From: Deltaproteobacteria bacterium RIFCSPHIGHO2_02_FULL_44_16
GTDB taxonomy: Bacteria; UBA10199; 2-02-FULL-44-16
Assembly (NCBI GenBank): GCA_001798185.1
Contig: MGRM01000008.1
Coordinates: 1 to 64,000, forward strand
Direction of reading: 5' to 3'
Length of the DNA stretch: 64,000 nucleotides
Part shown: positions 1-64,000 of the stretch, piece by piece
Layout of the letters: every line of letters begins with the position of its first letter
Position numbering within the stretch: the stretch's first letter is position 1
Translations under genes and position numbers: made by a program
Notes under the pieces: generated by a model
What the model saw: only the letters and a program-made list of their open reading frames with translations
The model's database searches: none
What the model was told of the DNA's origin: nothing

Positions 1-36
1 AATAATATCCGGATCTGAAATGGTTAATGGCTTCAT
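1..36 (-). CDS. 5' end of an ORF leaving the window, possibly an IS630-type transposase
   Basis: Only twelve codons are inside the window, reading M-K-P-L-T-I-S-D-P-D-I-I on the minus strand. No ribosome-binding site is seen. The wording resembles from memory the N-terminus of IS630-like transposase or helix-turn-helix proteins, but twelve residues cannot establish it. It lies 15 bases downstream of the nucleotidyltransferase gene, whose 3' end looks cut short, so an insertion at this point would explain both observations. Confidence 0.25.
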   Translation of the reverse strand, partial: MKPLTISDPDII

Positions 37-51
37 GCTGCCATGATACCA

Positions 52-468
52 TTACGATAAATATACGCAATTACTTATGTCGCTGTGTATAGCAAGGAGA
101 TATTCTACTTGAAGTACTTTTGTTTTTACGCCTTCGTATTCCTTTATGGAAGCTTCCTTTACAGCCTCTCTCACAAGAGCATTGTATACGGGAATAAATT
201 GGACTGGAATTCCTTCGATGGTGACGTGTTCTTTTTCAGCTTGATAGCCTTTGGCTTGAAGAGTGACGTAAAGAGGATTTAAATTAATAAGGGTTTGTGT
301 GTTTTGATCGCCTGGAAGAAAGACAAAAATGTCGATATCGAAAGTTAAGGCTGGTTCAGTGTAAAAAAGAAGAGCTGTGGCTCCGCCCATTGCATAACCT
401 TCGATTACACCTGCTTTTTCTAACTCATGAATAATTTGAAGAACTTTTTTCATTTTTTGCTCTCTCAT
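52..468 (-). CDS. nucleotidyltransferase-fold protein, C-terminus probably truncated
   Basis: The 138-residue protein starts with a helix, then G-Y-A-M-G-G-A-T-A-L (about 24-33) and F-D-I-D-I-F (about 43-48), the GG...DxD arrangement of the DNA polymerase beta nucleotidyltransferase fold used by DUF6036/AbiEii-like proteins. Such proteins usually continue after the V-E-Y-L-L-A-I helix (about 121-127) with a conserved L-Q-x-G-R-x-K-D segment. Here the reading frame instead ends eleven residues later in H-S-D-I-S-N-C-V-Y-L-S. Translating the other frames downstream does not restore the missing tail, so a disrupted 3' end is more likely than a single frameshift. Function is uncertain; relatives often act as antitoxins or nucleotide-transfer modules. 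Confidence 0.6.
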   Translation of the reverse strand: MREQKMKKVLQIIHELEKAGVIEGYAMGGATALLFYTEPALTFDIDIFVFLPGDQNTQTLINLNPLYVTLQAKGYQAEKEHVTIEGIPVQFIPVYNALVREAVKEASIKEYEGVKTKVLQVEYLLAIHSDISNCVYLS

Positions 469-546
469 TTTTATTCCAAATCAAATAAATTGAAAACAAT
501 TATCTCATTGACCCCTTTGTGACCGATCTCTATACCATCCGACCCT

Positions 547-2391
547 ATGTTACGCATTCAAGGTTTAACCAAATCATACGCGTCGCAGACGCTTTTTGAA
601 AGCGTCTCGTTTCAGATGTCGCCAGGAGAGCGGCTTGGGCTTGTTGGCCGCAATGGTCACGGAAAGTCGACCCTCTTTCGTTTGATCCTCGGGCAAGAAG
701 ATTACGATGAAGGGTCAATCGTTGTTCCTCGCAACTATCGCATTGGCCATCTTGCGCAGCATCTTCATTTTACGAAACCCACGATTCTCGAAGAAGGATG
801 TCTCGGCCTCACCGAAGAAGAGGAACACGATCATTATAAAGTCGAACGTATTCTTTTTGGTCTTGGGTTTACCAAAACCGATTTGGAAAGAGCACCTTCA
901 ACTTTTTCAGGTGGATTTCAGATTCGACTCAATCTTGCGAAAGTTTTGGTTTCAAATCCGAACTTACTTCTCCTCGATGAACCGACAAATTATCTCGATA
1001 TCGTCTCTGTTCGCTGGATTACGACCTTTCTACGTAATTGGGAAAATGAACTCATTATCATCTCTCACGATCGTGAGTTTATGGATACAGTCACAACTCA
1101 TACTGCTGCGATTCATCGTCAAGGGATTCGAAAGATTGAAGGTGGGACTGAAAAACTTTACTCCCAGATTGCGCTCGAAGAAGAGATTCACGAAAAAACT
1201 CGTCTCAATGAAGAGAAACAACGAAAGCAGATCGAAATTTTCGTCAATCGTTTTCGTGCGAAAGCTTCAAAGGCTTCAAGTGTCCAGTCACGTGTCAAAC
1301 TACTTGAAAAAATGCCGGCAAAAGAGAAGCTTACAAAAATTGCTGATCTCGACTTTGCTTTTCATGCCGAACCTTTTCACGCAAAGACACTCATTGAAGC
1401 GCAACATCTCTCTTTTCACTTTGATCCACAAGTTCCCCTTATTGAAAACTTTCATCTCAATATTGGTGCGAAAGATCGAATTGCTGTTATTGGAAAAAAT
1501 GGAAAAGGGAAGTCGACGCTTCTCAATCTCATCGCAGGTGAGCTAACACCTCAGCAAGGTTCCATTAAGGCACATCCGAAGATGAAGCTTGGTTACTTTG
1601 GTCAAACAAACATTGATCGTTTAGCTCCAAACGCAACCGTTGAAACTGAAATTGGAACTGCAAATCCAGTGCTCGGCAGAACACAAGTGCGTGGTATTTG
1701 CGGTGTCATGATGTTCAGTGGTGATCTGGCCGAAAAGAGAATTTCTGTCCTTTCAGGAGGTGAGCGAAGTCGCGTGATGCTCGGAAAGATTCTCGCTGCA
1801 CCTGCGAATCTCCTTTTTCTCGATGAACCGACCAACCATCTCGATATGCAGTCGATTGATTCACTTGTCGAAAGTATTCAAGGCTTTGATGGAGCGGTGG
1901 TGATTGTCACACACAGCGAAATGATTTTGCGTGAAGTAGCCACAAAGCTTGTCGTGTTTCAAGCGGGTGGCATTAATATTTATAACTACACCTATGATGA
2001 ATTTATAGATCGAGTGGGCTGGAACGAAGAAGAGCCAGAAGATTCCCCCAAAAAGGTGAGAGAAGTGGTGAGTGAAGTTGTTCCCAATGAAAATAAAAAA
2101 GAGGCACGTAAGAAACGGGCGGAAACGCTTGCTGAAAAATCAAAAATACTCACGCCGTTGAAAGAAGAGATGACCAGGCTTGAAAACGAAATTTGCTCTC
2201 TCGAAGTAGAGCTTGCGCAGATAAATCAAAGATTGATCGAAGCTTCGACACAGAAGGTCATCGATCAATTTGTATCGCTTTCTAAATCCCTCAAAACACT
2301 CCAGCAACAGATTGAAGAAAAGTTTGTGGCCCTTGAGAAAGTGACAAAAAAACACGATGAAAAAATGCAAGAATTTGCGTCAGAAGATTAA
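547..2391 (+). CDS. ABC-F family ATPase
   Basis: The 614-residue protein has two ATP-binding cassettes and no membrane segments, as in the ABC-F family (Uup, YheS, EttA), which act on ribosomes rather than in transport. Walker A motifs are G-R-N-G-H-G-K-S (34-41) and G-K-N-G-K-G-K-S (about 316-323). The first signature is F-S-G-G-F (120-124), the second L-S-G-G-E, and both cassettes carry L-D-E-P-T-N Walker B segments. The charged linker between them (about 205-265) fits the ABC-F interdomain helices. The last ~110 residues form a Lys/Glu-rich coiled coil as in Uup/YheS. The start has little Shine-Dalgarno signal. Subfamily cannot be fixed by eye. Confidence 0.93.
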   Translation: MLRIQGLTKSYASQTLFESVSFQMSPGERLGLVGRNGHGKSTLFRLILGQEDYDEGSIVVPRNYRIGHLAQHLHFTKPTILEEGCLGLTEEEEHDHYKVERILFGLGFTKTDLERAPSTFSGGFQIRLNLAKVLVSNPNLLLLDEPTNYLDIVSVRWITTFLRNWENELIIISHDREFMDTVTTHTAAIHRQGIRKIEGGTEKLYSQIALEEEIHEKTRLNEEKQRKQIEIFVNRFRAKASKASSVQSRVKLLEKMPAKEKLTKIADLDFAFHAEPFHAKTLIEAQHLSFHFDPQVPLIENFHLNIGAKDRIAVIGKNGKGKSTLLNLIAGELTPQQGSIKAHPKMKLGYFGQTNIDRLAPNATVETEIGTANPVLGRTQVRGICGVMMFSGDLAEKRISVLSGGERSRVMLGKILAAPANLLFLDEPTNHLDMQSIDSLVESIQGFDGAVVIVTHSEMILREVATKLVVFQAGGINIYNYTYDEFIDRVGWNEEEPEDSPKKVREVVSEVVPNENKKEARKKRAETLAEKSKILTPLKEEMTRLENEICSLEVELAQINQRLIEASTQKVIDQFVSLSKSLKTLQQQIEEKFVALEKVTKKHDEKMQEFASED

Positions 2392-2483
2392 TTCACGGTG
2401 CTATCTTTTATAGGCTTGCGCAGTAAGCGGGAATGAAGTAAATTCCGCCCTCCATAAATTCAACTTTTATAAGGAGGGGAGAT

Positions 2484-3095
2484 ATGAAGACAAAAAAGTT
2501 AGGTTTCATTGTTGTGGGGTTGGCGGTATCTGTCATGTTGAGTGCATTAGCGCAGGCAAAGGGAAATGAACCTCAGATGTCGACAGAGATGCAAGAGCAC
2601 ATGACCAAGGCAAAAGAGGCAGGGACACCGGGACCAAATCACGAAATCCTCAAAGCATTTGAAGGAAAGTGGAAAGTAACCAGTCGTTCCTGGATGGAAC
2701 CGGGAAGTAAGCCAGAGATGTCGACAGGGACCAGCTCTTTGTTCTGGACCCTTGACGGTCGTTTTCTTGAGCAAAAATTTAAAGGTGATTGGGCGGGTGA
2801 GAAATTTGATGGTCTCGGTTTTATAGGCTACGATAACCTTAAAAAACAATATGTCTCTTTTTGGCTCGATAGCATGTCGACCGGTGTTTCTCACGCGACG
2901 GGAAAATATGATCCAACAACAAAGACAATCAAAGACACGGGTACCTTTAGCTGTCCGATGACAGGGGAGAAGAACAAGTGGTTTCGCTCAGAGTGGAAAA
3001 TTATCAATGACGATCAGCACGTTTACAACATGTATATGAAAGATCCGAACGGAAAAGAATTTAAAACAATGGAACTGACGTATAGCCGTAAGTAA
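2484..3095 (+). CDS. secreted DUF1579 family protein
   Basis: The 203-residue product begins with a clear Sec signal peptide (K-K-L-G-F-I-V-V-G-L-A-V-S-V-M-L-S, cleavage probably after A-Q-A near residue 25). The mature part matches my recollection of DUF1579: H-E-I-L-K-A-F-E-G-K-W-K-V near the start, then S-L-F-W-T-L-D-G-R-F-L-E-Q and G-L-G-F-I-G-Y-D-N-L-K-K-Q-Y. These proteins resemble lipocalin/THAP4-like beta barrels and have no settled function. A strong ribosome site (AAGGAGGGGAG) precedes the ATG. It appears monocistronic, with a weak hairpin after the stop. Confidence 0.85.
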   Translation: MKTKKLGFIVVGLAVSVMLSALAQAKGNEPQMSTEMQEHMTKAKEAGTPGPNHEILKAFEGKWKVTSRSWMEPGSKPEMSTGTSSLFWTLDGRFLEQKFKGDWAGEKFDGLGFIGYDNLKKQYVSFWLDSMSTGVSHATGKYDPTTKTIKDTGTFSCPMTGEKNKWFRSEWKIINDDQHVYNMYMKDPNGKEFKTMELTYSRK

Positions 3096-3107
3096 GGTTT
3101 TTGTCAT

Positions 3108-3150
3108 TCCCTCGAAGTTACTTTTCAAGTTTGGAGGGAAATTATTTTGT
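3108..3150. terminator. weak hairpin between convergent genes
   Basis: TTCCCTC (3108-3114) pairs with GAGGGAA (3135-3141), followed by ATTATTTTG. The stem is short and the loop long, but it sits exactly between the convergent 3' ends of the DUF1579 and zinc-ribbon genes. Confidence 0.4.
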
Positions 3151-3477
3151 TGTCGGCATCCGTTTTGTTCTCCCATATCGTCGTTGAAACATCCCTGATT
3201 TCGCATGGGAACTTTGAGCGGTCTGACGGACTTCGTCGTTGATTTGGTATTGATCAGCGCACTGTAAACAGAGCCACTGTTTACCCGCAATGATACCAAC
3301 ACGATGCTGATAGCGCTCAACATCTGGCGCGGTTTTATTGCACGCGTCGCACATGATACGGAGTTGATCTTTTTGCATGTGCTCGCTTGGCTTCACATGC
3401 TGCTTTCGAACTTTTTCTCGCTCGATATCTTTCTTTGAAACCACACCCGCTTTAATCAACGCATCGCGCAAACTCAT
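3142..3477 (-). CDS. small DUF2058-like zinc-ribbon protein
   Basis: In this 111-residue basic protein the first 25 residues (S-L-R-D-A-L-I-K-A-G-V-V-S-K-K) match the N-terminal helix of DUF2058/YaiL-type proteins. A four-cysteine site follows: C-D-A-C (about 43-46) and C-L-Q-C (about 75-78), likely binding zinc. The tail is rich in Arg and Lys. E. coli YaiL is ribosome-associated, so an RNA or ribosome role is possible but inferred. The start has a TCCTCC (GGAGGA) site just upstream. It also shares an upstream promoter-like module with the cupin gene at 8354-8692. Confidence 0.7.
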   Translation of the reverse strand: MSLRDALIKAGVVSKKDIEREKVRKQHVKPSEHMQKDQLRIMCDACNKTAPDVERYQHRVGIIAGKQWLCLQCADQYQINDEVRQTAQSSHAKSGMFQRRYGRTKRMPTTK

Positions 3478-3517
3478 AAAATTTCCTCCATCTGCGGCAC
3501 TTTCTCATGCAGGAAGC

Positions 3518-3540
3518 GCGGATTGTCAAGAAGGGGATTT
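3518..3540 (-). promoter_or_regulatory. TTGACA promoter module, copy 1
   Basis: Read on the minus strand this is ATCCCCTTCTTGACAATC followed by CTGCATGAGA about ten bases on. The TTGACA is a consensus -35 element for the zinc-ribbon gene ending at 3477. The same wording recurs upstream of the cupin gene and, without the CTGCATGAGA part, upstream of the decayed duplicate near 9.8 kb. Confidence 0.5.
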
Positions 3541-3580
3541 AGATTGGATTTTTAGCTTTTTCCTAAATCGTCTCAGCAGC

Positions 3581-3736
3581 TTAAATACGTCCCGTGAGAA
3601 GTAAAATAATAACAATGATGAGTAAGATGCCTCCGATGCCACTTGGGAAATAGCCAAAATTGCGGCTATGCGGCCAGGCAGGTAAAGTTCCAAACACTGC
3701 AACGATGAGAAGTATAATTAAAATTGTTCCTAACAT
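3581..3736 (-). CDS. DUF3309 family membrane peptide (51 aa)
   Basis: This 51-residue protein has two hydrophobic helices separated by L-P-A-W-P-H-S-R-N-F-G-Y-F-P-S-G. The W-P-H-S-R-N-(W/F)-G-Y-x-P-S-G core and the M-L-G-T-I-L-I-I-L-L start are the DUF3309 hallmark, a tiny inner-membrane protein of unknown function common in proteobacteria and often stress-associated. A near-perfect AAGGAGG ribosome site lies about five bases before the ATG. It stands alone, with the zinc-ribbon gene further along the same strand. Confidence 0.88.
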   Translation of the reverse strand: MLGTILIILLIVAVFGTLPAWPHSRNFGYFPSGIGGILLIIVIILLLTGRI

Positions 3737-3882
3737 AATAAACCTCCTTGAGTTACGATATCGTTGACAGAGAAACTCTATGAGTGGGAGTTATAAAGCA
3801 CAATCGGGACAAATAATATTTTAAGATAGGGGATTCCCCTGACTTGCTTCGATATCGTGAATGGATTAATGATGAAGTCGCT

Positions 3883-4776
3883 ATGACCTCTCACGACTGG
3901 CCAAGTTTACCGCTTAAAGAATGGCAAGAGACCTACGCGACCCTCCATATATGGACGCAAATCGTCGGAAAAATCAGAATGGAGTTTACCCCCTCTCTCA
4001 ATCACTGGTGGCACACGACTCTTTATGTGACGCCACGAGGGCTTAGCACTTCATTGATTCCTTATCGGCAGCTTTCTTTTGAAATCACGTTTGATTTTAT
4101 TGATCATCAGCTTTTAGTTCAGACTGCTGCGAGTCACGTTCGTACTATGTTGCTTCGTCCCATGTCTGTCGCGCAATTTTATCGAGATCTCATGAAGCTG
4201 TTAGATTCTTTAGAGATCGATGCAAAAATAAATCTTCTCCCGCAAGAAGTTCCAAATCCAATTCCGTTCGATCAAGATGAAACCCATAAGTCTTACGAGA
4301 AAGAATATGCTCGTCGTCATTTTCATCTTTTGCTGCAAGCTGACAGACTCATGAAAAAATTTCGGAGTGGATTTGTGGGAAAATGCAGTCCCGTTCATTT
4401 CTTCTGGGGGAGTTTTGATATGGCAGTGACTCGTTTTTCTGGGCGGGCGGCGCCAGCAGTCGCGGGAGCTGATCACGCAACACAAGAAGCCTATTCTCAG
4501 GAAGTCTCAAGCTGCGGTTTTTGGCCAGGAAGTGGAAACATCGAAAACCCGGCATTCTATGCTTATTTTTCACCCGAACCCTCAGGTTATGCTTCAAGTC
4601 CACTCATCCCCTCCCCCGCATTTTATAATCCCCCGACCAAAGGGTATGTCCTTATGTATGATGAGGTGAAAAAAGCGAAAGATCCTGATCGTCTTGTACT
4701 CGATTTTTTTCAAAGCACCTACGAAGTAGGTGCAGATCTTGGAGAATGGAATCGAGGAAGTCTTGAGAGAAGTTGA
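3883..4776 (+). CDS. DUF5996 family protein
   Basis: The protein has about 297 residues and matches DUF5996 along its length: W-P-S-L-P-L-K-E-W-Q-E-T-Y-A-T-L-H-I-W-T-Q near the start, H-W-W-H-T-T-L-Y-V-T-P-R-G-L, and F-F-W-G-S-F-D-M-A-V-T-R-F-S-G-R in the middle. It is cytoplasmic with no signal peptide. Function is unknown; the family often sits with stress or general-metabolism genes. I chose the ATG at 3883 because family members start just before the W-P-x-L-P motif; a TTG at 3844 would add 13 residues. Neither has a strong ribosome site. Confidence 0.85.
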   Translation: MTSHDWPSLPLKEWQETYATLHIWTQIVGKIRMEFTPSLNHWWHTTLYVTPRGLSTSLIPYRQLSFEITFDFIDHQLLVQTAASHVRTMLLRPMSVAQFYRDLMKLLDSLEIDAKINLLPQEVPNPIPFDQDETHKSYEKEYARRHFHLLLQADRLMKKFRSGFVGKCSPVHFFWGSFDMAVTRFSGRAAPAVAGADHATQEAYSQEVSSCGFWPGSGNIENPAFYAYFSPEPSGYASSPLIPSPAFYNPPTKGYVLMYDEVKKAKDPDRLVLDFFQSTYEVGADLGEWNRGSLERS

Positions 4777-4829
4777 TCGCGCAGGAAATTTAGTGTAATC
4801 ATGTGACCTTCAACTTTAAAAGGAGGCAC

Positions 4830-5267
4830 ATGATGAAACGCTTTTTTCAACCGATTGCTCTGTCAGCTTTTCCGTCGTTCACACTTCTTCTACTTCGCTT
4901 GATGGTCGGCGCTGCCTTTGTGCTGCATGGTTGGGGAAAGATTCAGACCCCATTTGCTTGGCTTCCCGCTCAGGCTCCTGTTGCTATTCCAGGAATACTT
5001 CAATGTTTAGCAGCGATATCTGAATTTGGTGGTGGAATGGCACTCATCCTTGGTTTGCTCACACGCCTTGGAGCCTTTGGACTCGCCTGCACCATGGGCG
5101 TTGCTGTCTATTTTCACGCTGTTGTAAATAAAGATCCCTTTGTGAACCACACTGGTGGGATGTCTTATGAGCCAGCGTTAGTCTACCTTGGCATCGCTCT
5201 TGTCTTCTTAGCCCTCGGCCCTGGAAAATTTTCGTTAGATTCCAAAATATTTAGTGAACGTGCTTGA
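4830..5267 (+). CDS. DoxX family membrane protein
   Basis: The ~145-residue protein has four predicted transmembrane helices and the DoxX pattern: L-L-L-R-L-M-V-G-A-A-F-V-L-H-G-W-G-K near the start, then E-F-G-G-G-M-A-L-I-L-G-L-L-T-R-L-G-A. DoxX proteins are small inner-membrane proteins linked to oxidoreductase or thiosulfate/redox functions, but the substrate here cannot be told. The start is fixed by AAAGGAGG just before ATGATG. It overlaps or abuts the next membrane gene, so the two are probably co-transcribed. Confidence 0.88.
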   Translation: MMKRFFQPIALSAFPSFTLLLLRLMVGAAFVLHGWGKIQTPFAWLPAQAPVAIPGILQCLAAISEFGGGMALILGLLTRLGAFGLACTMGVAVYFHAVVNKDPFVNHTGGMSYEPALVYLGIALVFLALGPGKFSLDSKIFSERA

Positions 5268-5272
5268 GCAGG

Positions 5273-5845
5273 ATGACCACAAATCGTCTTGAAGCGTTTA
5301 GTGATGGGGTGATTGCCATCATTATAACGATCATGGTGCTCGAGATGAAACCGCCGCATGAACCGAACGTCGCGGCGCTCACATCACTCGGTTCGGCCTT
5401 TCTCTCTTACATCCTCAGTTTTATCTACGTCGGTACGTACTGGAATAATCATCACCATCTGTTGCATGCTGCGCAAAAAATCGAGGGTCGCATTTTGTGG
5501 GCAAACTTACACTTGCTCTTTTGGCTCTCGCTCATTCCGTTTGTCACTGCATGGATGGGCGAAAATCATTTCGCCAAACTTCCGGTTGCGCTTTACGGTT
5601 TTGTGCTGCTGATGGCGGGGATCGCCTATTACCTTCTCGCGCACTCACTCATGTCGCAGCGTGAGAACGCGCAACTCGCCCGCGCGATCGGAAAAGATTA
5701 CAAAGGGATCGCATCGATTATTATTTATGCGATCGCCATTCCACTTTCATTCCTCAATCCCTGGCTCTCTTTCTCTCTTTATGCGCTCGTTGCCATCATG
5801 TGGATCATCCCGGATCGAAGGATTGAGAAGGGGATTGGGGAGTAG
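5273..5845 (+). CDS. TMEM175/DUF1211 family membrane protein
   Basis: The ~190-residue protein has six hydrophobic helices and the signature N-R-L-E-A-F-S-D-G-V-I-A-I at its start, matching the RxxxFSDG motif of TMEM175 (DUF1211) potassium-channel-like proteins. Bacterial members form tetrameric K+-conducting pores, but channel activity here is inferred. A second typical element is W-N-N-H-H-H-L-L-H after helix two. The start is taken at ATG 5273; TTG at 5264 would overlap the DoxX stop. Confidence 0.85.
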   Translation: MTTNRLEAFSDGVIAIIITIMVLEMKPPHEPNVAALTSLGSAFLSYILSFIYVGTYWNNHHHLLHAAQKIEGRILWANLHLLFWLSLIPFVTAWMGENHFAKLPVALYGFVLLMAGIAYYLLAHSLMSQRENAQLARAIGKDYKGIASIIIYAIAIPLSFLNPWLSFSLYALVAIMWIIPDRRIEKGIGE

Positions 5846-5852
5846 AAGATTA

Positions 5853-6355
5853 TTACTGTTTCCTTTTGCTGGCCCATAAAAGAAAGTTTCGTTCACCACA
5901 GAGGCGAAGAGCAGCATGCCATGGTAATGAACGGTGTGAAGAACGGATGGGATGAGAGATAAATTGAGCTATTGGAGTTTCATGGACAAAGAGCCCATCT
6001 GTTTTGAGAACTCTTTCAATTTCACGAAGCGCTTGTTCTGGATGAGTGGTGTAATAACAAGTCCCAAAGTCGAAGATGACATCAAATGATTCATCAGGAA
6101 AAGGCATATTCATGACGTTAACATGATGAATTGCAACTTGGATTCCTCTCTCTCTCTGGCATAATTTTCAGCGCTGATAATCAATGTTTTATCAAGATCG
6201 ATCCCCGAAAGAGAAGCTGGTTTGCAGCAATTGAAAAGAACAGGAAGAGCAATACCCTGACCACAACCAACTTCAAGAATATGAGCGTGTGACGGCGATT
6301 TGAGAAGCGAGAGGAGAAGGGGAACCTCAATTTTTTCCTGAATGAAGTTTCTCAT
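5853..6355 (-). pseudogene. SAM-dependent methyltransferase split by a dinucleotide-repeat frameshift
   Basis: Two overlapping frames together encode one class I methyltransferase. The N-terminal frame has motif I H-I-L-E-V-G-C-G-Q-G and the acidic S-G-I-D-L-D of motif II. The C-terminal frame has P-F-P-D-E-S-F-D-V-I-F-D-F-G-T, the motif IV region, and E-I-E-R-V-L-K-T-D-G. The frames meet in an (AG)6 tract at about 6144-6157 (CT-rich on the plus strand). Removing one AG unit gives a continuous reading G-I-Q-V-A-I-H-H-V-N-V-M-N-M-P-F-P. As sequenced the protein stops after about 80 residues. It overlaps the upstream deoxyribosyltransferase-like gene by about 29 bases. A sequencing error or phase variation is possible; the substrate is unknown. 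Confidence 0.8.
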
Positions 6356-6776
6356 TTTGATCTTCCACAATTTTTTTCAACTCCCCATAAATCACAATCG
6401 GTTTCATGGCTTTTATTTCGGTGTCATAAAATGAAATTTCGGGGATGTCATTGAGAAGATAAATGGGTTTGCTCTGAATATACGCAAAGCCCATTTCTAA
6501 AAATGAGTTACCACCGATATATCCTTTGATTCCATTTTTGTCATAGTTGAGCACCAAAACGGCGTCGCAATCGCGAATGACATTCCAATGTTCTCGAATA
6601 GCGTCATCATTGTTTTTGTGCTGAAGCTTCAGATTCTCCTTTGCTTCGTCACTGAGTCGCAAATATTGTTCATTGAAAGAAGAAGGGAACGCTTGATGAC
6701 CCATGCGGGCCAAGGCCTCTTGCACCTCTTTGGCCTTCTCCGCGAATTGCATACTATGACAGAGTGCAATTTTCAT
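6327..6776 (-). CDS. nucleoside 2-deoxyribosyltransferase-like protein
   Basis: The 149-residue protein has a Rossmann-like layout: a first strand M-K-I-A-L-C-H-S, D-A-V-L-V-L-N in the middle, and G-Y-I-G-G-N-S-F-L-E-M-G-F-A-Y (about 86-100), resembling the glycine-rich and catalytic-Glu region of nucleoside 2-deoxyribosyltransferase/TIR-like folds. The Glu in F-L-E-M-G-F-A would be the nucleophile if it is catalytic. It may form a two-gene unit with the downstream methyltransferase. A decayed second copy lies at 9544-9783. TTGACA at 6808-6813 (minus strand) is a plausible -35 box. Family assignment is moderate, substrate unknown. Confidence 0.6.
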   Translation of the reverse strand: MKIALCHSMQFAEKAKEVQEALARMGHQAFPSSFNEQYLRLSDEAKENLKLQHKNNDDAIREHWNVIRDCDAVLVLNYDKNGIKGYIGGNSFLEMGFAYIQSKPIYLLNDIPEISFYDTEIKAMKPIVIYGELKKIVEDQNEKLHSGKN

Positions 6777-6817
6777 GTGAGATTCGATAGATCTTTCGGA
6801 TAAGCATTGTCAATGAT

Positions 6818-7123
6818 CTATGCTGCTTTTTGATATTCAAAACTAACAAGAAGTTTCGCTTTAAGAGCATGAGCAATGCGTTCGAGGAGATCGAGAGAGG
6901 GAATCCGCTGATCTGTTCCTGACTCCAAGCGCGCGATAACGACTTGGCTTGTTTTTGCTTTCCGAGCAAGTTCTGCTTGTGTGAGACCAACTTTTAATCG
7001 TGCATCCCGAACCATTCGGGCTATTTCACTAATAGCTCGTTCGCGTTCAAAATAAAATTTGAACTCAGAATCTCTCATCTGCTTTTTGATAACATCTTTA
7101 AGAGTAATTCGTTTTGTTTTCAT
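6818..7123 (-). CDS. HigA-like antitoxin, XRE-type DNA-binding protein
   Basis: In this 101-residue protein the helix-turn-helix lies at about 36-75, with V-G-L-T-Q-A-E-L-A-R-K-A-K-T-S-Q-V-V-I-A and R-L-E-S-G. It follows the toxin gene directly: the ATG of this gene and the TGA of the toxin overlap as ATGA. Toxin-first order with an XRE antitoxin is the HigBA arrangement. It should bind the toxin and repress the shared promoter; a palindrome overlapping that promoter is present at 7449-7466. Confidence 0.88.
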   Translation of the reverse strand: MKTKRITLKDVIKKQMRDSEFKFYFERERAISEIARMVRDARLKVGLTQAELARKAKTSQVVIARLESGTDQRIPSLDLLERIAHALKAKLLVSFEYQKAA

Positions 7124-7440
7124 GATAAAACCTCCTTCATTCGTTTAAGAGCAACTTCTCGTTCTCGAAGCGGCAATTTTTGCCCCTGTTTTTTATAAGC
7201 ATGCAATAAAACCATTTCTTCTTGCTGAACCATGACATAAAAAACACGATGTGCTGAAACCTTAATCTCCCATAGCTTTCCTTCAATCTGACGAAATTGT
7301 GTTCTCACCGCATCAAAACCGTATTGTTCCACTTGATGAAGCGCTTCTAAAAGACGGGCACGTTCGGGTTTCGATAGATCGTGTACATAATCAAGCACAG
7401 GAGATCTACCGGATGCCGTCGTATAGAAGGTAACTTTCAT
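7120..7440 (-). CDS. HigB/RelE-superfamily toxin (Gp49-like)
   Basis: The ~106-residue protein belongs to the phage-derived Gp49-like branch of the RelE/HigB mRNA endoribonucleases, seen in R-A-R-L-L-E-A-L-H-Q-V-E-Q-Y-G, I-E-G-K-L-W-E-I-K-V, H-R-V-F-Y-V and L-L-H-A-Y-K-K-Q-G-Q-K-L-P. It would cleave mRNA at the ribosome when not held by the antitoxin. The start is ATG 7440, not the longer in-frame reading, because family members start at M-K-V-x-F-Y and the -10 box sits immediately upstream. The leader is therefore extremely short. Confidence 0.88.
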   Translation of the reverse strand: MKVTFYTTASGRSPVLDYVHDLSKPERARLLEALHQVEQYGFDAVRTQFRQIEGKLWEIKVSAHRVFYVMVQQEEMVLLHAYKKQGQKLPLREREVALKRMKEVLS

Positions 7441-7446
7441 TGTTAG

Positions 7447-7474
7447 AATATAACCAATTGGATATAAATTGCAA
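7447..7474 (-). promoter_or_regulatory. toxin-antitoxin promoter with overlapping operator palindrome
   Basis: On the minus strand TTGCAA (7469-7474), 16 bases, then TATATT (7447-7452) form a promoter ending only seven bases before the toxin ATG. The 18-bp near-perfect palindrome TATAACCAATTGGATATA (7449-7466) covers the spacer and -10 box, as expected of an operator for the antitoxin. Confidence 0.65.
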
Positions 7475-7578
7475 GGAGAATTTTTGAGATTTTTCTTAGA
7501 CATTCATAGGGCGTATTAATGAAACGCTCTGGGGTCAAGCCTTGACATGGTTCATTTTTTAAAATTTTGAATTTGAAA

Positions 7579-7606
7579 TTGACTTATGCGCAATCTAATT
7601 TAATAG
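7579..7606 (+). promoter_or_regulatory. putative promoter of the zinc-ribbon pair
   Basis: TTGACT (7579-7584), 16-base spacer, TAATAG (7601-7606), thirteen bases before the start codon at 7619. It lies in the divergent region between the toxin gene and the zinc-ribbon genes. Confidence 0.4.
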
Positions 7607-7618
7607 GACAATTCAGCT

Positions 7619-7873
7619 ATGTCTCCATTCTTTTTCAGGAAATTCGAACGGTGGCCTTTAGAAGGTGCCAAATCAATCAGTGTATGTTGCGAGAAATGCC
7701 GGAACACGAACGATCACATTATTATGGTTGATCCTGAGATTCCTCTTCTTCAATTTGGGCCATTTGGTAAAAAACCTCTCCTGAGTCTTAAGAAGTATTA
7801 TCTGACATGTTCCATTTGTGGACACGACGCAAAAGAGCTGACTAAAGACCAAGCCAACGCTATGAAGGGATAG
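7619..7873 (+). CDS. small zinc-ribbon protein
   Basis: The 84-residue protein carries two cysteine pairs, C-C-E-K-C-R-N-T-N-D-H and L-T-C-S-I-C-G-H, spaced about 40 residues apart. The K-Y-Y-L-T-C-S-I-C-G part resembles zinc-ribbon_15-type small proteins that anchor a ribbon next to a hydrophobic strand. No enzyme domain is visible. The next gene starts seven bases after the stop and has the same two-pair architecture, so the two look like tandem relatives in one operon. Function unknown. Confidence 0.6.
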   Translation: MSPFFFRKFERWPLEGAKSISVCCEKCRNTNDHIIMVDPEIPLLQFGPFGKKPLLSLKKYYLTCSICGHDAKELTKDQANAMKG

Positions 7874-7880
7874 ATAAAAA

Positions 7881-8324
7881 ATGATTATCGCTGGGTGGGG
7901 GGAAAAAGCAAAAGAGTTGGCATTCGTGGGTATAAATAAATGCCCAAAGTGTAAGAACCATGTCCCCATGGATCTTTATGAATTAGCGAACAAGGTCTCC
8001 CTTTACTTCATTCCCATTGCAAAGTTTAATAAAAAGTACTTCGTGGTTTGTAGCCTATGTGAAAACGGATTTGAAATAGATGAGGAAGGTAAGTTGAAAT
8101 TTTTACGGATATCGACTGAATTGCCCAATAAGACTCAAACAATGCTCGTCTGGAATGAAATGGCTAGGCGACTTGAAGAGAGGTTGAAGTCCTTCCAGAA
8201 AGGACAGCCCGATCCTCTAGACCAGATAGTTGAAGAACTTTTAGAACTTTATCCAAAAAATATTATTCAATACGTAGGAGAGTGTTTTTCGACAATGTTA
8301 TTGGATGAGGATAAGCCCTCTTAA
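7881..8324 (+). CDS. zinc-ribbon domain protein
   Basis: The 147-residue protein starts I-I-A-G-W-G-E-K-A-K-E, then C-P-K-C-K-N-H (about 22-28) and V-V-C-S-L-C-E-N-G-F-E-I (about 56-67). The G-W-G-x-K plus C-P-x-C plus hydrophobic C-x-x-C-x-x-G-F order matches my recollection of the zinc_ribbon_15 group. The rest is helical and acidic, ending E-E-L-L-E-L-Y-P-K-N. Tandem with the preceding smaller zinc-ribbon protein and probably co-transcribed. Role unknown. Confidence 0.6.
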   Translation: MIIAGWGEKAKELAFVGINKCPKCKNHVPMDLYELANKVSLYFIPIAKFNKKYFVVCSLCENGFEIDEEGKLKFLRISTELPNKTQTMLVWNEMARRLEERLKSFQKGQPDPLDQIVEELLELYPKNIIQYVGECFSTMLLDEDKPS

Positions 8325-8353
8325 AAATTAAGTGCCGTTTCACTTCACTGAGA

Positions 8354-8692
8354 TCACTTTTCATGCAACTGACATATCGCAATGACTGCATCTTCGTCAC
8401 TTAAGATACGAGTGATGTGACCTTTTCCGGTTGTATCTTCTGCTAAAACAACATCGCCAGATTTGAACCGACGTTTTTCGCCATTTGACACTTCAACTTC
8501 GATTAAACCTGAGAGCTGAAATATGAATTGTTTTTGGGGAGCTGTGTGCAAATCTTGAATGGAATTTCCTTTAAAAGAGATAAAACGTAAGCCAGTTGTT
8601 TTTTGAATCGAATCAAAAGGAAGTTTTTCATCTTGAAAGCATGAATTCCCCTGTTCATCTGCATAAAGCCGAGTGTAATGAAATGGTTTCAT
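8354..8692 (-). CDS. cupin-fold protein
   Basis: The 112-residue protein reads as a single small beta barrel: D-L-H-T-A-P-Q-K-Q-F-I-F-Q-L-S-G-L-I-E-V-E-V, then R-F-K-S-G-D-V-V-L-A-E-D-T-T-G-K-G-H, the two cupin motifs. The H-T-A-P segment and the H of G-K-G-H are candidate metal ligands, although the first motif lacks the full HxHxxxE pattern. A similar small cupin family is widespread without a known substrate. Its promoter module at 8718-8738 is shared with the zinc-ribbon gene at 3142-3477. Confidence 0.75.
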   Translation of the reverse strand: MKPFHYTRLYADEQGNSCFQDEKLPFDSIQKTTGLRFISFKGNSIQDLHTAPQKQFIFQLSGLIEVEVSNGEKRRFKSGDVVLAEDTTGKGHITRILSDEDAVIAICQLHEK

Positions 8693-8717
8693 CTTCTTTG
8701 TCTCATGCAGAGGCCAT

Positions 8718-8738
8718 CGATTGTCAAGAAAGGGATGG
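8718..8738 (-). promoter_or_regulatory. TTGACA promoter module, copy 2
   Basis: The minus-strand reading CCATCCCTTTCTTGACAATCG is followed after about seven bases by CTGCATGAGA. The stretch is nearly identical to the one at 3518-3540 and to the -35 part at 9817-9838. Confidence 0.5.
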
Positions 8739-8792
8739 GTAATATAAATTCTTTTCTTGTTTTTTTATTGAATCAGGGCGTATTATTGACCC

Positions 8793-9017
8793 ATGAAATC
8801 ACAGCCAATTGAGGAAATCAGAGAGCAATTTGACCATGAATGGTTGCTCATCGAAGTCGATAAAACAGATGCGTCAACCACGACGGTTCTCACTGGTCGC
8901 CTTCTTGAACATAGCCCCAGCAGAGATGAACTTTATAGAAAAGCGCGTCAACATCGTGGCCATACGATGACAGTTTATTCAGAAGATTGGCCTGACGACC
9001 TTGCAGCCGCCTTTTGA
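8793..9017 (+). CDS. hypothetical small acidic protein paired with a retropepsin-like protease
   Basis: This 74-residue cytoplasmic protein is not recognised. It begins P-I-E-E-I-R-E-Q-F-D-H-E-W-L-L-I-E-V-D, a beta-rich wording, and ends D-W-P-D-D-L-A-A-A-F. The protease gene starts three bases after its stop (TGATTATG), or overlaps it if a TTG start is used, so the two are almost certainly one unit. The same small-protein/aspartic-protease pairing could be a substrate, inhibitor or antitoxin arrangement; nothing in the sequence decides this. Confidence 0.7.
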   Translation: MKSQPIEEIREQFDHEWLLIEVDKTDASTTTVLTGRLLEHSPSRDELYRKARQHRGHTMTVYSEDWPDDLAAAF

Positions 9018-9019
9018 TT

Positions 9020-9409
9020 ATGTCGATATTCGTCCTCAATCCAAAAGCTCAAATCATTCTTGTGAATGCTGATATTATTGGTCCCGAAGGTACTCATACC
9101 ATCCGAATGATTTTTGATACAGGCGCGAGTTTTACAATGATCCACCCGGATGTACTTGTAAGAATTGGATGCGAACCGACGACACTCAAAAAACAGAAGA
9201 TCACAACGGCAAGTGGTATTGAATTTGTTTCCTTTATTACAATTCCAGAAATCAGAGTGCTTGGAGAAAGAGCAACAAATTTGGAGATTTCAGTTCACGA
9301 TCTCCCATCGAACTTGCCTGCTGAAGGTCTTTTAGGTCTTAATTTTTTGAGAAATTTTAATCTTCATCTAAACTTCCTCGACAACCAACTCGAAGTTATC
9401 TCGCGATAA
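9020..9409 (+). CDS. retropepsin-like aspartic protease (clan AA)
   Basis: The ~129-residue protein has the single-domain aspartic protease pattern: hydrophobic strand, then I-F-D-T-G-A-S-F-T-M-I (catalytic Asp in D-T-G-A-S, about residue 37), a flap region around T-T-A-S-G-I-E-F, and the closing A-E-G-L-L-G-L-N-F-L motif. Such proteins act as dimers. There is no signal peptide, so it is probably cytosolic. The ATG at 9020 is chosen over a TTG at 9014. Substrate unknown; the partner gene immediately upstream is the first candidate. Confidence 0.85.
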   Translation: MSIFVLNPKAQIILVNADIIGPEGTHTIRMIFDTGASFTMIHPDVLVRIGCEPTTLKKQKITTASGIEFVSFITIPEIRVLGERATNLEISVHDLPSNLPAEGLLGLNFLRNFNLHLNFLDNQLEVISR

Positions 9410-9431
9410 AATTCTTTCCGAATCACGATTT

Positions 9432-9476
9432 GAGGCTATCCGAGGGGTTCCGTCCCCGAGGTAATGCCTCTTTTTT
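9432..9476 (+). terminator. terminator after the protease gene
   Basis: GAGGC ... GCCTC brackets an inner GGGG/CCCC hairpin and is followed by TTTTTT. It lies just after the stop at 9409. Confidence 0.6.
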
Positions 9477-9509
9477 CATCTCTTTTTGTGTTCCATTTTT
9501 GAATCACTG

Positions 9510-9783
9510 TTTCCTTTTGCTGGTCCACAAAAGAAAATTTCGTTCAGGGAGGAGGGGGCGCCAACTCGCCATAAATCACAATCGGCTTCATCGCTTTTAT
9601 TTCGGTATCATAAAAAGCAATTTCGGGAATTTCGTTGAGAAGATAAATCGGTTTCTTTTGAATATATGCAAAGCCCATTTCTAAAAACGAATTGCCACCG
9701 ATATAGCCTTTGATTCCATTTTTGTCATAGTTGAGCACGAGAATAATAATAAATTGCATACTACGACAGAGCGCTATTTTCAT
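9510..9783 (-). pseudogene. decayed duplicate of the methyltransferase/deoxyribosyltransferase-like locus
   Basis: The first ~35 bases (9510-9545) repeat the 3' end of the methyltransferase gene, still encoding R-N-F-L-L-W-T-S-K-R-K-Q and a stop. After nearly all of the methyltransferase is lost, 9555-9783 encodes the deoxyribosyltransferase-like protein with about 60 N-terminal residues deleted: the M-K-I-A-L-C-R-S-M-Q-F start joins directly to L-V-L-N-Y-D-K-N-G-I. The retained part is nearly identical to the intact gene at 6327-6776, including G-Y-I-G-G-N-S-F-L-E-M-G-F-A-Y. The C-terminus runs into foreign proline codons. An expressed fragment cannot be excluded, but the first strand and linker of the fold are missing. 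Confidence 0.8.
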
Positions 9784-9816
9784 GGTGAGATGAGAGCGAA
9801 TAAATCCTTCGTGTCA

Positions 9817-9838
9817 CCGATTGTCAAGAAAGGGATGG
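9817..9838 (-). promoter_or_regulatory. TTGACA promoter module, copy 3
   Basis: CCATCCCTTTCTTGACAATCGG on the minus strand, upstream of the decayed duplicate. It keeps the TTGACAAT also found before the intact gene (6806-6813) but has the flanking bases seen at 8718-8738. Confidence 0.4.
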
Positions 9839-9856
9839 TTATGCACCATTAATTGA

Positions 9857-9912
9857 TTGCAATATTATTAACGTTATTGTATAAAACCGTTAATAAGAAA
9901 AAACCTTATTAA
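9857..9912 (+). promoter_or_regulatory. Fic gene promoter with two inverted repeats
   Basis: TTGCAA (9857-9862), 17 bases, TATAAA (9880-9885) make a good promoter. ATTAACG (9867-9873) and CGTTAAT (9888-9894) flank the -10 box. A second inverted repeat, TTAATAAG (9890-9897) and CTTATTAA (9905-9912), lies in the leader. Because the Fic protein ends in a winged helix, these are candidate autoregulatory operators. Confidence 0.55.
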
Positions 9913-9925
9913 AGGTTGAAAGATT

Positions 9926-11068
9926 ATGGCCAATAAGCTGAAAACTCATGGGAAAAAGGTTAAATGTCGCGAAGGATATTGGGCCTATGTGCCTAATCCA
10001 TTGCCTCCGCCTATGGAATGGAATGAACGTCTGGCAAGACATCTCTCAGATGCTGATCGTTCGATTGGTCAGTTAGCCACGATCGGTTTGACTTTGCCAA
10101 ATCCACATCTGTTGATTCGTCCTTTTGTTCGTCGTGAAGCGGTATTTTCAAGTCGCATCGAAGGAACTCAGACATCCCTCGCAGAACTTTTTGCTGATGA
10201 AGCTGGTGCACAGACTGATCAAGATCGATTCGACCTCAAGGAAGTCGATAATTATGTGAAAGCACTGGAGTATGGAATCAAACGACTAAAAACTCTGCCG
10301 CTTTCATTGCGACTTATGTGCGAAATTCATGAACATCTGATGAAAGGCGTTCGCGGTAATATCGCGACGCCTGGTGAATTCAGAAGATCGCAGAACTGGA
10401 TCGGCGTTGGCGGGTGTACTTTACAAAATGCGAGCTACGTTCCGCCACCACCGCACATGCTTATGGAGTGTTTAGGCGAGTTAGAAAAATTTATTCACGC
10501 ATCCACTTTGCCACCGCTTGTTGCAATCGGTCTCATTCATCAACAATTTGAAGCGATTCATCCATTTCTCGATGGGAATGGTCGCGTAGGTCGTTTGCTC
10601 ATTATTCTTTATCTTGTAGAGCGAAATATTTTGCCGTCACCGATTCTGTATCTCAGCGCATTTTTTGAGGCAAAGAGAGATGAATACTATGCTCGGCTCC
10701 AAGCGGTAACAGACCACGGAGATTGGGAAGGATGGATTGAATATTTTCTGAACGGTGTCGCGCGACAGGCAGAAGATGCATTGAGTCGTATTCAACGCAT
10801 GCAAGCAATGGTTACAAAATGGAAACAAATTTTTATAAAAAAAACAGACAAGAATTGTCTGTTTTTGATTGATGACTGCATGTTGAATCCGTTCATGACT
10901 GTGAATAGTGCTGCGAAGAAACATAAATTTTCATTTCCAACGGCACAGAGAGCCATCGATAAGTTAGAAAACGCCGGTGTGTTAAAACAAACTGATGATG
11001 CAAAACGAAATCGAATTTATTGTGCTCGGAAAATTTTGGATATTTTGGATGAACCAGCAAAAATTTGA
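9926..11068 (+). CDS. Fic-domain protein with N-terminal inhibitory motif and winged helix
   Basis: The 380-residue protein contains the Fic motif H-P-F-L-D-G-N-G-R-V-G-R (from about residue 212), complete with catalytic His and the anion-binding loop, so AMP transfer to a protein hydroxyl is expected. An S-S-R-I-E-G-T motif near 75-81 fits the inhibitory (S/T)xxxE(G/N) helix of class II Fic proteins. The C-terminal ~80 residues (F-M-T-V-N-S-A-A-K-K-H-K-F-S-F-P-T-A...A-I-D-K-L-E-N-A-G-V-L) form a winged helix. It stands alone, preceded by inverted repeats over its promoter. The N-terminal W-A-Y-V-P-N-P-L-P-P opening is typical of this group. Confidence 0.92.
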   Translation: MANKLKTHGKKVKCREGYWAYVPNPLPPPMEWNERLARHLSDADRSIGQLATIGLTLPNPHLLIRPFVRREAVFSSRIEGTQTSLAELFADEAGAQTDQDRFDLKEVDNYVKALEYGIKRLKTLPLSLRLMCEIHEHLMKGVRGNIATPGEFRRSQNWIGVGGCTLQNASYVPPPPHMLMECLGELEKFIHASTLPPLVAIGLIHQQFEAIHPFLDGNGRVGRLLIILYLVERNILPSPILYLSAFFEAKRDEYYARLQAVTDHGDWEGWIEYFLNGVARQAEDALSRIQRMQAMVTKWKQIFIKKTDKNCLFLIDDCMLNPFMTVNSAAKKHKFSFPTAQRAIDKLENAGVLKQTDDAKRNRIYCARKILDILDEPAKI

Positions 11069-11213
11069 TTCGACAGAAGTGAGGTGTCAAAAAAGACAGG
11101 CATAGAACACAGTGCTCAATGTACGAAGCCAATCGATGGGAAGCAGGCGATAGATCAGCTTTGCAAAGTTGTTCGAGGAAAATGAAGGTAGATACCCACG
11201 TGCGTCGTGAATC

Positions 11214-11293
11214 CCCGATGGGGATGGTCAAGGGGAGAGCTGGATCTCCCCTTGACTAAAGCGAGTCGCGGATTCACTTCGCGCGAGCGAATA
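11214..11293 (+). repeat. 80-bp interspersed repeat D, copy 1
   Basis: CCCGATGGGGAT, then AAGGGGAGAGC...GATCTCCCCTT hairpin, then TAAAGCGAGTCG-GGATTCACT and AGCGAATA. It matches copy 2 (18288-18368) in reverse orientation over about 80 bases with scattered differences. It lies in the gap between the Fic and anti-sigma-like genes; the first part of that gap (11069-11213) shows nothing recognisable. Confidence 0.75.
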
Positions 11294-11301
11294 GATGAGC
11301 T

Positions 11302-11832
11302 TTATACCCAAGCCTGTCGGAGACGATAACTGAGTTCCAAAGAGAGCACCCCGCCAATCAAAGCTCCCAGGAGCCATAAAAGAGTGAATGCTCCAACAAG
11401 TTGTGCCCCGAAAAAGTAAAAAGCAGCAAGAGAGACTAAACCAAAAACTCCGGTTTGGAGCCATTTGTGACGCTGAATGGATTCCAGTTCCTCAAGTGTC
11501 AAAAATAGATTTGAGAAAAGATACGTCGAAGCCATAAAAAGAATACCGCAAAGGCTCATACACAATCCATGCCCGCCGATTTTCATAAACCAATCCGAGA
11601 GCGAAAAGTTTGTGTCAAAAGGATTGAGACCAAACTGGTTACACACGCTAAGAGACAGTAAACCAAAAATAACATGCACAAATGCAACCTTGCTGAACAC
11701 CATCCAAGGATGTGGGAAAAGACGACGCTCCAGTTTTGTAAAAAATGCTTTTGGTGGATTGAACCGACTAACATCGATTTCCAAGAATTCTTTAAACTCT
11801 CTCTGCCAAATTTTTTTGTTTTCAATGATCAT
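11302..11832 (-). CDS. membrane protein, putative anti-sigma partner
   Basis: The 176-residue protein has a ~35-residue cytoplasmic start (F-K-E-F-L-E-I-D-V-S-R-F-N-P-P...) followed by four or five hydrophobic helices. It overlaps the end of the ECF sigma gene by four bases (ATGA), the usual arrangement of an anti-sigma factor translated with its sigma. No zinc-binding anti-sigma motif (HxxxCxxC) is seen, so the assignment rests on position and topology only. Confidence 0.6.
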   Translation of the reverse strand: MIIENKKIWQREFKEFLEIDVSRFNPPKAFFTKLERRLFPHPWMVFSKVAFVHVIFGLLSLSVCNQFGLNPFDTNFSLSDWFMKIGGHGLCMSLCGILFMASTYLFSNLFLTLEELESIQRHKWLQTGVFGLVSLAAFYFFGAQLVGAFTLLWLLGALIGGVLSLELSYRLRQAWV

Positions 11833-12404
11833 ACTTCTCCCTTTAATTTCATCACTGCTCGCAGCCGCCTGAGCCCTCGGCTCACCAGTTGCCTTGCATT
11901 TTCAGAGGACGTTGCAAGTTTTGAAGCGATTTCCTCGAAGGTGGCATCATCATAAATTTTCATCGCCACTGCCGTTTTTTGATGTGGAAGGAGATGATTG
12001 AGCATTTCGTCCTGAGATTCAAAAATAGGTTCTGTAACGGGAGACAATTTTTCAAGCAATGCATGCTCTGTCGGTTCTTCCTTTCTCTTTTTTTTGAGAT
12101 GATCGATCCACACACTGCGCGTAATCGAAAAAAGCCACGGGGCAAATGGCAAGTGTTGGGCATATTGCGTGCGGGAGCGATGGAGTTTCAAAAAAACATC
12201 TTGCGTGAGATCCTGGGCGAATGAAGGCTGAGAAAGTCTCTTGGATAAAAATCCAAAGACACGCCCCGAGTAACGTTGGAATAAAACTTCAAAGGCCATC
12301 TGTTTCCCCTCTTGATAATGTTTCATGAGCTCTTCATCCGACTTTGACGTAAAGTCAGTTTCATCTCTCAAGGTAATACGATCCGAATGATTTTTTTGTG
12401 ACAT
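11829..12404 (-). CDS. ECF-family RNA polymerase sigma factor
   Basis: The ~191-residue protein has region 2 (F-E-V-L-F-Q-R-Y-S-G-R-V-F-G-F...A-Q-D-L-T-Q-D-V-F-L-K-L-H) and region 4 (H-Q-K-T-A-V-A-M-K-I-Y-D-D-A-T-F-E-E-I-A-S-K-L-A). The D-L-T-Q-D-V-F segment is the core-binding helix. ATG 12404 is preferred over a TTG at 12440. It is divergent from the metal efflux operon starting at 12517 across a short gap holding an ECF-type promoter, so it may control that operon and perhaps itself. Confidence 0.9.
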   Translation of the reverse strand: MSQKNHSDRITLRDETDFTSKSDEELMKHYQEGKQMAFEVLFQRYSGRVFGFLSKRLSQPSFAQDLTQDVFLKLHRSRTQYAQHLPFAPWLFSITRSVWIDHLKKKRKEEPTEHALLEKLSPVTEPIFESQDEMLNHLLPHQKTAVAMKIYDDATFEEIASKLATSSENARQLVSRGLRRLRAVMKLKGEV

Positions 12405-12454
12405 GTATTTCTTGAATATCAAAAATGACAATGATTTCAATGAATTGTTTACTT

Positions 12455-12483
12455 TGTCACAAATTTCATCTTTTGATCGTATT
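12455..12483 (+). promoter_or_regulatory. ECF-type promoter candidate for the efflux operon
   Basis: TGTCAC (12455-12460), a 17-base spacer and CGTATT (12478-12483), 33 bases before the TolC start. TGTCAC with a CGT-containing -10 resembles known ECF promoters rather than housekeeping ones. The adjacent sigma factor is the natural candidate, which is an inference. Confidence 0.4.
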
Positions 12484-12516
12484 CATATACAAAGCCCTGT
12501 TTTGTGAGGTCACTCT

Positions 12517-13713
12517 ATGAATTGGAAAACGGGTAGCACGTTTATCCTTCTCTTTGGTTTTTTGAGTTTGGTGGCAAGCCACGTAGTGGCGGAAGAAAAA
12601 ATTTCTCTCGAGAAGTTTTTAAACTTGGCTCGCGAAGAAAGTCCAGACCTTGCCATTGAATCTGCAAATGTCGATACGTCTCAATATCGAGCATCGGGGA
12701 TACGTATCCCCTTAGGAATGGTTGGATTCATGCAAATGCAAAATTCTGGCAACACCAGGAATGGCATTGAGGTCTCTCAAGAGATCCCTTTTCCCACAAA
12801 AATAATTCAGGATAAAAAAACAAGAAATCTTGAATACGAAACCAAAAAACAAATGGGCGCCATCCAAAAAGTGGGGGTGATGACCAAAGCTCGCGTGGCC
12901 TATGTTGAATTTTGGGGAGCTTCAAAGAGACTTACGATTTTAAAAGAAAAACAAAATTGGTTTTACCATCATGCGGAACTTTTTCGAACGACCACTCTTT
13001 CTGACAATGAAGCCCAAATCCATTTATTAGGAGTTGAATCAGAGGTCGATCTTCTTGAAAATGACATTTTAGATGCAGAGGCAGCTCTTGTTGAAACGCG
13101 GAATGGGATGAACAATTTTGCTCCTTCACTGAAACATCAAGAACTCATTCCCATCGAACCTGCGATGGAAAACCCAAAAGTGAGTGAATTTAAAAATCCT
13201 CTTGTCGCTTGGAAAGAAAAAGAATTGAAAGCCAAGCAGGCACAGCTTTCTTTGACGAAACAATCTTACCTTCCAGATTTTTCCGTGCGCTTGCGTGCTT
13301 TCGAAGGAACGCCAATGTCACAAGGCGAACGTGAATTCATGGTAGGCATTACGGTCCCCTTTCTTTATTTTTGGCAGTCTCAAGCCAAAGTCAAAGAGGC
13401 AGCCGCTGAAAAAAAGAAAGTTGATGCAGAACTTCAAAAAGCGACCATTGCATCGGATTCAATGCTTTCCTCTTTTCTGAAGAAATCAGAAGCGCTCCAA
13501 AAGCAAATGACGATGTTGAAACATCAGCTTCTTCCGCGTGCAGCACAGAGAGTGGAGTTTATGAAAAACATCTCTCCCAGAACCATGCAGGGATTAGATG
13601 CGCATAAATCCGTCATGTCTGATTATCTTGATCTGAAGCTCAAAGCTGTTGACCTGAGAATCGACTATGAAAAAAATTTCCAGGAGATACTTCAACTGAC
13701 GGAAAATGAATAA
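12517..13713 (+). CDS. TolC-family outer membrane efflux protein
   Basis: The 398-residue protein starts with a Sec signal peptide (F-I-L-L-F-G-F-L-S-L-V-A-S-H-V-V-A-E-E) and then I-S-L-E-K-F-L-N-L-A-R-E-E-S-P-D-L, the usual TolC/CusC opening. Long amphipathic helices follow, with Y-L-P-D-F-S-V-R-L near the start of the second repeat. It forms the outer-membrane duct of the heavy-metal RND pump encoded downstream. It is a little shorter than typical CusC (about 420-460). The adaptor gene starts 11 bases after its stop. Confidence 0.88.
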   Translation: MNWKTGSTFILLFGFLSLVASHVVAEEKISLEKFLNLAREESPDLAIESANVDTSQYRASGIRIPLGMVGFMQMQNSGNTRNGIEVSQEIPFPTKIIQDKKTRNLEYETKKQMGAIQKVGVMTKARVAYVEFWGASKRLTILKEKQNWFYHHAELFRTTTLSDNEAQIHLLGVESEVDLLENDILDAEAALVETRNGMNNFAPSLKHQELIPIEPAMENPKVSEFKNPLVAWKEKELKAKQAQLSLTKQSYLPDFSVRLRAFEGTPMSQGEREFMVGITVPFLYFWQSQAKVKEAAAEKKKVDAELQKATIASDSMLSSFLKKSEALQKQMTMLKHQLLPRAAQRVEFMKNISPRTMQGLDAHKSVMSDYLDLKLKAVDLRIDYEKNFQEILQLTENE

Positions 13714-13724
13714 AGGAAGATAAT

Positions 13725-14558
13725 ATGATGAAACATACCATTTTATTTTTGTCGCTTGGCATTCTCGCCGTCGCACTGGTTTCAGGTTGTCAGCGCAAAG
13801 AAAACGCTTCACAGAACACGGTCGATGAGGCGGTGCATGAAGATCCGGATGGTTATTGGACGTGTCCGATGCATCCTCAAGTGCATCAGCACGAAAAAGG
13901 GAAGTGCCCAATTTGTGGAATGGATTTGGTTCACGTTAAAGCAAAAAAAAATATTGAGAAGAGTTCTTCTGACGAAATGCATATCAGTGACAAACAATTG
14001 AGTCTTGTGGCCATTGGCCGTTATACGGTGTTGCGAAAAGATCTTGCGGTGAGCATTCCGGTTTCTGGGAGCATCCTTTCATCCGAAGAAATTGCGCTTC
14101 AGATTTATGAATCTGATATAGCTCTGGTAAAGATGGAGAGTGAATTTTCAGGCTTTTCAAGCGCACTTCCGCAACAAGTATTGAAAGGAAAAATCAAAAA
14201 AATCGATTCCATGATTGATCCCACCACTCGCACGCTGAAAGTATTTGGAATTTTGGATCACCCACTTCAAAGCGTGATGAACTATGGTGGTTTTCATGGT
14301 GAGATCACAACGCAGCTCAAAAACCAAATCGTGATTCCGGAGAGCTCAGTTCTTCACGCCGGAACTCGTGATTTCGTTTATCTCATTTCATCTGACAATA
14401 GGGTCAATCCTCGGGCGGTTATTCTCGGAAGTAAATCTTTGGAAGAGTATCAAGTTATTGCAGGGCTTCAAGAGGGAGATGTGATCTCCACCGGTCCCAA
14501 TTTTTTGTTGGATTCCGAATCCAAAATCAGAGGTGGCAATGATCAAACGTCTCATTGA
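13725..14558 (+). CDS. RND efflux adaptor (CusB type), lacking the hairpin domain
   Basis: The 277-residue lipoprotein has a signal peptide ending V-S-G-C (lipobox). Residues about 43-71 are a heavy-metal-binding domain, Y-W-T-C-P-M-H-P-Q-V and C-P-I-C-G-M-D-L, as in CusB/SilB with copper or silver. The usual adaptor order is first barrel strand, lipoyl half, coiled-coil hairpin, lipoyl half, beta barrel. Here S-I-P-V-S-G-S-I-L-S-S-E-E joins directly to I-A-L-Q-I-Y-E-S-D-I-A-L-V-K, the start of the barrel, so about 100 or more residues are missing. The barrel and membrane-proximal part remain (V-K-I-D-S-M-I-D-P-T-T-R-T-L-K-V equivalent). Overlaps the pump gene by 26 bases. Confidence 0.85.
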   Translation: MMKHTILFLSLGILAVALVSGCQRKENASQNTVDEAVHEDPDGYWTCPMHPQVHQHEKGKCPICGMDLVHVKAKKNIEKSSSDEMHISDKQLSLVAIGRYTVLRKDLAVSIPVSGSILSSEEIALQIYESDIALVKMESEFSGFSSALPQQVLKGKIKKIDSMIDPTTRTLKVFGILDHPLQSVMNYGGFHGEITTQLKNQIVIPESSVLHAGTRDFVYLISSDNRVNPRAVILGSKSLEEYQVIAGLQEGDVISTGPNFLLDSESKIRGGNDQTSH

Positions 14559-17500
14559 ATTTTCCGCCACCAATCGTCTTTTGATATTTGTGCTGACGGC
14601 TCTATTTATCGTGTTCGGCATCTATTCGTTGAAGCGCATACCTCTGGATGCCATTCCCGATCTCTCGGATACCCAAGTGATCATTTATTCCAAATGGGAT
14701 CGCTCGCCGGAAATCATCGAAAAGCAAGTGACCTATCCCATCATTGCCTCGCTTTTGGGAGCACCAAAAATAAAATCTGTGAGAGGATTTTCAGATTATG
14801 GATTTTCTTATGTGTATGTGATTTTTGAGGATGGGACTGATCTCTACTGGGCAAGAAGCCGGGTCGTTGAATATTTAAGCCGCATTTCTTCCCAACTCCC
14901 CTCCGGAGTGAAAACAGAATTAGGACCTGATGCGACAAGTGTGGGCTGGGTATTTCAATACGCCCTTGTCGATGAAACGGGAAAAAGAAACTCTGCGGAA
15001 CTTCGTTCTCTTCAGGATTGGAATCTACGATATCAACTTCAGTCCGTCCCTGGCGTTTCAGAAGTCGCAGGTGTCGGGGGTTTCGTCAAACAGTTCCAGG
15101 TCAAGGTAGATCCCGGTAAACTTGCTCTCTTTCGTCTTTCGCTTCCCCAGGTTTTGGAAGCTGTTCGCAATACAAATCAGGAAAGTGGCGGCCGTGTCAT
15201 TGAATTTTCAGGCACCGAAGCGATGGTCCGCTCGGAGGGATTGGTGACAACAATTGATGAGATTGCCAATGCTGTCGTTACGTATCCTTTACAAAGTCGT
15301 TCCCCGATTCTTGTCAAGCACGTGGCTGATGTTTCGATTGGCCCCGAAATGAGAAGAGGGATTACGGATCTTGACGGCAAAGGCGACACTGTTGGCGGCA
15401 TCATTGTCATGAGGCAGGGAGAAGATGTTCCTTCTGTCATCAAACGAGTGAAGGAAAAATTTCGGGAGATTCAAAAATCATTGCCTGATGGAGTGAAGAT
15501 CGTCACTGTTTACGACCGTTCGGATCTTATCCATCGAGCGATGGAGACACTCAAAGAAACTTTAATTGAAGAACTGATCATCGTGAGTTTGGTGATATTA
15601 CTTTTTCTTTGGCATGTTCCTTCGGCCATTGTCCCCATTGTCACTATTCCCGTCTCTGTGCTTTTGGCGTTTATCCCGCTGGTCTTGCTGGGACAGACAT
15701 CCAATATTATGTCACTTGCCGGAATTGCGATTTCTATTGGCGTTCTCGTGGACGGGGCTATTGTCGAAGTTGAGAATGCTTATCGAAAGATTCAACACTG
15801 GGACGAAGGGGGAAGAAAGGAAAGTTTCTTTAAGGTGCGCCTCGAAGCGCTGAAGGAAGTCGGACCATCGGTGTTCTTCTCTTTGCTCGTGATTGCGATT
15901 TCTTTCCTCCCTATTTTTACGCTTGTGGATCAAGAAGGCCGGCTTTTCAGACCATTAGCATTTTCAAAAAATCTTACGTTGGCTATTGCCGCTCTCCTCG
16001 CGATTACCCTTGATCCCGCAATGCGCATGCTGTTTGCTCGCCCAAACCCATTTCAGGGACCCATTTCTTGGGTCAATAAAATTGGAAATGTTTTACTGGT
16101 GGGAAAATATTATTCCGAACACAAACATCCCATCAGCAGAAGATTATTTGCAGTGTATGAACCCGTTTTGCACTGGATACTTGAAAGAAAAAAGTTAGTT
16201 CTGTCACTCGCTTTCCTGGCCGTGCTCTCTATTTTCCCTGGATTTCTGATGCTCGGTTCAGAGTTCATGCCCACTTTGCATGAAGGAAGTCTTCTTTACA
16301 TGCCGACGGCGCTTCCGGGAATTTCGGTCACTGAAGCCCAACGGATTCTCACACTGCAAGATCACATCATCATATCGTTTCCTGAAGTTGAGTCTGTCTT
16401 TGGCAAAGCAGGACGAGCGGATACTTCCACTGATATCGCACCGCTTTCCATGATTGAAACCACCATCATTCTCAAACCAAAATCGGAGTGGCGTAAAAAA
16501 GAGCGTTGGCACTCATTCTTGCCTGATATCATTCAGGCTCCATTGCAGCGGATCTGGCCTGAAACGATTTCTGAAGAAGACCTCATTTCAAAAATGAATG
16601 AAAAACTGAGTTTCATCGGCATGCCCAATATCTGGACGATGCCCATTAAGAATCGCATCGACATGCTTTCAACGGGAATCAGAAGTCCCATTGGCATTAA
16701 AATTTTTGGAGCGGATGTGAAAACTATCGAAAAAATTGGTCAAACTATCGAAAAAAAATTGGCGATGGTTCCTGGCACAAGAACCGTCGTCGCCGAGAGA
16801 ATCGCCAGTGGTTACTTTTTGGATGTGAAGTTTGATCGGAACAAATTGACTACGTACGGACTTTCGATGAAAGAAGCGCAGGACCAGGCGATGAGCGCTA
16901 TTGGTGGAGAGAACGTTTCGACCGCACTCATCAATCGCGAGCGTTATCCAATACAAGTGCGATTTGCTCCTGACTTTCGTCAAGATCAACAAGCGATCAA
17001 ACGTGTCTTGATTTCAACGCCCACAGGAGCACAAATTCCTTTACGTGAAATTGCTACGGTTCAGGTGACGGAAGGGGCTTCAATGATTCGTGATGAGAAC
17101 GCTTCTCTGGTTGGCTATGTGTATGTGGATATTGATTCCAGTAAAACGGATATCGGGAGTTATGTTGCCCGCGCTAAAAAACTGGTTGGGGAGAACGTCA
17201 CATTACCTGAAGGCTATACGCTTGCCTGGAGCGGACAATATGAAAACATGGAAAGAGTCAAAGAACGGCTGAAACTCGTGATTCCGCTTACATTCATCAT
17301 TATCCTTCTGTTACTTCATTTCAATACAGGTTCTTGGGTCAAAACAGGCATCATTCTCCTGGCTGTCCCATTTTCTTTAATTGGCGCTGTCTGGCTGCTG
17401 GTGTTTCTTGGATACAATCTTTCGATCGCCACGTGGGTGGGAATGATCGCTCTTTTAGGACTTGATGCCGAAACAGGTGTGTTTATGCTTATGTACCTTG

Positions 17501-17799
17501 ATCTTGCTTATCATGATCGGGAAAAAAGAAATCAGATGAACACAAGAAAAGATCTTGTGGATGCCATCATCGAAGGTGCGGTGCATCGGGTGAGACCAAA
17601 ACTCATGACCGTGATGGCGCTCTTCATGGGACTCATCCCGATTATGTGGTCCATTGGAGCTGGATCCGATGTCATGAAGCGCATTGCAGCGCCTATGATT
17701 GGCGGGCTCTTTACCTCATTTACGCTTGAGCTTCTCATTTATCCCGTTCTCTATCTGATGTGGAGAGAAAGAAAATTTGCTGCGCAAAAAAATCTTTGA
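14533..17799 (+). CDS. heavy-metal efflux RND transporter, CusA/CzcA family
   Basis: The 1088-residue inner-membrane pump has twelve predicted helices in two halves with large periplasmic loops. Family marks include I-P-L-D-A-I-P-D-L-S-D-T-Q-V-I (about 36-50), G-R-V-I-E-F near 220, and the proton-relay helix with S-I-G-V-L-V-D-G-A-I-V-E-V-E-N. F-G-K-A-G-R-A-D-T-S-T-D and M-P-N-I-W-T-M-P-I-K-N-R-I-D-M-L are characteristic of the monovalent Cu/Ag (CusA) branch. It exports metal through the adaptor and TolC partner just upstream. It is slightly longer than CusA because of an extra segment near residues 500-540. Confidence 0.93.
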   Translation: MAMIKRLIEFSATNRLLIFVLTALFIVFGIYSLKRIPLDAIPDLSDTQVIIYSKWDRSPEIIEKQVTYPIIASLLGAPKIKSVRGFSDYGFSYVYVIFEDGTDLYWARSRVVEYLSRISSQLPSGVKTELGPDATSVGWVFQYALVDETGKRNSAELRSLQDWNLRYQLQSVPGVSEVAGVGGFVKQFQVKVDPGKLALFRLSLPQVLEAVRNTNQESGGRVIEFSGTEAMVRSEGLVTTIDEIANAVVTYPLQSRSPILVKHVADVSIGPEMRRGITDLDGKGDTVGGIIVMRQGEDVPSVIKRVKEKFREIQKSLPDGVKIVTVYDRSDLIHRAMETLKETLIEELIIVSLVILLFLWHVPSAIVPIVTIPVSVLLAFIPLVLLGQTSNIMSLAGIAISIGVLVDGAIVEVENAYRKIQHWDEGGRKESFFKVRLEALKEVGPSVFFSLLVIAISFLPIFTLVDQEGRLFRPLAFSKNLTLAIAALLAITLDPAMRMLFARPNPFQGPISWVNKIGNVLLVGKYYSEHKHPISRRLFAVYEPVLHWILERKKLVLSLAFLAVLSIFPGFLMLGSEFMPTLHEGSLLYMPTALPGISVTEAQRILTLQDHIIISFPEVESVFGKAGRADTSTDIAPLSMIETTIILKPKSEWRKKERWHSFLPDIIQAPLQRIWPETISEEDLISKMNEKLSFIGMPNIWTMPIKNRIDMLSTGIRSPIGIKIFGADVKTIEKIGQTIEKKLAMVPGTRTVVAERIASGYFLDVKFDRNKLTTYGLSMKEAQDQAMSAIGGENVSTALINRERYPIQVRFAPDFRQDQQAIKRVLISTPTGAQIPLREIATVQVTEGASMIRDENASLVGYVYVDIDSSKTDIGSYVARAKKLVGENVTLPEGYTLAWSGQYENMERVKERLKLVIPLTFIIILLLLHFNTGSWVKTGIILLAVPFSLIGAVWLLVFLGYNLSIATWVGMIALLGLDAETGVFMLMYLDLAYHDREKRNQMNTRKDLVDAIIEGAVHRVRPKLMTVMALFMGLIPIMWSIGAGSDVMKRIAAPMIGGLFTSFTLELLIYPVLYLMWRERKFAAQKNL

Positions 17800-17836
17800 G
17801 TTACTGAACGTCACACAAATATTTCAAAGACAAATA

Positions 17837-17868
17837 AGTCACCGATAACTCATGTGCTATCGGTGACT
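17837..17868. terminator. perfect hairpin between the pump and cold-shock genes
   Basis: AGTCACCGATA (17837-17847) pairs with TATCGGTGACT (17858-17868) with a 10-base loop. T-runs are weak on either side. It separates the convergent efflux operon and csp gene. Confidence 0.55.
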
Positions 17869-17898
17869 CATTATGTGTTTTCGCTAAATTTTAAATTG

Positions 17899-18093
17899 TT
17901 ACTTACGACTTACTTTTTCAGCGCAAGGGCCTTTTTGTCCTTCACCAATGTCGAATTCAACTTTATCACCTTTGGTGATGGGACCATTCACTACAGCTGA
18001 AGAATGGACAAAAAGATCTTTGCCGCCATCGTCAGGAGTGATAAATCCAAAACCCTTATCTTCGTTGAAAAACTTTACTGTGCCTGTCGTCAT
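17899..18093 (-). CDS. cold-shock protein, CspA family
   Basis: The 64-residue protein is a single cold-shock domain with RNP1 K-G-F-G-F-I and RNP2 D-L-F-V-H-S-S-A-V. It binds single-stranded nucleic acid as an RNA chaperone. Start ATG is preceded by AAAGGAGGC. It lies downstream of the tRNA-Glu gene on the same strand. No extra domain; at the short end of the family (65-70 residues). Confidence 0.95.
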
Positions 18094-18127
18094 TACTGCC
18101 TCCTTTGGTTGAACTTCTCGTTACTTG

Positions 18128-18200
18128 CGTCCCCAATGGGATTCGAACCCATGTTACCGCCGTGAAAGGGCGGTGTCCTTGACCCCTAGACGATGGGGAC
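18128..18200 (-). tRNA. tRNA-Glu (UUC)
   Basis: The 7-bp acceptor stem GTCCCCA/TGGGGAC, T-loop GGTTCGAATCC and anticodon stem CCGCC/GGCGG around loop CTTTCAC give anticodon UUC, glutamate. No CCA is encoded. It lies 14 bases from tRNA-Lys on the same strand. Confidence 0.96.
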
Positions 18201-18214
18201 ATCATTATAGTATG

Positions 18215-18287
18215 TGAGGCGCCTGGGATTCGAACCCAGGACACCCGCCTTAAAAGGGCGGTGCTCTACCGACTGAGCTAGCGCCTC
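18215..18287 (-). tRNA. tRNA-Lys (UUU)
   Basis: Acceptor GAGGCGC/GCGCCTC, D arm AGCTCAGTCGGTAGAGC, anticodon loop CTTTTAA with UUU, T-loop GGTTCGAATCC. Its 5' end directly touches interspersed repeat D copy 2. Confidence 0.96.
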
Positions 18288-18368
18288 TATTCGCTTGCGT
18301 GGAGTGAATCCACGACTCGCTTTACATTAAGGGGAGATCTTGCTCTCCCCTTAAAAATCCCCATCGGG
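18288..18368 (-). repeat. 80-bp interspersed repeat D, copy 2
   Basis: Reverse-oriented relative of 11214-11293, with the same AAGGGGAGAGC/GATCTCCCCTT hairpin, the CGAGTCG-GGATTCACT core and AGCGAATA end. It begins immediately at the 5' end of tRNA-Lys. The rest of the gap up to 18537 shows nothing recognisable. Confidence 0.75.
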
Positions 18369-18537
18369 TTTTGCCAATAGGAGTAAGTCCAGCTAAGCTC
18401 TCTCGACAAATCTGAAGCAAAATCGCAAAGATGGCGGAACCTAGCAACGCCCTGAAACGATGTCAACGCTGTTTGGGGAGATTTTATTTGTTTGTATTCG
18501 ACTTTTTCATTCCTTTAATCTGTGTTAAACAGCCCCC

Positions 18538-20583
18538 ATGCATCAGCTCCACAATTTTCTGGCAAATTTGACTCTGGTTCTTGGCGTTGCGGCGGTGACG
18601 GCATTTCTTTTTCAAAGGCTGCGTCAACCTGTTGTGCTTGGCTACATTCTCGCAGGGATGATCGTTGGTCCCTATATTCCTATTCCTCTTGCGGTTGATA
18701 GCGATATCGTTCACACGCTCTCTGAGCTTGGCATCATCTTTCTTTTGTTCTCTCTTGGCCTTGAGTTTAGCATTCGCAAACTCATGAAGGTTCTTCCTAC
18801 AGCTGGTCTTATCACGCTCATCCAATGCGCATTTATGCTCTGGCTCGGTTACATTACAGGACGTGCATTTGGCTGGAGTAACATTGAGAGCTTCTATGCT
18901 GGTGCCATGATAGCTATCTCCAGTACGACGATTGTCGTTAAAGCGTTCTCCGAACTAGGGATTAGAGACAACGTAACAGAGACCGTCTTTGCCATTCTTA
19001 TTGTCGAAGATTTTATCGCCATTCTTCTTCTTGCAGGCTTACCCGCATTGACACAATCGCGCGATAGTTCTGGGCTGATGTTCGCAAAAGCCGTCGGAAC
19101 GCTTGTGATGTTTCTGGTCACGGTCATTGCTGCAGGAATGATTCTCATCCCGCGAATTTTACGCATTGTTATGCGCATGAATCGTTCTGAAGTCACACTT
19201 GTGGTGATCATCGGCATCTGTTTTGCGATCTCACTTTTGGCAAAAGAGATGGGATACTCAGTTGCTCTTGGCGCTTTCATTGCAGGATCACTCATGGCGG
19301 AGTCAGGAGATGAGGGTTACTTAGATACGTTGATTCGTCCTGTGCGTGATCTGTTTGCAGCCGTTTTTTTCGTTTCTGTGGGAATGCTTTTTGATCCTTC
19401 GGTATTTGCACGTCACTGGCTTTCTCTCCTCATTTTTATTGTTCTCGTTGTTGTCGGAAAATTTTTAGGAGTTACGGTGGGAACGTTTCTTGTTGGTTAC
19501 GGTACACGACATTCCATACGAACAGGTTTGAGTCTTGCGCAGATTGGAGAGTTTTCATTTATTATTGCAGGAATGGGTGTTGCAACCGGCGCTACAGGAA
19601 CATTTCTTTTTCCGCTCGCTGTTGCTGTGTCGATTATCACGACATTTGCTGCTCCGTGGCGTATTCGCGGCTCTGATACAATTGCAAAGTGGGTGGATAA
19701 ATATATGCCTCATCGACTTCAAACCTTTACGACTCTCTATAGCACGTGGATTCAGCGTCTCCGACAACCTCAGTCGCCTGTGGCGCGTTCTCGCATCAAA
19801 CGACTCTCATTTCTTCTCTTCATTGATACGGTCCTTTTTACAAGCATCATTCTGGGTGCGCTGTTGTCTCTGGAAACACTTACCAGTCGCCTGAAAACTT
19901 GGATTGATCTTCCCGAAATCCCAGCACAGAGCATTGGCATTCTCATGACGATCGTATTGGCAACTCCTTTTGGAGTTGGAATCATCCGCTGTATTCACGC
20001 ATTAGGATTTGAGTTGACCGCACGCGTGATGCCACGACAGGAAAAGGGAAAGCTTGATCTCGCTGTAGCTCCGAGACGTGTTTTGACGGTGACGTTACAA
20101 CTCGGCATCGTGCTTTTAGTCGGCTTGCCACTGTTAGCGCTCACGCAGCCTTTTGTGCCGTCGTTTTATAGCGCTCTTGTTTTTGCAATTATCTTAATGT
20201 TTCTCGGAGTTGTGTTTTGGCGCGGAACGACTCAATTGTATGGTCATGTGCGAGCTGGTGCAGAGATGGTGGTTGAAATGCTCAGTACTTCGATGGAGAA
20301 ACAGAGAGAAATTTCCGTGATTCCCGAAGATCAGTTTTTGCCGGGACTTGGGTCTGTCTTTTCAATTCGTTTGGTGCCGGGCAGTCTAGCTATAGGCCGC
20401 ACACTTGCAGACCTCAACTTAAGAGGCATCACTGGTGCAAGTGTGATTGCGATCACACACGGAAAACAGGGAGTGGTCGTACCCACAGGAAAAGAACGAC
20501 TTCAAGAAGGAGATATCCTCGCCATTACCGGAACAGAAGAGGCACTAAAATTATCAAAACAACTCCTTCTCGGAAGAGAATAA
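18538..20583 (+). CDS. monovalent cation:proton antiporter (CPA2) with TrkA-C domain
   Basis: In this 681-residue membrane protein residues ~1-390 form the Na+/H+ exchanger domain: R-L-R-Q-P-V-V-L-G-Y-I-L-A-G-M-I-V-G-P near the start, F-L-L-F-S-L-G-L-E-F, and A-L-G-A-F-I-A-G-S-L-M-A in the KefB style. A further set of helices (about 430-570) precedes a C-terminal RCK_C/TrkA-C domain (F-S-I-R-L-V-P-G-S-L-A-I-G-R-T-L...G-D-I-L-A-I-T-G-T-E). No Rossmann RCK_N domain is seen, so it differs from true KefB/KefC. It most likely exchanges K+ or Na+ for H+. Only 15 bases separate it from the next gene. Confidence 0.88.
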   Translation: MHQLHNFLANLTLVLGVAAVTAFLFQRLRQPVVLGYILAGMIVGPYIPIPLAVDSDIVHTLSELGIIFLLFSLGLEFSIRKLMKVLPTAGLITLIQCAFMLWLGYITGRAFGWSNIESFYAGAMIAISSTTIVVKAFSELGIRDNVTETVFAILIVEDFIAILLLAGLPALTQSRDSSGLMFAKAVGTLVMFLVTVIAAGMILIPRILRIVMRMNRSEVTLVVIIGICFAISLLAKEMGYSVALGAFIAGSLMAESGDEGYLDTLIRPVRDLFAAVFFVSVGMLFDPSVFARHWLSLLIFIVLVVVGKFLGVTVGTFLVGYGTRHSIRTGLSLAQIGEFSFIIAGMGVATGATGTFLFPLAVAVSIITTFAAPWRIRGSDTIAKWVDKYMPHRLQTFTTLYSTWIQRLRQPQSPVARSRIKRLSFLLFIDTVLFTSIILGALLSLETLTSRLKTWIDLPEIPAQSIGILMTIVLATPFGVGIIRCIHALGFELTARVMPRQEKGKLDLAVAPRRVLTVTLQLGIVLLVGLPLLALTQPFVPSFYSALVFAIILMFLGVVFWRGTTQLYGHVRAGAEMVVEMLSTSMEKQREISVIPEDQFLPGLGSVFSIRLVPGSLAIGRTLADLNLRGITGASVIAITHGKQGVVVPTGKERLQEGDILAITGTEEALKLSKQLLLGRE

Positions 20584-20598
20584 ACTTGTGAGAAATAC

Positions 20599-21489
20599 AT
20601 GAAACCAAATAATCATAATGCAAAACTTCCTTTCGAAAAGCGGCCATTTCGTGTTCTGCTGATGGCAGGCTCAGCGCGACGAGAAGATAACTGTCCTGCC
20701 GCAAATTCCAAATCACGTGCGCTGATGTTGCGTATGGCAGAACGACTTCCAAAGGAATGGGAAGTTGATACAGAAGATTTAGGGAATAGTTCTGAACGGA
20801 CACGCATTCAAAGTTGTAATGCATGCGTTTCTACTTCCATGGCGCTGTGCGTTTGGCCCTGCAATTGTTACGAAAAAAACAGCAAAAAAGAACCAGATCT
20901 TCTGTGGGATCTCGACCTCTATGCACGACTGGATATGGCAGATGCGTGGGCCTTTATTGCTCCTCTGAATTGGTACGGTCCGACGACGAATCTCAAACTT
21001 CTGTTTGATCGGCTTGTCTGTATGAACGGTGGCAATCCTCGCGAAGATATTATCGATCACAAAGATGCGGAGCTCGCAAAAAAACTTGAGCATGATCCAC
21101 AGTGGAAAACGCTCAGTGTGAATCATCTTGAAGGAAGAACAGCAGCATTCTTTTGTTACGGTGATGGAGGGGGAGATGAGATTGACGAAGCAGGCTCTCC
21201 GAAACTTCTTCGGCATAAACATTATTTTGATCCGCAGAAAGAACCCTTTGTCGATCCTCGACAAGCTTATGCTCCGCTTGTCTGGCAATGCCGCTACAGT
21301 GGGATTGAAGTTCCAGATGACTTATGGACCTATCTCGAATTTGGACGAGGGAAGAAATACAGCGAGAATCAAATCGAAGATATGGGTGAAGAGGTCTTTC
21401 GGCCCTTTGATGTATGGACTCAGCGCTTTGCCGCCTTCGTCGCACAAAAAGGAAAAGTTCCGCCAGGTCGTTATCGCGCTTTCAAATAA
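20599..21489 (+). CDS. flavodoxin-fold NAD(P)H-dependent oxidoreductase
   Basis: In the 296-residue protein, R-V-L-L-M-A-G-S-A-R-R-E-D-N-C-P-A-A-N-S (from about 18) matches the FMN phosphate-binding loop of NADPH-dependent FMN reductases. C-N-A-C-V-S-T-S-M-A-L-C-V-W-P-C has four cysteines in a short stretch, as in ISF/WrbA-like iron-sulfur flavoproteins. A-P-L-N-W-Y-G-P-T-T-N-L-K-L-L-F-D-R-L is the second flavin loop. The ~110-residue C-terminal extension (F-C-Y-G-D-G-G-G-D-E-I...) is not recognised. Probably co-transcribed with the antiporter. Confidence 0.82.
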   Translation: MKPNNHNAKLPFEKRPFRVLLMAGSARREDNCPAANSKSRALMLRMAERLPKEWEVDTEDLGNSSERTRIQSCNACVSTSMALCVWPCNCYEKNSKKEPDLLWDLDLYARLDMADAWAFIAPLNWYGPTTNLKLLFDRLVCMNGGNPREDIIDHKDAELAKKLEHDPQWKTLSVNHLEGRTAAFFCYGDGGGDEIDEAGSPKLLRHKHYFDPQKEPFVDPRQAYAPLVWQCRYSGIEVPDDLWTYLEFGRGKKYSENQIEDMGEEVFRPFDVWTQRFAAFVAQKGKVPPGRYRAFK

Positions 21490-21511
21490 ATTTTATTTCT
21501 GGTAGGACCGA

Positions 21512-21598
21512 TGTCATCGCGAGCCTGAAGGGCGTGGCGATCTCCTGAAAAAACTATTACAGGAGATTGCTTCGTCGCTAACGCTTCTCGCAATGACA
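21512..21598 (+). repeat. palindromic repeat family A, copy 1
   Basis: Family A elements (about 85-105 bp) open TGTCATCGCGAGCC, carry GGCGTGGCGATCTCC, then GGAGATTGCTTCGTCGC, and close CTCGCAATGACA, so the two halves pair. This copy lies between the flavodoxin gene and rlmN and overlaps a spurious upstream ATG for rlmN. Confidence 0.9.
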
Positions 21599-21610
21599 TC
21601 CGAGAAACTT

Positions 21611-22699
21611 ATGTTTCCAATCAAGAAACCTCATCTCCTTGGACTTCTGCCAGAAGCACTCATGAATCACATCAAGATATTGGGTGAAACCATGACCCTC
21701 ACAGAAGCGAGAAGGGTCCAAGCTCATATTCTTGGAAATGGACATGCTGATTTTTTACTCAAACATCCGATTAAAAAATTACTTCAAAAAAAACTCACTG
21801 AACATTTTGAACTTCAGCCTTTAAAAATTCTTGAACGCATCGAAGATCCAACCGATAAAAGTGTGCGCTATCTTTTTGAGTCCTACGATCAAACACTTAT
21901 CGAAGCCGTCCGTATTCCTTTAAATAAACCGGGATGTTTTACCATTTGTCTCTCATCGCAAGCAGGTTGTGCGATGGCATGTGATTTTTGCGCAACAGGA
22001 CGACTCGGATTTAAGCGCAATCTGGAACCGTGGGAAATTGTCGCACAATTCTGGCAGATAAGAGCTGAAGCCCTGGGAAGAGTCACTGGGGCTGTCTTTA
22101 TGGGGCAGGGTGAGCCTTTTCATAATTATGAAAACGTGATTCATGCTGCACGTATTTTGTCTTCACCCAGTGGTTGTTGTGTCGACGCTAAAAAAATTAC
22201 GATTTCTACCGTCGGACTTGTCCCGTTTATCAGAAGATATACCGAAGAAAATCATCCGTATCGTTTAATTGTTTCTCTCACCTCAGCGATTCCAGAAAAA
22301 CGAGCAAAACTCTTGCCCATTGCAAGTCGGTGGTCCTTAGAAGAACTTGCTGATGCGATGAAAGCCTATGTGGCAAAAGGGAATGATTTGATTACGCTTG
22401 CTTGGGTGCTCATCAAAGGAATGAATACAGACATGGACGAAGTTCTGGCCTTAAAAAAACTGATGGGAGATACTCCCTTCAAGTTAAATTTGATTGATGT
22501 GAATGACGCTCGTGCAGATGGTTTTCAGCGGGCAGATGATGTGGAACGAAATAATTTCTTTCATATGTTGCAGAAATTAAATGTCCCCATTGTCAGACGT
22601 TACTCTGTCGGCAATTCTCGTCACTCTGCCTGCGGTATGCTTTCAGGAAAACGACTTAAAGAGCTACATGTAATTGAAAACTCAAAAATGTCATCCTGA
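21611..22699 (+). CDS. rlmN: 23S rRNA A2503 / tRNA A37 C2-methyltransferase RlmN
   Basis: The ~362-residue radical SAM enzyme has the cluster motif C-A-M-A-C-D-F-C (three Cys in CxxxCxxC), F-M-G-Q-G-E-P-F-H-N-Y for SAM contact, and the C-terminal R-Y-S-V-G-N-S-R-H-S-A-C-G region with the methyl-carrying cysteine. It methylates A2503 of 23S rRNA and often A37 of tRNA. The start is ATG 21611 because an earlier ATG at 21593 lies inside repeat A. The last codons and stop (M-S-S-stop) are contributed by repeat C copy 1. Confidence 0.93.
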   Translation: MFPIKKPHLLGLLPEALMNHIKILGETMTLTEARRVQAHILGNGHADFLLKHPIKKLLQKKLTEHFELQPLKILERIEDPTDKSVRYLFESYDQTLIEAVRIPLNKPGCFTICLSSQAGCAMACDFCATGRLGFKRNLEPWEIVAQFWQIRAEALGRVTGAVFMGQGEPFHNYENVIHAARILSSPSGCCVDAKKITISTVGLVPFIRRYTEENHPYRLIVSLTSAIPEKRAKLLPIASRWSLEELADAMKAYVAKGNDLITLAWVLIKGMNTDMDEVLALKKLMGDTPFKLNLIDVNDARADGFQRADDVERNNFFHMLQKLNVPIVRRYSVGNSRHSACGMLSGKRLKELHVIENSKMSS

Positions 22700-22780
22700 A
22701 CCCTTCGACTACGCTCAGGGTAAACTCCGTGAAGGATCTCGTGTGATCACTGGAGATTCTTCGCTTTGCTCAGAATGACA
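22689..22780 (+). repeat. palindromic repeat family C, copy 1
   Basis: Family C elements open TGTCATCCTGA or TGTCATTCTGAGC, contain CTTCGACT..GCTCAGGG, then GAAGGATCTC/GGAGATTCTTC-type arms, and close CAGAATGACA or CAGGATGACA. The rlmN stop codon lies inside this copy. Confidence 0.85.
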
Positions 22781-22790
22781 ACTGCTCCAA

Positions 22791-22819
22791 AAAAAAGCCC
22801 GCATAAAGCGGGCTTTTTT
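22791..22819. terminator. bidirectional intrinsic terminator
   Basis: AAAAAAGCCCGC, loop ATAAA, GCGGGCTTTTTT: a perfect 12-bp stem with T-runs on both strands. It lies between convergent rlmN and ompA-family genes. Confidence 0.95.
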
Positions 22820-22838
22820 GTGACACCGTTTGGTGACG

Positions 22839-24251
22839 TTATTTATCTCGTGTACGATCCCCATCTTGATACGTTGGAGAATCTTCTGCTTTCTTCTCAA
22901 CTTTAATGGGGGCTCCTGGTGAAATCTGCAAATGGAATTCAACACGTCGATTTTTGGCGCGACCATCTTTGGTCGTATTGTCAGCAATCGGAGCTGATTC
23001 ACCCATGCCCACCGCCATAATCTTCTCTGGAGCATATCCTCTATTCACAAAGAAGGCGCGAACTGATTGAGCACGCTTTTCAGAAAGCTGTTGATTGTAC
23101 TCATCTGTTCCGATGTTATCGGTATGTCCTTCAATTCGAACGCTTTCAATTTCGGAACGATCTTTGATATTCGCAAGAATCTCTTCGAGAACACTATGAG
23201 ACTCAGGTCGAATATCAGCTTTGTTAAAGGCGAAGTGAATTTTATTTGTCGTAATGACTTCTTCTTGTACTGGAGCAGGAGGTGGGGGAGGAGGCGCTGC
23301 TTTCTCCTCATAAGGAGCGCGTACAGTCAGTGTTGTAAACACGCGCCAATTCGGCACACCCGCCATCTTGAGTAATCCTGCGCCACCACCCGCAGTGATT
23401 TGTACCCGTTGTTTTTCCCCAGGAAGAAATCTCAAAGCTCCATCGACTTCTAAGTTTCTATTGTTCGATTTAAAGAAATTATCGAAAAGGGTCCATCCAT
23501 GGAGTTCAGTAATAAGTTCAACTGGCTTTGCAATGGCGACATTCATCGCACCACCATAGAGAAATTGATCGTCAATGGTTTGCGCTCCTGGACTTAAAAC
23601 AACACTTTTGCGCATTTGTCCGCCAGCATTCACCGCAAAGGAGACTCGATCCATAATACGTGTGGTATCGAGGACCACTTTACCTCCTCCTGTGACCTTT
23701 CCATTGCCGAGAAAATGTTGATCGTTTCCTGAAGGAAACGTAATGAAAGGGACAAGAGCTAAACCGACAGGAGAGCTTTCATTATTTGCAAGCCTTACTT
23801 TCAAATTTAAAAGCACATCTCCAAAATCTTCATTTCTTGTTTGCGCCTGCGTTACCGGAGTCACAAATTGTTGGTAAGGAACTCCACTGACATTCACTCC
23901 GAGATTGAACCACTCGGAAAACCCGAGAGCCATTCCTAAATTGAGTGCCAATTGTTTCCGAATCACATCTTGGGTTGTTGCACCTGCTGCGTTTTTAAGG
24001 ACCAAAGATTTACTGGAATAATCTCCCGTTACACCGATGGCAGATCCCCAAGGTCCTAAGGTCTGGGATTGTTCCACGGTGAGATAATGTCCTTGATCGG
24101 TTGCAGGTTTAAAACTTAACGAGTCGAAACTCGTTGCTGCTTGGAGCGTGAACGAAATAAAAAAGAGAGAACAAAAACTGATAAAGAAAACAGATACTTT
24201 TTGACGTACCTCTTTGGCAGAATCTTTTAGCTTTTCATCATTCATAATCAT
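22839..24251 (-). CDS. OmpA-family outer membrane protein
   Basis: The 470-residue protein begins with a signal-anchor-like stretch (V-S-V-F-F-I-S-F-C-S-L-F-F-I-S-F-T-L-Q-A), then about 260 residues of alternating beta-barrel wording. A linker of six consecutive prolines (about 328-333) leads to an OmpA peptidoglycan-binding domain: I-H-F-A-F-N-K-A-D-I-R, V-R-I-E-G-H-T-D-N-I-G and L-S-E-K-R-A-Q-S-V-R. The C-terminal half anchors the outer membrane to peptidoglycan. The ribosome site AAAGGAG is 8 bases before the ATG. Confidence 0.9.
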   Translation of the reverse strand: MIMNDEKLKDSAKEVRQKVSVFFISFCSLFFISFTLQAATSFDSLSFKPATDQGHYLTVEQSQTLGPWGSAIGVTGDYSSKSLVLKNAAGATTQDVIRKQLALNLGMALGFSEWFNLGVNVSGVPYQQFVTPVTQAQTRNEDFGDVLLNLKVRLANNESSPVGLALVPFITFPSGNDQHFLGNGKVTGGGKVVLDTTRIMDRVSFAVNAGGQMRKSVVLSPGAQTIDDQFLYGGAMNVAIAKPVELITELHGWTLFDNFFKSNNRNLEVDGALRFLPGEKQRVQITAGGGAGLLKMAGVPNWRVFTTLTVRAPYEEKAAPPPPPPAPVQEEVITTNKIHFAFNKADIRPESHSVLEEILANIKDRSEIESVRIEGHTDNIGTDEYNQQLSEKRAQSVRAFFVNRGYAPEKIMAVGMGESAPIADNTTKDGRAKNRRVEFHLQISPGAPIKVEKKAEDSPTYQDGDRTRDK

Positions 24252-24600
24252 AATGGTTTCTCCTTTCAGATGTGAGTGCCGCTGAAAAGGGAATCTATTC
24301 GAAAGGAAAAAAGGAACAATCGGGGGAGAGCTGAGTTTTTCATCAGCTATTTCCCTAGGGGATAATGGAACAAAACGTTATAGTCGTTTAACTTTCAAAT
24401 AGGATATTGTCATCCTCGCGTAGGCGGGGATCCAGAAAGGCTAAACATCTGGATTCCTGCTTTCGCAGGAATGACATCATACGCTAACGAAAAGTTAATT
24501 TACTATACAGGGTGTGACGGCAGACAAACCAACTTCACCCTTTCTCAAAATCAAGTGAATGATATTCGAGAGAGTGTTTACCTAAACTGGAGAAAGCTTC
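24252..24600. other. intergenic region upstream of the OmpA-family gene
   Basis: This 349-base gap holds the ribosome site and probable promoter region of the OmpA-family gene at its left end and one family B repeat (24409-24476). No reading frame or RNA gene was recognised in the rest. Confidence 0.6.
24409..24476 (+). repeat. palindromic repeat family B, copy 1
   Basis: Family B elements (about 60-72 bp) open TGTCAT(T/C)CC(C)GCGAAAGCGGG, give a second smaller hairpin, and close GGGAATGACA. Here the outer ends are TGTCATCC and GGAATGACA, with CTTTCGCAGG inside. Confidence 0.9.
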
Positions 24601-24861
24601 TTATTTCAGATGAGCTGAAATGAGTTTCGTCATTTCAAACATGTTCACTTGTTTTTTGCCGCCGAAGACGATTTTGAGTTTGTCGTCTGCATTGATGTTT
24701 CGTTTATTCTTGGCATCTTGAAGATTGTTTTTCTTGATATAAGCCCAGAGCATTTTGACAACTTCAGTTCGAGGCAGCGGTTCATTTCCGACAATTGCCG
24801 CTAATGCTGCATCTGGTTGGAGTGGTTTCATGAACGCTGTATTCTTTTTCTTTTCTGCCAT
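24601..24861 (-). CDS. SWIB/MDM2 domain protein
   Basis: The 86-residue protein is a single SWIB domain: F-M-K-P-L-Q-P-D-A-A-L-A-A-I-V-G, L-P-R-T-E-V-V-K-M-L-W-A-Y-I-K-K-N-N-L-Q, and D-K-L-K-I-V-F-G. The domain is best known from eukaryotic chromatin remodellers and chlamydial topoisomerase fusions; stand-alone bacterial forms are found in several phyla and may bind DNA or proteins. The start is ATG 24861 with AAGGAGG ahead of it. Confidence 0.9.
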   Translation of the reverse strand: MAEKKKNTAFMKPLQPDAALAAIVGNEPLPRTEVVKMLWAYIKKNNLQDAKNKRNINADDKLKIVFGGKKQVNMFEMTKLISAHLK

Positions 24862-24926
24862 AATGGCCTCCTTGTGGTGAAGGGTGCTTATAAGCACATT
24901 TGATAGAAATGAAAACTCTTTTGTTA

Positions 24927-25406
24927 TTATTTCTGAAATATCTTCATGATAAAGAGCTTTGCCTTTTTATAAATCATCCCTGGGGCTGAGCTTTCGCGCG
25001 GACCAGCGACATTCAATACTTGAATCTGATGCTGTTCCATCCAGGCAATGACCTCCTCAGATTTGGGTTCGCGTTTGAGATTGATGATAAGGTAAGGTTT
25101 GTTGAACTTCTTTGCGCAGTCGATCGTGAATCTTGTTCCACCTTGAGGTTCCCCAAACGTTAAGATGAGCGTCCCATCTGAATCGCGCATATTCCACTGG
25201 GTTCGTTGTTTATATTCGCCCAATGAGGTCTCTTTCAGGGGATATTTGAGATCAAGAATTCCATCTTCCGCGAGTCGACCTTTTGGACACCATCCACCGC
25301 AAGGAATGTGGAGCTCGATTGCAGCATCAAGCGCCGCCCGATCAACTCCCGTTTGACCACCAGAAATAATTTTTTGAACTAACTGAGGTTTTTGTTTTTT
25401 ATTCAA
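24927..25406 (-). CDS. putative molybdenum carrier / YpsA-like Rossmann protein
   Basis: In the 159-residue protein, K-I-I-S-G-G-Q-T-G-V-D-R-A-A-L-D-A-A matches the conserved opening of the putative molybdenum-carrier family (PF12694, related to LOG/YpsA folds). G-G-W-C-P-K-G-R-x-A-E-D-G and T-L-I-L-T-F-G-E-P-Q-G-G-T are further family motifs. These proteins probably bind a nucleotide or nucleotide sugar. The start codon would be TTG, with a GGAG just upstream. Despite the family name there is no evidence here for molybdenum. Confidence 0.85.
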   Translation of the reverse strand: MNKKQKPQLVQKIISGGQTGVDRAALDAAIELHIPCGGWCPKGRLAEDGILDLKYPLKETSLGEYKQRTQWNMRDSDGTLILTFGEPQGGTRFTIDCAKKFNKPYLIINLKREPKSEEVIAWMEQHQIQVLNVAGPRESSAPGMIYKKAKLFIMKIFQK

Positions 25407-25436
25407 AGATTTTTCTCCGAGTGAACTCTTTGCCTA

Positions 25437-25916
25437 CTATTTCATTGGCTCATTTTTAATCGCCTCTAATTCTTCAACCACTATTAAATCTCGATGACGA
25501 CCCAGCGATTTTTTGCTTTTGATTAAATCATCTATTGAAATTACATAGCATTCACCACTATACAATTCGATTTTATGAGCATTCTTGAGCACATCATAAA
25601 AATTTCCGACAGCTTCTACATGAGAAATAATATCTAAAACACCTAAATCTGTTTCGAGATAGAGATTTTTGATTCCGCTTACATCTTCTGGATATTGTAA
25701 AAAAGAGAGTTTGTTTGTCGTCATCCGATGTTTAGGATTAAAAGGTTTAAGCACTGCTCGCAACACATGAATTTGTTCCGGAGATAAAACAAGACATACA
25801 TCTATATCTCGAGTAGTTTGATTACATCCATGGAGAACAGCCGCAAACCCTCCAATCAGAACAAAATCGAGAGGAGTTTTAACAAGAAATTCAAGAAGGC
25901 TTTGCAGATTTTGCAC
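25437..25916 (-). CDS. nucleotidyltransferase-fold protein
   Basis: In the 159-residue protein, F-V-L-I-G-G-F-A-A-V-L-H-G (about 18-30) and T-R-D-I-D-V-C-L (about 34-41) give the GG...DxD catalytic pattern. Y-V-I-S-I-D-D-L-I-K-S-K-K near the end is typical of DUF6036/MNT-type proteins. It overlaps the small upstream gene by 26 bases, suggesting a two-gene module with coupled translation. A GTG start is used. A toxin-antitoxin role is possible by analogy, not shown. Confidence 0.75.
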   Translation of the reverse strand: MQNLQSLLEFLVKTPLDFVLIGGFAAVLHGCNQTTRDIDVCLVLSPEQIHVLRAVLKPFNPKHRMTTNKLSFLQYPEDVSGIKNLYLETDLGVLDIISHVEAVGNFYDVLKNAHKIELYSGECYVISIDDLIKSKKSLGRHRDLIVVEELEAIKNEPMK

Positions 25917-26082
25917 GATGGAGTTGTCCTATGCGTTGTAAAGCTTCGATAGAATTTAAAGTGTCTTGATGTCGTGCTATGCGTTCCTCATAGGAGATTT
26001 TGAGATTATCTCGAATAAGCCAAATATCTATCTCTTCTTTGTCCGATGTAAATTGATTGTCTTGAACAGATTGTTTGGTCAT
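25891..26082 (-). CDS. hypothetical small protein paired with a nucleotidyltransferase
   Basis: The ~63-residue protein with M-T-K-Q-S-V-Q-D-N-Q-F at the start is rich in charged helices (D-I-W-L-I-R-D-N-L-K-I-S-Y-E-E-R-I-A-R-H) and has a basic tail. No family recognised. Its 3' end overlaps the nucleotidyltransferase gene. ATG 26082 is preferred over TTG 26118. Confidence 0.6.
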   Translation of the reverse strand: MTKQSVQDNQFTSDKEEIDIWLIRDNLKISYEERIARHQDTLNSIEALQRIGQLHRAKSAKPS

Positions 26083-26133
26083 GGCACGAATATTAAATGA
26101 TTTCGCTTCAACAGACAATCTCTTTCATAATAA

Positions 26134-26934
26134 TTACCCCACACTCTCAGCGCTGTAGCGAGCGAGAAGGCCGCTACGAACAGCTCGTCTGTAGGTAAAG
26201 GAAAAGAAAAGAGAAGCAAGGAAAATATAAAAAAGTGCAAGTGCAATTCCCAAAAAAAGTGTGATTGAAGGGAGTGGATTCCCCTGCAGAATGGTTCGAA
26301 TCCCTTCAAATACATAGGATGGTGGCAAGAGAGAAGAGACATGTTGCATCCACATGGGAAGCGTTGAAACGGGATAGAGAACTCCCGCAAATGGCGAAAC
26401 GATCATCGGAATGGGCCAAATAAACCACTCAGCTGAAGGTCCTAAACGAAGCACAATCGTGACGCCGACAATGCCGAGGGAGACACCGAAGAGAAAAAGA
26501 ATAAGAAGAAAAGGGAGAATCAACAATCCATACACCGCAAAGCTCAGACCAAAGATGGTGCTTGCTAAAACGAGCATCGTGATCAGCGCAATGAGACTTG
26601 TAAGGGTGCTCGTGAGGACAAGTCCGATAATGTATTCGGAAATATAAAGCGGGGATGCAAAAATATTCAAAAAATTTCGCGACCAGACATCTTCAAAAAA
26701 AGACATGGAGACGCCATGCATCACACGAATAAAAAAGTCCCAGAGAAGAATCGCTCCTAAAAGGAGAGGAATAAAATTGAGACCTCCGATAGAAAGGGAA
26801 TTGAGATAACGGGTGAGAAATCCCCACAAAACAATGTCGATGCCAACCCATGCAAAAATCGGCAAGAGTCGCGACGTGGAGCGTAAAAGATAGAGTTGTC
26901 GAAGGAGAATAGCGTTAATGCGATGAAGGTGCAT
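26134..26934 (-). CDS. ABC-2 type exporter, permease subunit
   Basis: The ~266-residue protein has six transmembrane helices and the ABC-2 layout, with L-L-G-A-I-L-L-W-D-F in helix two and V-S-P-F-A-G-V-L-Y-P-V-S-T-L-P-M-W-M-Q near the end. The start is placed at ATG 26934, which overlaps the ATPase gene by 20 bases; longer readings would run deep into it. It partners with that ATPase to export an unknown substrate such as a polysaccharide, lipid or drug. Confidence 0.85.
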   Translation of the reverse strand: MHLHRINAILLRQLYLLRSTSRLLPIFAWVGIDIVLWGFLTRYLNSLSIGGLNFIPLLLGAILLWDFFIRVMHGVSMSFFEDVWSRNFLNIFASPLYISEYIIGLVLTSTLTSLIALITMLVLASTIFGLSFAVYGLLILPFLLILFLFGVSLGIVGVTIVLRLGPSAEWFIWPIPMIVSPFAGVLYPVSTLPMWMQHVSSLLPPSYVFEGIRTILQGNPLPSITLFLGIALALFYIFLASLFFSFTYRRAVRSGLLARYSAESVG

Positions 26935-27700
26935 ATGGTTGATCTCGCGGTAGAGGTTCTCCTGCGACGGCCATAAAAAGTTCTTCGAGCGTTTTCTTCG
27001 AATGTTCTTGCAAAAGAACTTTTGGTTTTCCTTGAAGAAGAATTTTTCCATGCAAAAGAAAAAGAACACGATCGCAAACATCTTCGACCTCATACATATT
27101 ATGTGAGGTCCAAAGAACTCCTCCCTTTTCAGTTTTGGCAAAATTTCGGATCATGGTGCGAATATCGTGAGCTGTTGTGGGATCGAGTGAAGCCGTCGGT
27201 TCATCGAGCAAAAGAAGATGTGGACGATTGAGCATTGCCTTTGCAAGTGAAACTCGAGTCTGCTCGCCAGAAGAGAGGAGTCCACATTTCACATTTCGAA
27301 ATCTTTCCAGACGAAATTGGAGGAGCAAAGCTTCAATACGATTCGAAAGATCTTTGACTCCATAGAGAAGACCGAAGAAGCGCAAGTTTTGAACCACGGT
27401 TAAATTCCCGGGAAGTTGAGCATAGACAGCTGCAAAATTGGTCCGCTCAAGAGCGCGCGAACGATGGGTGCTCACATGAAGATTATCAATAATAATGTCT
27501 CCCGAGGTTGGTTCAAGCACTCCCAGAATCATATTAATGGTCGTGGTTTTGCCAGCACCGTTAGGACCGAGAAGTCCGACGATTTCATGTTGTCCGACGT
27601 CAAAGGAAATATGATCCACGGCAACCGTGGTTTTGTAGGATTTTGAAAGATTTTTTACGGAAAGAACTTTCGAATCAATCAAAGGTTGTGGAGGGTTCAT
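26915..27700 (-). CDS. ABC-2 type exporter, ATP-binding subunit
   Basis: The 261-residue ATPase has Walker A G-P-N-G-A-G-K-T-T (about 45-53), signature L-S-S-G-E-Q-T-R, and Walker B L-L-L-L-D-E-P-T-A-S-L-D-P. The signature has S-S-G in place of S-G-G. It pairs with the following permease. The overlap with TerC upstream is four bases (ATGA), so the three genes form one operon. Confidence 0.92.
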   Translation of the reverse strand: MNPPQPLIDSKVLSVKNLSKSYKTTVAVDHISFDVGQHEIVGLLGPNGAGKTTTINMILGVLEPTSGDIIIDNLHVSTHRSRALERTNFAAVYAQLPGNLTVVQNLRFFGLLYGVKDLSNRIEALLLQFRLERFRNVKCGLLSSGEQTRVSLAKAMLNRPHLLLLDEPTASLDPTTAHDIRTMIRNFAKTEKGGVLWTSHNMYEVEDVCDRVLFLLHGKILLQGKPKVLLQEHSKKTLEELFMAVAGEPLPRDQPYAPSSH

Positions 27701-28461
27701 GGGGTGATTCGCTTTTCCGGCTCAAGAGAAAATCTCTCATGCAACTCTACAGGCCGACGATATCTGCGTATGCGGATATTGAGAACCTCAACTCCAAGGG
27801 AGAAGGCCATGGCAAAATAAATATATCCTTTGTTGATATGTTGACCAGTTCCTTCAAGCATCAGCATGGCCCCAATCATAAGCAGAAAAGAGAGGGCTAA
27901 TATTTTCATACTCGGATGTCGATGAATAAATTGACTGATCGCTCCTGCACTCCAGAGCATGACGCCCACAGCTGTGACCATGGCGATCACCATTATCGTG
28001 AGATGTTGTGCCATGCCAACCGCCGTGATCACGGAATCAAGAGAGAAGACAATATCGAGTAAAAGAATTTGAAAAAGAATCCAACGAGCGTTTACATGTG
28101 AGCTCTGGAGTTGAGTGTCATGCGCATCACCTTCGAGTTTGTCGTAGATCTCATGTGTTGCTTTGGCCATCAAGAAAAGTCCACCTGCAAGTAAGATAAG
28201 GTCTCTTCCTGAAACCACGTGTGACCAGAGTTGAAAAAGAGGAGCTGTTAAACTCATGATCCATGCAATGCTTGCAAGAAGGCCAAGACGCGCAAGCAAA
28301 GCAAGAGCAATGCCCAATCGACGAATACGGTCCTGTTTTTCCTGCGGGAGTTTTCCCACTAAAATGGAAATAAAGACGATGTTATCAATCCCAAGCACAA
28401 TTTCCATCGCTGTAAGCGTTGTAAGACTGATGAGACTATCGAGAGTTAAGAGTTGTTCCAT
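27697..28461 (-). CDS. TerC-family membrane protein
   Basis: The ~254-residue protein has seven or so helices and the TerC pattern: M-E-I-V-L-G-I-D-N-I-V-F-I-S-I-L and L-L-D-I-V-F-S-L-D-S-V-I-T-A-V-G-M. The paired Asp residues in these two helices are the proposed metal site. Family members are linked to manganese or other metal export and tellurite resistance. It shares an operon with the ABC exporter. ATG 28461 is preferred over a TTG four codons earlier. Confidence 0.9.
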   Translation of the reverse strand: MEQLLTLDSLISLTTLTAMEIVLGIDNIVFISILVGKLPQEKQDRIRRLGIALALLARLGLLASIAWIMSLTAPLFQLWSHVVSGRDLILLAGGLFLMAKATHEIYDKLEGDAHDTQLQSSHVNARWILFQILLLDIVFSLDSVITAVGMAQHLTIMVIAMVTAVGVMLWSAGAISQFIHRHPSMKILALSFLLMIGAMLMLEGTGQHINKGYIYFAMAFSLGVEVLNIRIRRYRRPVELHERFSLEPEKRITP

Positions 28462-28504
28462 AAAACGAATCAATAATGAAATTGTAACGAAAACACAACT
28501 CTAC

Positions 28505-28534
28505 TTGACAAAAATATCTGAGAAAATTCATTAT
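28505..28534 (+). promoter_or_regulatory. promoter of the antiporter gene
   Basis: TTGACA (28505-28510), 18 bases, CATTAT (28529-28534), then AAAAGGAG before the ATG at 28558. Good agreement with a housekeeping promoter. Confidence 0.65.
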
Positions 28535-28557
28535 CATTTTTTAGAAAAGGAGTCATA

Positions 28558-29859
28558 ATGACCGCATCTGAAATGGGATTTATTGTGATCACGCTCAGTG
28601 TGTTGATGGTCAGTGTGCATAGCCTCGGTTATCTCTTCGAACGATTTCGACAACCTCGTTTAGTCGGTGAAATTTTAGCAGGTATTTTACTCGGACCTTT
28701 TGTCCTGGGAAAGCTTTCTCCATTTCTCTCAGAATTTTTTTTCGGAAATATGAATGCCACTGGCGAGAAAATGAACACGATTCTGGGATTTTTTTATTGG
28801 TTAGGACTTCTTTTGTTAATGTTCATTTCTGGAAGTCAGGCTCGTCGCGTTTTGGCACGTGAAAATCGACGTGAAACAGCATGGATATTAGCCCTTGGAA
28901 CTTCGCTCCCATTTTTTATAACGCTCATTATAGGATTTTTTGCATTGATTCCTTTAGAACCTCTGATTGGAACTGCACATCAGAGAATTGCAATGCTGCT
29001 CGTCTTATCTATCGCTGTCGCGGTAACCTCCATTCCTGTTATCTCGCGTATTTTTTATGATCTGAAAATTCTTCATACACGATTTGCGAGTCTTATCCTC
29101 GGTGCGGCAGTGCTTGAAGATATTATTCTCTGGGGAGTGTTAGCCATTGCCACCGCTTTAGTTGCGTCGAGTCATCTTGCAGAACAACAGATGATCAGAA
29201 ATATGACGATGCATATCGGAGCAACGATTTTCTATATGATCATCGCACTTTTTATGGCTCCCCATTTTTTACGGTGGTTACATCGACAACGATGGAATCT
29301 ATTGCTCAAGTCTTCATCTGTTGGTTACATTACATTTATTCTTTTAGCCTATGCAGCTCTCGCAGCGTTGATGGAAGTGAATCTAATTTTTTCTGCTTTT
29401 CTCGCTGGATTTGGAGTTGTGGGGGGAATGAAAGGATCGGAAAGAGTTCGTTTTTCGGATGCACTCGCTTCCATTGAAAAAGTATCCTTCGGCATTTTTA
29501 TTCCCATTTATTTTTTGCTGGTTGGATATAAACTTGTTTTTGGAAATGTCTTTTCCTTTTGGATGTTCATTTTCTTTTTGTTGGGTTCTTCACTGCTTGC
29601 TTTATTTTCCAGAGGCATTGCAGCACGGATGGCAGGTTTTCAGAAGCTCGATATTTTCAATCTCGCGATTGCCATGAATGCTCGTGGCGGCCCAGGAATT
29701 GTGCTTGCAACCGTGGCGTGTGAATCAGGAATTATCAGCGCTGCTTTTTATACAACACTGGTGCTCACCGCCATCATCACATCACAAGCAGCTCAACTGT
29801 GGCTCCGCTTTGTGTTGCAAAAGGGATGGCCGCTTCTTTCTACCAATTCTGAAGAATAA
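28558..29859 (+). CDS. cation:proton antiporter (CPA2)
   Basis: The 433-residue protein has about twelve helices and the Na+/H+ exchanger layout: E-R-F-R-Q-P-R-L-V-G-E-I-L-A-G-I-L-L-G-P near the start and A-M-N-A-R-G-G-P-G-I-V-L-A in the last third. It lacks an RCK tail, unlike the antiporter at 18538-20583. Na+ or K+ exchange for H+ is likely. A sensor kinase gene follows 55 bases later, without a terminator in between. Confidence 0.88.
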   Translation: MTASEMGFIVITLSVLMVSVHSLGYLFERFRQPRLVGEILAGILLGPFVLGKLSPFLSEFFFGNMNATGEKMNTILGFFYWLGLLLLMFISGSQARRVLARENRRETAWILALGTSLPFFITLIIGFFALIPLEPLIGTAHQRIAMLLVLSIAVAVTSIPVISRIFYDLKILHTRFASLILGAAVLEDIILWGVLAIATALVASSHLAEQQMIRNMTMHIGATIFYMIIALFMAPHFLRWLHRQRWNLLLKSSSVGYITFILLAYAALAALMEVNLIFSAFLAGFGVVGGMKGSERVRFSDALASIEKVSFGIFIPIYFLLVGYKLVFGNVFSFWMFIFFLLGSSLLALFSRGIAARMAGFQKLDIFNLAIAMNARGGPGIVLATVACESGIISAAFYTTLVLTAIITSQAAQLWLRFVLQKGWPLLSTNSEE

Positions 29860-29914
29860 ACCCTTTTATAAAAAAAGAGTGCACCAGAGCGAAGAACATC
29901 ATAAAATAATCTTC

Positions 29915-31588
29915 ATGTTCAAATCGCTCAAAGAAAATGCTATTTTTTGGATTCCTTTTTCCCTTCTTATTCTTGTTCTGATCTCTATAGCTGTGGGATA
30001 TAACACGCTTCATCGAGAATCGACTTCCGCTTTTTTAGAACGACGTGTAGCCACGGCGGAGCTTGCTGCTATGGTTCTTGAAGAAAGGTTTTCTCGTTTG
30101 ACGGATCTTGGACTCTCACTTGCAACTCGAACTCAACTCCGAAAATTAGTAGGAAAAAATAAATGGAAAGAGGCTATTGAACTTATGAAACAAGTTCCGA
30201 AACAGTTTCCTTTTGTAACGCGAGTCTATCTTACCGATCGTAAGGGAACTCTAATGGCCGATGCTCCACACATTCGAAGTACGCATGGGAAAAATTTTTC
30301 TTCTCGTGATTGGTATAAAGGAGTCAGTCGCTCTTGGAAGCAGTATTTATCCGTTGTCTCTACACGAACGGGAAAACCACAACTCAACGTCATTGCGGTT
30401 GCTACTCCCATTAAACTGAATGATGGAAAAATTTCGGGAATTCTTGTGCTTCAAGTTCCTCTCGATGCTTTTGTGGCGTGGGCCAGGGAAGTTGAAGTCG
30501 GCCCGGAAGAATTCGTCTTTTTTGTCGATCCTCAAGGAAATGTTGTCGGTCATCCCCATCTGTCAGTTCAAGAAGGAGAGATTATCAATCTTTCAGCGTA
30601 TCCACCGGTTCAACACGCGCTTGCAGGAGAAAAGGGGACATTGATTGAACGAGACATCAAAAAGAACAAAAAGATTGTCATCTCCTATGCTCCGGTTCGA
30701 CGTTACCAGTGGGGAGTGATCGTGCAACAGCCGGCAGAAGTTGCACTTGCTCAGCGAAATAAAAATGTGACTCTTTTTATTATCATCTCTGCTTTTATTT
30801 TTCTGATGAGTTGTTTTGCGATGTATGGACTTATTCGTATTCTCCGTTCTCGCCAGAAAAAACATGAAGATCGTTTGCGAGAACTTATTGCCATCAAATC
30901 GGAATTTACGTCGATGGTTTCTCATGAACTCCGAACTCCACTGACGGTCATTAAAGAAGGCATGAGCATGGTCGTCGACGAAACCGCAGGTCCTCTCACG
31001 GCATCCCAAAAAGAATGTCTCGAGGCTGCGGATAGGAATATTGAACGACTTACTCGTCTTATTAATGATGTGCTCGATTATCAAAAATTGGAAGCGGGAG
31101 AGATTTCACTTCATGTTGGAGAATATCATATCAATGAACTCATTGAACAGATGCTGCCAGAGATTCACAGTTTGGCGCATCGAAAAAATCTTCTTATTGT
31201 CACCAAATTTGCGGAACAGTTGCCTTCGCTTGTTCTTGATCGAGATAAAATAGTTCAAGTGGTTTTGAATTTCGTCAGTAATGCCGTAAAATTTTCAGAA
31301 AAGGGGACCATTACTCTTCAGACAGAAAGAACAAATAATCATATTCGCGTTGCTGTGTGTGACGAAGGAATTGGGATTCCTCAAGAAGATATTTCCAAAC
31401 TTTTTCAAAGTTTTGTTCAACTCACGCATAGTGGAGGTCGAAAAACAGGAGGAAGTGGTTTAGGTCTCGCGATTTGTCGAAAAATTCTTGAAATGCATCA
31501 TGGCCAAATTGGAGTGGAATCTGTCTATGGTCATGGCTCAACTTTTTGGTTTTTGCTTCCCATTTCGGATACAAAAAAGCCTGCTTAG
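29915..31588 (+). CDS. sensor histidine kinase with periplasmic Cache-like domain
   Basis: The ~557-residue kinase has helix one at about 9-28, a ~250-residue periplasmic region with double-Cache wording (S-S-R-D-W-Y-K-G-V-S-R...P-Q-L-N-V-I-A-V-A-T-P-I), and helix two near 285-305. The HisKA box S-H-E-L-R-T-P-L-T-V-I-K-E-G carries the phospho-accepting His near 337. HATPase motifs are N-F-V-S-N-A-V-K-F-S, C-D-E-G-I-G-I-P and G-G-S-G-L-G-L-A-I. No response regulator is adjacent on the same side, although a regulator/kinase pair starts 425 bases later. The ATG at 29915 is the first Met ahead of helix one. Confidence 0.9.
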   Translation: MFKSLKENAIFWIPFSLLILVLISIAVGYNTLHRESTSAFLERRVATAELAAMVLEERFSRLTDLGLSLATRTQLRKLVGKNKWKEAIELMKQVPKQFPFVTRVYLTDRKGTLMADAPHIRSTHGKNFSSRDWYKGVSRSWKQYLSVVSTRTGKPQLNVIAVATPIKLNDGKISGILVLQVPLDAFVAWAREVEVGPEEFVFFVDPQGNVVGHPHLSVQEGEIINLSAYPPVQHALAGEKGTLIERDIKKNKKIVISYAPVRRYQWGVIVQQPAEVALAQRNKNVTLFIIISAFIFLMSCFAMYGLIRILRSRQKKHEDRLRELIAIKSEFTSMVSHELRTPLTVIKEGMSMVVDETAGPLTASQKECLEAADRNIERLTRLINDVLDYQKLEAGEISLHVGEYHINELIEQMLPEIHSLAHRKNLLIVTKFAEQLPSLVLDRDKIVQVVLNFVSNAVKFSEKGTITLQTERTNNHIRVAVCDEGIGIPQEDISKLFQSFVQLTHSGGRKTGGSGLGLAICRKILEMHHGQIGVESVYGHGSTFWFLLPISDTKKPA

Positions 31589-31603
31589 TTTGCAGGCTTT
31601 TTT
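31573..31603. terminator. bidirectional intrinsic terminator
   Basis: AAAAAAGCCTGC, 7-base loop, GCAGGCTTTTTT. The stem starts within the last codons of the sensor kinase gene and also serves the convergent small secreted protein. Confidence 0.93.
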
Positions 31604-31626
31604 GTACTCGAAGCAACATCGCCACA

Positions 31627-31899
31627 TTACTTATTTGTGGTTGGATTTGTTGCGTTTGGAGCTGTTGTTGTTGGGTTCGTTGTTCCGGTGTTGCTGGAAA
31701 GAGGCTTATTTGCTGCCTTTTGGAGCTCGTCTGTATAGCATTTGTCGAGCATAGCTCCTACCAATCCCTTTTGTTTGCAGGATTCCCAGAACGCTTTCTC
31801 TGTTGCCGTCTTTGGTGTAACGGCTGTAGTTTCAGCGAAGCTCACAGATGCTGCGAGAACGAATGAAACGCCTACAAGACCCATAAGAATTTTCTTCAT
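31627..31899 (-). CDS. small secreted protein with Thr/Asn-rich tail
   Basis: The 90-residue protein has a signal peptide I-L-M-G-L-V-G-V-S-F-V-L-A-A-S-V-S-F-A-E with cleavage after S-F-A. The mature part carries two cysteines (W-E-S-C-K-Q-K-G and L-D-K-C-Y) that could form one disulfide, and a low-complexity T/N/P tail. Not recognised. The start is supported by AAAGGGGGTGAT before the ATG. Confidence 0.8.
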   Translation of the reverse strand: MKKILMGLVGVSFVLAASVSFAETTAVTPKTATEKAFWESCKQKGLVGAMLDKCYTDELQKAANKPLSSNTGTTNPTTTAPNATNPTTNK

Positions 31900-32012
31900 A
31901 GTATCACCCCCTTTCATCTTAAGTGGCGATTGTCTATCACGAGAAAGATGAAATAATAATGAGTTGAAAATTAAAAAAAATTCATTCATAGCTTGTTCAT
32001 CTGAGGTGGTTT

Positions 32013-32690
32013 ATGCGAATCCTTGTTGCAGAAGATGAATTAAAAGTTCGTAACTTTGTCGTTATGGGTCTTCAAGAAGCAGGTATGGTGACTGATGCGG
32101 TGGCAAGTGTCGCCGAACTTCTCTCTTCATTACGTATTACCCGTTACGATGTTTTGATTTTAGATCGCCTCCTCAAAGGGGTCGATTCACTCACTTCTCT
32201 TGCCGAGCTGCGCCGTCTTTGTCCCTCCACGAAAATTTTAATTTTAAGTGCACTCGCTGAATGTGATGAACGCGTCAAAGGTCTTACAGAAGGTGCGGAC
32301 GATTATCTCGGAAAACCCTTTCATGTTCATGAATTAATCGCGCGCATACGAGCTTTGGTGCGTCGTCAGCTTTCAGAAAATCAAAAAATGTATCCCGTGA
32401 TGGAATATAAAGACGTCAAAATTGATCTGGAACAGCAACGAGCATTTCGTCATGAAAAGCGTATTGAGCTTACCGGAAAAGAATTGCGACTCCTTTCTCT
32501 TTTGATGCGACATCCGGGAAAAGTTTTTTCAAAAGCAGAAATTTTAGACCAATGCTGGGATATCAATCATTGTCCTGAAAGCAATGTCGTCGAAGTAACC
32601 ATCGCGAGTCTCCGTTCAAAGCTCGACCGTACAGATTCACCACGTATTCAAAGTAAAAGAGGAATCGGTTATTGGTTAGGTGAACCGTAA
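32013..32690 (+). CDS. OmpR-family response regulator
   Basis: The 225-residue regulator has acidic residues E-D at 7-8, phospho-accepting D51 in V-L-I-L-D-R, L-S-A-L at about 84 and the conserved Lys in L-G-K-P-F. A C-terminal winged helix follows (I-E-L-T-G-K-E-L-R-L-L-S-L-L-M-R-H-P-G and A-S-L-R-S-K-L-D). The kinase gene begins three bases after its stop. Confidence 0.93.
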   Translation: MRILVAEDELKVRNFVVMGLQEAGMVTDAVASVAELLSSLRITRYDVLILDRLLKGVDSLTSLAELRRLCPSTKILILSALAECDERVKGLTEGADDYLGKPFHVHELIARIRALVRRQLSENQKMYPVMEYKDVKIDLEQQRAFRHEKRIELTGKELRLLSLLMRHPGKVFSKAEILDQCWDINHCPESNVVEVTIASLRSKLDRTDSPRIQSKRGIGYWLGEP

Positions 32691-32692
32691 TC

Positions 32693-34117
32693 ATGAAATT
32701 TTTTTGGCATCCACGCACATCTCTTCAAACCAAACTTCTTGCAGTTACCTGGTTGATGACAACGATTGGTACGATTACGGCTGCGATTGTCAGTAGTAGT
32801 CTTTTGATTCGAAGCCATCGTGAATCGATTCATGCGCAATTGCAAACTACAGCGACAAGTCTCATCTCTCTCGGTATTTCAGATTTTTCTGAGCTTGAAG
32901 ATTTTGAAGGACTCAATGATTTTATTCTGAACGCTTTGAAGATGGAAAAAATTGATAAAATCGTTCGTATTTATAATAAAAAAGGTGCGCTTGTGTTTAC
33001 GACGATTGGCGTCGACTATGATCATCTTCCGAGTCAGCTCAAACTTCCCATTCCAAAACCACAAATTGTAAACGTTCAAGGACAACAGCGAATGTATGCC
33101 AGTCTGATTGTCCCTTATGAAACAGGAAGGAAACGACAACAATTTTATTTACAGGTTGCCATTCCACTTCCTCCGTATGCGGATATTCTTTCTCTTCTCT
33201 GGGTTCGAAGTTTGATTCTTTTTGGTCTTCTCATCCTCGTTTCCTTTTTTATCTCATGGTATTTGGCGAAAAAATTGATTCAACCTGTGCGTTTCATTGC
33301 TGAACATTTAAAATCGATTGATCCCACCAAAGCGCATGAGCTCAAACCCCTTCACCTTTCCATGAAAGGTGATTTTTTGGATACGATCGTTGAGGGAATG
33401 AATCTTCTTATTCTCAGAACGCAAAAGAGTTTAGATCGACTTCAAAAAATGAGTCGATATGTCGCGCATGAACTTCGAACACCGCTGACCATTCTTCGAG
33501 GAGAAGCAGAGCTCGTACTCTCGAAACAAGATGCTTCGCGCGAAGAATATGCTCAAACACTGAAAAGTTCTCTCGAAGAAATTGATCGCATGTCAGATAT
33601 TGTGGCAGGTGTTCTTTCTCTGGATGAACGAAAAAAGATGCGAGCATTGACGCAAGAGTCTTACGATTTACGGACTTGGATTCAAAAAAATGTAACGCGA
33701 TGGGAAAAAACGTTAGGTCGATCTCTTTGTCTCGATCTTCCATCAACGCCTCAAATGACCCGCCTCGATCCGACACTTCTGTATCATTTGGTGGATAATC
33801 TTATTCGAAATGTTCATGCACATACTTCTTCGACCACAATCTGCACTCTTTTTCTGAAGGCAGATTCTTCTCCCACACTTTTTATTTATGATGATGGTCC
33901 TGGGGTTTCAGTTCAACTTTTAACAGCATTGAATGCCTCAACAGATGAACTGATCAATGAGCTTGGTATTGGAACACATTTATGCAAAAAAATTGCGGAA
34001 CTTTGCGATTTACATCTTGCTTTTGCCAACCGACCCGAAGGAGGTTTCCTTGTCACCATCGAATTTCCAGCATCTCTCGATCTCCAAACTTCATCATCTC
34101 GCCCTCTTTGTGGATGA
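32693..34117 (+). CDS. sensor histidine kinase, partner of the OmpR-type regulator
   Basis: The 474-residue kinase has helix one at about 17-38 and helix two at about 168-190, with a ~130-residue periplasmic segment between, followed by a HAMP linker. The HisKA box V-A-H-E-L-R-T-P-L-T-I-L-R-G has its His near 259. N-box H-L-V-D-N-L-I-R-N-V-H-A-H and D-D-G-P-G-V-S follow. The final G2 box reads E-L-G-I-G-T-H-L, a variant of GxGLGL. The VOC gene starts inside its 3' end. Confidence 0.9.
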   Translation: MKFFWHPRTSLQTKLLAVTWLMTTIGTITAAIVSSSLLIRSHRESIHAQLQTTATSLISLGISDFSELEDFEGLNDFILNALKMEKIDKIVRIYNKKGALVFTTIGVDYDHLPSQLKLPIPKPQIVNVQGQQRMYASLIVPYETGRKRQQFYLQVAIPLPPYADILSLLWVRSLILFGLLILVSFFISWYLAKKLIQPVRFIAEHLKSIDPTKAHELKPLHLSMKGDFLDTIVEGMNLLILRTQKSLDRLQKMSRYVAHELRTPLTILRGEAELVLSKQDASREEYAQTLKSSLEEIDRMSDIVAGVLSLDERKKMRALTQESYDLRTWIQKNVTRWEKTLGRSLCLDLPSTPQMTRLDPTLLYHLVDNLIRNVHAHTSSTTICTLFLKADSSPTLFIYDDGPGVSVQLLTALNASTDELINELGIGTHLCKKIAELCDLHLAFANRPEGGFLVTIEFPASLDLQTSSSRPLCG

Positions 34118-34451
34118 TATTGAAGGATGTGCACAGTTTTATATCGATCTTTTTGGCTTTCAAACGCTCGATCGGAAATATAACGATACAGGAGAGCTTC
34201 GCGCTCTTTGGTTACGTTGCGGCGAAATTATTTTCATGTTCGAAAAAGGTGAACCAGAAACAGAGAGCCACGGAGTGATTGCTTTTTCGATTCAGCGAAA
34301 GGATCGAGAAACGTGGAGAAAAAAATTAAACCACATGTCAGTCCCTATCACGCGAGAAAGTCAGTTCAGTATATATTTTCCAGATCCTGAGGGGAGGGCT
34401 CTTGCACTGTCTCACTCTCCAGAAGTTCTTGAGTGGGAAGAGGAGCGATAA
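34050..34451 (+). CDS. VOC (glyoxalase/bleomycin-resistance) family protein
   Basis: In the ~133-residue protein, L-H-H-L-A-L-F-V-D-D-I-E-G-C-A-Q-F-Y-I-D-L-F-G-F is the N-terminal VOC betaalphabeta motif and F-S-I-Y-F-P-D-P-E-G-R-A-L-A-L the closing one, with His and Glu in metal-ligand positions. The TTG start at 34050 is chosen because GAAGGAGG lies just before it; the gene then overlaps the kinase 3' end by 68 bases. Substrate unknown. Its last 86 bases also overlap the convergent mtgA gene. Confidence 0.8.
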   Translation: MSPSNFQHLSISKLHHLALFVDDIEGCAQFYIDLFGFQTLDRKYNDTGELRALWLRCGEIIFMFEKGEPETESHGVIAFSIQRKDRETWRKKLNHMSVPITRESQFSIYFPDPEGRALALSHSPEVLEWEEER

Positions 34452-35094
34452 GTCTGCGTTCGATGAATCTCATTCTTTTCGTGACATGCCGAGGTGGCGG
34501 AAAACGTCCCCACTTTTTTGGGCTCGGTAAGATCGAAGCAAGAAAAGCTGCTTCTGAAACCGTGAGATCGGATGCTGTTTTTTTGAAATAGTAATGAGCT
34601 GCCGCTTCAGCCCCATAAATTCCTTTTCCCCATTCGGCAATGTTGAGATAGATTTCTAAAATTCGATCTTTCGAAAGAAAATATTCCATTTTCCATGCGA
34701 TCCAAATTTCGGCGAGCTTCCGCCACACATATTTATCGCGTGAAAGATAGAGATTGCGCGCTACCTGCATCGTGATGGTTGAAAAACCGTGGGAGAATGA
34801 ACGACGGTTCACATTTCGAAAAAAAGCGTGTTTCATCTCTTCATAATCAACGCCACGATGCTGATAAAAACGGCTGTCCTCTGCTATGACAACAGCTTGT
34901 TGAAGATTTTTTGAAATATTTGAAAGAGGAATCCAAGAATATGAAAACGGATGTTCTTCCTGCTTCATATAAGAAGTTTTTTTTATCGAACCAGAACGAA
35001 GGGAAGGAATATAAGGAACAAAAAAAAGAGAGAGGAGAAAAACAATCAGAATTCCAATAGATAAACGTTTTTTAAGGCTCAGAGATGACGTCAT
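34366..35094 (-). CDS. mtgA: monofunctional peptidoglycan transglycosylase
   Basis: The 242-residue protein has one N-terminal helix (about 11-28) and a GT51 domain: V-V-I-A-E-D-S-R-F-Y-Q-H-R-G-V-D with the catalytic Glu, F-S-H-G-F-S-T-I-T-M-Q-V-A-R-N-L-Y and R-I-L-E-I-Y-L-N-I-A-E-W-G. It polymerises lipid II glycan strands at the inner membrane. It lacks a transpeptidase domain, as expected for MtgA. It overlaps the VOC gene tail to tail. Confidence 0.93.
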   Translation of the reverse strand: MTSSLSLKKRLSIGILIVFLLSLFFVPYIPSLRSGSIKKTSYMKQEEHPFSYSWIPLSNISKNLQQAVVIAEDSRFYQHRGVDYEEMKHAFFRNVNRRSFSHGFSTITMQVARNLYLSRDKYVWRKLAEIWIAWKMEYFLSKDRILEIYLNIAEWGKGIYGAEAAAHYYFKKTASDLTVSEAAFLASILPSPKKWGRFPPPRHVTKRMRFIERRLIAPLPTQELLESETVQEPSPQDLENIY

Positions 35095-35165
35095 GCGAAT
35101 ATGGCCTAAACATATCCTTTTCCCCCGAGCAACCGTTTTTAATGGGGATATTGGCTATTTTTCGT

Positions 35166-35195
35166 TTGACAATTATCCTCTGCTTCTTGAATATC
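35166..35195 (+). promoter_or_regulatory. promoter of the histone gene
   Basis: TTGACA (35166-35171), 18 bases, AATATC (35190-35195), 45 bases before the ATG, with TAAGGAGGA as ribosome site. Strong -35 and ribosome site suggest high expression. Confidence 0.6.
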
Positions 35196-35240
35196 CGTCG
35201 CACAAAATAATGCCTTTAAAACCCTTATAAGGAGGAATGT

Positions 35241-35420
35241 ATGGCAGCAGAAACACTGGTCGTGGTCTCAAAGATTAAGGATTTTGTGAAGTCAAAAGGT
35301 TTCCGTACGTCGGAAACAGCAGTGGACGCTCTTTCAAAAGCAGTTGAAGAGCTCTTAGGCAAAGCCATTGAGCGTGCAAAGGACAATGGCCGTCAGACCG
35401 TAAAAGATTCTGATATTTAA
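35241..35420 (+). CDS. bacterial single-histone-fold protein (59 aa)
   Basis: This 59-residue protein reads as one complete histone fold: short helix one V-V-V-S-K-I-K-D-F-V-K-S-K-G, loop F-R-T-S, a long central helix A-V-D-A-L-S-K-A-V-E-E-L-L-G-K-A-I-E-R-A-K, loop N-G-R-Q-T-V and a short last helix K-D-S-D-I. The R-x-T-V after helix two matches the R-T pair of archaeal histones. The pattern closely follows the Bdellovibrio histone Bd0055 as I remember it. Such proteins bind DNA as dimers. It has its own promoter, an ideal ribosome site and a terminator, so it is a single-gene unit. Confidence 0.88.
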   Translation: MAAETLVVVSKIKDFVKSKGFRTSETAVDALSKAVEELLGKAIERAKDNGRQTVKDSDI

Positions 35421-35443
35421 TGTATTTGTAACAAAGAGAAGAC

Positions 35444-35476
35444 AAAAACGCCCCCATTATTTGGTGGGCGTTTTTT
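35444..35476 (+). terminator. terminator of the histone gene
   Basis: AAAAACGCCC (35444-35453) pairs with GGGCGTTTTTT (35466-35476) followed by further T-runs. It is the end of a compact monocistronic unit. Confidence 0.9.
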
Positions 35477-35542
35477 ATTTTTTCTGACATACCAATAACT
35501 GACAGTTAGTTACTGGTAAAATCGCCAAAACTGGAGGAAAAA

Positions 35543-36097
35543 GTGAGTATAAAACCTGATACCTGGATCCGTAGGATGGCGCTTGAAAAGGGGATGATCG
35601 AACCTTTTGAAGCGACGCAAGTTCGAAATGGTATTTCATACGGGCTTGGATCTTATGGTTATGATTTTCGGCTCGATCGAAAATTTCGTATTTTTCGAGC
35701 GGGAGCCGGAATTGTCATTGATCCAAAAAACGCTTCCACTTCGTTTGATGATCTCATTGCCGATGTGTGCGAAATTCCTCCTCATAGTTTTGTGCTTGCG
35801 CAAACCATCGAATATTTTCGTATTCCCCGTGATGTCGTAACGATCTGTTATGGCAAATCGACCTATGCTCGTTGCGGAATTCACGTAAATGTCACTCCTT
35901 TTGAGCCAGAGTGGGAGGGGCATGCGACGATTTCCATTACGAATGCGAACAGTGTTCCTGCAAAAATTTATGCAGGTGAGGGAATCGGTCAGCTCCTCTT
36001 CTTGCAATCAAACGAACCTTGTGCTGTTTCTTACGCTGATAAAAAAGGGAAATATCAGGCACAAAAAGAAATCACTCACGCTAAAGGATCAGGATAA
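35543..36097 (+). CDS. dcd: dCTP deaminase
   Basis: In the 184-residue enzyme, [32 protein letters not shown] and P-F-E-P-E-W-E-G-H follow the dCTP deaminase pattern, with the catalytic Glu in T-P-F-E-P-E. It converts dCTP to dUTP, supplying the dTTP pathway. A GTG start is used, with CTGGAGGAA just ahead. The next gene overlaps its stop codon by one base. Confidence 0.92.
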
Positions 36098-36621
36098 TGA
36101 CAACTCATACGTATACGATTCAACGACCAGAAAAGCTCTCTTTATGGGAGAGGCTTTATCTTCCCGAAATTTTTCGAGGCATGTTTATTACTGCTCGCCA
36201 TTTTTTTCGGAATCTTTTTCATATGGATAAACGGATGACCATTGAATTCCCCGAAAAAAAGAAACAATTACCTCCGGGATATCGCGCTGAACATCGTTTA
36301 ATGTTACGAGAAGATGGTTCTGTTCGATGTACGGCGTGCATGCTTTGTGCAACGATTTGTCCTGCTCGTTGCATTGAAATTGAAGCTGAAGATGTGGGTG
36401 ATGACAAAATTGAAAAGCGCGCGAAAAATTTTACCATTAATGAACTTCGCTGTGTCTTTTGTGGTTTTTGCGTTGAAGCCTGTCCTTGTGACGCGATTCG
36501 CATGGATACCGGAAAATTCGAAAACTCTACGTTTGATCGTAAAACCGCAATTTATGACATCAAGAAATTGATCAATAATCAAGCGACTGGATCGAGCCAA
36601 CTATCACAGGGGTTATATTGA
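36097..36621 (+). CDS. nuoI: NuoI-like 8Fe ferredoxin subunit
   Basis: The 174-residue protein has two [4Fe-4S] motifs, C-T-A-C-M-L-C-A-T-I-C-P and C-V-F-C-G-F-C-V-E-A-C-P, with C-P-C-D-A-I-R-M as in NADH dehydrogenase subunit I. The N-terminal half (G-M-F-I-T-A-R-H-F-F-R-N-L-F) is the amphipathic helix that lies on the membrane arm. It would carry electrons along the peripheral arm of complex I. No other nuo genes are nearby; it sits directly behind dcd. The gene may therefore serve a complex encoded elsewhere. Confidence 0.88.
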   Translation: MTTHTYTIQRPEKLSLWERLYLPEIFRGMFITARHFFRNLFHMDKRMTIEFPEKKKQLPPGYRAEHRLMLREDGSVRCTACMLCATICPARCIEIEAEDVGDDKIEKRAKNFTINELRCVFCGFCVEACPCDAIRMDTGKFENSTFDRKTAIYDIKKLINNQATGSSQLSQGLY

Positions 36622-36632
36622 CTATAAACTTT

Positions 36633-36692
36633 TGTCATCCCCGCGAAAGCGGGGATCTCATGAGATTCCCGCTAACTACATGCGGGAATGAC
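36633..36692 (+). repeat. palindromic repeat family B, copy 2
   Basis: TGTCATCCCCGCGAAAGCGGGGATCTC, then a small loop and GCGGGAATGAC. Lies between nuoI and the dnaJ-like gene. Confidence 0.92.
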
Positions 36693-36737
36693 CGTAGTAG
36701 ATTCATTTTGTTACGGGTTCTTCGTCAATAGTCATTT

Positions 36738-37661
36738 ATGAAAGATTTCTATCACATCTTAGGTGTTCCACGCAGTGCTTCAGCAACTGATATTAAAAAA
36801 GCTTATCGTCGTCTTGCAAAACAATATCATCCCGATGTGAGCAAAGGAAATAAAGAGACCGAAGAAAAATTTAAAGAAATTTCCGAAGCCTACAATGTTC
36901 TCTCTGATCCCGAACAGCGCAAAAAGTATGACCTGTATGGAAATGCGGCTGCAGGTCCTGGACCAGGATTTAGTGGCGCTGATTATCGCGAATTTCGCGG
37001 AGGCGATTTTCGTGGTGCTGACTTCGGTGATCTTGGCGACGTCTTCGAAGAACTTTTTCACATGGGAGGTGTTCGTCGTGGTCGACGAACAAGAACTGAA
37101 GGATACGGCGAACCTGCTCCTATGGATGGACAAGATACTTTCACCACCATTGAAATTTCATTTTCGGAAGCAATTCACGGAACAGAACGACAGATTACGA
37201 TGAAACGAGAGAACAAACCGGAAACGATTACGGTGAAAATTCCCGCAGGCGTTGATATCGGTTCCAAGGTTCGTGTGGCTGGAAAAGGGCAGCCTGGTTA
37301 TAATGGTGGCAAAGCCGGCGATCTTTATTTGCATATTCAAGTTTCACCTCATCCTGAATTTTGGCGAGAGGGGGCTGATATTTATATTGAGCTTCCCATC
37401 ACGATTTACGATGCGATTTTTGGTGCGACCGTAGAAGTAGCAACTATAAGTGGGAAAGCGAAAATGAAAATTCCTTCCGGAACTTCGAGTGGTCAAAAAT
37501 TTCGTCTCACCGGAAAAGGATCGCCGGTTCTTGGAAGTAAAGGAAAGCACGGCGATCAGTATGTGATTATTCGCATTGTTCCCCCCAAAAAACTCACTGT
37601 AGAGCAAAAGAAAATTTTTGAAGAACTTGCTGAAAAATATCCTTATGATGCTCGAGAATAA
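36738..37661 (+). CDS. DnaJ-family co-chaperone without zinc finger (CbpA-like)
   Basis: The 307-residue protein has a J domain at about 1-65 ([12 protein letters not shown], then Y-H-P-D-V with the H-P-D triad), a Gly/Phe-rich stretch with D-F-R-G-A-D-F-G repeats (about 75-115), and the C-terminal substrate domains ([21 protein letters not shown] and [11 protein letters not shown]). The CxxCxGxG zinc modules are absent, so it is CbpA/type II rather than DnaJ proper. It recruits DnaK. Confidence 0.9.
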
Positions 37662-37663
37662 AA

Positions 37664-38419
37664 TTATAATTTTTTTCCGTGAGAATCGAAAAGGGGAAAT
37701 TGTTTCCATTTCCAACGTTGGAATCGATATTGGAACGCAGTTTTTAAAACCCCGAGACCGTACTGAACACTTCGTCGAAAATTAATACTTGAGGCTTCAG
37801 GAAAATATTTCGTAGGACACGAAATTTCACCAAGACGAAATCCGAAAAAGTGCGCTTGAACTAAAAATTGATTATCAAAAACAAAATCGTTTGAATTTTC
37901 TCCCAGAGGGAGTGTTTCTAACACTTGACGCGTATAACCTCGATAGCCTGTATGATATTCAGAAAGCTTTTGCGAAATGAGAATATTTTCCGCGAACGTT
38001 AAAAAACGATTCGAAATATATTTATAGAGCGGCATTCCCCCATGAAGTGCTCCTTTTCCTAAAATGCGCGATGCAAGGACAACATCATAGTGACCTGAAA
38101 CAAGCATGGCAGCCATTGCAGGAATCAATTGAGGAGAATATTGGTAATCGGGATGGAGCATAATAATAATATCTGCCCCTTTTTGAAGCGCTAAACGATA
38201 ACAAGTTTTCTGATTGCCACCATAGCCTTTGTTGGCAGGATGGCGAAAGACAGGAATACTTAAATTCTCGGCCGACAGAACAGTGCGATCCGTGCTTGCA
38301 TCATCAACCACAAGAATTTCATCGACAAATCCAATGGGAATTTCTTCATACGTTCGCTTTAAGGTTTGCTCTGCATTATATGCAGGCATCACCACCACAA
38401 TTTTTTTCCCCAAGAGCAT
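37664..38419 (-). CDS. glycosyltransferase family 2
   Basis: The 251-residue protein has a GT-A fold with V-V-V-M-P-A-Y-N-A-E-Q-T-L at the start, V-V-D-D-A-S-T-D-R-T, and M-L-H-P-D-Y-Q-Y in the metal-binding DxD-like position. No membrane helices are seen, so it resembles dolichyl/polyprenyl-phosphate sugar transferases of the soluble type. The convergent neighbour ends two bases away. Confidence 0.88.
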   Translation of the reverse strand: MLLGKKIVVVMPAYNAEQTLKRTYEEIPIGFVDEILVVDDASTDRTVLSAENLSIPVFRHPANKGYGGNQKTCYRLALQKGADIIIMLHPDYQYSPQLIPAMAAMLVSGHYDVVLASRILGKGALHGGMPLYKYISNRFLTFAENILISQKLSEYHTGYRGYTRQVLETLPLGENSNDFVFDNQFLVQAHFFGFRLGEISCPTKYFPEASSINFRRSVQYGLGVLKTAFQYRFQRWKWKQFPLFDSHGKKL

Positions 38420-38498
38420 CGGAGCTAAATGTCATAAAAATACATAGACATCAATGTTGGATTTTTTTAAAAAACTCCATAGACCGTTTATGAAAAGG

Positions 38499-38601
38499 TG
38501 TCATCGCGAGCCCGAAGGGCGTGGCGATCTCCTCAAATCACTGCTTGCAGGAGATTGCTTCGTCGCCCGCCATGAAGCGTGGCGGGCTTCTCGCAATGAC
38601 A
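38499..38601 (+). repeat. palindromic repeat family A, copy 2
   Basis: This 103-bp copy contains an extra GCCCGCCATGAAGCGTGGCGGGC hairpin between the TTCGTCGC and CTCGCAATGACA parts. Confidence 0.92.
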
Positions 38602-38624
38602 TATGTGGGCTTTGTAGAAGTATG

Positions 38625-38706
38625 TGTCATTCTGAGCCCTTCGACTTTGCTCAGGGCAAACTCCGCGAAGAATCCCGACGGGATTCTTCACCCGTTCAGG
38701 ATGACA
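38625..38706 (+). repeat. palindromic repeat family C, copy 2
   Basis: TGTCATTCTGAGCCCTTCGACTTTGCTCAGGG, then GAAGAATCCCGACGGGATTCTTC and CAGGATGACA. It runs into the start of the following glycosyltransferase gene. Confidence 0.9.
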
Positions 38707-40287
38707 AGAAGAGGCAACGTGATATTTCAAAAGAAAACTTTTTCTTTTTATCTCTTTTTATTCCTTCTTCTTTCATTTTTTGCCTTAGTTCTTTTTTATC
38801 GCTTAGATCATTTTACCTTTTGGCAAGATGAAGCAGAAACAGCGCTCCTTGCCAAATCGATCTTCCTTCACGGTGTTCCACAGACTCTTTTTGATGATGT
38901 TTGGATCACGCAGTTTCATGGAAAAGAATCGACTTCACAGCATCTCTGGTATTTCACTCCATGGCTTCCGTTTTATCTCTGCGCTCTTGGATTTAAACTT
39001 TTTGGGATGAACGAGTGGGGCGGCAGAGTTCTTTTTGCGCTTTCAGGCTTTTTTTCAGCCATCATGTTGGGACTCATTGCATGGAAGTGGATAAAAAACA
39101 GATCTGTAGTCGTCTGGACCCTCTTTTTTTACGTTACCAATGTTTCCGTCATTCTTTATACTCGTCAGTGCAAATATTATCCCTTGTATCTTCTCGGTTC
39201 TTGTCTCGCACTTTATGGCATTTTGAAATGGCATGAAAACCGCCGCGGTTTTTTTCTGACAGCTCTCGGTTTTCTCATCTGCTTTCATTGTAATTATCTC
39301 TCGGCTTTTTTAGCTTTTTTTGGTTTCGGATGCTACACACTTTCTTCAAAACAGCTGCGACCTCTTTTTTTCAAGATGCTGCTGACGATTCTTGTTTTCT
39401 TCGGCCCCTTTTTACTGCTCGCTTCGATGAGCGAAAGAAGTAACATTGTGAGTCAATGGCCGTCAGTTCTTCTCTATTTCAAAAAACTCGGCACCCAATT
39501 TTATTATTGGAACGGACAAGTCTTCCCCTTTCTTCTGGGATTTCTCCTTTGTTGGTTTCGACCTCCTTTTTTAAAATTCATTGGTCTTACTATCATCAGT
39601 TCCTTTCTTCTTCTCCCGCTTGTTGGCTCTGACCTCTTTCGATACAATCTTCACCTGATTCCGCTCTTTTGTTTGCTGCTCGGTTATTTACTTTATCGAT
39701 CTTTTGCGTGGAACAAATATTTTGGACTCTCTCTTTTTTCAATTCTGACATTTACGAACATTCTTCAAAATTTTCCCGACGCCTTTGTCCAAAAAGAGAT
39801 AAGACCCCTTTTTCAAAAACGAGAATGGATTGCTCTCAAAAATTATTATTTCAAAGCCTCTCAAGATCCCTTTAAGATTCTTCCCTCATTTTTGCCTCAT
39901 CTCTCTCCAAAGAATGAACATGCATTTTTAAATCACGATCAAATGCCGTGGCAGTGGTACCTGAAAATGCCTCTCGCCTATATGGCGATGTCTGAGAAAA
40001 TTTCTTCTAAAACTCCTCCTGTTCCCGAACATTTTTTAGAAAAGCACGAGATCGATTGGTGGATTGGGCCACATCTCGTCAAAATGGGAGATGGCCCGTA
40101 CCTCTCTGAAGAAGAGATCGTACAATTGTGGAGAGAAAAGGGGTATCGATACGAAAGAATCGATACTCAGATTCCGATTCTTTATTGGGATTTAAATTCT
40201 CCGATTCGATATCGACATTTTTTGGAACGATTTTCTGATGATCCAAAAACTACAAAAACAATACACCTCATCAGGCGCATGAAGTGA
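38701..40287 (+). CDS. ArnT/GT39-like membrane glycosyltransferase
   Basis: The ~528-residue protein has about ten membrane helices. F-W-Q-D-E-A-E-T-A-L-L-A-K-S-I near residue 40 is the first-loop acidic motif of GT-C enzymes (PMT/ArnT/GT39), which take sugar from polyprenyl-phosphate. G-R-V-L-F-A-L-S-G-F-F-S-A is another typical stretch. The likely donor synthase is the divergently placed GT2 gene. The start is uncertain: ATG 38701 lies at the end of repeat C, and GTG 38719 has AAGAGG just before it. Confidence 0.8.
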   Translation: MTRRGNVIFQKKTFSFYLFLFLLLSFFALVLFYRLDHFTFWQDEAETALLAKSIFLHGVPQTLFDDVWITQFHGKESTSQHLWYFTPWLPFYLCALGFKLFGMNEWGGRVLFALSGFFSAIMLGLIAWKWIKNRSVVVWTLFFYVTNVSVILYTRQCKYYPLYLLGSCLALYGILKWHENRRGFFLTALGFLICFHCNYLSAFLAFFGFGCYTLSSKQLRPLFFKMLLTILVFFGPFLLLASMSERSNIVSQWPSVLLYFKKLGTQFYYWNGQVFPFLLGFLLCWFRPPFLKFIGLTIISSFLLLPLVGSDLFRYNLHLIPLFCLLLGYLLYRSFAWNKYFGLSLFSILTFTNILQNFPDAFVQKEIRPLFQKREWIALKNYYFKASQDPFKILPSFLPHLSPKNEHAFLNHDQMPWQWYLKMPLAYMAMSEKISSKTPPVPEHFLEKHEIDWWIGPHLVKMGDGPYLSEEEIVQLWREKGYRYERIDTQIPILYWDLNSPIRYRHFLERFSDDPKTTKTIHLIRRMK

Positions 40288-40294
40288 AACCAAA

Positions 40295-40430
40295 ACGTGC
40301 CCGGAAAATTTCTGGCGTTTTGTGTCAGAAAGTGCCGGGCACTTGTTTTGGCGAATCGCTGCAGACCAAAAGAAGTGCCAGACACTTTTTTGCACTCACA
40401 ACGTGCCAAAAAGATGTCAGGCACCTTTTG
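40295..40430 (+). repeat. cluster of GTGCC-GGCAC palindromic units
   Basis: Units: ACGTGCCCGGAAAA, AAGTGCCGGGCACTT (40330-40344), AAGTGCCAGACACTT (40373-40387) and GATGTCAGGCACCTTTT (40413-40429). The short stems and the spacing recall the repeats around REP-associated tyrosine transposases, but no transposase is present. The rest of this gap up to 40509 shows nothing else. Confidence 0.7.
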
Positions 40431-40509
40431 ATCTGCTACCAAACCATCTTTACAAATAGGCTCTTAGACGCTATGAGCTAGCAGATTTTTGCCTCAAGGG
40501 AGTCTCAAG

Positions 40510-41694
40510 ATGGTTCACACTGTCATCGTTGCCGCAGCTCGCACACCGATTGGAAGTTTTCAGGGAGTGCTCAGTTCATTTCAAGCGCCCCAACTCGGTG
40601 CTTTGGCCATTCGCGAAGTGGTTGCACGTGCGCACGTGGATGTTTCCGAAATCGATCATGTGATTATGGGCTGTGTTTTAACCGCAGGTCTCGGCCAAGC
40701 TCCGGCGCGTCAAGCTTCCATTGGAGCAGATCTTCCAAATACGATTGGCGCTCTGACAATCAATAAAGTTTGCAGCTCTGGTCTTCGGGCCATTATGCTC
40801 GCGGATCAAATCATTCGGGCAGGGGATGCAGACGTCATTGTCGCCGGTGGTATGGAATCGATGACCAATGCTCCTTATCTCCTTCCAAAAGCGCGTACCG
40901 GATATCGACTTGGCGATGGCGCTGTCATTGACTCTATGGTCTACGATGGACTTCGCGATGCGTATGATGGCAAGCATATGGGAGAACATGCCGAGAACTG
41001 CGTTCTCAAATATCGTTTTTCACGCGAGGACTTGGATGCATTTGCCATTGAAAGTTATCGACGTGCACAGCGAGCAAGCGCAGAAGGTTTTTTTCGTGAA
41101 GAAATTGTTCCCATTGAAATTCCGCAAGCAAAAGGGATGTTGCTTCGATGTGAAACTGATGAAGAACCGAGTCGAGTCAATTTTGACAAAATTTCCTCTC
41201 TCAAACCGGTTTTCAAAAAAGAGGGATTCATTACGGTTGCCAACGCGAGCTCTCTGAATGATGGAGGAGCTGCGGTCATCGTCATGTCAGAAGCAAAGGC
41301 GAAAACATTCGGTTTAACCCCCCTTGTTCGAATTGTGGGTCATGCTGAAAGCTCTCAAGAGCCTCAATGGTACACCACAGCACCTGTAAATGCTATTAAA
41401 GCAGTTCTTGAAAAAACAAGTTTAAGTATTCAAAATATAGATATTTTTGAAATTAATGAAGCTTTTGCTGCCGTCACGTTAGCAGCGATGAAAGAATTTC
41501 ACCTTTCAGCTGATCAGGTAAATATCAATGGTGGTGCTGTTGCTCTTGGTCATCCTATTGGAGCAAGTGGGGCAAGACTTGTGGCAACAGCGACTTCTTT
41601 GCTGAGACGTTTGAAAAAACAGCGAGCGATCGTCACTCTGTGTAATGGTGGTGGTGAAGCAACAGCAATGGTGTTGGAGCGTATGTCATCCTGA
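40510..41694 (+). CDS. acetyl-CoA C-acetyltransferase (thiolase)
   Basis: The ~394-residue enzyme has the complete thiolase set: V-C-S-S-G-L-R-A nucleophile Cys (near residue 88), N-E-A-F-A, G-H-P-I-G-A-S-G and L-C-N-G-G-G-E with the second Cys. It makes or splits acetoacetyl-CoA or longer 3-ketoacyl-CoA. The start ATG 40510 is preferred to a TTG at 40489. The stop (M-S-S-stop) lies within repeat C copy 3. First gene of the acyl-CoA cluster that continues to about 47 kb. Confidence 0.93.
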   Translation: MVHTVIVAAARTPIGSFQGVLSSFQAPQLGALAIREVVARAHVDVSEIDHVIMGCVLTAGLGQAPARQASIGADLPNTIGALTINKVCSSGLRAIMLADQIIRAGDADVIVAGGMESMTNAPYLLPKARTGYRLGDGAVIDSMVYDGLRDAYDGKHMGEHAENCVLKYRFSREDLDAFAIESYRRAQRASAEGFFREEIVPIEIPQAKGMLLRCETDEEPSRVNFDKISSLKPVFKKEGFITVANASSLNDGGAAVIVMSEAKAKTFGLTPLVRIVGHAESSQEPQWYTTAPVNAIKAVLEKTSLSIQNIDIFEINEAFAAVTLAAMKEFHLSADQVNINGGAVALGHPIGASGARLVATATSLLRRLKKQRAIVTLCNGGGEATAMVLERMSS

Positions 41695-41762
41695 GTGAAA
41701 CGAAGGATCCCGGGATTCTTCGCGGAGTTTACCCTGAGCAAAGTCGAAGGGCTCAGAATGAC
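41684..41762 (+). repeat. palindromic repeat family C, copy 3
   Basis: Family C element in the opposite internal order to copy 2 (GAAGGATCCCGGGATTCTTC, then CTGAGC and CAGAATGACA). It contributes the last two serine codons and the stop of the thiolase. Confidence 0.9.
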
Positions 41763-41782
41763 AAAAAGGGAGTTTTGAAAAA

Positions 41783-41854
41783 TGTCATTCCTGCGAAGGC
41801 AGGAATCCAGAAGTTATTTTCAATGACTGGATCCCCGCTTTCGCGAGGATGACA
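41783..41854 (+). repeat. palindromic repeat family B, copy 3
   Basis: TGTCATTCCTGCGAAGGCAGGAATCC, then GGATCCCCGCTTTCGCGAGGATGACA. It is the second of two repeats placed back to back between thiolase and hbd. Confidence 0.9.
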
Positions 41855-41866
41855 AAAGGGATTCTA

Positions 41867-42718
41867 ATGACTACTCTCAAAACAATTGGTGTGATCGGAG
41901 CAGGACAAATGGGAAGCGGGATTGCACAAGTGTTTGCGACCGCTGGTTTTCACGTAGTACTGCAAGATACCAATGCAAAACAATGCGCAGAGGCAAAGAA
42001 GGGGATTGAAAAATCGCTGACAAAGTTTGTTGAAAAAGGAAAACTTGCTGCTGATCAAAAAGAAAACATTCTTGCTCGCCTCACCACAACAACTGAGCTT
42101 CAAGGTATGAAACAAGCAGATGTGGTGATTGAAGCCGTGACTGAAAATTTAAATCTCAAACTCCAAATTTTTTCGCAACTCGATCACATCGCGCCCTTAC
42201 ATGCCATTCTTGCGAGTAATACTTCGTCTATTTCTATTACATCGCTCGCAGCCGCGACCCATCGTCCTGATAAAGTCATTGGAATGCATTTTATGAATCC
42301 TGTTCCTCTCATGAAAGGGGTCGAAGTGATTCATGGTCAGCAGACATCAGCAGAGACAGCGAAGGTGATTGCATCGCTCATTCAGAAATTAGGAAAAACT
42401 CATGTGAGTTCAAAAGATGTCGCTGGATTTGTGGCCAATAGAATTCTCATGCCGATGATTCGCGAAGCCATTGAAACGCTCGAACAGGGAGTAGCAAGTC
42501 GCGATGACATTGATCGTTGTATGATCGACTGCTGCAATTTTCCGATGGGACCTCTTGCGCTGGCTGATCTTATCGGGCTTGATACATGTGCGTCGATTTT
42601 ACATGTGATGGCTGATGGTTTGGGAAATGATAAATATCGTCCGACGAAACTGATGCAAAAAATGATTGCCGAGGGAAAACTTGGAAGAAAAACTGGAGAA
42701 GGTTTTTATAACTATTGA
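41867..42718 (+). CDS. hbd: 3-hydroxybutyryl-CoA dehydrogenase
   Basis: In the ~283-residue enzyme, G-V-I-G-A-G-Q-M-G-S-G-I-A-Q is the NAD-binding loop and M-H-F-M-N-P-V-P-L-M-K carries the catalytic His. The C-terminal G-F-V-A-N-R-I-L-M-P-M-I-R-E-A domain follows. It oxidises or reduces (S)-3-hydroxybutyryl-CoA. ATG 41867 starts at the usual position ahead of the Rossmann fold. Not fused to a hydratase. Confidence 0.93.
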   Translation: MTTLKTIGVIGAGQMGSGIAQVFATAGFHVVLQDTNAKQCAEAKKGIEKSLTKFVEKGKLAADQKENILARLTTTTELQGMKQADVVIEAVTENLNLKLQIFSQLDHIAPLHAILASNTSSISITSLAAATHRPDKVIGMHFMNPVPLMKGVEVIHGQQTSAETAKVIASLIQKLGKTHVSSKDVAGFVANRILMPMIREAIETLEQGVASRDDIDRCMIDCCNFPMGPLALADLIGLDTCASILHVMADGLGNDKYRPTKLMQKMIAEGKLGRKTGEGFYNY

Positions 42719-42721
42719 GGG

Positions 42722-42818
42722 TGTCATCGCGAGCCCGAAGGGCGTGGCGATCTCCTGACAACACAAGAGATTGCTTCGTCGTCCCCCAAAGATTCATGGG
42801 GGACTTCTCGCAATGACA
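42722..42818 (+). repeat. palindromic repeat family A, copy 3
   Basis: Contains an additional GTCCCCCAAAGATTCATGGGGGAC hairpin before the closing CTCGCAATGACA. Confidence 0.92.
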
Positions 42819-42830
42819 TAAACAAAAAAA

Positions 42831-43619
42831 ATGACTTCGAACTATTTAAATCTTATTACCGAAACCATCGGCTCCATTGGCGTTCTCAAAATCAATCGTC
42901 CGAAACAATTGAACGCACTGAACATGGAGACGCTCATTGAACTTGAGCGTGCGGTGACTGAGTTTGATCATCAAACAAATATTCGCGTCATAGTCATTAC
43001 CGGTGAAGGTGAAAAAGCTTTTGTGGCTGGCGCGGATATCGCTGCGATGCGTGAAATGACTCCCACACAAGCAGATGAGTTTGCGCATCAAGGTCATCGC
43101 ACCATGAACACCATTGAACAGGCATCAAAACCGGTGATTGCTTGTGTGAATGGATATGCACTCGGAGGTGGAACTGAGCTCGCACTTGCATGTGACATTC
43201 TTTATGCTTCGGACAAAGCGACCTTCGGCCTTCCTGAAACAAAGCTGTCGCTTCTTCCTGGGTTTGGGGGAACACAACGTATGCCGCGTTTGATTGGAGT
43301 TGCTCGTGCGAAAGAGCTCATCTTTACCGGAAAAACTCTTTCGGCTCAAGAGGCTTACGAACTCGGCATAGTCAATAAAGTCATAGCGCATGCAGAACTC
43401 CCTTCAGCCGTTCGATCTCTTGCAGAGACGATTGCTGCTAACAGTCCTGGTGCCATTCGACTTGCAAAAAAAGTCATCAATCAAGGAAACAATCTCTCCT
43501 TTCAGGCAGCGCTCGAATATGAACGGACTCAATTTGAAGAACTTTTTGCAACACAAGACTGTAAAGAAGGCCTTGCGGCCTTTCTTGAAAAACGAAAGCC
43601 TGAGTTTAAAGGAGCATAA
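42831..43619 (+). CDS. enoyl-CoA hydratase/isomerase (crotonase family)
   Basis: The 262-residue protein carries A-G-A-D-I-A-A-M and N-G-Y-A-L-G-G-G-T-E-L-A-L-A-C-D, with Glu in positions matching the catalytic pair (E in T-E-L-A-L and in F-G-L-P-E-T-K-L). It hydrates crotonyl-CoA to 3-hydroxybutyryl-CoA, the partner step to hbd. Between two repeats (family A before, family B after) yet in the same direction as its neighbours. Confidence 0.93.
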   Translation: MTSNYLNLITETIGSIGVLKINRPKQLNALNMETLIELERAVTEFDHQTNIRVIVITGEGEKAFVAGADIAAMREMTPTQADEFAHQGHRTMNTIEQASKPVIACVNGYALGGGTELALACDILYASDKATFGLPETKLSLLPGFGGTQRMPRLIGVARAKELIFTGKTLSAQEAYELGIVNKVIAHAELPSAVRSLAETIAANSPGAIRLAKKVINQGNNLSFQAALEYERTQFEELFATQDCKEGLAAFLEKRKPEFKGA

Positions 43620-43628
43620 ACAAAAAGA

Positions 43629-43695
43629 TGTCATTCCCGCGAAAGCGGGAATCTCAAGTGTTTACATGAGATCCTTCGTTTCACTCAGGATGACA
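43629..43695 (+). repeat. hybrid B/C palindromic repeat
   Basis: Begins as family B (TGTCATTCCCGCGAAAGCGGGAATCTC) and ends as family C (GATCCTTCGTTTCACTCAGGATGACA). A chimera of two families. Confidence 0.85.
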
Positions 43696-43709
43696 ACGAG
43701 GAGTACAGA

Positions 43710-44861
43710 ATGAATTTTGAATTAACCGAAGACCAAAAATTGCTTCAACAAACGGTTCGTGAATTTGCACAGCATGAGATTGCACCTCATGCTGCAAAGC
43801 TCGATGAGCTTTCGGAGTTTCCGTATGAACATGTCAAAAAAATGGCTGAGCTGGGACTGATGGGAATGATGGTACCACCTGAGCTTGGTGGCGGTGGCAT
43901 GGATAATCTCTCGTATGTTTTGGCGCTTGAAGAACTCTCTGCAGCATGCGCTTCCACCGCAGTGACGATGTCGGTCAACAATTCACTTTATTGTGGTTGT
44001 CTTCTCAGTTCTGCAAATGAAGCTCAGAAGAAAAAATATATTCCCGATTGGGCGTCAGGGAAAAAGCTCGGGGCGTACGCTCTCTCCGAACCCGGAACGG
44101 GTTCCGATGCTGCAAATCAAAAAACCACTGCGTCAAAACAAGGAAATAAATATCTGCTCAATGGAACGAAAAATTTTATTACGAATGGTCCTCAAGCCGA
44201 TGCCATGATTGTTTTTGCCATGACTGACAAAGAAAAACGTCATAAAGGAATTTCGGCTTTCATTGTTGAGAAAAATTTTTCTGGATTCAATGTGGGCAAG
44301 GTCGAAAAGAAAATGGGGATTCGCGCAAGTTCCACTTCTGAAATTGTATTCAAAAATTGTGAAGTTCCAGTTGAGAATCGATTGGGAGAAGAGGGAGATG
44401 GATTCAAAATTGCGATGACAACCCTCGATGGCGGTCGCATCGGCATTGCAACTCAGGCGCTCGGCATCGCGCGCGCTGCGTTTGAAACTGCAGCGAAATA
44501 TTCAACACAGCGAGAAGCTTTTGGACAAACGATTTCTCAGTTTCAAGGCATTCAGTGGAAACTTGCAGATATGGCCATGAACATTGATGCTGCGCGTCTC
44601 CTCATTCATCGTGCTGCGTGGATGAAGGCTCGTGGAGAACGTGTCACCAAGCAAGCTGCGATGGCAAAACTTTTTGCATCAGAGATGGCAATGAATGTCA
44701 CAAAAGATGCGATTCAAGTTCTCGGAGGTTACGGCTATTGTCGCGAATATCCCGTCGAACGCTATTTCCGCGATGCGAAAATTACCGAGATTTACGAAGG
44801 GACCAGTGAAATTCAGCGTATTGTGATTGCTCGTGAAGTATTAAAAGAGATCACTTCATGA
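43710..44861 (+). CDS. acyl-CoA dehydrogenase, short-chain type
   Basis: The 383-residue flavoprotein has the acyl-CoA dehydrogenase signature motifs: A-Y-A-L-S-E-P-G-T-G-S-D near 125 and Q-V-L-G-G-Y-G-Y-C-R-E-Y-P-V-E-R with Y-R-D-A-K-I-T-E-I-Y-E-G-T-S-E near the end. The catalytic Glu lies in I-Y-E-G-T. It oxidises saturated acyl-CoA to enoyl-CoA with electrons to ETF. It overlaps the mutase gene by four bases. Confidence 0.93.
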   Translation: MNFELTEDQKLLQQTVREFAQHEIAPHAAKLDELSEFPYEHVKKMAELGLMGMMVPPELGGGGMDNLSYVLALEELSAACASTAVTMSVNNSLYCGCLLSSANEAQKKKYIPDWASGKKLGAYALSEPGTGSDAANQKTTASKQGNKYLLNGTKNFITNGPQADAMIVFAMTDKEKRHKGISAFIVEKNFSGFNVGKVEKKMGIRASSTSEIVFKNCEVPVENRLGEEGDGFKIAMTTLDGGRIGIATQALGIARAAFETAAKYSTQREAFGQTISQFQGIQWKLADMAMNIDAARLLIHRAAWMKARGERVTKQAAMAKLFASEMAMNVTKDAIQVLGGYGYCREYPVERYFRDAKITEIYEGTSEIQRIVIAREVLKEITS

Positions 44862-46453
44862 ATGAAAAACAAAAAAAATTTGAAACTCTTTCATTTCGAC
44901 CGATTGAAGAACTTTATACATCAGACAATTTGAAAGGCTTTAACGAAGCTCGTGATCTTGGTCGTCCCGGAGAATATCCCTTCACACGCGGCATTTATCC
45001 CACGATGTATCGAGGTCGACTCTGGACCATGCGTCTTTTTTCCGGCTTTGGTACGGCCGAAGAAACAAACAAACGCTATCACTATCTTCTTGAACATGGT
45101 CAGACCGGTTTATCGGTTGCTTTCGATTTTCCAACTCTCATGGGTTACGATTCAGACTCCGAGCGCTCGCAAGGCGAAGTCGGAATGTGCGGTGTTGCCA
45201 TCGATACGCTCGATGACATGGAATCTCTCTTTAAAGGCATTCCACTTGATCACGTGACAACGTCGATGACGATCAATGGGCCTGCGTCAGTTCTTCTCGC
45301 TTTTTATTTTGCGGTTGCACAAAAACAGAATGTTCCTCTCACCAAAGTGGGCGGGACCGTTCAGAATGATCTTCTCAAAGAATTTATCGCGCAAAACTCT
45401 TACGCATTTCCTCCCGATCCTTCGATGCGCGTTGTGGTCGATATGATCGAGTATTGCGCAGATCATGCACCACGCTTTCATCCCGTTTCGATTTCTGGGT
45501 ATCACATTCGCGAAGCAGGATCGACAGCGCTGCAAGAGCTTGCCTTTACACTTGCTGATGGCATTGCCTATGTTCAAGCTTGTGTTGATCGCGGACTTGA
45601 TGTTGACAAAATTGCTCGCCGACTCTCTTTTTTCTTTAATTCCCATAATGATTTTTTTGAAGAGATTGCAAAATTTCGAGCAGCTCGTCGCATCTGGGCA
45701 AAGGTGATGCGTGAACGGTTTCATGCAAAGGACGAACGTTCATGGCAACTTCGTTTCCACACACAAACTGCTGGAGTCAGTCTCACGGCCCAACAACCTT
45801 ATAATAATGTGGTTCGTACAACTCTTCAGGGCCTTGCGGCAGTGCTTGGGGGAACACAGTCCCTTCATACGAATGCGCTCGATGAAACGCTGGCACTTCC
45901 CACAGAAAAATCTGCGCGCATCGCTCTTCGCACACAACAAATCATTGCACATGAATCGGGAGTGACCAATACCGTTGATCCTTTAGCAGGAAGTTATTTT
46001 ATCGAGAAGCTCACGAATGAGATGGAACAAGAAGCCATGGAACTGATTACAGAAATCGATGCCATGGGCGGCATGTTGCAAGCGGTCAAAAATGGTTTTC
46101 CTCAACGACAAATCGCCGATGCGAGTTTCAAACTTCAACAGCAAATCGAGAAAAAAGAGAGAATCATTGTCGGTCTCAATGCATTTGAAAGTAAAGATGA
46201 TGACAATCTGGAAATTTTAAAAATTGATGACACAGCTCGTTTGAAACAGATGCAACGTTTAAAAAAGATAAAAGCGGGAAGAGATCAGATGCGTGTTGAC
46301 AAAACATTGAAACGATTGAAAGAAGTCGCGTCTTCGAAACAAAATCTCATGGAGCCGCTCATCGAATGCGCCCGTGCTTATTGCACTCTCGAAGAGATGA
46401 TCACCGTAATGAAAAGTGTGTTTGGGGAATATCATGACCCTGGGATATTTTAA
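44858..46453 (+). CDS. acyl-CoA mutase large subunit (methylmalonyl-CoA mutase type)
   Basis: The 531-residue substrate-binding subunit carries Y-P-F-T-R-G-I-Y-P-T-M-Y, S-V-A-F-D-F-P-T-L-M-G-Y-D-S-D and T-L-Q-G-L-A-A-V-L-G-G-T-Q-S-L-H-T-N of the methylmalonyl-CoA mutase TIM barrel. The B12-binding part is not fused but encoded by the small gene starting 101 bases later. Together they rearrange a branched to a linear acyl-CoA, most likely methylmalonyl to succinyl-CoA; isobutyryl or ethylmalonyl relatives cannot be excluded by eye. Confidence 0.9.
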   Translation: MNEKQKKFETLSFRPIEELYTSDNLKGFNEARDLGRPGEYPFTRGIYPTMYRGRLWTMRLFSGFGTAEETNKRYHYLLEHGQTGLSVAFDFPTLMGYDSDSERSQGEVGMCGVAIDTLDDMESLFKGIPLDHVTTSMTINGPASVLLAFYFAVAQKQNVPLTKVGGTVQNDLLKEFIAQNSYAFPPDPSMRVVVDMIEYCADHAPRFHPVSISGYHIREAGSTALQELAFTLADGIAYVQACVDRGLDVDKIARRLSFFFNSHNDFFEEIAKFRAARRIWAKVMRERFHAKDERSWQLRFHTQTAGVSLTAQQPYNNVVRTTLQGLAAVLGGTQSLHTNALDETLALPTEKSARIALRTQQIIAHESGVTNTVDPLAGSYFIEKLTNEMEQEAMELITEIDAMGGMLQAVKNGFPQRQIADASFKLQQQIEKKERIIVGLNAFESKDDDNLEILKIDDTARLKQMQRLKKIKAGRDQMRVDKTLKRLKEVASSKQNLMEPLIECARAYCTLEEMITVMKSVFGEYHDPGIF

Positions 46454-46457
46454 TTTG

Positions 46458-46545
46458 TGTCATCGCGAGCCCAAAGGGCGTGGCGATCTCCTAAAAGCAC
46501 TGTTTGCAGGAGATTGCTTCGTCGCTAAGGCTCCTCGCAATGACA
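46458..46545 (+). repeat. palindromic repeat family A, copy 4
   Basis: Copy between the two mutase subunit genes, with CCAAAGGGCGTGGCGATCTCC and TTCGTCGCTAAGG wording. Confidence 0.92.
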
Positions 46546-46554
46546 AAAAAATTT

Positions 46555-46944
46555 ATGTCTAAAATACGCATCTTAGTCGCAAAACCGGGATTAGATGGTC
46601 ACGATCGTGGCGTGAAAATTATCGCTCGCACACTGCGAGATGCTGGATATGAAGTGATTTATACGGGGCTCCATCAAACTCCGGAGCAGATTGTTTCTGC
46701 CGCAGTGCAAGAGGATGTGAATGCCATTGGACTTTCGATTCTTTCAGGAGCGCATCTTCATTTATTTAAACGCATTCTTGATCTCTTAAAAGAAAATGAT
46801 GCCTCAGGTATTAAAATTTTTGGTGGTGGAATTATTCCTGATGAAGATGTAAAGGAACTCAAAAAAATGGGAGTCTCAGAAATTTTTACTCCTGGTGCAC
46901 CCATCGAAGAGATACTGAGTTGGGTAAAAAAGAATATTGGTTGA
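46555..46944 (+). CDS. B12-binding small subunit of the acyl-CoA mutase
   Basis: The ~129-residue protein carries [10 protein letters not shown] near the start, the DxHxxG motif whose His replaces the lower ligand of cobalamin, followed by S-I-L-S-G-A-H and G-G-G-I-I-P-D-E-D. It holds the coenzyme B12 used by the large subunit. ATG 46555 is preferred because upstream codons belong to repeat A. No MeaB chaperone gene is seen. Confidence 0.93.
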
Positions 46945-46950
46945 TAATGC

Positions 46951-47011
46951 TGTCATTCCCGCGAAAGCGGGAATCTCATGAGATCCCCGATAAAAACACT
47001 CGGGGATGACA
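46951..47011 (+). repeat. palindromic repeat family B, copy 5
   Basis: TGTCATTCCCGCGAAAGCGGGAATCTC and a CGGGGATGACA end, between the mutase small subunit and the thiolase-fold gene. Confidence 0.92.
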
Positions 47012-47067
47012 ATGCTCAAAACCGACATTTTGTTTTGCGCTGGCTATACTATTAACGAGGAGAACTT

Positions 47068-48393
47068 ATGGCATTTAAAGACGCACCCCCTGTCTATGTC
47101 GTCGCTGCTGGCGTTTCGAAGTTTGCCAAAGCACGACCAGATAAAACTTTTCAAGCGATCGTCAAAGAGGCTGTCGCCTATTCTGTTACAGACATTGGAA
47201 TTGAATACGGGAAATTTGTCGAACTTGTGGATGGCGCTGTTGCTTCTTATTTTTCCGATCATTTTTTACGACAACTCAAAGCAGCAGCCATGTGCCAAGA
47301 TTATTTAAATCTCTGTCCAAAGCCGGCGCATCGTGTGGAAGCGGGTGGTGCAACTGGCGGCATTGCTTTCCAGGAAGGATATAAAAACATTGCCTCAGGC
47401 CTCATGGATGTTTGTCTCATCTATGGTTGGGAAACGATGAGTACCGTGAATACGTGGAAGGGAAATGAGTTCATCGCTCTTGCCTCTGATGTCAGTTTCG
47501 ACTTTCCCGTCGGCGGATTTTACTCTGGCTATTACGCGATGATGGTGGTGCGTCATATGAAAGAATATGGAACCACTCCTGAACAGATGGCCTATATCTC
47601 GGTCAAAAATCACCATAACGCCTTTCATAATCCTTATGCTCAGAAGCAACAGCGACTCACGATTCAAGATGTGCGTGAATCGGAAATGGTGGCATGGCCT
47701 CTGACGCGTCTCGATATCTGTTGTATGAGTGATGGAGCAGCAGCCGTCGTGCTTGCTTCCGAAGAGGGAGTAAAAAAATTAGAAAGGGCCGCGGGCCGAT
47801 CGCTTCCAAAAGCACGCATCACCGGTGTCGGTCGTGGAACTGATGCCATGCGCATGGCCGACCGTCCTCACAAAAAAGTTCCACTTCTTCCCCATGAAAC
47901 AGAAGCAGATTATAAAAATCTCGATTATCCGGGCGTTCATTCATTTCGCGCAGGGCGCATGGCTTCCATACAAGCGTATGAGCATGCTGGAATTACCGAT
48001 CCTCTGCGTGAAATTAATTTCATTGAACTTCATGACGCTTATACTTCGTCTGAAATTCAGACCTATGAAGACATGGGACTCTGTAAATACGGCGAAGGTG
48101 GCAGCTTCGCAGCTTCTGGGAAAACATTTATGCCCAATGTGAAGTACGGCTTAACGCTCAAAGAAAAACCGGTCTGTCCGGTGAATCCATCGGGTGGGCT
48201 CATTGCGTGCGGGCATCCAGTTGGCGCGACTGGGCTCATGCAAGCGGCATTTGCGCTCTGGCAAATTCAGGGAACCATTGAAAAACATTTTAAAGATAAA
48301 ACACTGCAAGTTCCAAATGCAAAACGTGGTGTGATTCACTCTCACGCAGGAACTGGAACATTTGTGACCGTAAGTATATTGGAACGTGTATAA
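47068..48393 (+). CDS. thiolase-fold protein of the SCP2/DUF35-partner type, without the usual Cys nucleophile
   Basis: This 441-residue thiolase-superfamily protein retains D-G-A-A-A-V-V-L-A, H-D-A-Y-T-S-S-E and G-H-P-V-G-A-T-G near the C-terminus. Where thiolases have C-A-S-G (about residue 92) it reads V-E-A-G-G-A-T-G-G, so the nucleophilic cysteine is absent. The terminal second Cys motif is also changed to H-S-H-A-G-T-G. It is followed by a DUF35 gene. This combination recalls the Ltp2/ChsH2 retro-aldolase pair of steroid side-chain degradation, or a thiolase-like acyl-CoA lyase. Exact reaction unknown. AACGAGGAGAAC precedes the ATG. Confidence 0.85.
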   Translation: MAFKDAPPVYVVAAGVSKFAKARPDKTFQAIVKEAVAYSVTDIGIEYGKFVELVDGAVASYFSDHFLRQLKAAAMCQDYLNLCPKPAHRVEAGGATGGIAFQEGYKNIASGLMDVCLIYGWETMSTVNTWKGNEFIALASDVSFDFPVGGFYSGYYAMMVVRHMKEYGTTPEQMAYISVKNHHNAFHNPYAQKQQRLTIQDVRESEMVAWPLTRLDICCMSDGAAAVVLASEEGVKKLERAAGRSLPKARITGVGRGTDAMRMADRPHKKVPLLPHETEADYKNLDYPGVHSFRAGRMASIQAYEHAGITDPLREINFIELHDAYTSSEIQTYEDMGLCKYGEGGSFAASGKTFMPNVKYGLTLKEKPVCPVNPSGGLIACGHPVGATGLMQAAFALWQIQGTIEKHFKDKTLQVPNAKRGVIHSHAGTGTFVTVSILERV

Positions 48394-48528
48394 GACAGCT
48401 CTTTTGAAACAGATGAGATACGGGTGACGCCGGAGGTGCTTCCGGGAGGGTCTCCCGCGATAGTGGGAGATCCGGAACACCGCAGGCGGCAGGACCCGAT
48501 ACCAAAAAAGGTTTCAAAAGGCTGTCTT
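48392..48528. repeat. large hairpin element between thiolase-fold and DUF35 genes
   Basis: Outer arms AAGACAGCTCTTTTGAAAC (48392-48410) and GTTTCAAAAGGCTGTCTT (48511-48528) match with one bulge. Inside, CGGGT/ACCCG, a GGTG-TTCCGG pair, and GGTCTCCC/GGGAGATCC give further stems, so nearly the whole 137 bases can fold on itself. Confidence 0.8.
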
Positions 48529-48544
48529 AAAAAGGAGAATCATA

Positions 48545-49102
48545 ATGACAAAAAAAATTCAAACACGACTGCCAGAAACCGATACAGGAGCAACTGTTTT
48601 TCAAATTCCGTTTCCGAAAAATCTTGAAACGCTGAAAGAGATGTCGCCGATCATTGTGAAACAACCGTATCATATCGATTACATTCATAGTTATGGACAA
48701 GATTCACCGTGGTTTGCAGCGCTCACCAATAAAAAACTTCTCGGAAATAAATGTCGTGGTTGCGGAAGTGTTTTTGCAACCCCGCGTCTTTCATGCATGG
48801 AGTGTGGAAGCGAAACCGATTGGATTGAATTGCCTCAAAATGGCCGTCTTCATAGTTTTACGGTTTGCTACTTTGGAGCGGAAGCTTTTCTGAAAGAGAC
48901 CCCTTTTATTTTAGGGCTTATTGAATTTGAGGGAGTTGATACGCTCCTTCTTTCCCGCGTGCTTGGACTCGATATGAATGAGGCGAGCCTCAAGTGGGTA
49001 GGACTTGAAGTGGAAGCCAAATTTCGACGCAATTGCAAACTCGAACCGACCGATGTCTATTTTGTTCCTCGTCAAGCGAATACAAAAGAAAGTTGCTGTT
49101 AA
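48545..49102 (+). CDS. DUF35 zinc-ribbon/OB-fold acyl-CoA binding protein
   Basis: In the 185-residue protein a helical start of about 50 residues is followed by C-R-G-C-G-S-V-F (about 75-82) and C-M-E-C-G-S, the four-cysteine zinc ribbon. Then comes the OB-fold G-R-L-H-S-F-T-V-C-Y-F-G and P-F-I-L-G-L-I-E-F-E-G. DUF35 proteins bind thiolase-fold partners and channel acyl-CoA substrate. Adjacent to the Cys-less thiolase-fold protein, so the two probably form one enzyme. The 137-base hairpin separates them. Confidence 0.92.
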   Translation: MTKKIQTRLPETDTGATVFQIPFPKNLETLKEMSPIIVKQPYHIDYIHSYGQDSPWFAALTNKKLLGNKCRGCGSVFATPRLSCMECGSETDWIELPQNGRLHSFTVCYFGAEAFLKETPFILGLIEFEGVDTLLLSRVLGLDMNEASLKWVGLEVEAKFRRNCKLEPTDVYFVPRQANTKESCC

Positions 49103-49106
49103 AAAT

Positions 49107-49442
49107 ATGCAAAGAGCAACAAAACAAAAAGAAAGAGAAGATGAAATTCTTGAAAAAATAATTGAATTGTTAGTTCGTGAACTAGAACCAACTCGGATTT
49201 ATCTTTTTGGATCTCGAGCAAAAGGGAAAGCGCATAAAGGCTCTGACTTTGATATTGCAATTGATGGAGTTCAGCCAGATGACGCCTTTTTGAGAAAAAT
49301 GAGAGGGGAAATTGAAGGATTTTCGGGACTTTACACGATTGACATCGTTTTTCTCTCAGAACTCAATAAACAATTTCGCGAGCTTATTTTAGAAACAGGA
49401 AAGATTATCTATGACGCAAAAGGAAGTTCAATATTCAATTGA
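49107..49442 (+). CDS. MNT-type nucleotidyltransferase (MntA-like antitoxin)
   Basis: In the ~111-residue protein, Y-L-F-G-S-R-A-K-G-K-A-H-K-G-S-D-F-D-I-A-I gives the GSR...DxD motif of minimal nucleotidyltransferases. ATG 49107 is preferred to the longer reading. It overlaps the HEPN gene by about 32 bases. In characterised MNT/HEPN pairs the nucleotidyltransferase AMPylates and silences the HEPN ribonuclease. Confidence 0.88.
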   Translation: MQRATKQKEREDEILEKIIELLVRELEPTRIYLFGSRAKGKAHKGSDFDIAIDGVQPDDAFLRKMRGEIEGFSGLYTIDIVFLSELNKQFRELILETGKIIYDAKGSSIFN

Positions 49443-49857
49443 GCAGTTTCGACAAGGCTTGCAACGACTTGAAGAAGCGGTAGAAGCTGCCCGCGATGGA
49501 GATCTTCTGAAACGCGATGGAACAATTCAGCGATTTGAATTTACGTTTGAATTGATGTGGAAACTCTTAGGAAGAATTCTCGACCATTTAGGACGTTCAG
49601 CAGGATCCTCACCACGTGAGGTACTCAAAAATGCATTTCGCGAACAATTTTTTTTAGATGAAAAAGCATATCTCGATATGCTTGATGATCGAAATTTGAC
49701 TTCACATGTATATCATGTATATAAGGAAGCAACGATAGAAAAAATTTACAAAAATATTGAGGCTCATTATCTCAAGATATTGAAAGAACTCTTACAAACA
49801 GTCGAATCCCGCCTTGAAGAATTGCTCGACCAGAATGAACAGCAAAAACTGTTCTAG
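49411..49857 (+). CDS. HEPN-domain partner (HI0074 family)
   Basis: The 148-residue all-helical protein has R-F-E-F-T-F-E-L-M-W-K-L-L in the HI0074 opening and R-N-L-T-S-H-V-Y (about 92-99), an RxxxxH arrangement typical of the HEPN ribonuclease site. It is encoded together with the MNT nucleotidyltransferase upstream. Possible RNA-targeting toxin. Confidence 0.88.
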   Translation: MTQKEVQYSIEQFRQGLQRLEEAVEAARDGDLLKRDGTIQRFEFTFELMWKLLGRILDHLGRSAGSSPREVLKNAFREQFFLDEKAYLDMLDDRNLTSHVYHVYKEATIEKIYKNIEAHYLKILKELLQTVESRLEELLDQNEQQKLF

Positions 49858-49904
49858 GAAATTATTCTGATTCAATAATATCTAATATATTCAATAAGTT
49901 ATGA

Positions 49905-50072
49905 ATGATTTACAAACTTCCCTTCAGTCTTTACATCTGTTTCAACACCCCAGAAAAAGGCGCAAGCCTCAAAAAAGTCGCAGAAACGGCGCAACATTTT
50001 CTTTTTTGGTTCGATAACCTGGTTGAAGAAATACCTTTTGATTTGGGGGAGACCCTAAGGGAGGAACGATGA
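49905..50072 (+). CDS. small ORF coupled to the next gene (55 aa)
   Basis: A complete 55-codon frame starts at ATG 49905 and ends in TGA at 50070-50072, overlapping the ATG of the next gene as ATGA. The protein starts I-Y-K-L-P-F-S-L-Y-I-C-F-N-T-P-E-K-G and ends E-E-I-P-F-D-L-G-E-T-L-R-E-E-R. GGGAGG in its last codons is the ribosome site of the following gene. No family recognised. The overlap and acidic, non-random wording support a real gene, but length makes it uncertain. Confidence 0.5.
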   Translation: MIYKLPFSLYICFNTPEKGASLKKVAETAQHFLFWFDNLVEEIPFDLGETLREER

Positions 50073-51262
50073 AAGCAGTCGGAGTGACACTAAATTCAAA
50101 TTCAACCGATAGAGGTTTGTTAGCAGCTGAATCAGATTTAAGTGAGTGGTGTGCAGAACACCCATCTCAATGTGCTGGAGATAACCAAATAACTCCTGCG
50201 ATGCTGGAACAGTTGAAAGTCCTAGAATATGATTCAGTCGCTCTTCAAAAGGTCTCCGACACTTTTGCCCATGTTGGAGAAGAGGTCGAATTTCAGCGAA
50301 TCCTCGGTGGCTCGTCAGCCGGCGCTGGTACTGCAACAGGTGAAAGAGTTATTCCAAAAGATGAACTACCTGGAGCAGGCGCAGTAGATGCTGCAGCCGA
50401 AACTGAAGAAGAAGCTCCTCCTGCTGCAGAAGAAGAAACCCCAGCTGCGCGAGGAGAAAGATTAGCGAGGGAAGCAGCTGCTGCAAGGGTTCGTGAAGAG
50501 GAATTAAGATCAAAACAACCAGCATCAACACCAACCGAAACCGATCTCTCCTGGCTTCACGCGTTTTGGAAAATTCCTTTGAGAAGCGTTTTCTTTGATC
50601 TCGGTATGGGAGGTCATCTTTCAGGGATTAATGTTGATGAAGCATTACGTCCTGGCGCAACGTGGCGAGATCCGGTTTCTGAAATGCAAGAGATGTACGG
50701 CTTCGATTTCGGAGCTCTCTTTATGATTAATGAAACTGCACCTAAATTTAACTTTGGTTTTGGTTACAACGCATCGATCGCTCTTACCAATATGAAATCA
50801 CCAGAATCGATGACCGAAACCTTTACTCCACGACCTGCAGAACCCGATTTTTATCAAGAATGGGGTCATTATCTTCTTTTCCACGGCTCAGGACCAAACG
50901 GTAGTTTCTTTAATTTTGGGGGAGAAGTCGGCATTGGATATCGAAAAGTCGTTCCTCCGACCAATGGTGAATACGACAATTTTGTTGATCCAAGCAGTGT
51001 CGTCGGGGCCGGTGGAGCGTCGATGCTCTTTCGCCTTCTTGCATGCGTGAATCCAGACGGACAGGGACCGGTCGGCTGTGTTGGACTGGAAACGAAAACA
51101 AACTTCATGGATCCATTTCGAGAAAAATTGGAGATTTCGGATGATATGGATGGCACGCTTGGACAATTCTATATTGTCTATCCGCCGACAACATTACAAT
51201 TTTTTCTCAGATTGCATCTGAGCGGTCTTTTCGATCAGGAAAAACTTTTTAAGTTAAAATAA
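50069..51262 (+). CDS. unrecognised protein with an Ala/Glu-rich linker and beta-rich C-terminal half
   Basis: The 397-residue protein has no signal peptide in the first ~20 residues (K-A-V-G-V-T-L-N-S-N-S-T-D). Residues about 85-155 form an A/E/P-rich linker or coiled coil (E-T-E-E-E-A-P-P-A-A-E-E-E-T-P-A-A-R). The C-terminal ~220 residues alternate as in a beta barrel (F-G-A-L-F-M-I-N-E and F-F-N-F-G-G-E-V-G-I-G-Y-R-K-V-V) and end F-L-R-L-H-L-S-G-L-F. An outer-membrane or secreted role is suggested by the neighbour but not proven. Lies in one transcription unit with the 55-aa ORF and the TSP3 protein. Confidence 0.6.
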   Translation: MKAVGVTLNSNSTDRGLLAAESDLSEWCAEHPSQCAGDNQITPAMLEQLKVLEYDSVALQKVSDTFAHVGEEVEFQRILGGSSAGAGTATGERVIPKDELPGAGAVDAAAETEEEAPPAAEEETPAARGERLAREAAAARVREEELRSKQPASTPTETDLSWLHAFWKIPLRSVFFDLGMGGHLSGINVDEALRPGATWRDPVSEMQEMYGFDFGALFMINETAPKFNFGFGYNASIALTNMKSPESMTETFTPRPAEPDFYQEWGHYLLFHGSGPNGSFFNFGGEVGIGYRKVVPPTNGEYDNFVDPSSVVGAGGASMLFRLLACVNPDGQGPVGCVGLETKTNFMDPFREKLEISDDMDGTLGQFYIVYPPTTLQFFLRLHLSGLFDQEKLFKLK

Positions 51263-51307
51263 AAGAGGGTTGGGGGGAGTACAAAACTCCATTTGGGGAG
51301 GAAGAAA

Positions 51308-54300
51308 ATGAAAAAAGTATACACCATAACAAGTCTCTTCATCATCATGTTCATCATGACGATGACGATGACTTCAAACGCGAGAGCGGCTACCACTCAG
51401 GGTTATGACGGGAACGCGAACCGATCGCTCTGTCGTGTGGTAAGCCCCTACTGGGGACACACACGCTCAAGAGCGCTTTCTCTTGGCAGAGCTATGGATC
51501 TTGCAAATATTACAGAAGCGGCAGGGCAACTCTGTAATCGCGTTATTTATCTTGATCTTCCTCCAAGCGACACCACGATCCGAATGGAATCGCGACTCGA
51601 TATTCAACCGAGTGGAGCAGGAAGTATTGGCGAATTTTATACCATCAAAGGAGGAGGCTTTGGGCCAACCCAGTTTGCTGCCGATGGATCTTTAAGTGAA
51701 GATGATGATCTTGAAAAATATGTTGTCCTCGATGCAAAAGGTATCTTTCCAAATAACTGGCGTGAAGGGGGAAGCGCTATTGTCATCCGTTTAAGTGCCA
51801 TTAGACTCAAAAACATTGTTCTGAAGAACGTCATCGCTGCAAATCGATATGGCATCATTGTTCTTGGAAACGATAACGTTTTTGACAACTTTACGATTGA
51901 AAACACTATAAGCGATGCCTACTACTTCGATGCCAATGCGCGCAACAACCTGATACTTCCTGCAGCAGACATTGATAATCTCGAAGTCAAAGAGATTAAC
52001 GGTGTCAAGGGCTATGCAATTCGAATTGAGAGTCTCGACTCTCAACATGGGAATAAATTGATTCCGACAAATCGTGTGATCAATGCAGACAACCCTACAA
52101 GTGAAGATGGTCTTGCCAACTTTTTACCTGGTGCGCATTATACGAATGACCAGATGATCACGACTCCTTATCAGGATCTTTTCAAAGGACTTCCTGAAGG
52201 AACCACAACAACTGGACCGGAAGAGAGAAACTTTCAAATTGTCGGTACTGATGCGAACAAATTTGTGAAAAGCAATATTCCTTATGTGATTCAGATTCAT
52301 CGTATGAGATCAGTAAGCGATGGCAAAATTCGGATCGAAGGCGCTGTTGTCGCATGGCCACATGGAGCTCCTCCGTCAAAAAATGATACAGCTAAGGTTG
52401 ATGAGTTCTGCTCCTCGAATACCATCAATTCTGAAGAGGTGGATCGCATTCAGATTCATAAAGCAGGCGATCGTAACGCAACGTTCCACAGCTTTATTAT
52501 GCCTCGTACACAAGACAGTCGTAACAGAGGACTTCAAACGCGAGGTATCGGAACCAGTGGAAGTTTCAAAATCATCGTCGATGCCAACCTTGGAAGCATT
52601 GTGCTCATTCCTGAAGTCGGTGGTAGTGGAGCGCTGGCTTCTTCGAGCACCGCAATTCCGGTGAAAGCATTTAATTCCCGCGAAGCCGCTCCTTTTGCCA
52701 TGTGTCCGGAGCGTTATATCGGCTATAACGAAGATGCAGACGATGATGGTGGCCTCGATGGCGGGGGATCCGGTCGGCTGAGTGGTAAGAAAATTTTCCG
52801 CGATGTCGGTCGTTGTATTGATCGCCGTTTTGGATCCTCAGGTCCACAGGATGGCAATACTCCGAATGAAGCCGAGCTTTTTGACAGCGATACCGATTCC
52901 ATTCTCGATGACCTGGAAGATCTTGATTTCAACTGTTTATATGAAAAGAACGGACATGAGATAACAGTATCAGGCCCGATGAATTCAAAAGTTTCTGTGT
53001 TTGTCTATGAAACGGATTACTTCAGCGCTGATAGCGATAATGATGGCATTCCTGATAATGTCGGCGATGAACAACATTGTAAAGGTGTCATCAAGGAAGA
53101 CGTTACGTTCGCAAGCGGGCATGTAAGACGCGACATTCCATCCTGCTTCCATAAATCGGATGGAACGCTGCGCGATGCAGACGGCAATGGAAAACTTGAC
53201 AAGGGAGAATGCGACGTCAACGACAAAGACTGCGACGGCATTCCCAATATTGCTGATAATGACAGTGACGATGATGGACTGATCGACGGATTTGAAGATC
53301 GTAATCATCTCACCGGAGAAGTTCTGAGGTTTGGTCGTAGCGTCGAAATTCCGACCTATCTCTACGAAGTGAAAACCGGAGAATCAACGGTTGTCGAATG
53401 GCGCGGTGAGGATGGAAAACTGAATCTTGCAATCTGCGATATTACGAGTGGCAATGAACTTCTCGGTGTTCAGTATGCACGATATATTGTCCAACAGGAT
53501 TCAAGCGGTCATGGCTACAGGGCAAATCCAGAACGGATAACGGGTGGTATTCCGGAAGGAAAGTGTATCAATGATCTGGGAGAACGAATTGCGGGTGATA
53601 ACTGTACAATCAGATCACTTGCCTGTCGCGCAGCAACGTTAAGCTCTTCATTGAACTTCAACGGACAATATGATCCGCAAAATATTGAAAGTATGATCGA
53701 TGAAATCGATACCGATTGTGACGGTGTGTGCGACGGGAATAGTATCTCGACTTGTGGTAATGACACTCCAAATGCAAGTGTATGTCCTCGGCTAACGCGT
53801 GGAGATGATCCGGCAGTGCTGAGCGATGCATGTCCTACTGAAGATGGAGATCCCAACACCAACAATCTGAAACTGACAGGTTGCCCAGGCGGAAAGAGAA
53901 CGTGTTCCAAGGATCTGGTTTTCTTCGGTGTCCAACAGAAATATCGGACTCAAGAGCTTTGGAATTTAAAAGACGGAAAACCAGCATGGGTGATCAATGA
54001 ACAGACCGGAAAAGAATTCGTGTTCGAGTTACGTGGCACCAAAGAAGAGCTTGCCTTCGTCTTCTACGGAGACACTGACGGCGACGGACTTCCGGATGCC
54101 GTTGAAAATCCAAAAGGAGTCTGCGGAGTCGATTCAAAAACAGGACTCGATTTCATGAACATCAACTCTGATGGTGATGAAACAACTCTCAACGGAACAA
54201 TTGTTCCTATCGTTGACGGTCGAGGTCCGGCAACACAAGCTTTCCCAGTCGACGTCTGCCCACGTACGCCTGGATCAAACCATGCCTTTGATGAAAGAAA

Positions 54301-55801
54301 ATCAGATGCCGATTATAGTTGCGGTGACGTGCGACGCTGGTATGTCGATGCTGCTCTGCCAACGTTGGCAATGTTCCTGGATCCAGATTCAGACGGGATT
54401 CCAACAGGCTTTGAAGATCCTGAATTGGACGGTATCTACCAGGAAGATGCAGGTGCAAGACCAGAAGGAATTACGGAAGCCGAGCTGGTTCTGATCAATA
54501 GCGATCCGCTCAGACGAGATAGTGATAACGACGGTTTAAGCGATCTTATCGAGCGCAGTGTTTCAGTGAAAACTGACGCTGGTCGTGGTCGTATCTTCAC
54601 GAACCCAAGCTACCCTGACACTGACGGTGATGGACTCTTTGACGGACGTAATATTGTCGATACCGCGGGGAACATCATCCATCGTGGTGAAGATCGTGAT
54701 GCCACACCGACAAGAGTCGATGCTCAGGGAAATATCCTCAACCCCGATCAACGCGGAACTTATAACGTTGTTCTACGCGAAGGTCAGGGATGTACAGCGG
54801 GCATTGCCACCGACACAGACCCAACTAATGATGACACTGACGGTGATACGCTTAAAGACGGTGAGGAACTGCTTGCGCCAATTATTGATGAGTCAGTATT
54901 CTTCGGCATGATTAGCTCTGGAACCTTCAGCATTACGCCACACGGCAGCAGTCCTGTTGCAAAAGACAGTGACGGCGATGGCATCGATGATAATGTGGAA
55001 GCTCCGCATAACCAAATAGGTCTTGAAAACTCAAACCCCTGCTTGCAGGATTCGGATGACGATAAGCGTAAGGATAAGAATCCTCTGGAAGAAGGCGGTT
55101 GTGCCCTGAACCCAAGCGAGACTTGCCAGGGTGGTGGTGAAACCTATAGAGGACCTGATGCAGACAGCGACTTTCTCACAGATGCCTGCGAATTACAGCT
55201 CGGCACAGATCCAAATGATCCGGATCACGATGGTGACGATCTGCTTGACGGTGACGAAGACAGTAACCATAACTGTCGTGTTGAAAGAAATCTGGATGAA
55301 TCTGATCCAAAAAATCCAGACAGCGATGGTGACAGACTCAACGACGGTCTCGAAAAGAAATATGGAACACTCAAAACCAATCCAGATTCCGATTCAGACG
55401 GTATTTTGGACGGTATTGAAGATGCAAACCTCAACGGTAATTGGGATTCAGTAGCTGAGACCCATGCTAACCAAGCAGATACCGATGGAGACGGACTTCT
55501 CGACGGTAAAGATACACGAGGTATCGGTGAAGATCGTAACTTGAACGGTATTGTTGATGCTGGTGAGACCGATCCTCGCATCGCTGATACCGATGGTGAC
55601 GGCGTGAGTGACGGCGATGAAGTTTGTCACAACGGAATCTGTTCAGTGCAGAATATTAATGGTCGCGCCTTGAAAGTCGATCAAGGTTGTTCGATGACCC
55701 CAAACAGTAACCATAACAGTATGTATGTTCTCTTCGGCATGATCTTGGCGATGAACCGAGTCATGGTACGAAGAATGAGAAAGTCGAAGGTTAGGGAATA
55801 A
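51308..55801 (+). CDS. large surface protein: beta-helix plus thrombospondin type 3 repeats and C-terminal anchor
   Basis: The ~1497-residue secreted protein has a signal peptide (I-T-S-L-F-I-I-M-F-I-M-T-M-T-M-T-S-N-A-R-A). Residues ~60-230 look like a parallel beta-helix (N-N-V-F-D-N-F-T-I-E-N-T style). From about 470 onwards many D-x-D-x-D-G calcium loops (D-S-D-N-D-G-I-P-D, D-T-D-G-D-G-L and similar) are TSP type 3 repeats with cysteine pairs between them. The last ~35 residues are N-S-N-H-N-S-M-Y-V-L-F-G-M-I-L-A-M, a hydrophobic helix, then R-R-M-R-K-S-K. Preceded by G-C-S-M, this resembles MYXO-CTERM/JDVT-CTERM-type sorting tails. The ATG 51308 follows GGGGAGGAAG. Confidence 0.85.
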   Translation: MKKVYTITSLFIIMFIMTMTMTSNARAATTQGYDGNANRSLCRVVSPYWGHTRSRALSLGRAMDLANITEAAGQLCNRVIYLDLPPSDTTIRMESRLDIQPSGAGSIGEFYTIKGGGFGPTQFAADGSLSEDDDLEKYVVLDAKGIFPNNWREGGSAIVIRLSAIRLKNIVLKNVIAANRYGIIVLGNDNVFDNFTIENTISDAYYFDANARNNLILPAADIDNLEVKEINGVKGYAIRIESLDSQHGNKLIPTNRVINADNPTSEDGLANFLPGAHYTNDQMITTPYQDLFKGLPEGTTTTGPEERNFQIVGTDANKFVKSNIPYVIQIHRMRSVSDGKIRIEGAVVAWPHGAPPSKNDTAKVDEFCSSNTINSEEVDRIQIHKAGDRNATFHSFIMPRTQDSRNRGLQTRGIGTSGSFKIIVDANLGSIVLIPEVGGSGALASSSTAIPVKAFNSREAAPFAMCPERYIGYNEDADDDGGLDGGGSGRLSGKKIFRDVGRCIDRRFGSSGPQDGNTPNEAELFDSDTDSILDDLEDLDFNCLYEKNGHEITVSGPMNSKVSVFVYETDYFSADSDNDGIPDNVGDEQHCKGVIKEDVTFASGHVRRDIPSCFHKSDGTLRDADGNGKLDKGECDVNDKDCDGIPNIADNDSDDDGLIDGFEDRNHLTGEVLRFGRSVEIPTYLYEVKTGESTVVEWRGEDGKLNLAICDITSGNELLGVQYARYIVQQDSSGHGYRANPERITGGIPEGKCINDLGERIAGDNCTIRSLACRAATLSSSLNFNGQYDPQNIESMIDEIDTDCDGVCDGNSISTCGNDTPNASVCPRLTRGDDPAVLSDACPTEDGDPNTNNLKLTGCPGGKRTCSKDLVFFGVQQKYRTQELWNLKDGKPAWVINEQTGKEFVFELRGTKEELAFVFYGDTDGDGLPDAVENPKGVCGVDSKTGLDFMNINSDGDETTLNGTIVPIVDGRGPATQAFPVDVCPRTPGSNHAFDERKSDADYSCGDVRRWYVDAALPTLAMFLDPDSDGIPTGFEDPELDGIYQEDAGARPEGITEAELVLINSDPLRRDSDNDGLSDLIERSVSVKTDAGRGRIFTNPSYPDTDGDGLFDGRNIVDTAGNIIHRGEDRDATPTRVDAQGNILNPDQRGTYNVVLREGQGCTAGIATDTDPTNDDTDGDTLKDGEELLAPIIDESVFFGMISSGTFSITPHGSSPVAKDSDGDGIDDNVEAPHNQIGLENSNPCLQDSDDDKRKDKNPLEEGGCALNPSETCQGGGETYRGPDADSDFLTDACELQLGTDPNDPDHDGDDLLDGDEDSNHNCRVERNLDESDPKNPDSDGDRLNDGLEKKYGTLKTNPDSDSDGILDGIEDANLNGNWDSVAETHANQADTDGDGLLDGKDTRGIGEDRNLNGIVDAGETDPRIADTDGDGVSDGDEVCHNGICSVQNINGRALKVDQGCSMTPNSNHNSMYVLFGMILAMNRVMVRRMRKSKVRE

Positions 55802-55806
55802 CAGTA

Positions 55807-55829
55807 GGGGCGGCCCCTCCGGTCGCCCC
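55807..55829 (+). terminator. GC hairpin after the surface-protein gene
   Basis: GGGGCG (55807-55812) pairs with CGCCCC (55824-55829). No T-run follows; it precedes the stronger terminator at 55844. Confidence 0.4.
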
Positions 55830-55843
55830 TATCATTTACGCTC

Positions 55844-55885
55844 CCCCAAGGCCCTGGGGTTCGCGAAAGCGGCCCTGGGGTTTTT
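55844..55885 (+). terminator. intrinsic terminator of the surface-protein operon
   Basis: CCCCAAGGCC (55844-55853) and GGCCCTGGGG (55871-55880) pair with one mismatch, followed by TTTTTATTTT. Confidence 0.8.
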
Positions 55886-55911
55886 ATTTTGCGCAAGAAA
55901 GTTTAAATAAG

Positions 55912-56005
55912 TGTCATCGCGAGCCCCTGATTTGTCGAAGGGGCGTGGCGATCTCCAAAAATACCTACAGGAGATTGCTTCGTCGCTTGCGCTCCTCGCA
56001 ATGAC
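55912..56005 (+). repeat. palindromic repeat family A, copy 5
   Basis: This copy carries CCCCTGATTTGTCGAAGGGGCGTGGCG at its left arm, so the left hairpin has been extended. It lies between the terminator and the TPR gene. Confidence 0.9.
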
Positions 56006-56026
56006 TCTGATTCAGGCTGTCTATTG

Positions 56027-56794
56027 TTATTTTACAATCTTCTCAATGATCTCTTTTTCTTTCTGCTTCTGCTTGAGAACGAATATTTTTTGCCGATATG
56101 TATTCGCTGTGGGATCAGATGAATTTTTCTTTAAGATCTCTTCTGCGAGTGCAAGCGATTCATCATATTGCTTTAGTCCAAACGTGACGAGCATGAGTTC
56201 CTTGAGTACCGCATCATTCAATGTAGAGGCTGGAGGCGACGCTTTCTGAACGAGCGCGAAGCGCCGCTTGGCTTCTCCATATTCTTTCTTTTCACGTAAA
56301 ATTTGCGCCGTCATAAAAAGAAGCATGGCATCATCCCCTTTTTTACGCAGCGCGTTTTCGAGCAGAGGAAACGCTTCCTCAGATTTCTCGCGCCGAAATA
56401 AAACACGTCCTAAATGAAGATCAATGTCTTCTCGAAGAGGATGGTGTGGATAATATTTCGGAAAATTATTTCGCGCTTCTCGATAATAATCGATACTTTC
56501 ATCGAGCTTTCCAGAAGATTCATGCGTAATCCCAAGTCGATAAAGAAGAAGCGGGTCGCGGCACCCCTTTTGATAGGCTCGCTTGAGAAAGATAAGGGCG
56601 GTCGAAAAATGATCTCCGCCAAAGGATTGAAATCCAGATTCAATAAGCTCATCCCAGTCCTTAGACCTATGTCCTGAGGCAAGGTAAAGTTTATAGTCTG
56701 AAACTTCGATACGAGATCCTTCGGCTTGCGCCTCAGGATGACAAAACATGCCTAAAATAAAGAAGAAAAGGAGCAAAGCTCCAGATTTTTCCAT
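56027..56794 (-). CDS. secreted TPR-repeat protein with a repeat-derived segment
   Basis: In the 255-residue protein a signal peptide (A-L-L-L-F-F-F-I-L-G-M-F-C) is followed by H-P-E-A-Q-A-E-G-S-R-I (about 19-29), which is encoded by family C repeat DNA at 56713-56743. Then there are at least four or five tetratricopeptide-like helix pairs (A-L-I-F-L-K-R-A-Y-Q-K-G, L-D-E-S-I-D-Y-Y-R-E-A-R-N, Y-G-E-A-K-R-R-F-A-L-V-Q-K-A). The C-terminus is a Lys-rich helix. It would act as a scaffold in the periplasm or envelope. The signal peptide may have been altered by the repeat insertion. Confidence 0.8.
   Translation of the reverse strand: MEKSGALLLFFFILGMFCHPEAQAEGSRIEVSDYKLYLASGHRSKDWDELIESGFQSFGGDHFSTALIFLKRAYQKGCRDPLLLYRLGITHESSGKLDESIDYYREARNNFPKYYPHHPLREDIDLHLGRVLFRREKSEEAFPLLENALRKKGDDAMLLFMTAQILREKKEYGEAKRRFALVQKASPPASTLNDAVLKELMLVTFGLKQYDESLALAEEILKKNSSDPTANTYRQKIFVLKQKQKEKEIIEKIVK
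56713..56743 (-). repeat. family C repeat half embedded in the TPR gene
   Basis: The minus-strand text TGTCATCCTGAGGCGCAAGC, with GAAGGATCTC after it, equals the opening arm of family C. It is in frame and codes for part of the protein's signal/mature junction. Confidence 0.75.
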
Positions 56795-56894
56795 TGCATA
56801 GACCCCGAAACGTATGGTACCAGAGCGCGTTTATTAGCAGAAGCGCAAAGAGTTAGCGAGAACCAAAGATTTGGACAGCAAACAAGGAGAATCA

Positions 56895-57788
56895 ATGACA
56901 GAAGTCACCGTAAAGGAATTATTAGCCGCAGGAGCTCATTTCGGACATCAAACCAGACGTTGGAATCCAAAAATGCGTCCCTACATTTATACACAACGGG
57001 ACGGCATTCACATTATTGATCTCGAAAAGTCAGTTCTACAAGTTCAAAAGGCTTTAAAATTTGTGACCGACACCATTGCGCTTGGCCACAAAATTCTCTT
57101 TGTAGGAACAAAAAAGCAGGCTTCAGAAGTCATTGCTGAACAAGCCAAGCGTGCAGGACAATTCTACGTTTCCAATCGTTGGCTCGGCGGAACTCTTACC
57201 AATTTCAAAACCATTAAAGCTTCCATTGAACGTTTGAACTCTCTTTATGAAAAGAAGGAAAAGGGAGAGCTTCAAAAACTGACAAAAAAAGAAGGCTTAC
57301 AAATCGAGAGAACCATCGAAAAACTCGAACATAGTCTCGGCGGCATTAAAGAAATGACGCGTCTTCCCGGAGCTCTTTTCCTTGTGGATCCAGGTTACGA
57401 AGAAATTGCAAAGCTTGAAGCCATGAAGCTTGGAATTCCAGTGGTTGCCATTCTCGATACCAATGCAAATCCAGATAATATCGATTTCCCTATTGTTGCC
57501 AATGACGATGCGATTCGTTCGATTCAACTCGTCACGATTGCTCTTGCGGATGCATGTCTGAAGGGCGTAGAGCGATATGAACATCTCGCGCGCGAACAAG
57601 AAAAAACACAGGCTGAAAATAAAGCACAAAAAGCAAAAGATTCGAAAGTGCGCGAACAAAAAGTAACCTCTAAAGCAAAAGCCTACACGGCAAAAAAACC
57701 GACAGACAAAGAAGCTGAGCTTTCACCTGAAGATGTCGAAGCATACGCAAAGGCAAAAGCTGAGGAAGACGCAGATGCGGTAAAGTGA
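56895..57788 (+). CDS. rpsB: 30S ribosomal protein S2
   Basis: In the ~297-residue protein, A-A-G-A-H-F-G-H-Q-T-R-R-W-N-P-K-M, Y-V-S-N-R-W-L-G-G-T-L-T-N and D-A-N-x-D-P-D-N-I-D-F-P-type wording (N-A-N-P-D-N-I-D-F-P) mark S2. It carries a ~50-residue Lys/Ala/Glu-rich tail beyond the usual length (about 240-250). ATG 56895 follows AAGGAGAATC. First gene of the rpsB-tsf-pyrH-frr unit. Confidence 0.96.
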   Translation: MTEVTVKELLAAGAHFGHQTRRWNPKMRPYIYTQRDGIHIIDLEKSVLQVQKALKFVTDTIALGHKILFVGTKKQASEVIAEQAKRAGQFYVSNRWLGGTLTNFKTIKASIERLNSLYEKKEKGELQKLTKKEGLQIERTIEKLEHSLGGIKEMTRLPGALFLVDPGYEEIAKLEAMKLGIPVVAILDTNANPDNIDFPIVANDDAIRSIQLVTIALADACLKGVERYEHLAREQEKTQAENKAQKAKDSKVREQKVTSKAKAYTAKKPTDKEAELSPEDVEAYAKAKAEEDADAVK

Positions 57789-57802
57789 CAAGTACAGTAT
57801 GT

Positions 57803-57894
57803 CGTCATTGCGAGCCGTCCCATAGTAAGGGACGACGTGGCAATCTCATGTGGACACTGGAGATCGCCACGTCGCTACGCTCCTCGCGATGACA
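57803..57894 (-). repeat. palindromic repeat family A, copy 6 (reverse orientation)
   Basis: Opens CGTCATTGCGAGC and closes CTCGCGATGACA, the reverse of the other copies, with a CGTCCC/GGGACG mini-hairpin in the left half. Lies between rpsB and tsf. Confidence 0.92.
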
Positions 57895-57940
57895 AAAAAC
57901 ACCCGTTTCAAAGTTCATTTACCATCAGGAGCAAGAAAAA

Positions 57941-58807
57941 ATGAGTTTTACGGCAACAGACGTTAAAAATTTACGAGAAAAAACGGGCGCTGGCATGATG
58001 GAATGCAAGCGCGCTTTAGTTGAAGCAAAAGGGGATATGCAAGACGCACTTGAGCTTCTTCGAAAGCAAGGTCTTGCGATTGCGGCGAAAAAATCTGCAC
58101 GAAGTGCAAGTGAAGGGACGATTGGTTCCTGGGTAAATGCGCAAACATACGAAGCAGGACTCGTAGAAATTTTTTGTGAAACTGATTTTGTTGCAAAAAA
58201 CGAAGGTTTTCAGCATTTCACTTCTCGCATCACGAAAACTCTTTCTGAAAAGAAACCGAAAGATCTAGATGCGCTTCTTCAGCTTCAAACCACCGAAGGA
58301 ACCGTGAAAGATACAGTAACGGCCATCGTGGCAAAGATTGGGGAAAACGTTGGTATTCGTCGTTTTGTCACGTTATCAGCAAAAAATGATGAGAAATTAG
58401 GTCAATATATTCATGCCGGAAATAAAATTGGAGTGCTGGTAAAACTCAAAGATCCGACGCATAAAGTAAATGACGCAACGCTTCGAGATGTTGCGATGCA
58501 TATTGCAGCTATGAATCCGCAATATGTTCGGAGTGACGAAGTTCCGGATACGGTTTTAGCAAAAGAAAAAGAAATTCTCAAAGCTCAGATGGCAGATCAA
58601 AAAAAACCGGCTGAGATTATTGAAAAAATTGTTTCAGGAAAAATGACCAAATTCTTTTCTGAAGTTTGTCTTGAAGAACAAATGTATGTCAAAGATGTTG
58701 AAGGTAAAAAATCGGTCAAAGCTTTTTTGACTTCAATTGATCCCAATATTCGTATTGAGTCTTTTGTGCGCTATCAGGTTGGGGAGAGTGAAGTTAAGAG
58801 CGAATAA
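57941..58807 (+). CDS. tsf: elongation factor Ts
   Basis: The 288-residue factor starts with T-D-V-K-N-L-R-E-K-T-G-A-G-M-M-E-C-K-R-A-L, the classical UBA-domain start, and later reads C-E-T-D-F-V-A-K-N-E-G-F. It catalyses nucleotide exchange on EF-Tu. AGGAGCAAG precedes the ATG. Usual length. Confidence 0.96.
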   Translation: MSFTATDVKNLREKTGAGMMECKRALVEAKGDMQDALELLRKQGLAIAAKKSARSASEGTIGSWVNAQTYEAGLVEIFCETDFVAKNEGFQHFTSRITKTLSEKKPKDLDALLQLQTTEGTVKDTVTAIVAKIGENVGIRRFVTLSAKNDEKLGQYIHAGNKIGVLVKLKDPTHKVNDATLRDVAMHIAAMNPQYVRSDEVPDTVLAKEKEILKAQMADQKKPAEIIEKIVSGKMTKFFSEVCLEEQMYVKDVEGKKSVKAFLTSIDPNIRIESFVRYQVGESEVKSE

Positions 58808-58820
58808 CAAAACGAGTGTT

Positions 58821-58881
58821 TGTCATCTCCGCGCAGGCGGGGATCTCATGAGATTCCCGCTAAATACATGCGGGAATGACA
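58821..58881 (+). repeat. palindromic repeat family B, copy 6
   Basis: TGTCATCTCCGCGCAGGCGGGGATCTC and GCGGGAATGACA, between tsf and pyrH. It is the last TGTCAT-type repeat seen in the window. Confidence 0.92.
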
Positions 58882-58891
58882 GAGAAAGACA

Positions 58892-59611
58892 ATGACCAAA
58901 CCTAAATATAAGCGAGTTTTATTGAAGCTCTCGGGGGAGTCGCTTCTTCCACCGGATTCTAAATACGGCGTTAATCTTCAAACAGCGAATCACATAGCAG
59001 CGGAAATAAAAGTGGTCACCGATCTGGGAGTGCAAGTAGGTGTGGTCATCGGCGCTGGAAATATTTTCCGGGGCGCTGGCGCCGCAAAAGTGGGAATGGA
59101 TCGTTCAACGGCTGATAATATGGGGATGTTAGCAACCGTCATTAATAGTCTTGCCTTACAAGATGCCATGATTCGTCTCGGGATTTCCACACGACTTCTG
59201 ACATCGTTTACGATGCACCAAGTAGGGACTCCTTATTCCCATTCTTCTGCGATGCGCTATCTTGCGGAAGGCTCTGCCGTTATTTTTGCGGGCGGAACCG
59301 GAAATCCTTATTTTACCACTGATACCGCCGCTTCACTTCGCGCACTTGAAATTCATGCTGATATTGTGTGTAAAGGAACGAAAGTGGATGGAGTTTATAG
59401 TAGCGATCCTGAGCTCGATCGAAGTGCAAAACGATATGATGAACTCAGTTATATTGAAGTGCTGAGTCAAAACTTGAAGGTCATGGATGCGACTGCCATC
59501 TCCCTGTGCATGGAGGCAAAACTCCCGATCCTGGTCTTCAATGTTTTTGAAAAAGGAAACTTTCAACGCGCAGTCCTCGGGGAGAAGATTGGAACTATGG
59601 TCCATGAATAA
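58892..59611 (+). CDS. pyrH: UMP kinase
   Basis: In the 239-residue enzyme, V-L-L-K-L-S-G-E-S-L at the start, G-A-G-N-I-F-R-G, D-x-M-G-M-L-A-T-V-I-N and G-T-G-N-P-Y-F-T-T-D-T-A-A are the bacterial PyrH motifs. It phosphorylates UMP to UDP and is distinct from eukaryotic UMP/CMP kinases. Its stop overlaps the frr start by eight bases. Confidence 0.96.
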   Translation: MTKPKYKRVLLKLSGESLLPPDSKYGVNLQTANHIAAEIKVVTDLGVQVGVVIGAGNIFRGAGAAKVGMDRSTADNMGMLATVINSLALQDAMIRLGISTRLLTSFTMHQVGTPYSHSSAMRYLAEGSAVIFAGGTGNPYFTTDTAASLRALEIHADIVCKGTKVDGVYSSDPELDRSAKRYDELSYIEVLSQNLKVMDATAISLCMEAKLPILVFNVFEKGNFQRAVLGEKIGTMVHE

Positions 59612-60161
59612 TCAAGTTTTCAACACCACTCGTGAACGAATGGAAAAAGGTTTGACAGCCCTGCGCAATGAACTCGGCAAAGTACGTACAGGAAGAGCTT
59701 CTTTAAGTATTCTCCATGATATTCGCGCCGACTATTACGGAAGTCTTTCACCGCTGAATCAAATTGCGACGCTCGGAGTTCCTGATGCGCGCACCATAAC
59801 GATTCAACCTTGGGATCCAGGAGCAATTCCGGCAATTGAGAAATCGATTCAAGCTTCGGGTCTTGGTCTTTCTCCCTCAAACGATGGAAAACTTGTTCGG
59901 ATTTCAATCCCTGCGCTGAATGAAGAACGTCGTAAAGAACTCGTGAAATTAACGAAGAAACACGCGGAAGAAGCCAAGGTAAGTATTCGTAACGCGCGAC
60001 GAGATGGCAATGAACAATTAAAAAAGATGCAAAAAGAGAGCGCTATTACCGAAGATGAATTTCGAAAAAGCGAAGAACAAATCCAAAAAATGACAGATGA
60101 CTATATTAAAAAAATTGATGAAGCTATTCTTCTTAAAGAGAAAGATATTTTAGAAGTCTAA
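59604..60161 (+). CDS. frr: ribosome recycling factor
   Basis: In the ~185-residue protein, T-R-E-R-M-E-K-G-L-T-A-L-R-N-E-L-G-K-V-R-T-G-R-A-S and Y-Y-G-S-x-x-P-L-N-Q-I-A-T match RRF domains I and II, with R-K-E-L-V-K-L-T-K-K-H-A-E-E-A-K-V-S-I-R-N-A-R later. It splits ribosomes after termination with EF-G. Start ATG 59604; longer upstream readings lie inside pyrH. Confidence 0.95.
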   Translation: MNNQVFNTTRERMEKGLTALRNELGKVRTGRASLSILHDIRADYYGSLSPLNQIATLGVPDARTITIQPWDPGAIPAIEKSIQASGLGLSPSNDGKLVRISIPALNEERRKELVKLTKKHAEEAKVSIRNARRDGNEQLKKMQKESAITEDEFRKSEEQIQKMTDDYIKKIDEAILLKEKDILEV

Positions 60162-60163
60162 CC

Positions 60164-60874
60164 GTGAATCCGCATCCCCAACATATCGCCATTATTATGG
60201 ATGGCAATGGTCGATGGGCTGAATACCACGAACTCCCGCGCATTGAAGGTCATCGTCGTGGCGCTGAAGTGAGCGAAGATATTATCAATGCCTGCATTGA
60301 TCGTCGCGTTCCTTATTTAACACTTTACGCATTTTCAGAAGAAAATTGGAACCGACCTTCTGACGAAGTCGAAGCCTTAATGGAACTTCTCGGTCTGTAT
60401 CTGACAAGTAAGCGTCAAAAAATGATTCACGAAGGCATTCGTTTTCAAACCATTGGCGATGTGAATCGTCTCTCTCCTTTTGTTCGAGAAGAAGTAGAAC
60501 GCACAAAAGAACTGACACAACAAGGCTCCAACTTGACACTCACCATGGCGCTTTCTTATGGCTCACGGCAAGAAATTGCTCGTGCATTTCAAGAGCTCAT
60601 AAAAAGGGGAGTTAAAAATATTACTCCTGAGATTCTCTCGCAAGCGCTTGATACGCGTGATCTTCCCGATCCTGATCTCCTTATTCGAACAAGTGGGGAA
60701 TATCGCATCAGCAATTTTTTGCTTTGGCAACTTGCGTATACAGAACTCTATTTTACGGAAACGTTATGGCCAGATTTTAATGCCTATGAGCTTGATAAAG
60801 CTCTGGATGCTTTTTCAAAACGAGAACGCCGTTTTGGAATGACCAGTGAACAACTTCGGGAGCTTGTGGGATGA
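60164..60874 (+). CDS. uppS: undecaprenyl diphosphate synthase
   Basis: In the 236-residue cis-prenyltransferase, I-I-M-D-G-N-G-R-W-A (from about 9) gives the Asp-Gly-Asn active site, then G-H-R-R-G-A and the late R-T-S-G-E-Y-R-I-S-N-F-L-L-W-Q. It makes the C55 lipid carrier for the cell wall. A GTG start is used and the cdsA gene overlaps its end by four bases. Confidence 0.95.
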   Translation: MNPHPQHIAIIMDGNGRWAEYHELPRIEGHRRGAEVSEDIINACIDRRVPYLTLYAFSEENWNRPSDEVEALMELLGLYLTSKRQKMIHEGIRFQTIGDVNRLSPFVREEVERTKELTQQGSNLTLTMALSYGSRQEIARAFQELIKRGVKNITPEILSQALDTRDLPDPDLLIRTSGEYRISNFLLWQLAYTELYFTETLWPDFNAYELDKALDAFSKRERRFGMTSEQLRELVG

Positions 60875-61662
60875 TCCGCATACTTTCCGCAATTGTCCTG
60901 GTAGCGATTTTACTTTCTGTGGTTTGGTTTTTACCACCTTCCGCGTTTTATGCGCTCATGACCATTGCGTGCACCTTGAGTCTTTTAGAATTGACTCATC
61001 TCTTTTTTGAAGATTTTGTTGAAAAAATCGCAACCCTGCTCACAACCCTTTTTATTTTTCTTCTTATGCTTTTTGCGCGCGATCTTGTTCTTTCTCTTTT
61101 GCCCCTCATTCTTTTCTTCTTAGCGTTGGTTTTTATGTGGCGTGCAAAAGACCTTCATGGAGTTGCAAACCGTCTCGGCATTGCATGCCTGTCACTTCTC
61201 GGTCTTGGAATTTCTTTTGCCTCTTGGGGGGATTTACGACAAGCGGGACCGGAGTGGGTTCTTTTCATTTTAGCTCCTGCATGTCTTACGGATACGATGG
61301 GGCTTGTCGTGGGGAAGGCAATTGGATCTCGTAAGTTTGCACCGCTGGTGAGCCCACAGAAAACATGGGAGGGTTTTTTTGGAGCTCTCGTCGGTTCGCT
61401 TTTGGGAACTTTTTCAGTTTGGTTTTTTTTCCTCCAGACCTCTCTCTCTTTTGAAGTCACGCTGGTCGTTGCCATTATTATTTGGATCGTTTCGCCCTTA
61501 GGCGATTTGATCGAATCCATGCTCAAACGGAGTATTGGTGTCAAAGATTCAGGACATTTGATTCCAGGACATGGTGGAATGCTTGATCGTGTTGATGCAC
61601 TTCTTTTTGCAGCTCCCATTTCATATCTTTATCTCTCGCGTGTTGTTGGGGTGTTACCTTGA
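60871..61662 (+). CDS. cdsA: phosphatidate cytidylyltransferase
   Basis: The 263-residue membrane protein has about seven helices and ends with the CDS signature S-P-L-G-D-L-I-E-S-M-L-K-R, then K-D-S-G-H-L-I-P-G-H-G-G-M-L-D-R-V-D. It makes CDP-diacylglycerol for phospholipid synthesis. The dxr start overlaps its stop. Confidence 0.95.
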   Translation: MIRILSAIVLVAILLSVVWFLPPSAFYALMTIACTLSLLELTHLFFEDFVEKIATLLTTLFIFLLMLFARDLVLSLLPLILFFLALVFMWRAKDLHGVANRLGIACLSLLGLGISFASWGDLRQAGPEWVLFILAPACLTDTMGLVVGKAIGSRKFAPLVSPQKTWEGFFGALVGSLLGTFSVWFFFLQTSLSFEVTLVVAIIIWIVSPLGDLIESMLKRSIGVKDSGHLIPGHGGMLDRVDALLFAAPISYLYLSRVVGVLP

Positions 61663-62861
61663 AATCTCTCGTTATTCTCGGAAGCACAGGCTCCATTGGA
61701 AGCAGCACGCTCGACGTTGTCCGTCGTCATCGTGATCGTTTTAAGATTGTGGGACTCACAGCGCGTCACCAAATTCATCTTCTTGCAGATCAGATTCAAG
61801 AGTTTGAACCTGAAGTGGTATGCGTCGGAACCCCGGCTCTTGCTGCTGAGTTGCAACAACTTCTTGCTCATCCTCCTTCGCTCCCCAAAAATCGCGGGGA
61901 GCTACGGCGGGATACCCGCAAAAAGGCGGGTAAAATCGAAATTCTCGTAGGAGAAGAGGGACTCGTCTCTCTTGCAACGCACGATCAAGCAACTCTCATT
62001 GTTTCAGCACTTGTGGGAGCCGTCGGTCTGACACCAACACTTGCGGCGATTCGAGCAAAAAAGAATATTGCGTTAGCAAATAAAGAGACATTAGTTGTTG
62101 CTGGTGAACTGATGATGAAAGAGGCGAAAAAAAATCATATTCGTCTTCTTCCCGTTGACAGTGAACATTCAGCTCTTTTCCAATGTCTTGAAGGACAAGA
62201 GAAAAAAAATCTCAGAAAAATAACGTTGACCGCTTCGGGTGGACCTTTTCGTCAAACTCCACTCTCGAAGCTTTCATCAGTTACCGTTGCCGATGCTTTA
62301 CGTCATCCAAACTGGTCGATGGGAAAAAAAATTACGATTGACTCTGCAACAATGATGAATAAAGGATTAGAGGTTATTGAAGCTTTTTGGCTTTTTGAAA
62401 GACCTCTTGAACAAATTGAGGTTGTTATTCATCCTCAAAGTATCATTCATTCCTTTGTAGAATTTGAGGATTCGTCGGTGCTCGCTCAACTTGGACTCCC
62501 CGATATGCGAACGCCTATTGCTTATGCGCTTGCTTATCCCGAACGAATCACGTCTGGCGTTGCTTCACTTGATCTGACGAAAATGAACTCGCTCTCTTTT
62601 GAACCTGTCGACCATACCCGTTTTCCTTGTTTACGACTTGCCTCTGAAGCCGCAAAATGTGGAAAATCGATGCCGGCGGTGTTAAATGCCGCCAACGAAA
62701 TTGCAGTTGATGCTTTTTTACATGAGCGCATTAGGTTTCTTGACATCGCGCGCATTGTAGAAGAGACCATGATGCAACATTCACCGCGATCTTGGAGAAC
62801 GCTTGAGGAAATTCTTGAAATTGATAGAGAAGCAAGAATGGTAGCGCAAACATACATATGA
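61659..62861 (+). CDS. dxr: 1-deoxy-D-xylulose 5-phosphate reductoisomerase, with a repeat-derived insertion
   Basis: In the 400-residue MEP-pathway enzyme, L-G-S-T-G-S-I-G-S-S-T-L-D-V-V binds NADPH and A-N-K-E-T-L-V-V-A-G-E-L and S-E-H-S-A-L-F-Q-C carry active-site residues. A loop around residues 70-92 (P-S-L-P-K-N-R-G-E-L-R-R-D-T-R-K-K-A-G-K) is about 20 residues longer than usual and is encoded by two consecutive perfect hairpins (61880-61932). The core motifs on each side are normal. A TTG start overlaps cdsA. Confidence 0.95.
   Translation: MKSLVILGSTGSIGSSTLDVVRRHRDRFKIVGLTARHQIHLLADQIQEFEPEVVCVGTPALAAELQQLLAHPPSLPKNRGELRRDTRKKAGKIEILVGEEGLVSLATHDQATLIVSALVGAVGLTPTLAAIRAKKNIALANKETLVVAGELMMKEAKKNHIRLLPVDSEHSALFQCLEGQEKKNLRKITLTASGGPFRQTPLSKLSSVTVADALRHPNWSMGKKITIDSATMMNKGLEVIEAFWLFERPLEQIEVVIHPQSIIHSFVEFEDSSVLAQLGLPDMRTPIAYALAYPERITSGVASLDLTKMNSLSFEPVDHTRFPCLRLASEAAKCGKSMPAVLNAANEIAVDAFLHERIRFLDIARIVEETMMQHSPRSWRTLEEILEIDREARMVAQTYI
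61880..61932 (+). repeat. palindromic DNA inserted in frame in dxr
   Basis: GCTCCCC (61880-61886) pairs with GGGGAGC (61896-61902), and TACCCGC (61913-61919) pairs with GCGGGTA (61926-61932). The two hairpins fall in the extra dxr loop and keep the reading frame. Confidence 0.8.
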
Positions 62862-63037
62862 ATATCAAAGGAAACGTCGCGCAGAGGAAAACTCGCAGAA
62901 GGTATCGCGGAAGCAATTTTATCAATCGGGATATGATAAATAAAATTGCTGAGCGTAAGCGACCATTTTGGGTCGACCAAAAATGGGACGCGGCCTTCGA
63001 GAGATTTCCTCTGGAAGCGACGTTAGGATTATCATGA
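62858..63037 (+). CDS. 59-codon ORF across a hairpin element, overlapping both dxr and rseP
   Basis: ATG 62858 overlaps the dxr stop as ATGA, and the TGA at 63035-63037 overlaps the rseP ATG. The basic product (N-I-K-G-N-V-A-Q-R-K-T-R-R-R-Y-R start) has no family match that I recognise. The DNA is strongly self-complementary: arms at about 62875-62902 and 62994-63022, plus internal GCAATTTTAT/ATAAAATTGC and CCATTTTGG-type stems. The ORF may be accidental, or the element may be preserved because it keeps translation coupled. Real protein is uncertain. Confidence 0.45.
   Translation: MNIKGNVAQRKTRRRYRGSNFINRDMINKIAERKRPFWVDQKWDAAFERFPLEATLGLS
62875..63022. repeat. 150-bp hairpin element between dxr and rseP
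   Basis: The left arm (GTCGCGCAGAGGAAAACTCG region) and the right arm (CGAGAGATTTCCTCTGGAAGCGAC region) match in inverted orientation with few differences. Inner hairpins occur at about 62913-62949 and 62961-62989. It resembles a MITE or a hairpin element inserted into the operon. Confidence 0.7.
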
Positions 63038-64000
63038 CTATCTTATATTTCATCATTGCTCTCAGCCTTCTCGTTTTGGTTCACGAGTTTGGCCATTTTA
63101 TTATGGCAAAACGTGCCGGCATTCGTGTGGACGAATTTTCCATCGGTTTTGGACCCCGTCTTTTTGGTTTTAAAAGAGGAGAGACAGACTATCGTCTTTG
63201 CCTGATTCCTCTTGGAGGATATGTCAAAGTTCTCGGCCAAGATCCCGACGATGAAGGAGCAGATGATCCGAGATCCTTTAGTCAAAAGGGGATCATTCCT
63301 CGTTTTAAAATTCTCATTGCTGGTCCTTTGATGAATGTTCTTTTAAGCCTTCTCTTGATGCCAGCGGTCTTTTTTATTGGCCGAGACATTCCACGTTATT
63401 TTACCGAAACTCCTGTTCTTCTGGGAGTCCAGCAAGAAGTTGTGAGCCAGCAGGCTCTCAAACAAGGAGATCAGATTCTCGCAGTGAATGGAAAAAAAGT
63501 GACAACCTGGGAAGAGGTTTTTCTCATCCTCGTGGCTCAAAAGAATGCGACGCTGACACTTCAACGAGGATCCGAAATTTTTGAACATCAGCTCGAACGT
63601 TCTTCTGAAGAAGATTTTTTTGGAATTGAACCTTCTCTTTTTTATGGTGGCCCGGTCATGGTGGAAGAAATTCTTCCTGATAGTCCCGCAAAAGAGGCAG
63701 GGCTTCAACAAAAAGATAAGATTCAAGCTCTCAATGAAAGCCCTCTTCAGGGTTCTGCAGATTTTACCAGCAAAGTCCATCGATCACAGGGTGGAGAGGT
63801 GAAACTGACGATTGAACGAAATGGCGAAATTCTCGAAAAAACGCTCGCTCCTCGCTTTAATCCTGAAGTGCAAAGATGGCTTATTGGAATTCAAGTCTCA
63901 CAAACTGAAAATCCTCCCATGGTCCTTCAACGTTATGACGTGAAGACCTCTCTTCAAAAAGGATTTGCAGAAAACATTCGACTGCTGACGCTTGTGACAA
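63034..64000 (+). CDS. rseP: RIP metalloprotease RseP, runs off the window
   Basis: The first ~322 residues are present. H-E-F-G-H at about 16-20 in the first helix is the zinc site of site-2 proteases, and L-I-P-L-G-G-Y-V-K, then A-G-P-L-M-N-V-L-L-S, follow the family. A PDZ domain (about 125-200) and part of a second (about 208-280) are visible: G-D-Q-I-L-A-V-N-G-K-K-V and A-G-L-Q-Q-K-D-K-I-Q-A-L. RseP cleaves anti-sigma factors within the membrane. The C-terminal helices lie beyond 64000. Confidence 0.95.
   Translation, partial: MTILYFIIALSLLVLVHEFGHFIMAKRAGIRVDEFSIGFGPRLFGFKRGETDYRLCLIPLGGYVKVLGQDPDDEGADDPRSFSQKGIIPRFKILIAGPLMNVLLSLLLMPAVFFIGRDIPRYFTETPVLLGVQQEVVSQQALKQGDQILAVNGKKVTTWEEVFLILVAQKNATLTLQRGSEIFEHQLERSSEEDFFGIEPSLFYGGPVMVEEILPDSPAKEAGLQQKDKIQALNESPLQGSADFTSKVHRSQGGEVKLTIERNGEILEKTLAPRFNPEVQRWLIGIQVSQTENPPMVLQRYDVKTSLQKGFAENIRLLTLVT

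Follow-up and report, generated by a model that had tools for sequence, protein, structure and literature searches.

Among bacterial histones, one dimer and one tetramer have been characterised well. HBb (Bd0055) of Bdellovibrio bacteriovorus (PDB 8CMP, 8FVX; PMC10627809, PMC11317129) typifies the "bacterial dimer" class, which lacks the R and N through which dimers associate in face-to-face (FtF) histones (PMC11390915). The bacterial dimers, of which HBb bends DNA (PMC11317129), are distinguished from the FtF histones, which are tetramers and are represented by HLp of Leptospira perolatii (PDB 9QT0), a protein that wraps ∼60 bp and whose dimer-dimer interface is built by R49, N53 and R55 (PMC12701072). 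The published FtF profile consists of R48, N52, R54, T56 and D61, with R48 and N52 absent from the dimers (PMC11390915). Bacterial FtF histones have already been reported, mainly from Spirochaetota, Planctomycetota, Bdellovibrionota and Myxococcota (PMC11390915). None of the main texts covered by our literature search mentions the lineage studied here; earlier surveys may still include it.

The histone gene described below lies in a stretch of 64,000 nucleotides (the window). It probably represents a further tetramer-type histone, from an uncultured lineage of phylum rank in which histones are the rule and HU/IHF-family proteins are universal.

The gene and its expression signals

The features of the locus are as follows.

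35166..35171, + strand: conserved TTGACA (−35-like) box with a poorly defined −10, exact in 13 of 15 orthologues
35229..35235, + strand: Shine-Dalgarno sequence AAGGAGG, 5 nt before the ATG
35241..35420, + strand: histone gene, 59 aa, probably an FtF-type α3 histone (from sequence, orthologues, predicted fold, residue signature and tree)
35444..35475, + strand: intrinsic terminator hairpin followed by a T-rich tail (RNA folding)
Within the 59-aa protein: predicted helices α1 (∼2–18), α2 (25–48) and one-turn α3 (56–58); putative interface residues R45, N49 and R51

The open reading frame consists of an ATG, 59 codons and a TAA, and its product is MAAETLVVVSKIKDFVKSKGFRTSETAVDALSKAVEELLGKAIERAKDNGRQTVKDSDI. 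It is a real, conserved gene for a single-domain α3 bacterial histone, and it stands alone with its own conserved expression signals, as the sequence-only reading had proposed. Orthologues are present in all eight genomes examined from the same family and order (71–78% identity). Seven genes of the same length from the order differ from the window gene at 48–61 bases, with 31–39 of the differences at third codon positions, 8–14 at first and 7–11 at second positions. The protein has a net charge of ∼+1, and is the sole histone detected in the 1.98 Mb assembly (97.5% complete) in searches by its own sequence and by PF00808.

The gene's shortness would fit a spurious ORF, as would its family scores: PF00808 gives 18.7 bits, below the Pfam gathering cut-off of 21.4 bits, and the NCBIfam matches likewise fall under their cut-offs. 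Conservation already refutes this reading, and its probability is negligible when the orthologues in all eight relatives, the codon-position bias, the shared expression signals, the conserved gene neighbourhood and the confident fold prediction are set against it. Because the scores lie under the cut-offs, annotation can miss or misname the gene.

Two of the three expression signals named in the sequence-only reading are borne out. The ribosome site is strong, and so is the terminator (−19.8 kcal/mol and z = −5.7 for the segment 35438–35486), with hairpins downstream of the orthologues too. The third, a TTGACA promoter of the gene's own, stands as far as the hexamer is concerned. An exact TTGACA lies 50–79 nt upstream in the 13 orthologues noted above, and TTGACT in one; in the 15 upstream regions it usually lies behind a T-rich tract, and the rest of the sequence has diverged. 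The arrangement TTGACA...AAGGAGG at the spacing of the histone gene occurs once in the window, versus 0.07 times expected. The −10 is not well defined: the hexamer at normal spacing, GAATAT, is poor (3/6 matches), and for this reason a strict promoter scan called no promoter at the histone gene, so comparative evidence was used in its place. That the gene looks well expressed is a fair inference from its sequence.

Predicted fold and structural matches

Clear sequence matches of the window histone are limited to solved bacterial and archaeal histones. In the PDB, HBb is matched at 6.9e-11, HLp at 1.3e-10 (without gaps) and HTkC at 1.3e-5. Both Bd0055 and archaeal histones had been suggested for comparison at the outset. 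An AlphaFold2 model of the single chain, based on nine sequences that include three distant histones from viral contigs, has a pLDDT of 86 and shows the helix-long helix-short helix histone fold, with the helices listed above. A model from six close sequences (pLDDT 67, helix fused) was discarded.

The first-ranked Foldseek match of the model is HLp (9qt0; E 5.2e-4, TM 0.73–0.76), followed by HBb and then HTkC, with nucleosomal histones far behind. Taken alone, these scores cannot distinguish HLp from HBb. The best PDB matches are all α3 histones, and the model has their features, namely a single fold, a shortened α2 and a one-turn α3. It departs from archaeal nucleosomal histones in its PF00808 score and in having a short rather than a long α3. 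In the plasmid collection, all 24 matches are DNA-binding/DUF1931 proteins, and the organisms listed are all haloarchaeal. No match to the window histone was found in PHROGs or in the phage collection.

Small single-domain histones also occur on four IMG/VR contigs classed as viral (L110–L113). One of these, L112, has an Arg at the FtF position and a C-terminus one residue past the Asp; no PHROGs family convincingly matches L110 or L112.

Tetramer or dimer type

The window histone carries a complete FtF signature, R45-x3-N49-x-R51-x-T53-x4-D58, in which R45, N49, R51, T53 and D58 stand for R48, N52, R54, T56 and D61 of the published profile. The "R-T pair" that had been noticed earlier corresponds to R51 and T53 (R-x-T). 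The protein aligns to HLp over the fold without gaps, and shares its R/N/R interface residues, its RD clamp and its C-terminus, which in both the window histone and the 63-residue HLp lies one residue past the Asp. The two are 45% identical in the structural alignment, and differ in that the window histone has a shorter N-terminus (no tail) and D48, Q52 and S57 in place of S52, T56 and T61 of HLp.

HBb has the α3 fold in common with the window histone, is ∼51% identical in the structural alignment, and shares several DNA-contact residues. It differs in having S45 and D49 where FtF histones carry R and N, in an L1 that is one residue longer, and in N22, K52 and R57; the latter three, which hardly vary among the dimers, are replaced by R22, Q52 and S57 in the window histone. 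In addition, the window histone has the L2 sequence RQTVKDSD rather than the RKTxxxD-type motif of the dimers. The archaeal FtF histones (HTkC, PDB 9F2C, and the haloarchaeal plasmid histones) resemble the window histone in the short α3, the FtF Arg and the lack of a tail, and the haloarchaeal proteins also in the FtF Asn. They are 37–42% identical to it and differ in the length of L1, and the haloarchaeal members are acidic.

Histones were typed in the phylum of the window and in a second phylum. The 22 sequences of FtF type from the phylum have a mean identity of 62%, and none of them departs from R45, N49, R51, T53, K55 or D58. Residues 45 and 49 differ among the 23 dimer-type sequences, in which K52 (23/23), R57 (23/23) and N22 (22/23) are conserved. 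R alone is present in a few dimer-type sequences, and the R and N pair was found in none of those classified. Two further sequences that bear R and N are divergent and have C-terminal extensions.

In a tree, a single branch (93/82 and 94% bootstraps) splits the FtF-type sequences, together with HLp, HTkC and the haloarchaeal FtF histones, from the dimers, and HLp is nested among the FtF sequences of the phylum (99/95). The tree is unrooted and contains three solved references; with its ∼60 alignment columns we consider it modest evidence for the type.

The sequence-only reading had assigned the protein to the Bdellovibrio type; this label is not supported, but the choice is understandable because the profile of the order is about equally near to HBb (57 bits) and HLp (53 bits). 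Clear-cut members of the phylum are separated widely by the same comparison (L017: HLp 1.4e-19 versus HBb 9.7e-6; L040: HBb 8e-20 versus HLp 6.6e-6). Typing by best hit was therefore rejected for the window histone, whose type was assigned from diagnostic residues and tree topology instead. More generally, the type of a histone should be decided by its residue signature, and not by its best match.

If the protein were of the Bdellovibrio type, a lone dimer would bend DNA like HU. We regard this as improbable. Its similarity to HBb is as high overall as that to HLp, and 6 of 10 HBb DNA-contact residues are retained (S9, K10, K12, K16, S24 and T53), but the HBb contacts at 22, 52 and 57 are substituted, the protein carries R45 and N49, which do not vary among its orthologues, L1 has no insertion, and the C-terminal end and tree position are FtF-like.

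A candidate mechanism

What is established for the window histone is a conserved gene, a predicted histone fold, the presence of the FtF residues and a position in the tree. Our preferred reading, with a probability of roughly 77%, is that the protein is of the FtF tetramer type, akin to the DNA-wrapping histones of Leptospira and archaea. Judging from the predicted fold and from homology, two chains would pair via their α2 helices to form a histone-fold dimer. The conserved residues suggest that two such dimers would close into a torus-shaped tetramer by contacts at either end, made by R45, N49 and R51 together with the C-terminal end of the facing dimer. By analogy with HLp, the outer surface (S10, K11, K13, K17, T23, S24 and T53) would hold the phosphate backbone, and the tetramer would wrap DNA over ∼60 bp irrespective of its sequence. 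The protein may serve in nucleoid architecture alongside four HU/IHF-family proteins.

Several observations count against the tetramer reading, including the equal nearness of the order's profile to HBb. Three of nine HLp DNA contacts (A13, G29 and T56) are replaced by V9, E25 and Q52, the HLp interface residues S52 and T61 are replaced by D48 and S57, and there is no N-terminal tail of the kind that bacterial FtF histones commonly have.

The histone fold might also belong to some other complex or to a local regulator, rather than to global chromatin. The four HU/IHF-family proteins, which may make a global architect unnecessary, and the net charge of just ∼+1 would suit such a role. We consider it very unlikely, as the backbone-contact residues S10, K11, K17, T23, S24 and T53 are invariant in the orthologues (K13 nearly so), the expression signals are strong and conserved, and non-specific DNA binding is documented for the characterised relatives HBb and HLp (PMC11317129, PMC12701072).

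Histones and HU across the phylum

Of 46 genomes examined from the phylum, 38 encode a histone of some type, and all 46 have HU/IHF-family genes. The window genome has four of the latter, whereas Leptospira is reported to be without HU (PMC12701072); its cell, unlike that of Leptospira, thus need not rely on the histone alone.

Dimer-type and FtF-type histones occur together in nine genomes, which contribute nine dimer-type sequences. In the order of the window, our searches detected the FtF type alone and no dimer-type histone. This coexistence of both histone types and HU within one phylum is of more interest than a new FtF member. Several genomes with both types make division of labour and origin testable within a single lineage. 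The histones of the order, being equally HBb- and HLp-like overall yet having the tetramer interface, could conceivably be evolutionary intermediates, in a setting where sister families keep FtF-type and dimer-type genes side by side; we put this forward as a tentative and rather doubtful idea. If true, the lineage could reveal how evolution passed between dimers that bend DNA and tetramers that wrap it, and histones and HU would jointly make up the chromatin of its cells.

Other forms were also seen in the phylum. Five histones of ∼150–180 aa have a Cys-rich, zinc-finger-like N-terminal part, like the published ZZ histones, and in one genome (G015) a ZZ-like gene accompanies both an FtF-type and a dimer-type gene. 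In G028, a dimer-type histone (L016, L067) has an L1 two residues longer and a C-terminal tail bearing His and Cys (LHNHSGGCC).

Gene neighbourhood

In relatives from the order and in several families of the class, the histone gene adjoins a conserved block of mtgA-like, dcd-like, ferredoxin-like, dnaJ-like and thiolase-like genes (names assigned from reading the translations). In the window, the terminator lies between the histone gene and the dcd-like gene. The mtgA-like gene (34366–35094, − strand) is upstream of the histone gene here and between the histone and dcd-like genes in most relatives; its position in the window is a local rearrangement.

The SWIB domain that had been remarked on at 10 kb is real (24607–24828, − strand, ∼10.4 kb from the histone), but nothing links the two functionally. 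In G001 the two genes are 1.8 kb apart and in G013 ∼6 kb, and the intervening genes differ. Across the phylum the presence of one does not follow that of the other: three genomes without a detected histone have full SWIB domains, and most genomes of the order that have the histone carry no full SWIB domain. SWIB as a functional partner is thus unproven, and a loose linkage is possible.

Elsewhere in the window, spurious translations at ∼38530–38730, 41550–41741, 42570–42797 and 43620–43710 have repeat-like strings in common (such as LRANSAKNPDGIL / LRVNSAKNPGILRFTQDD), which suggests a dispersed intergenic repeat family.
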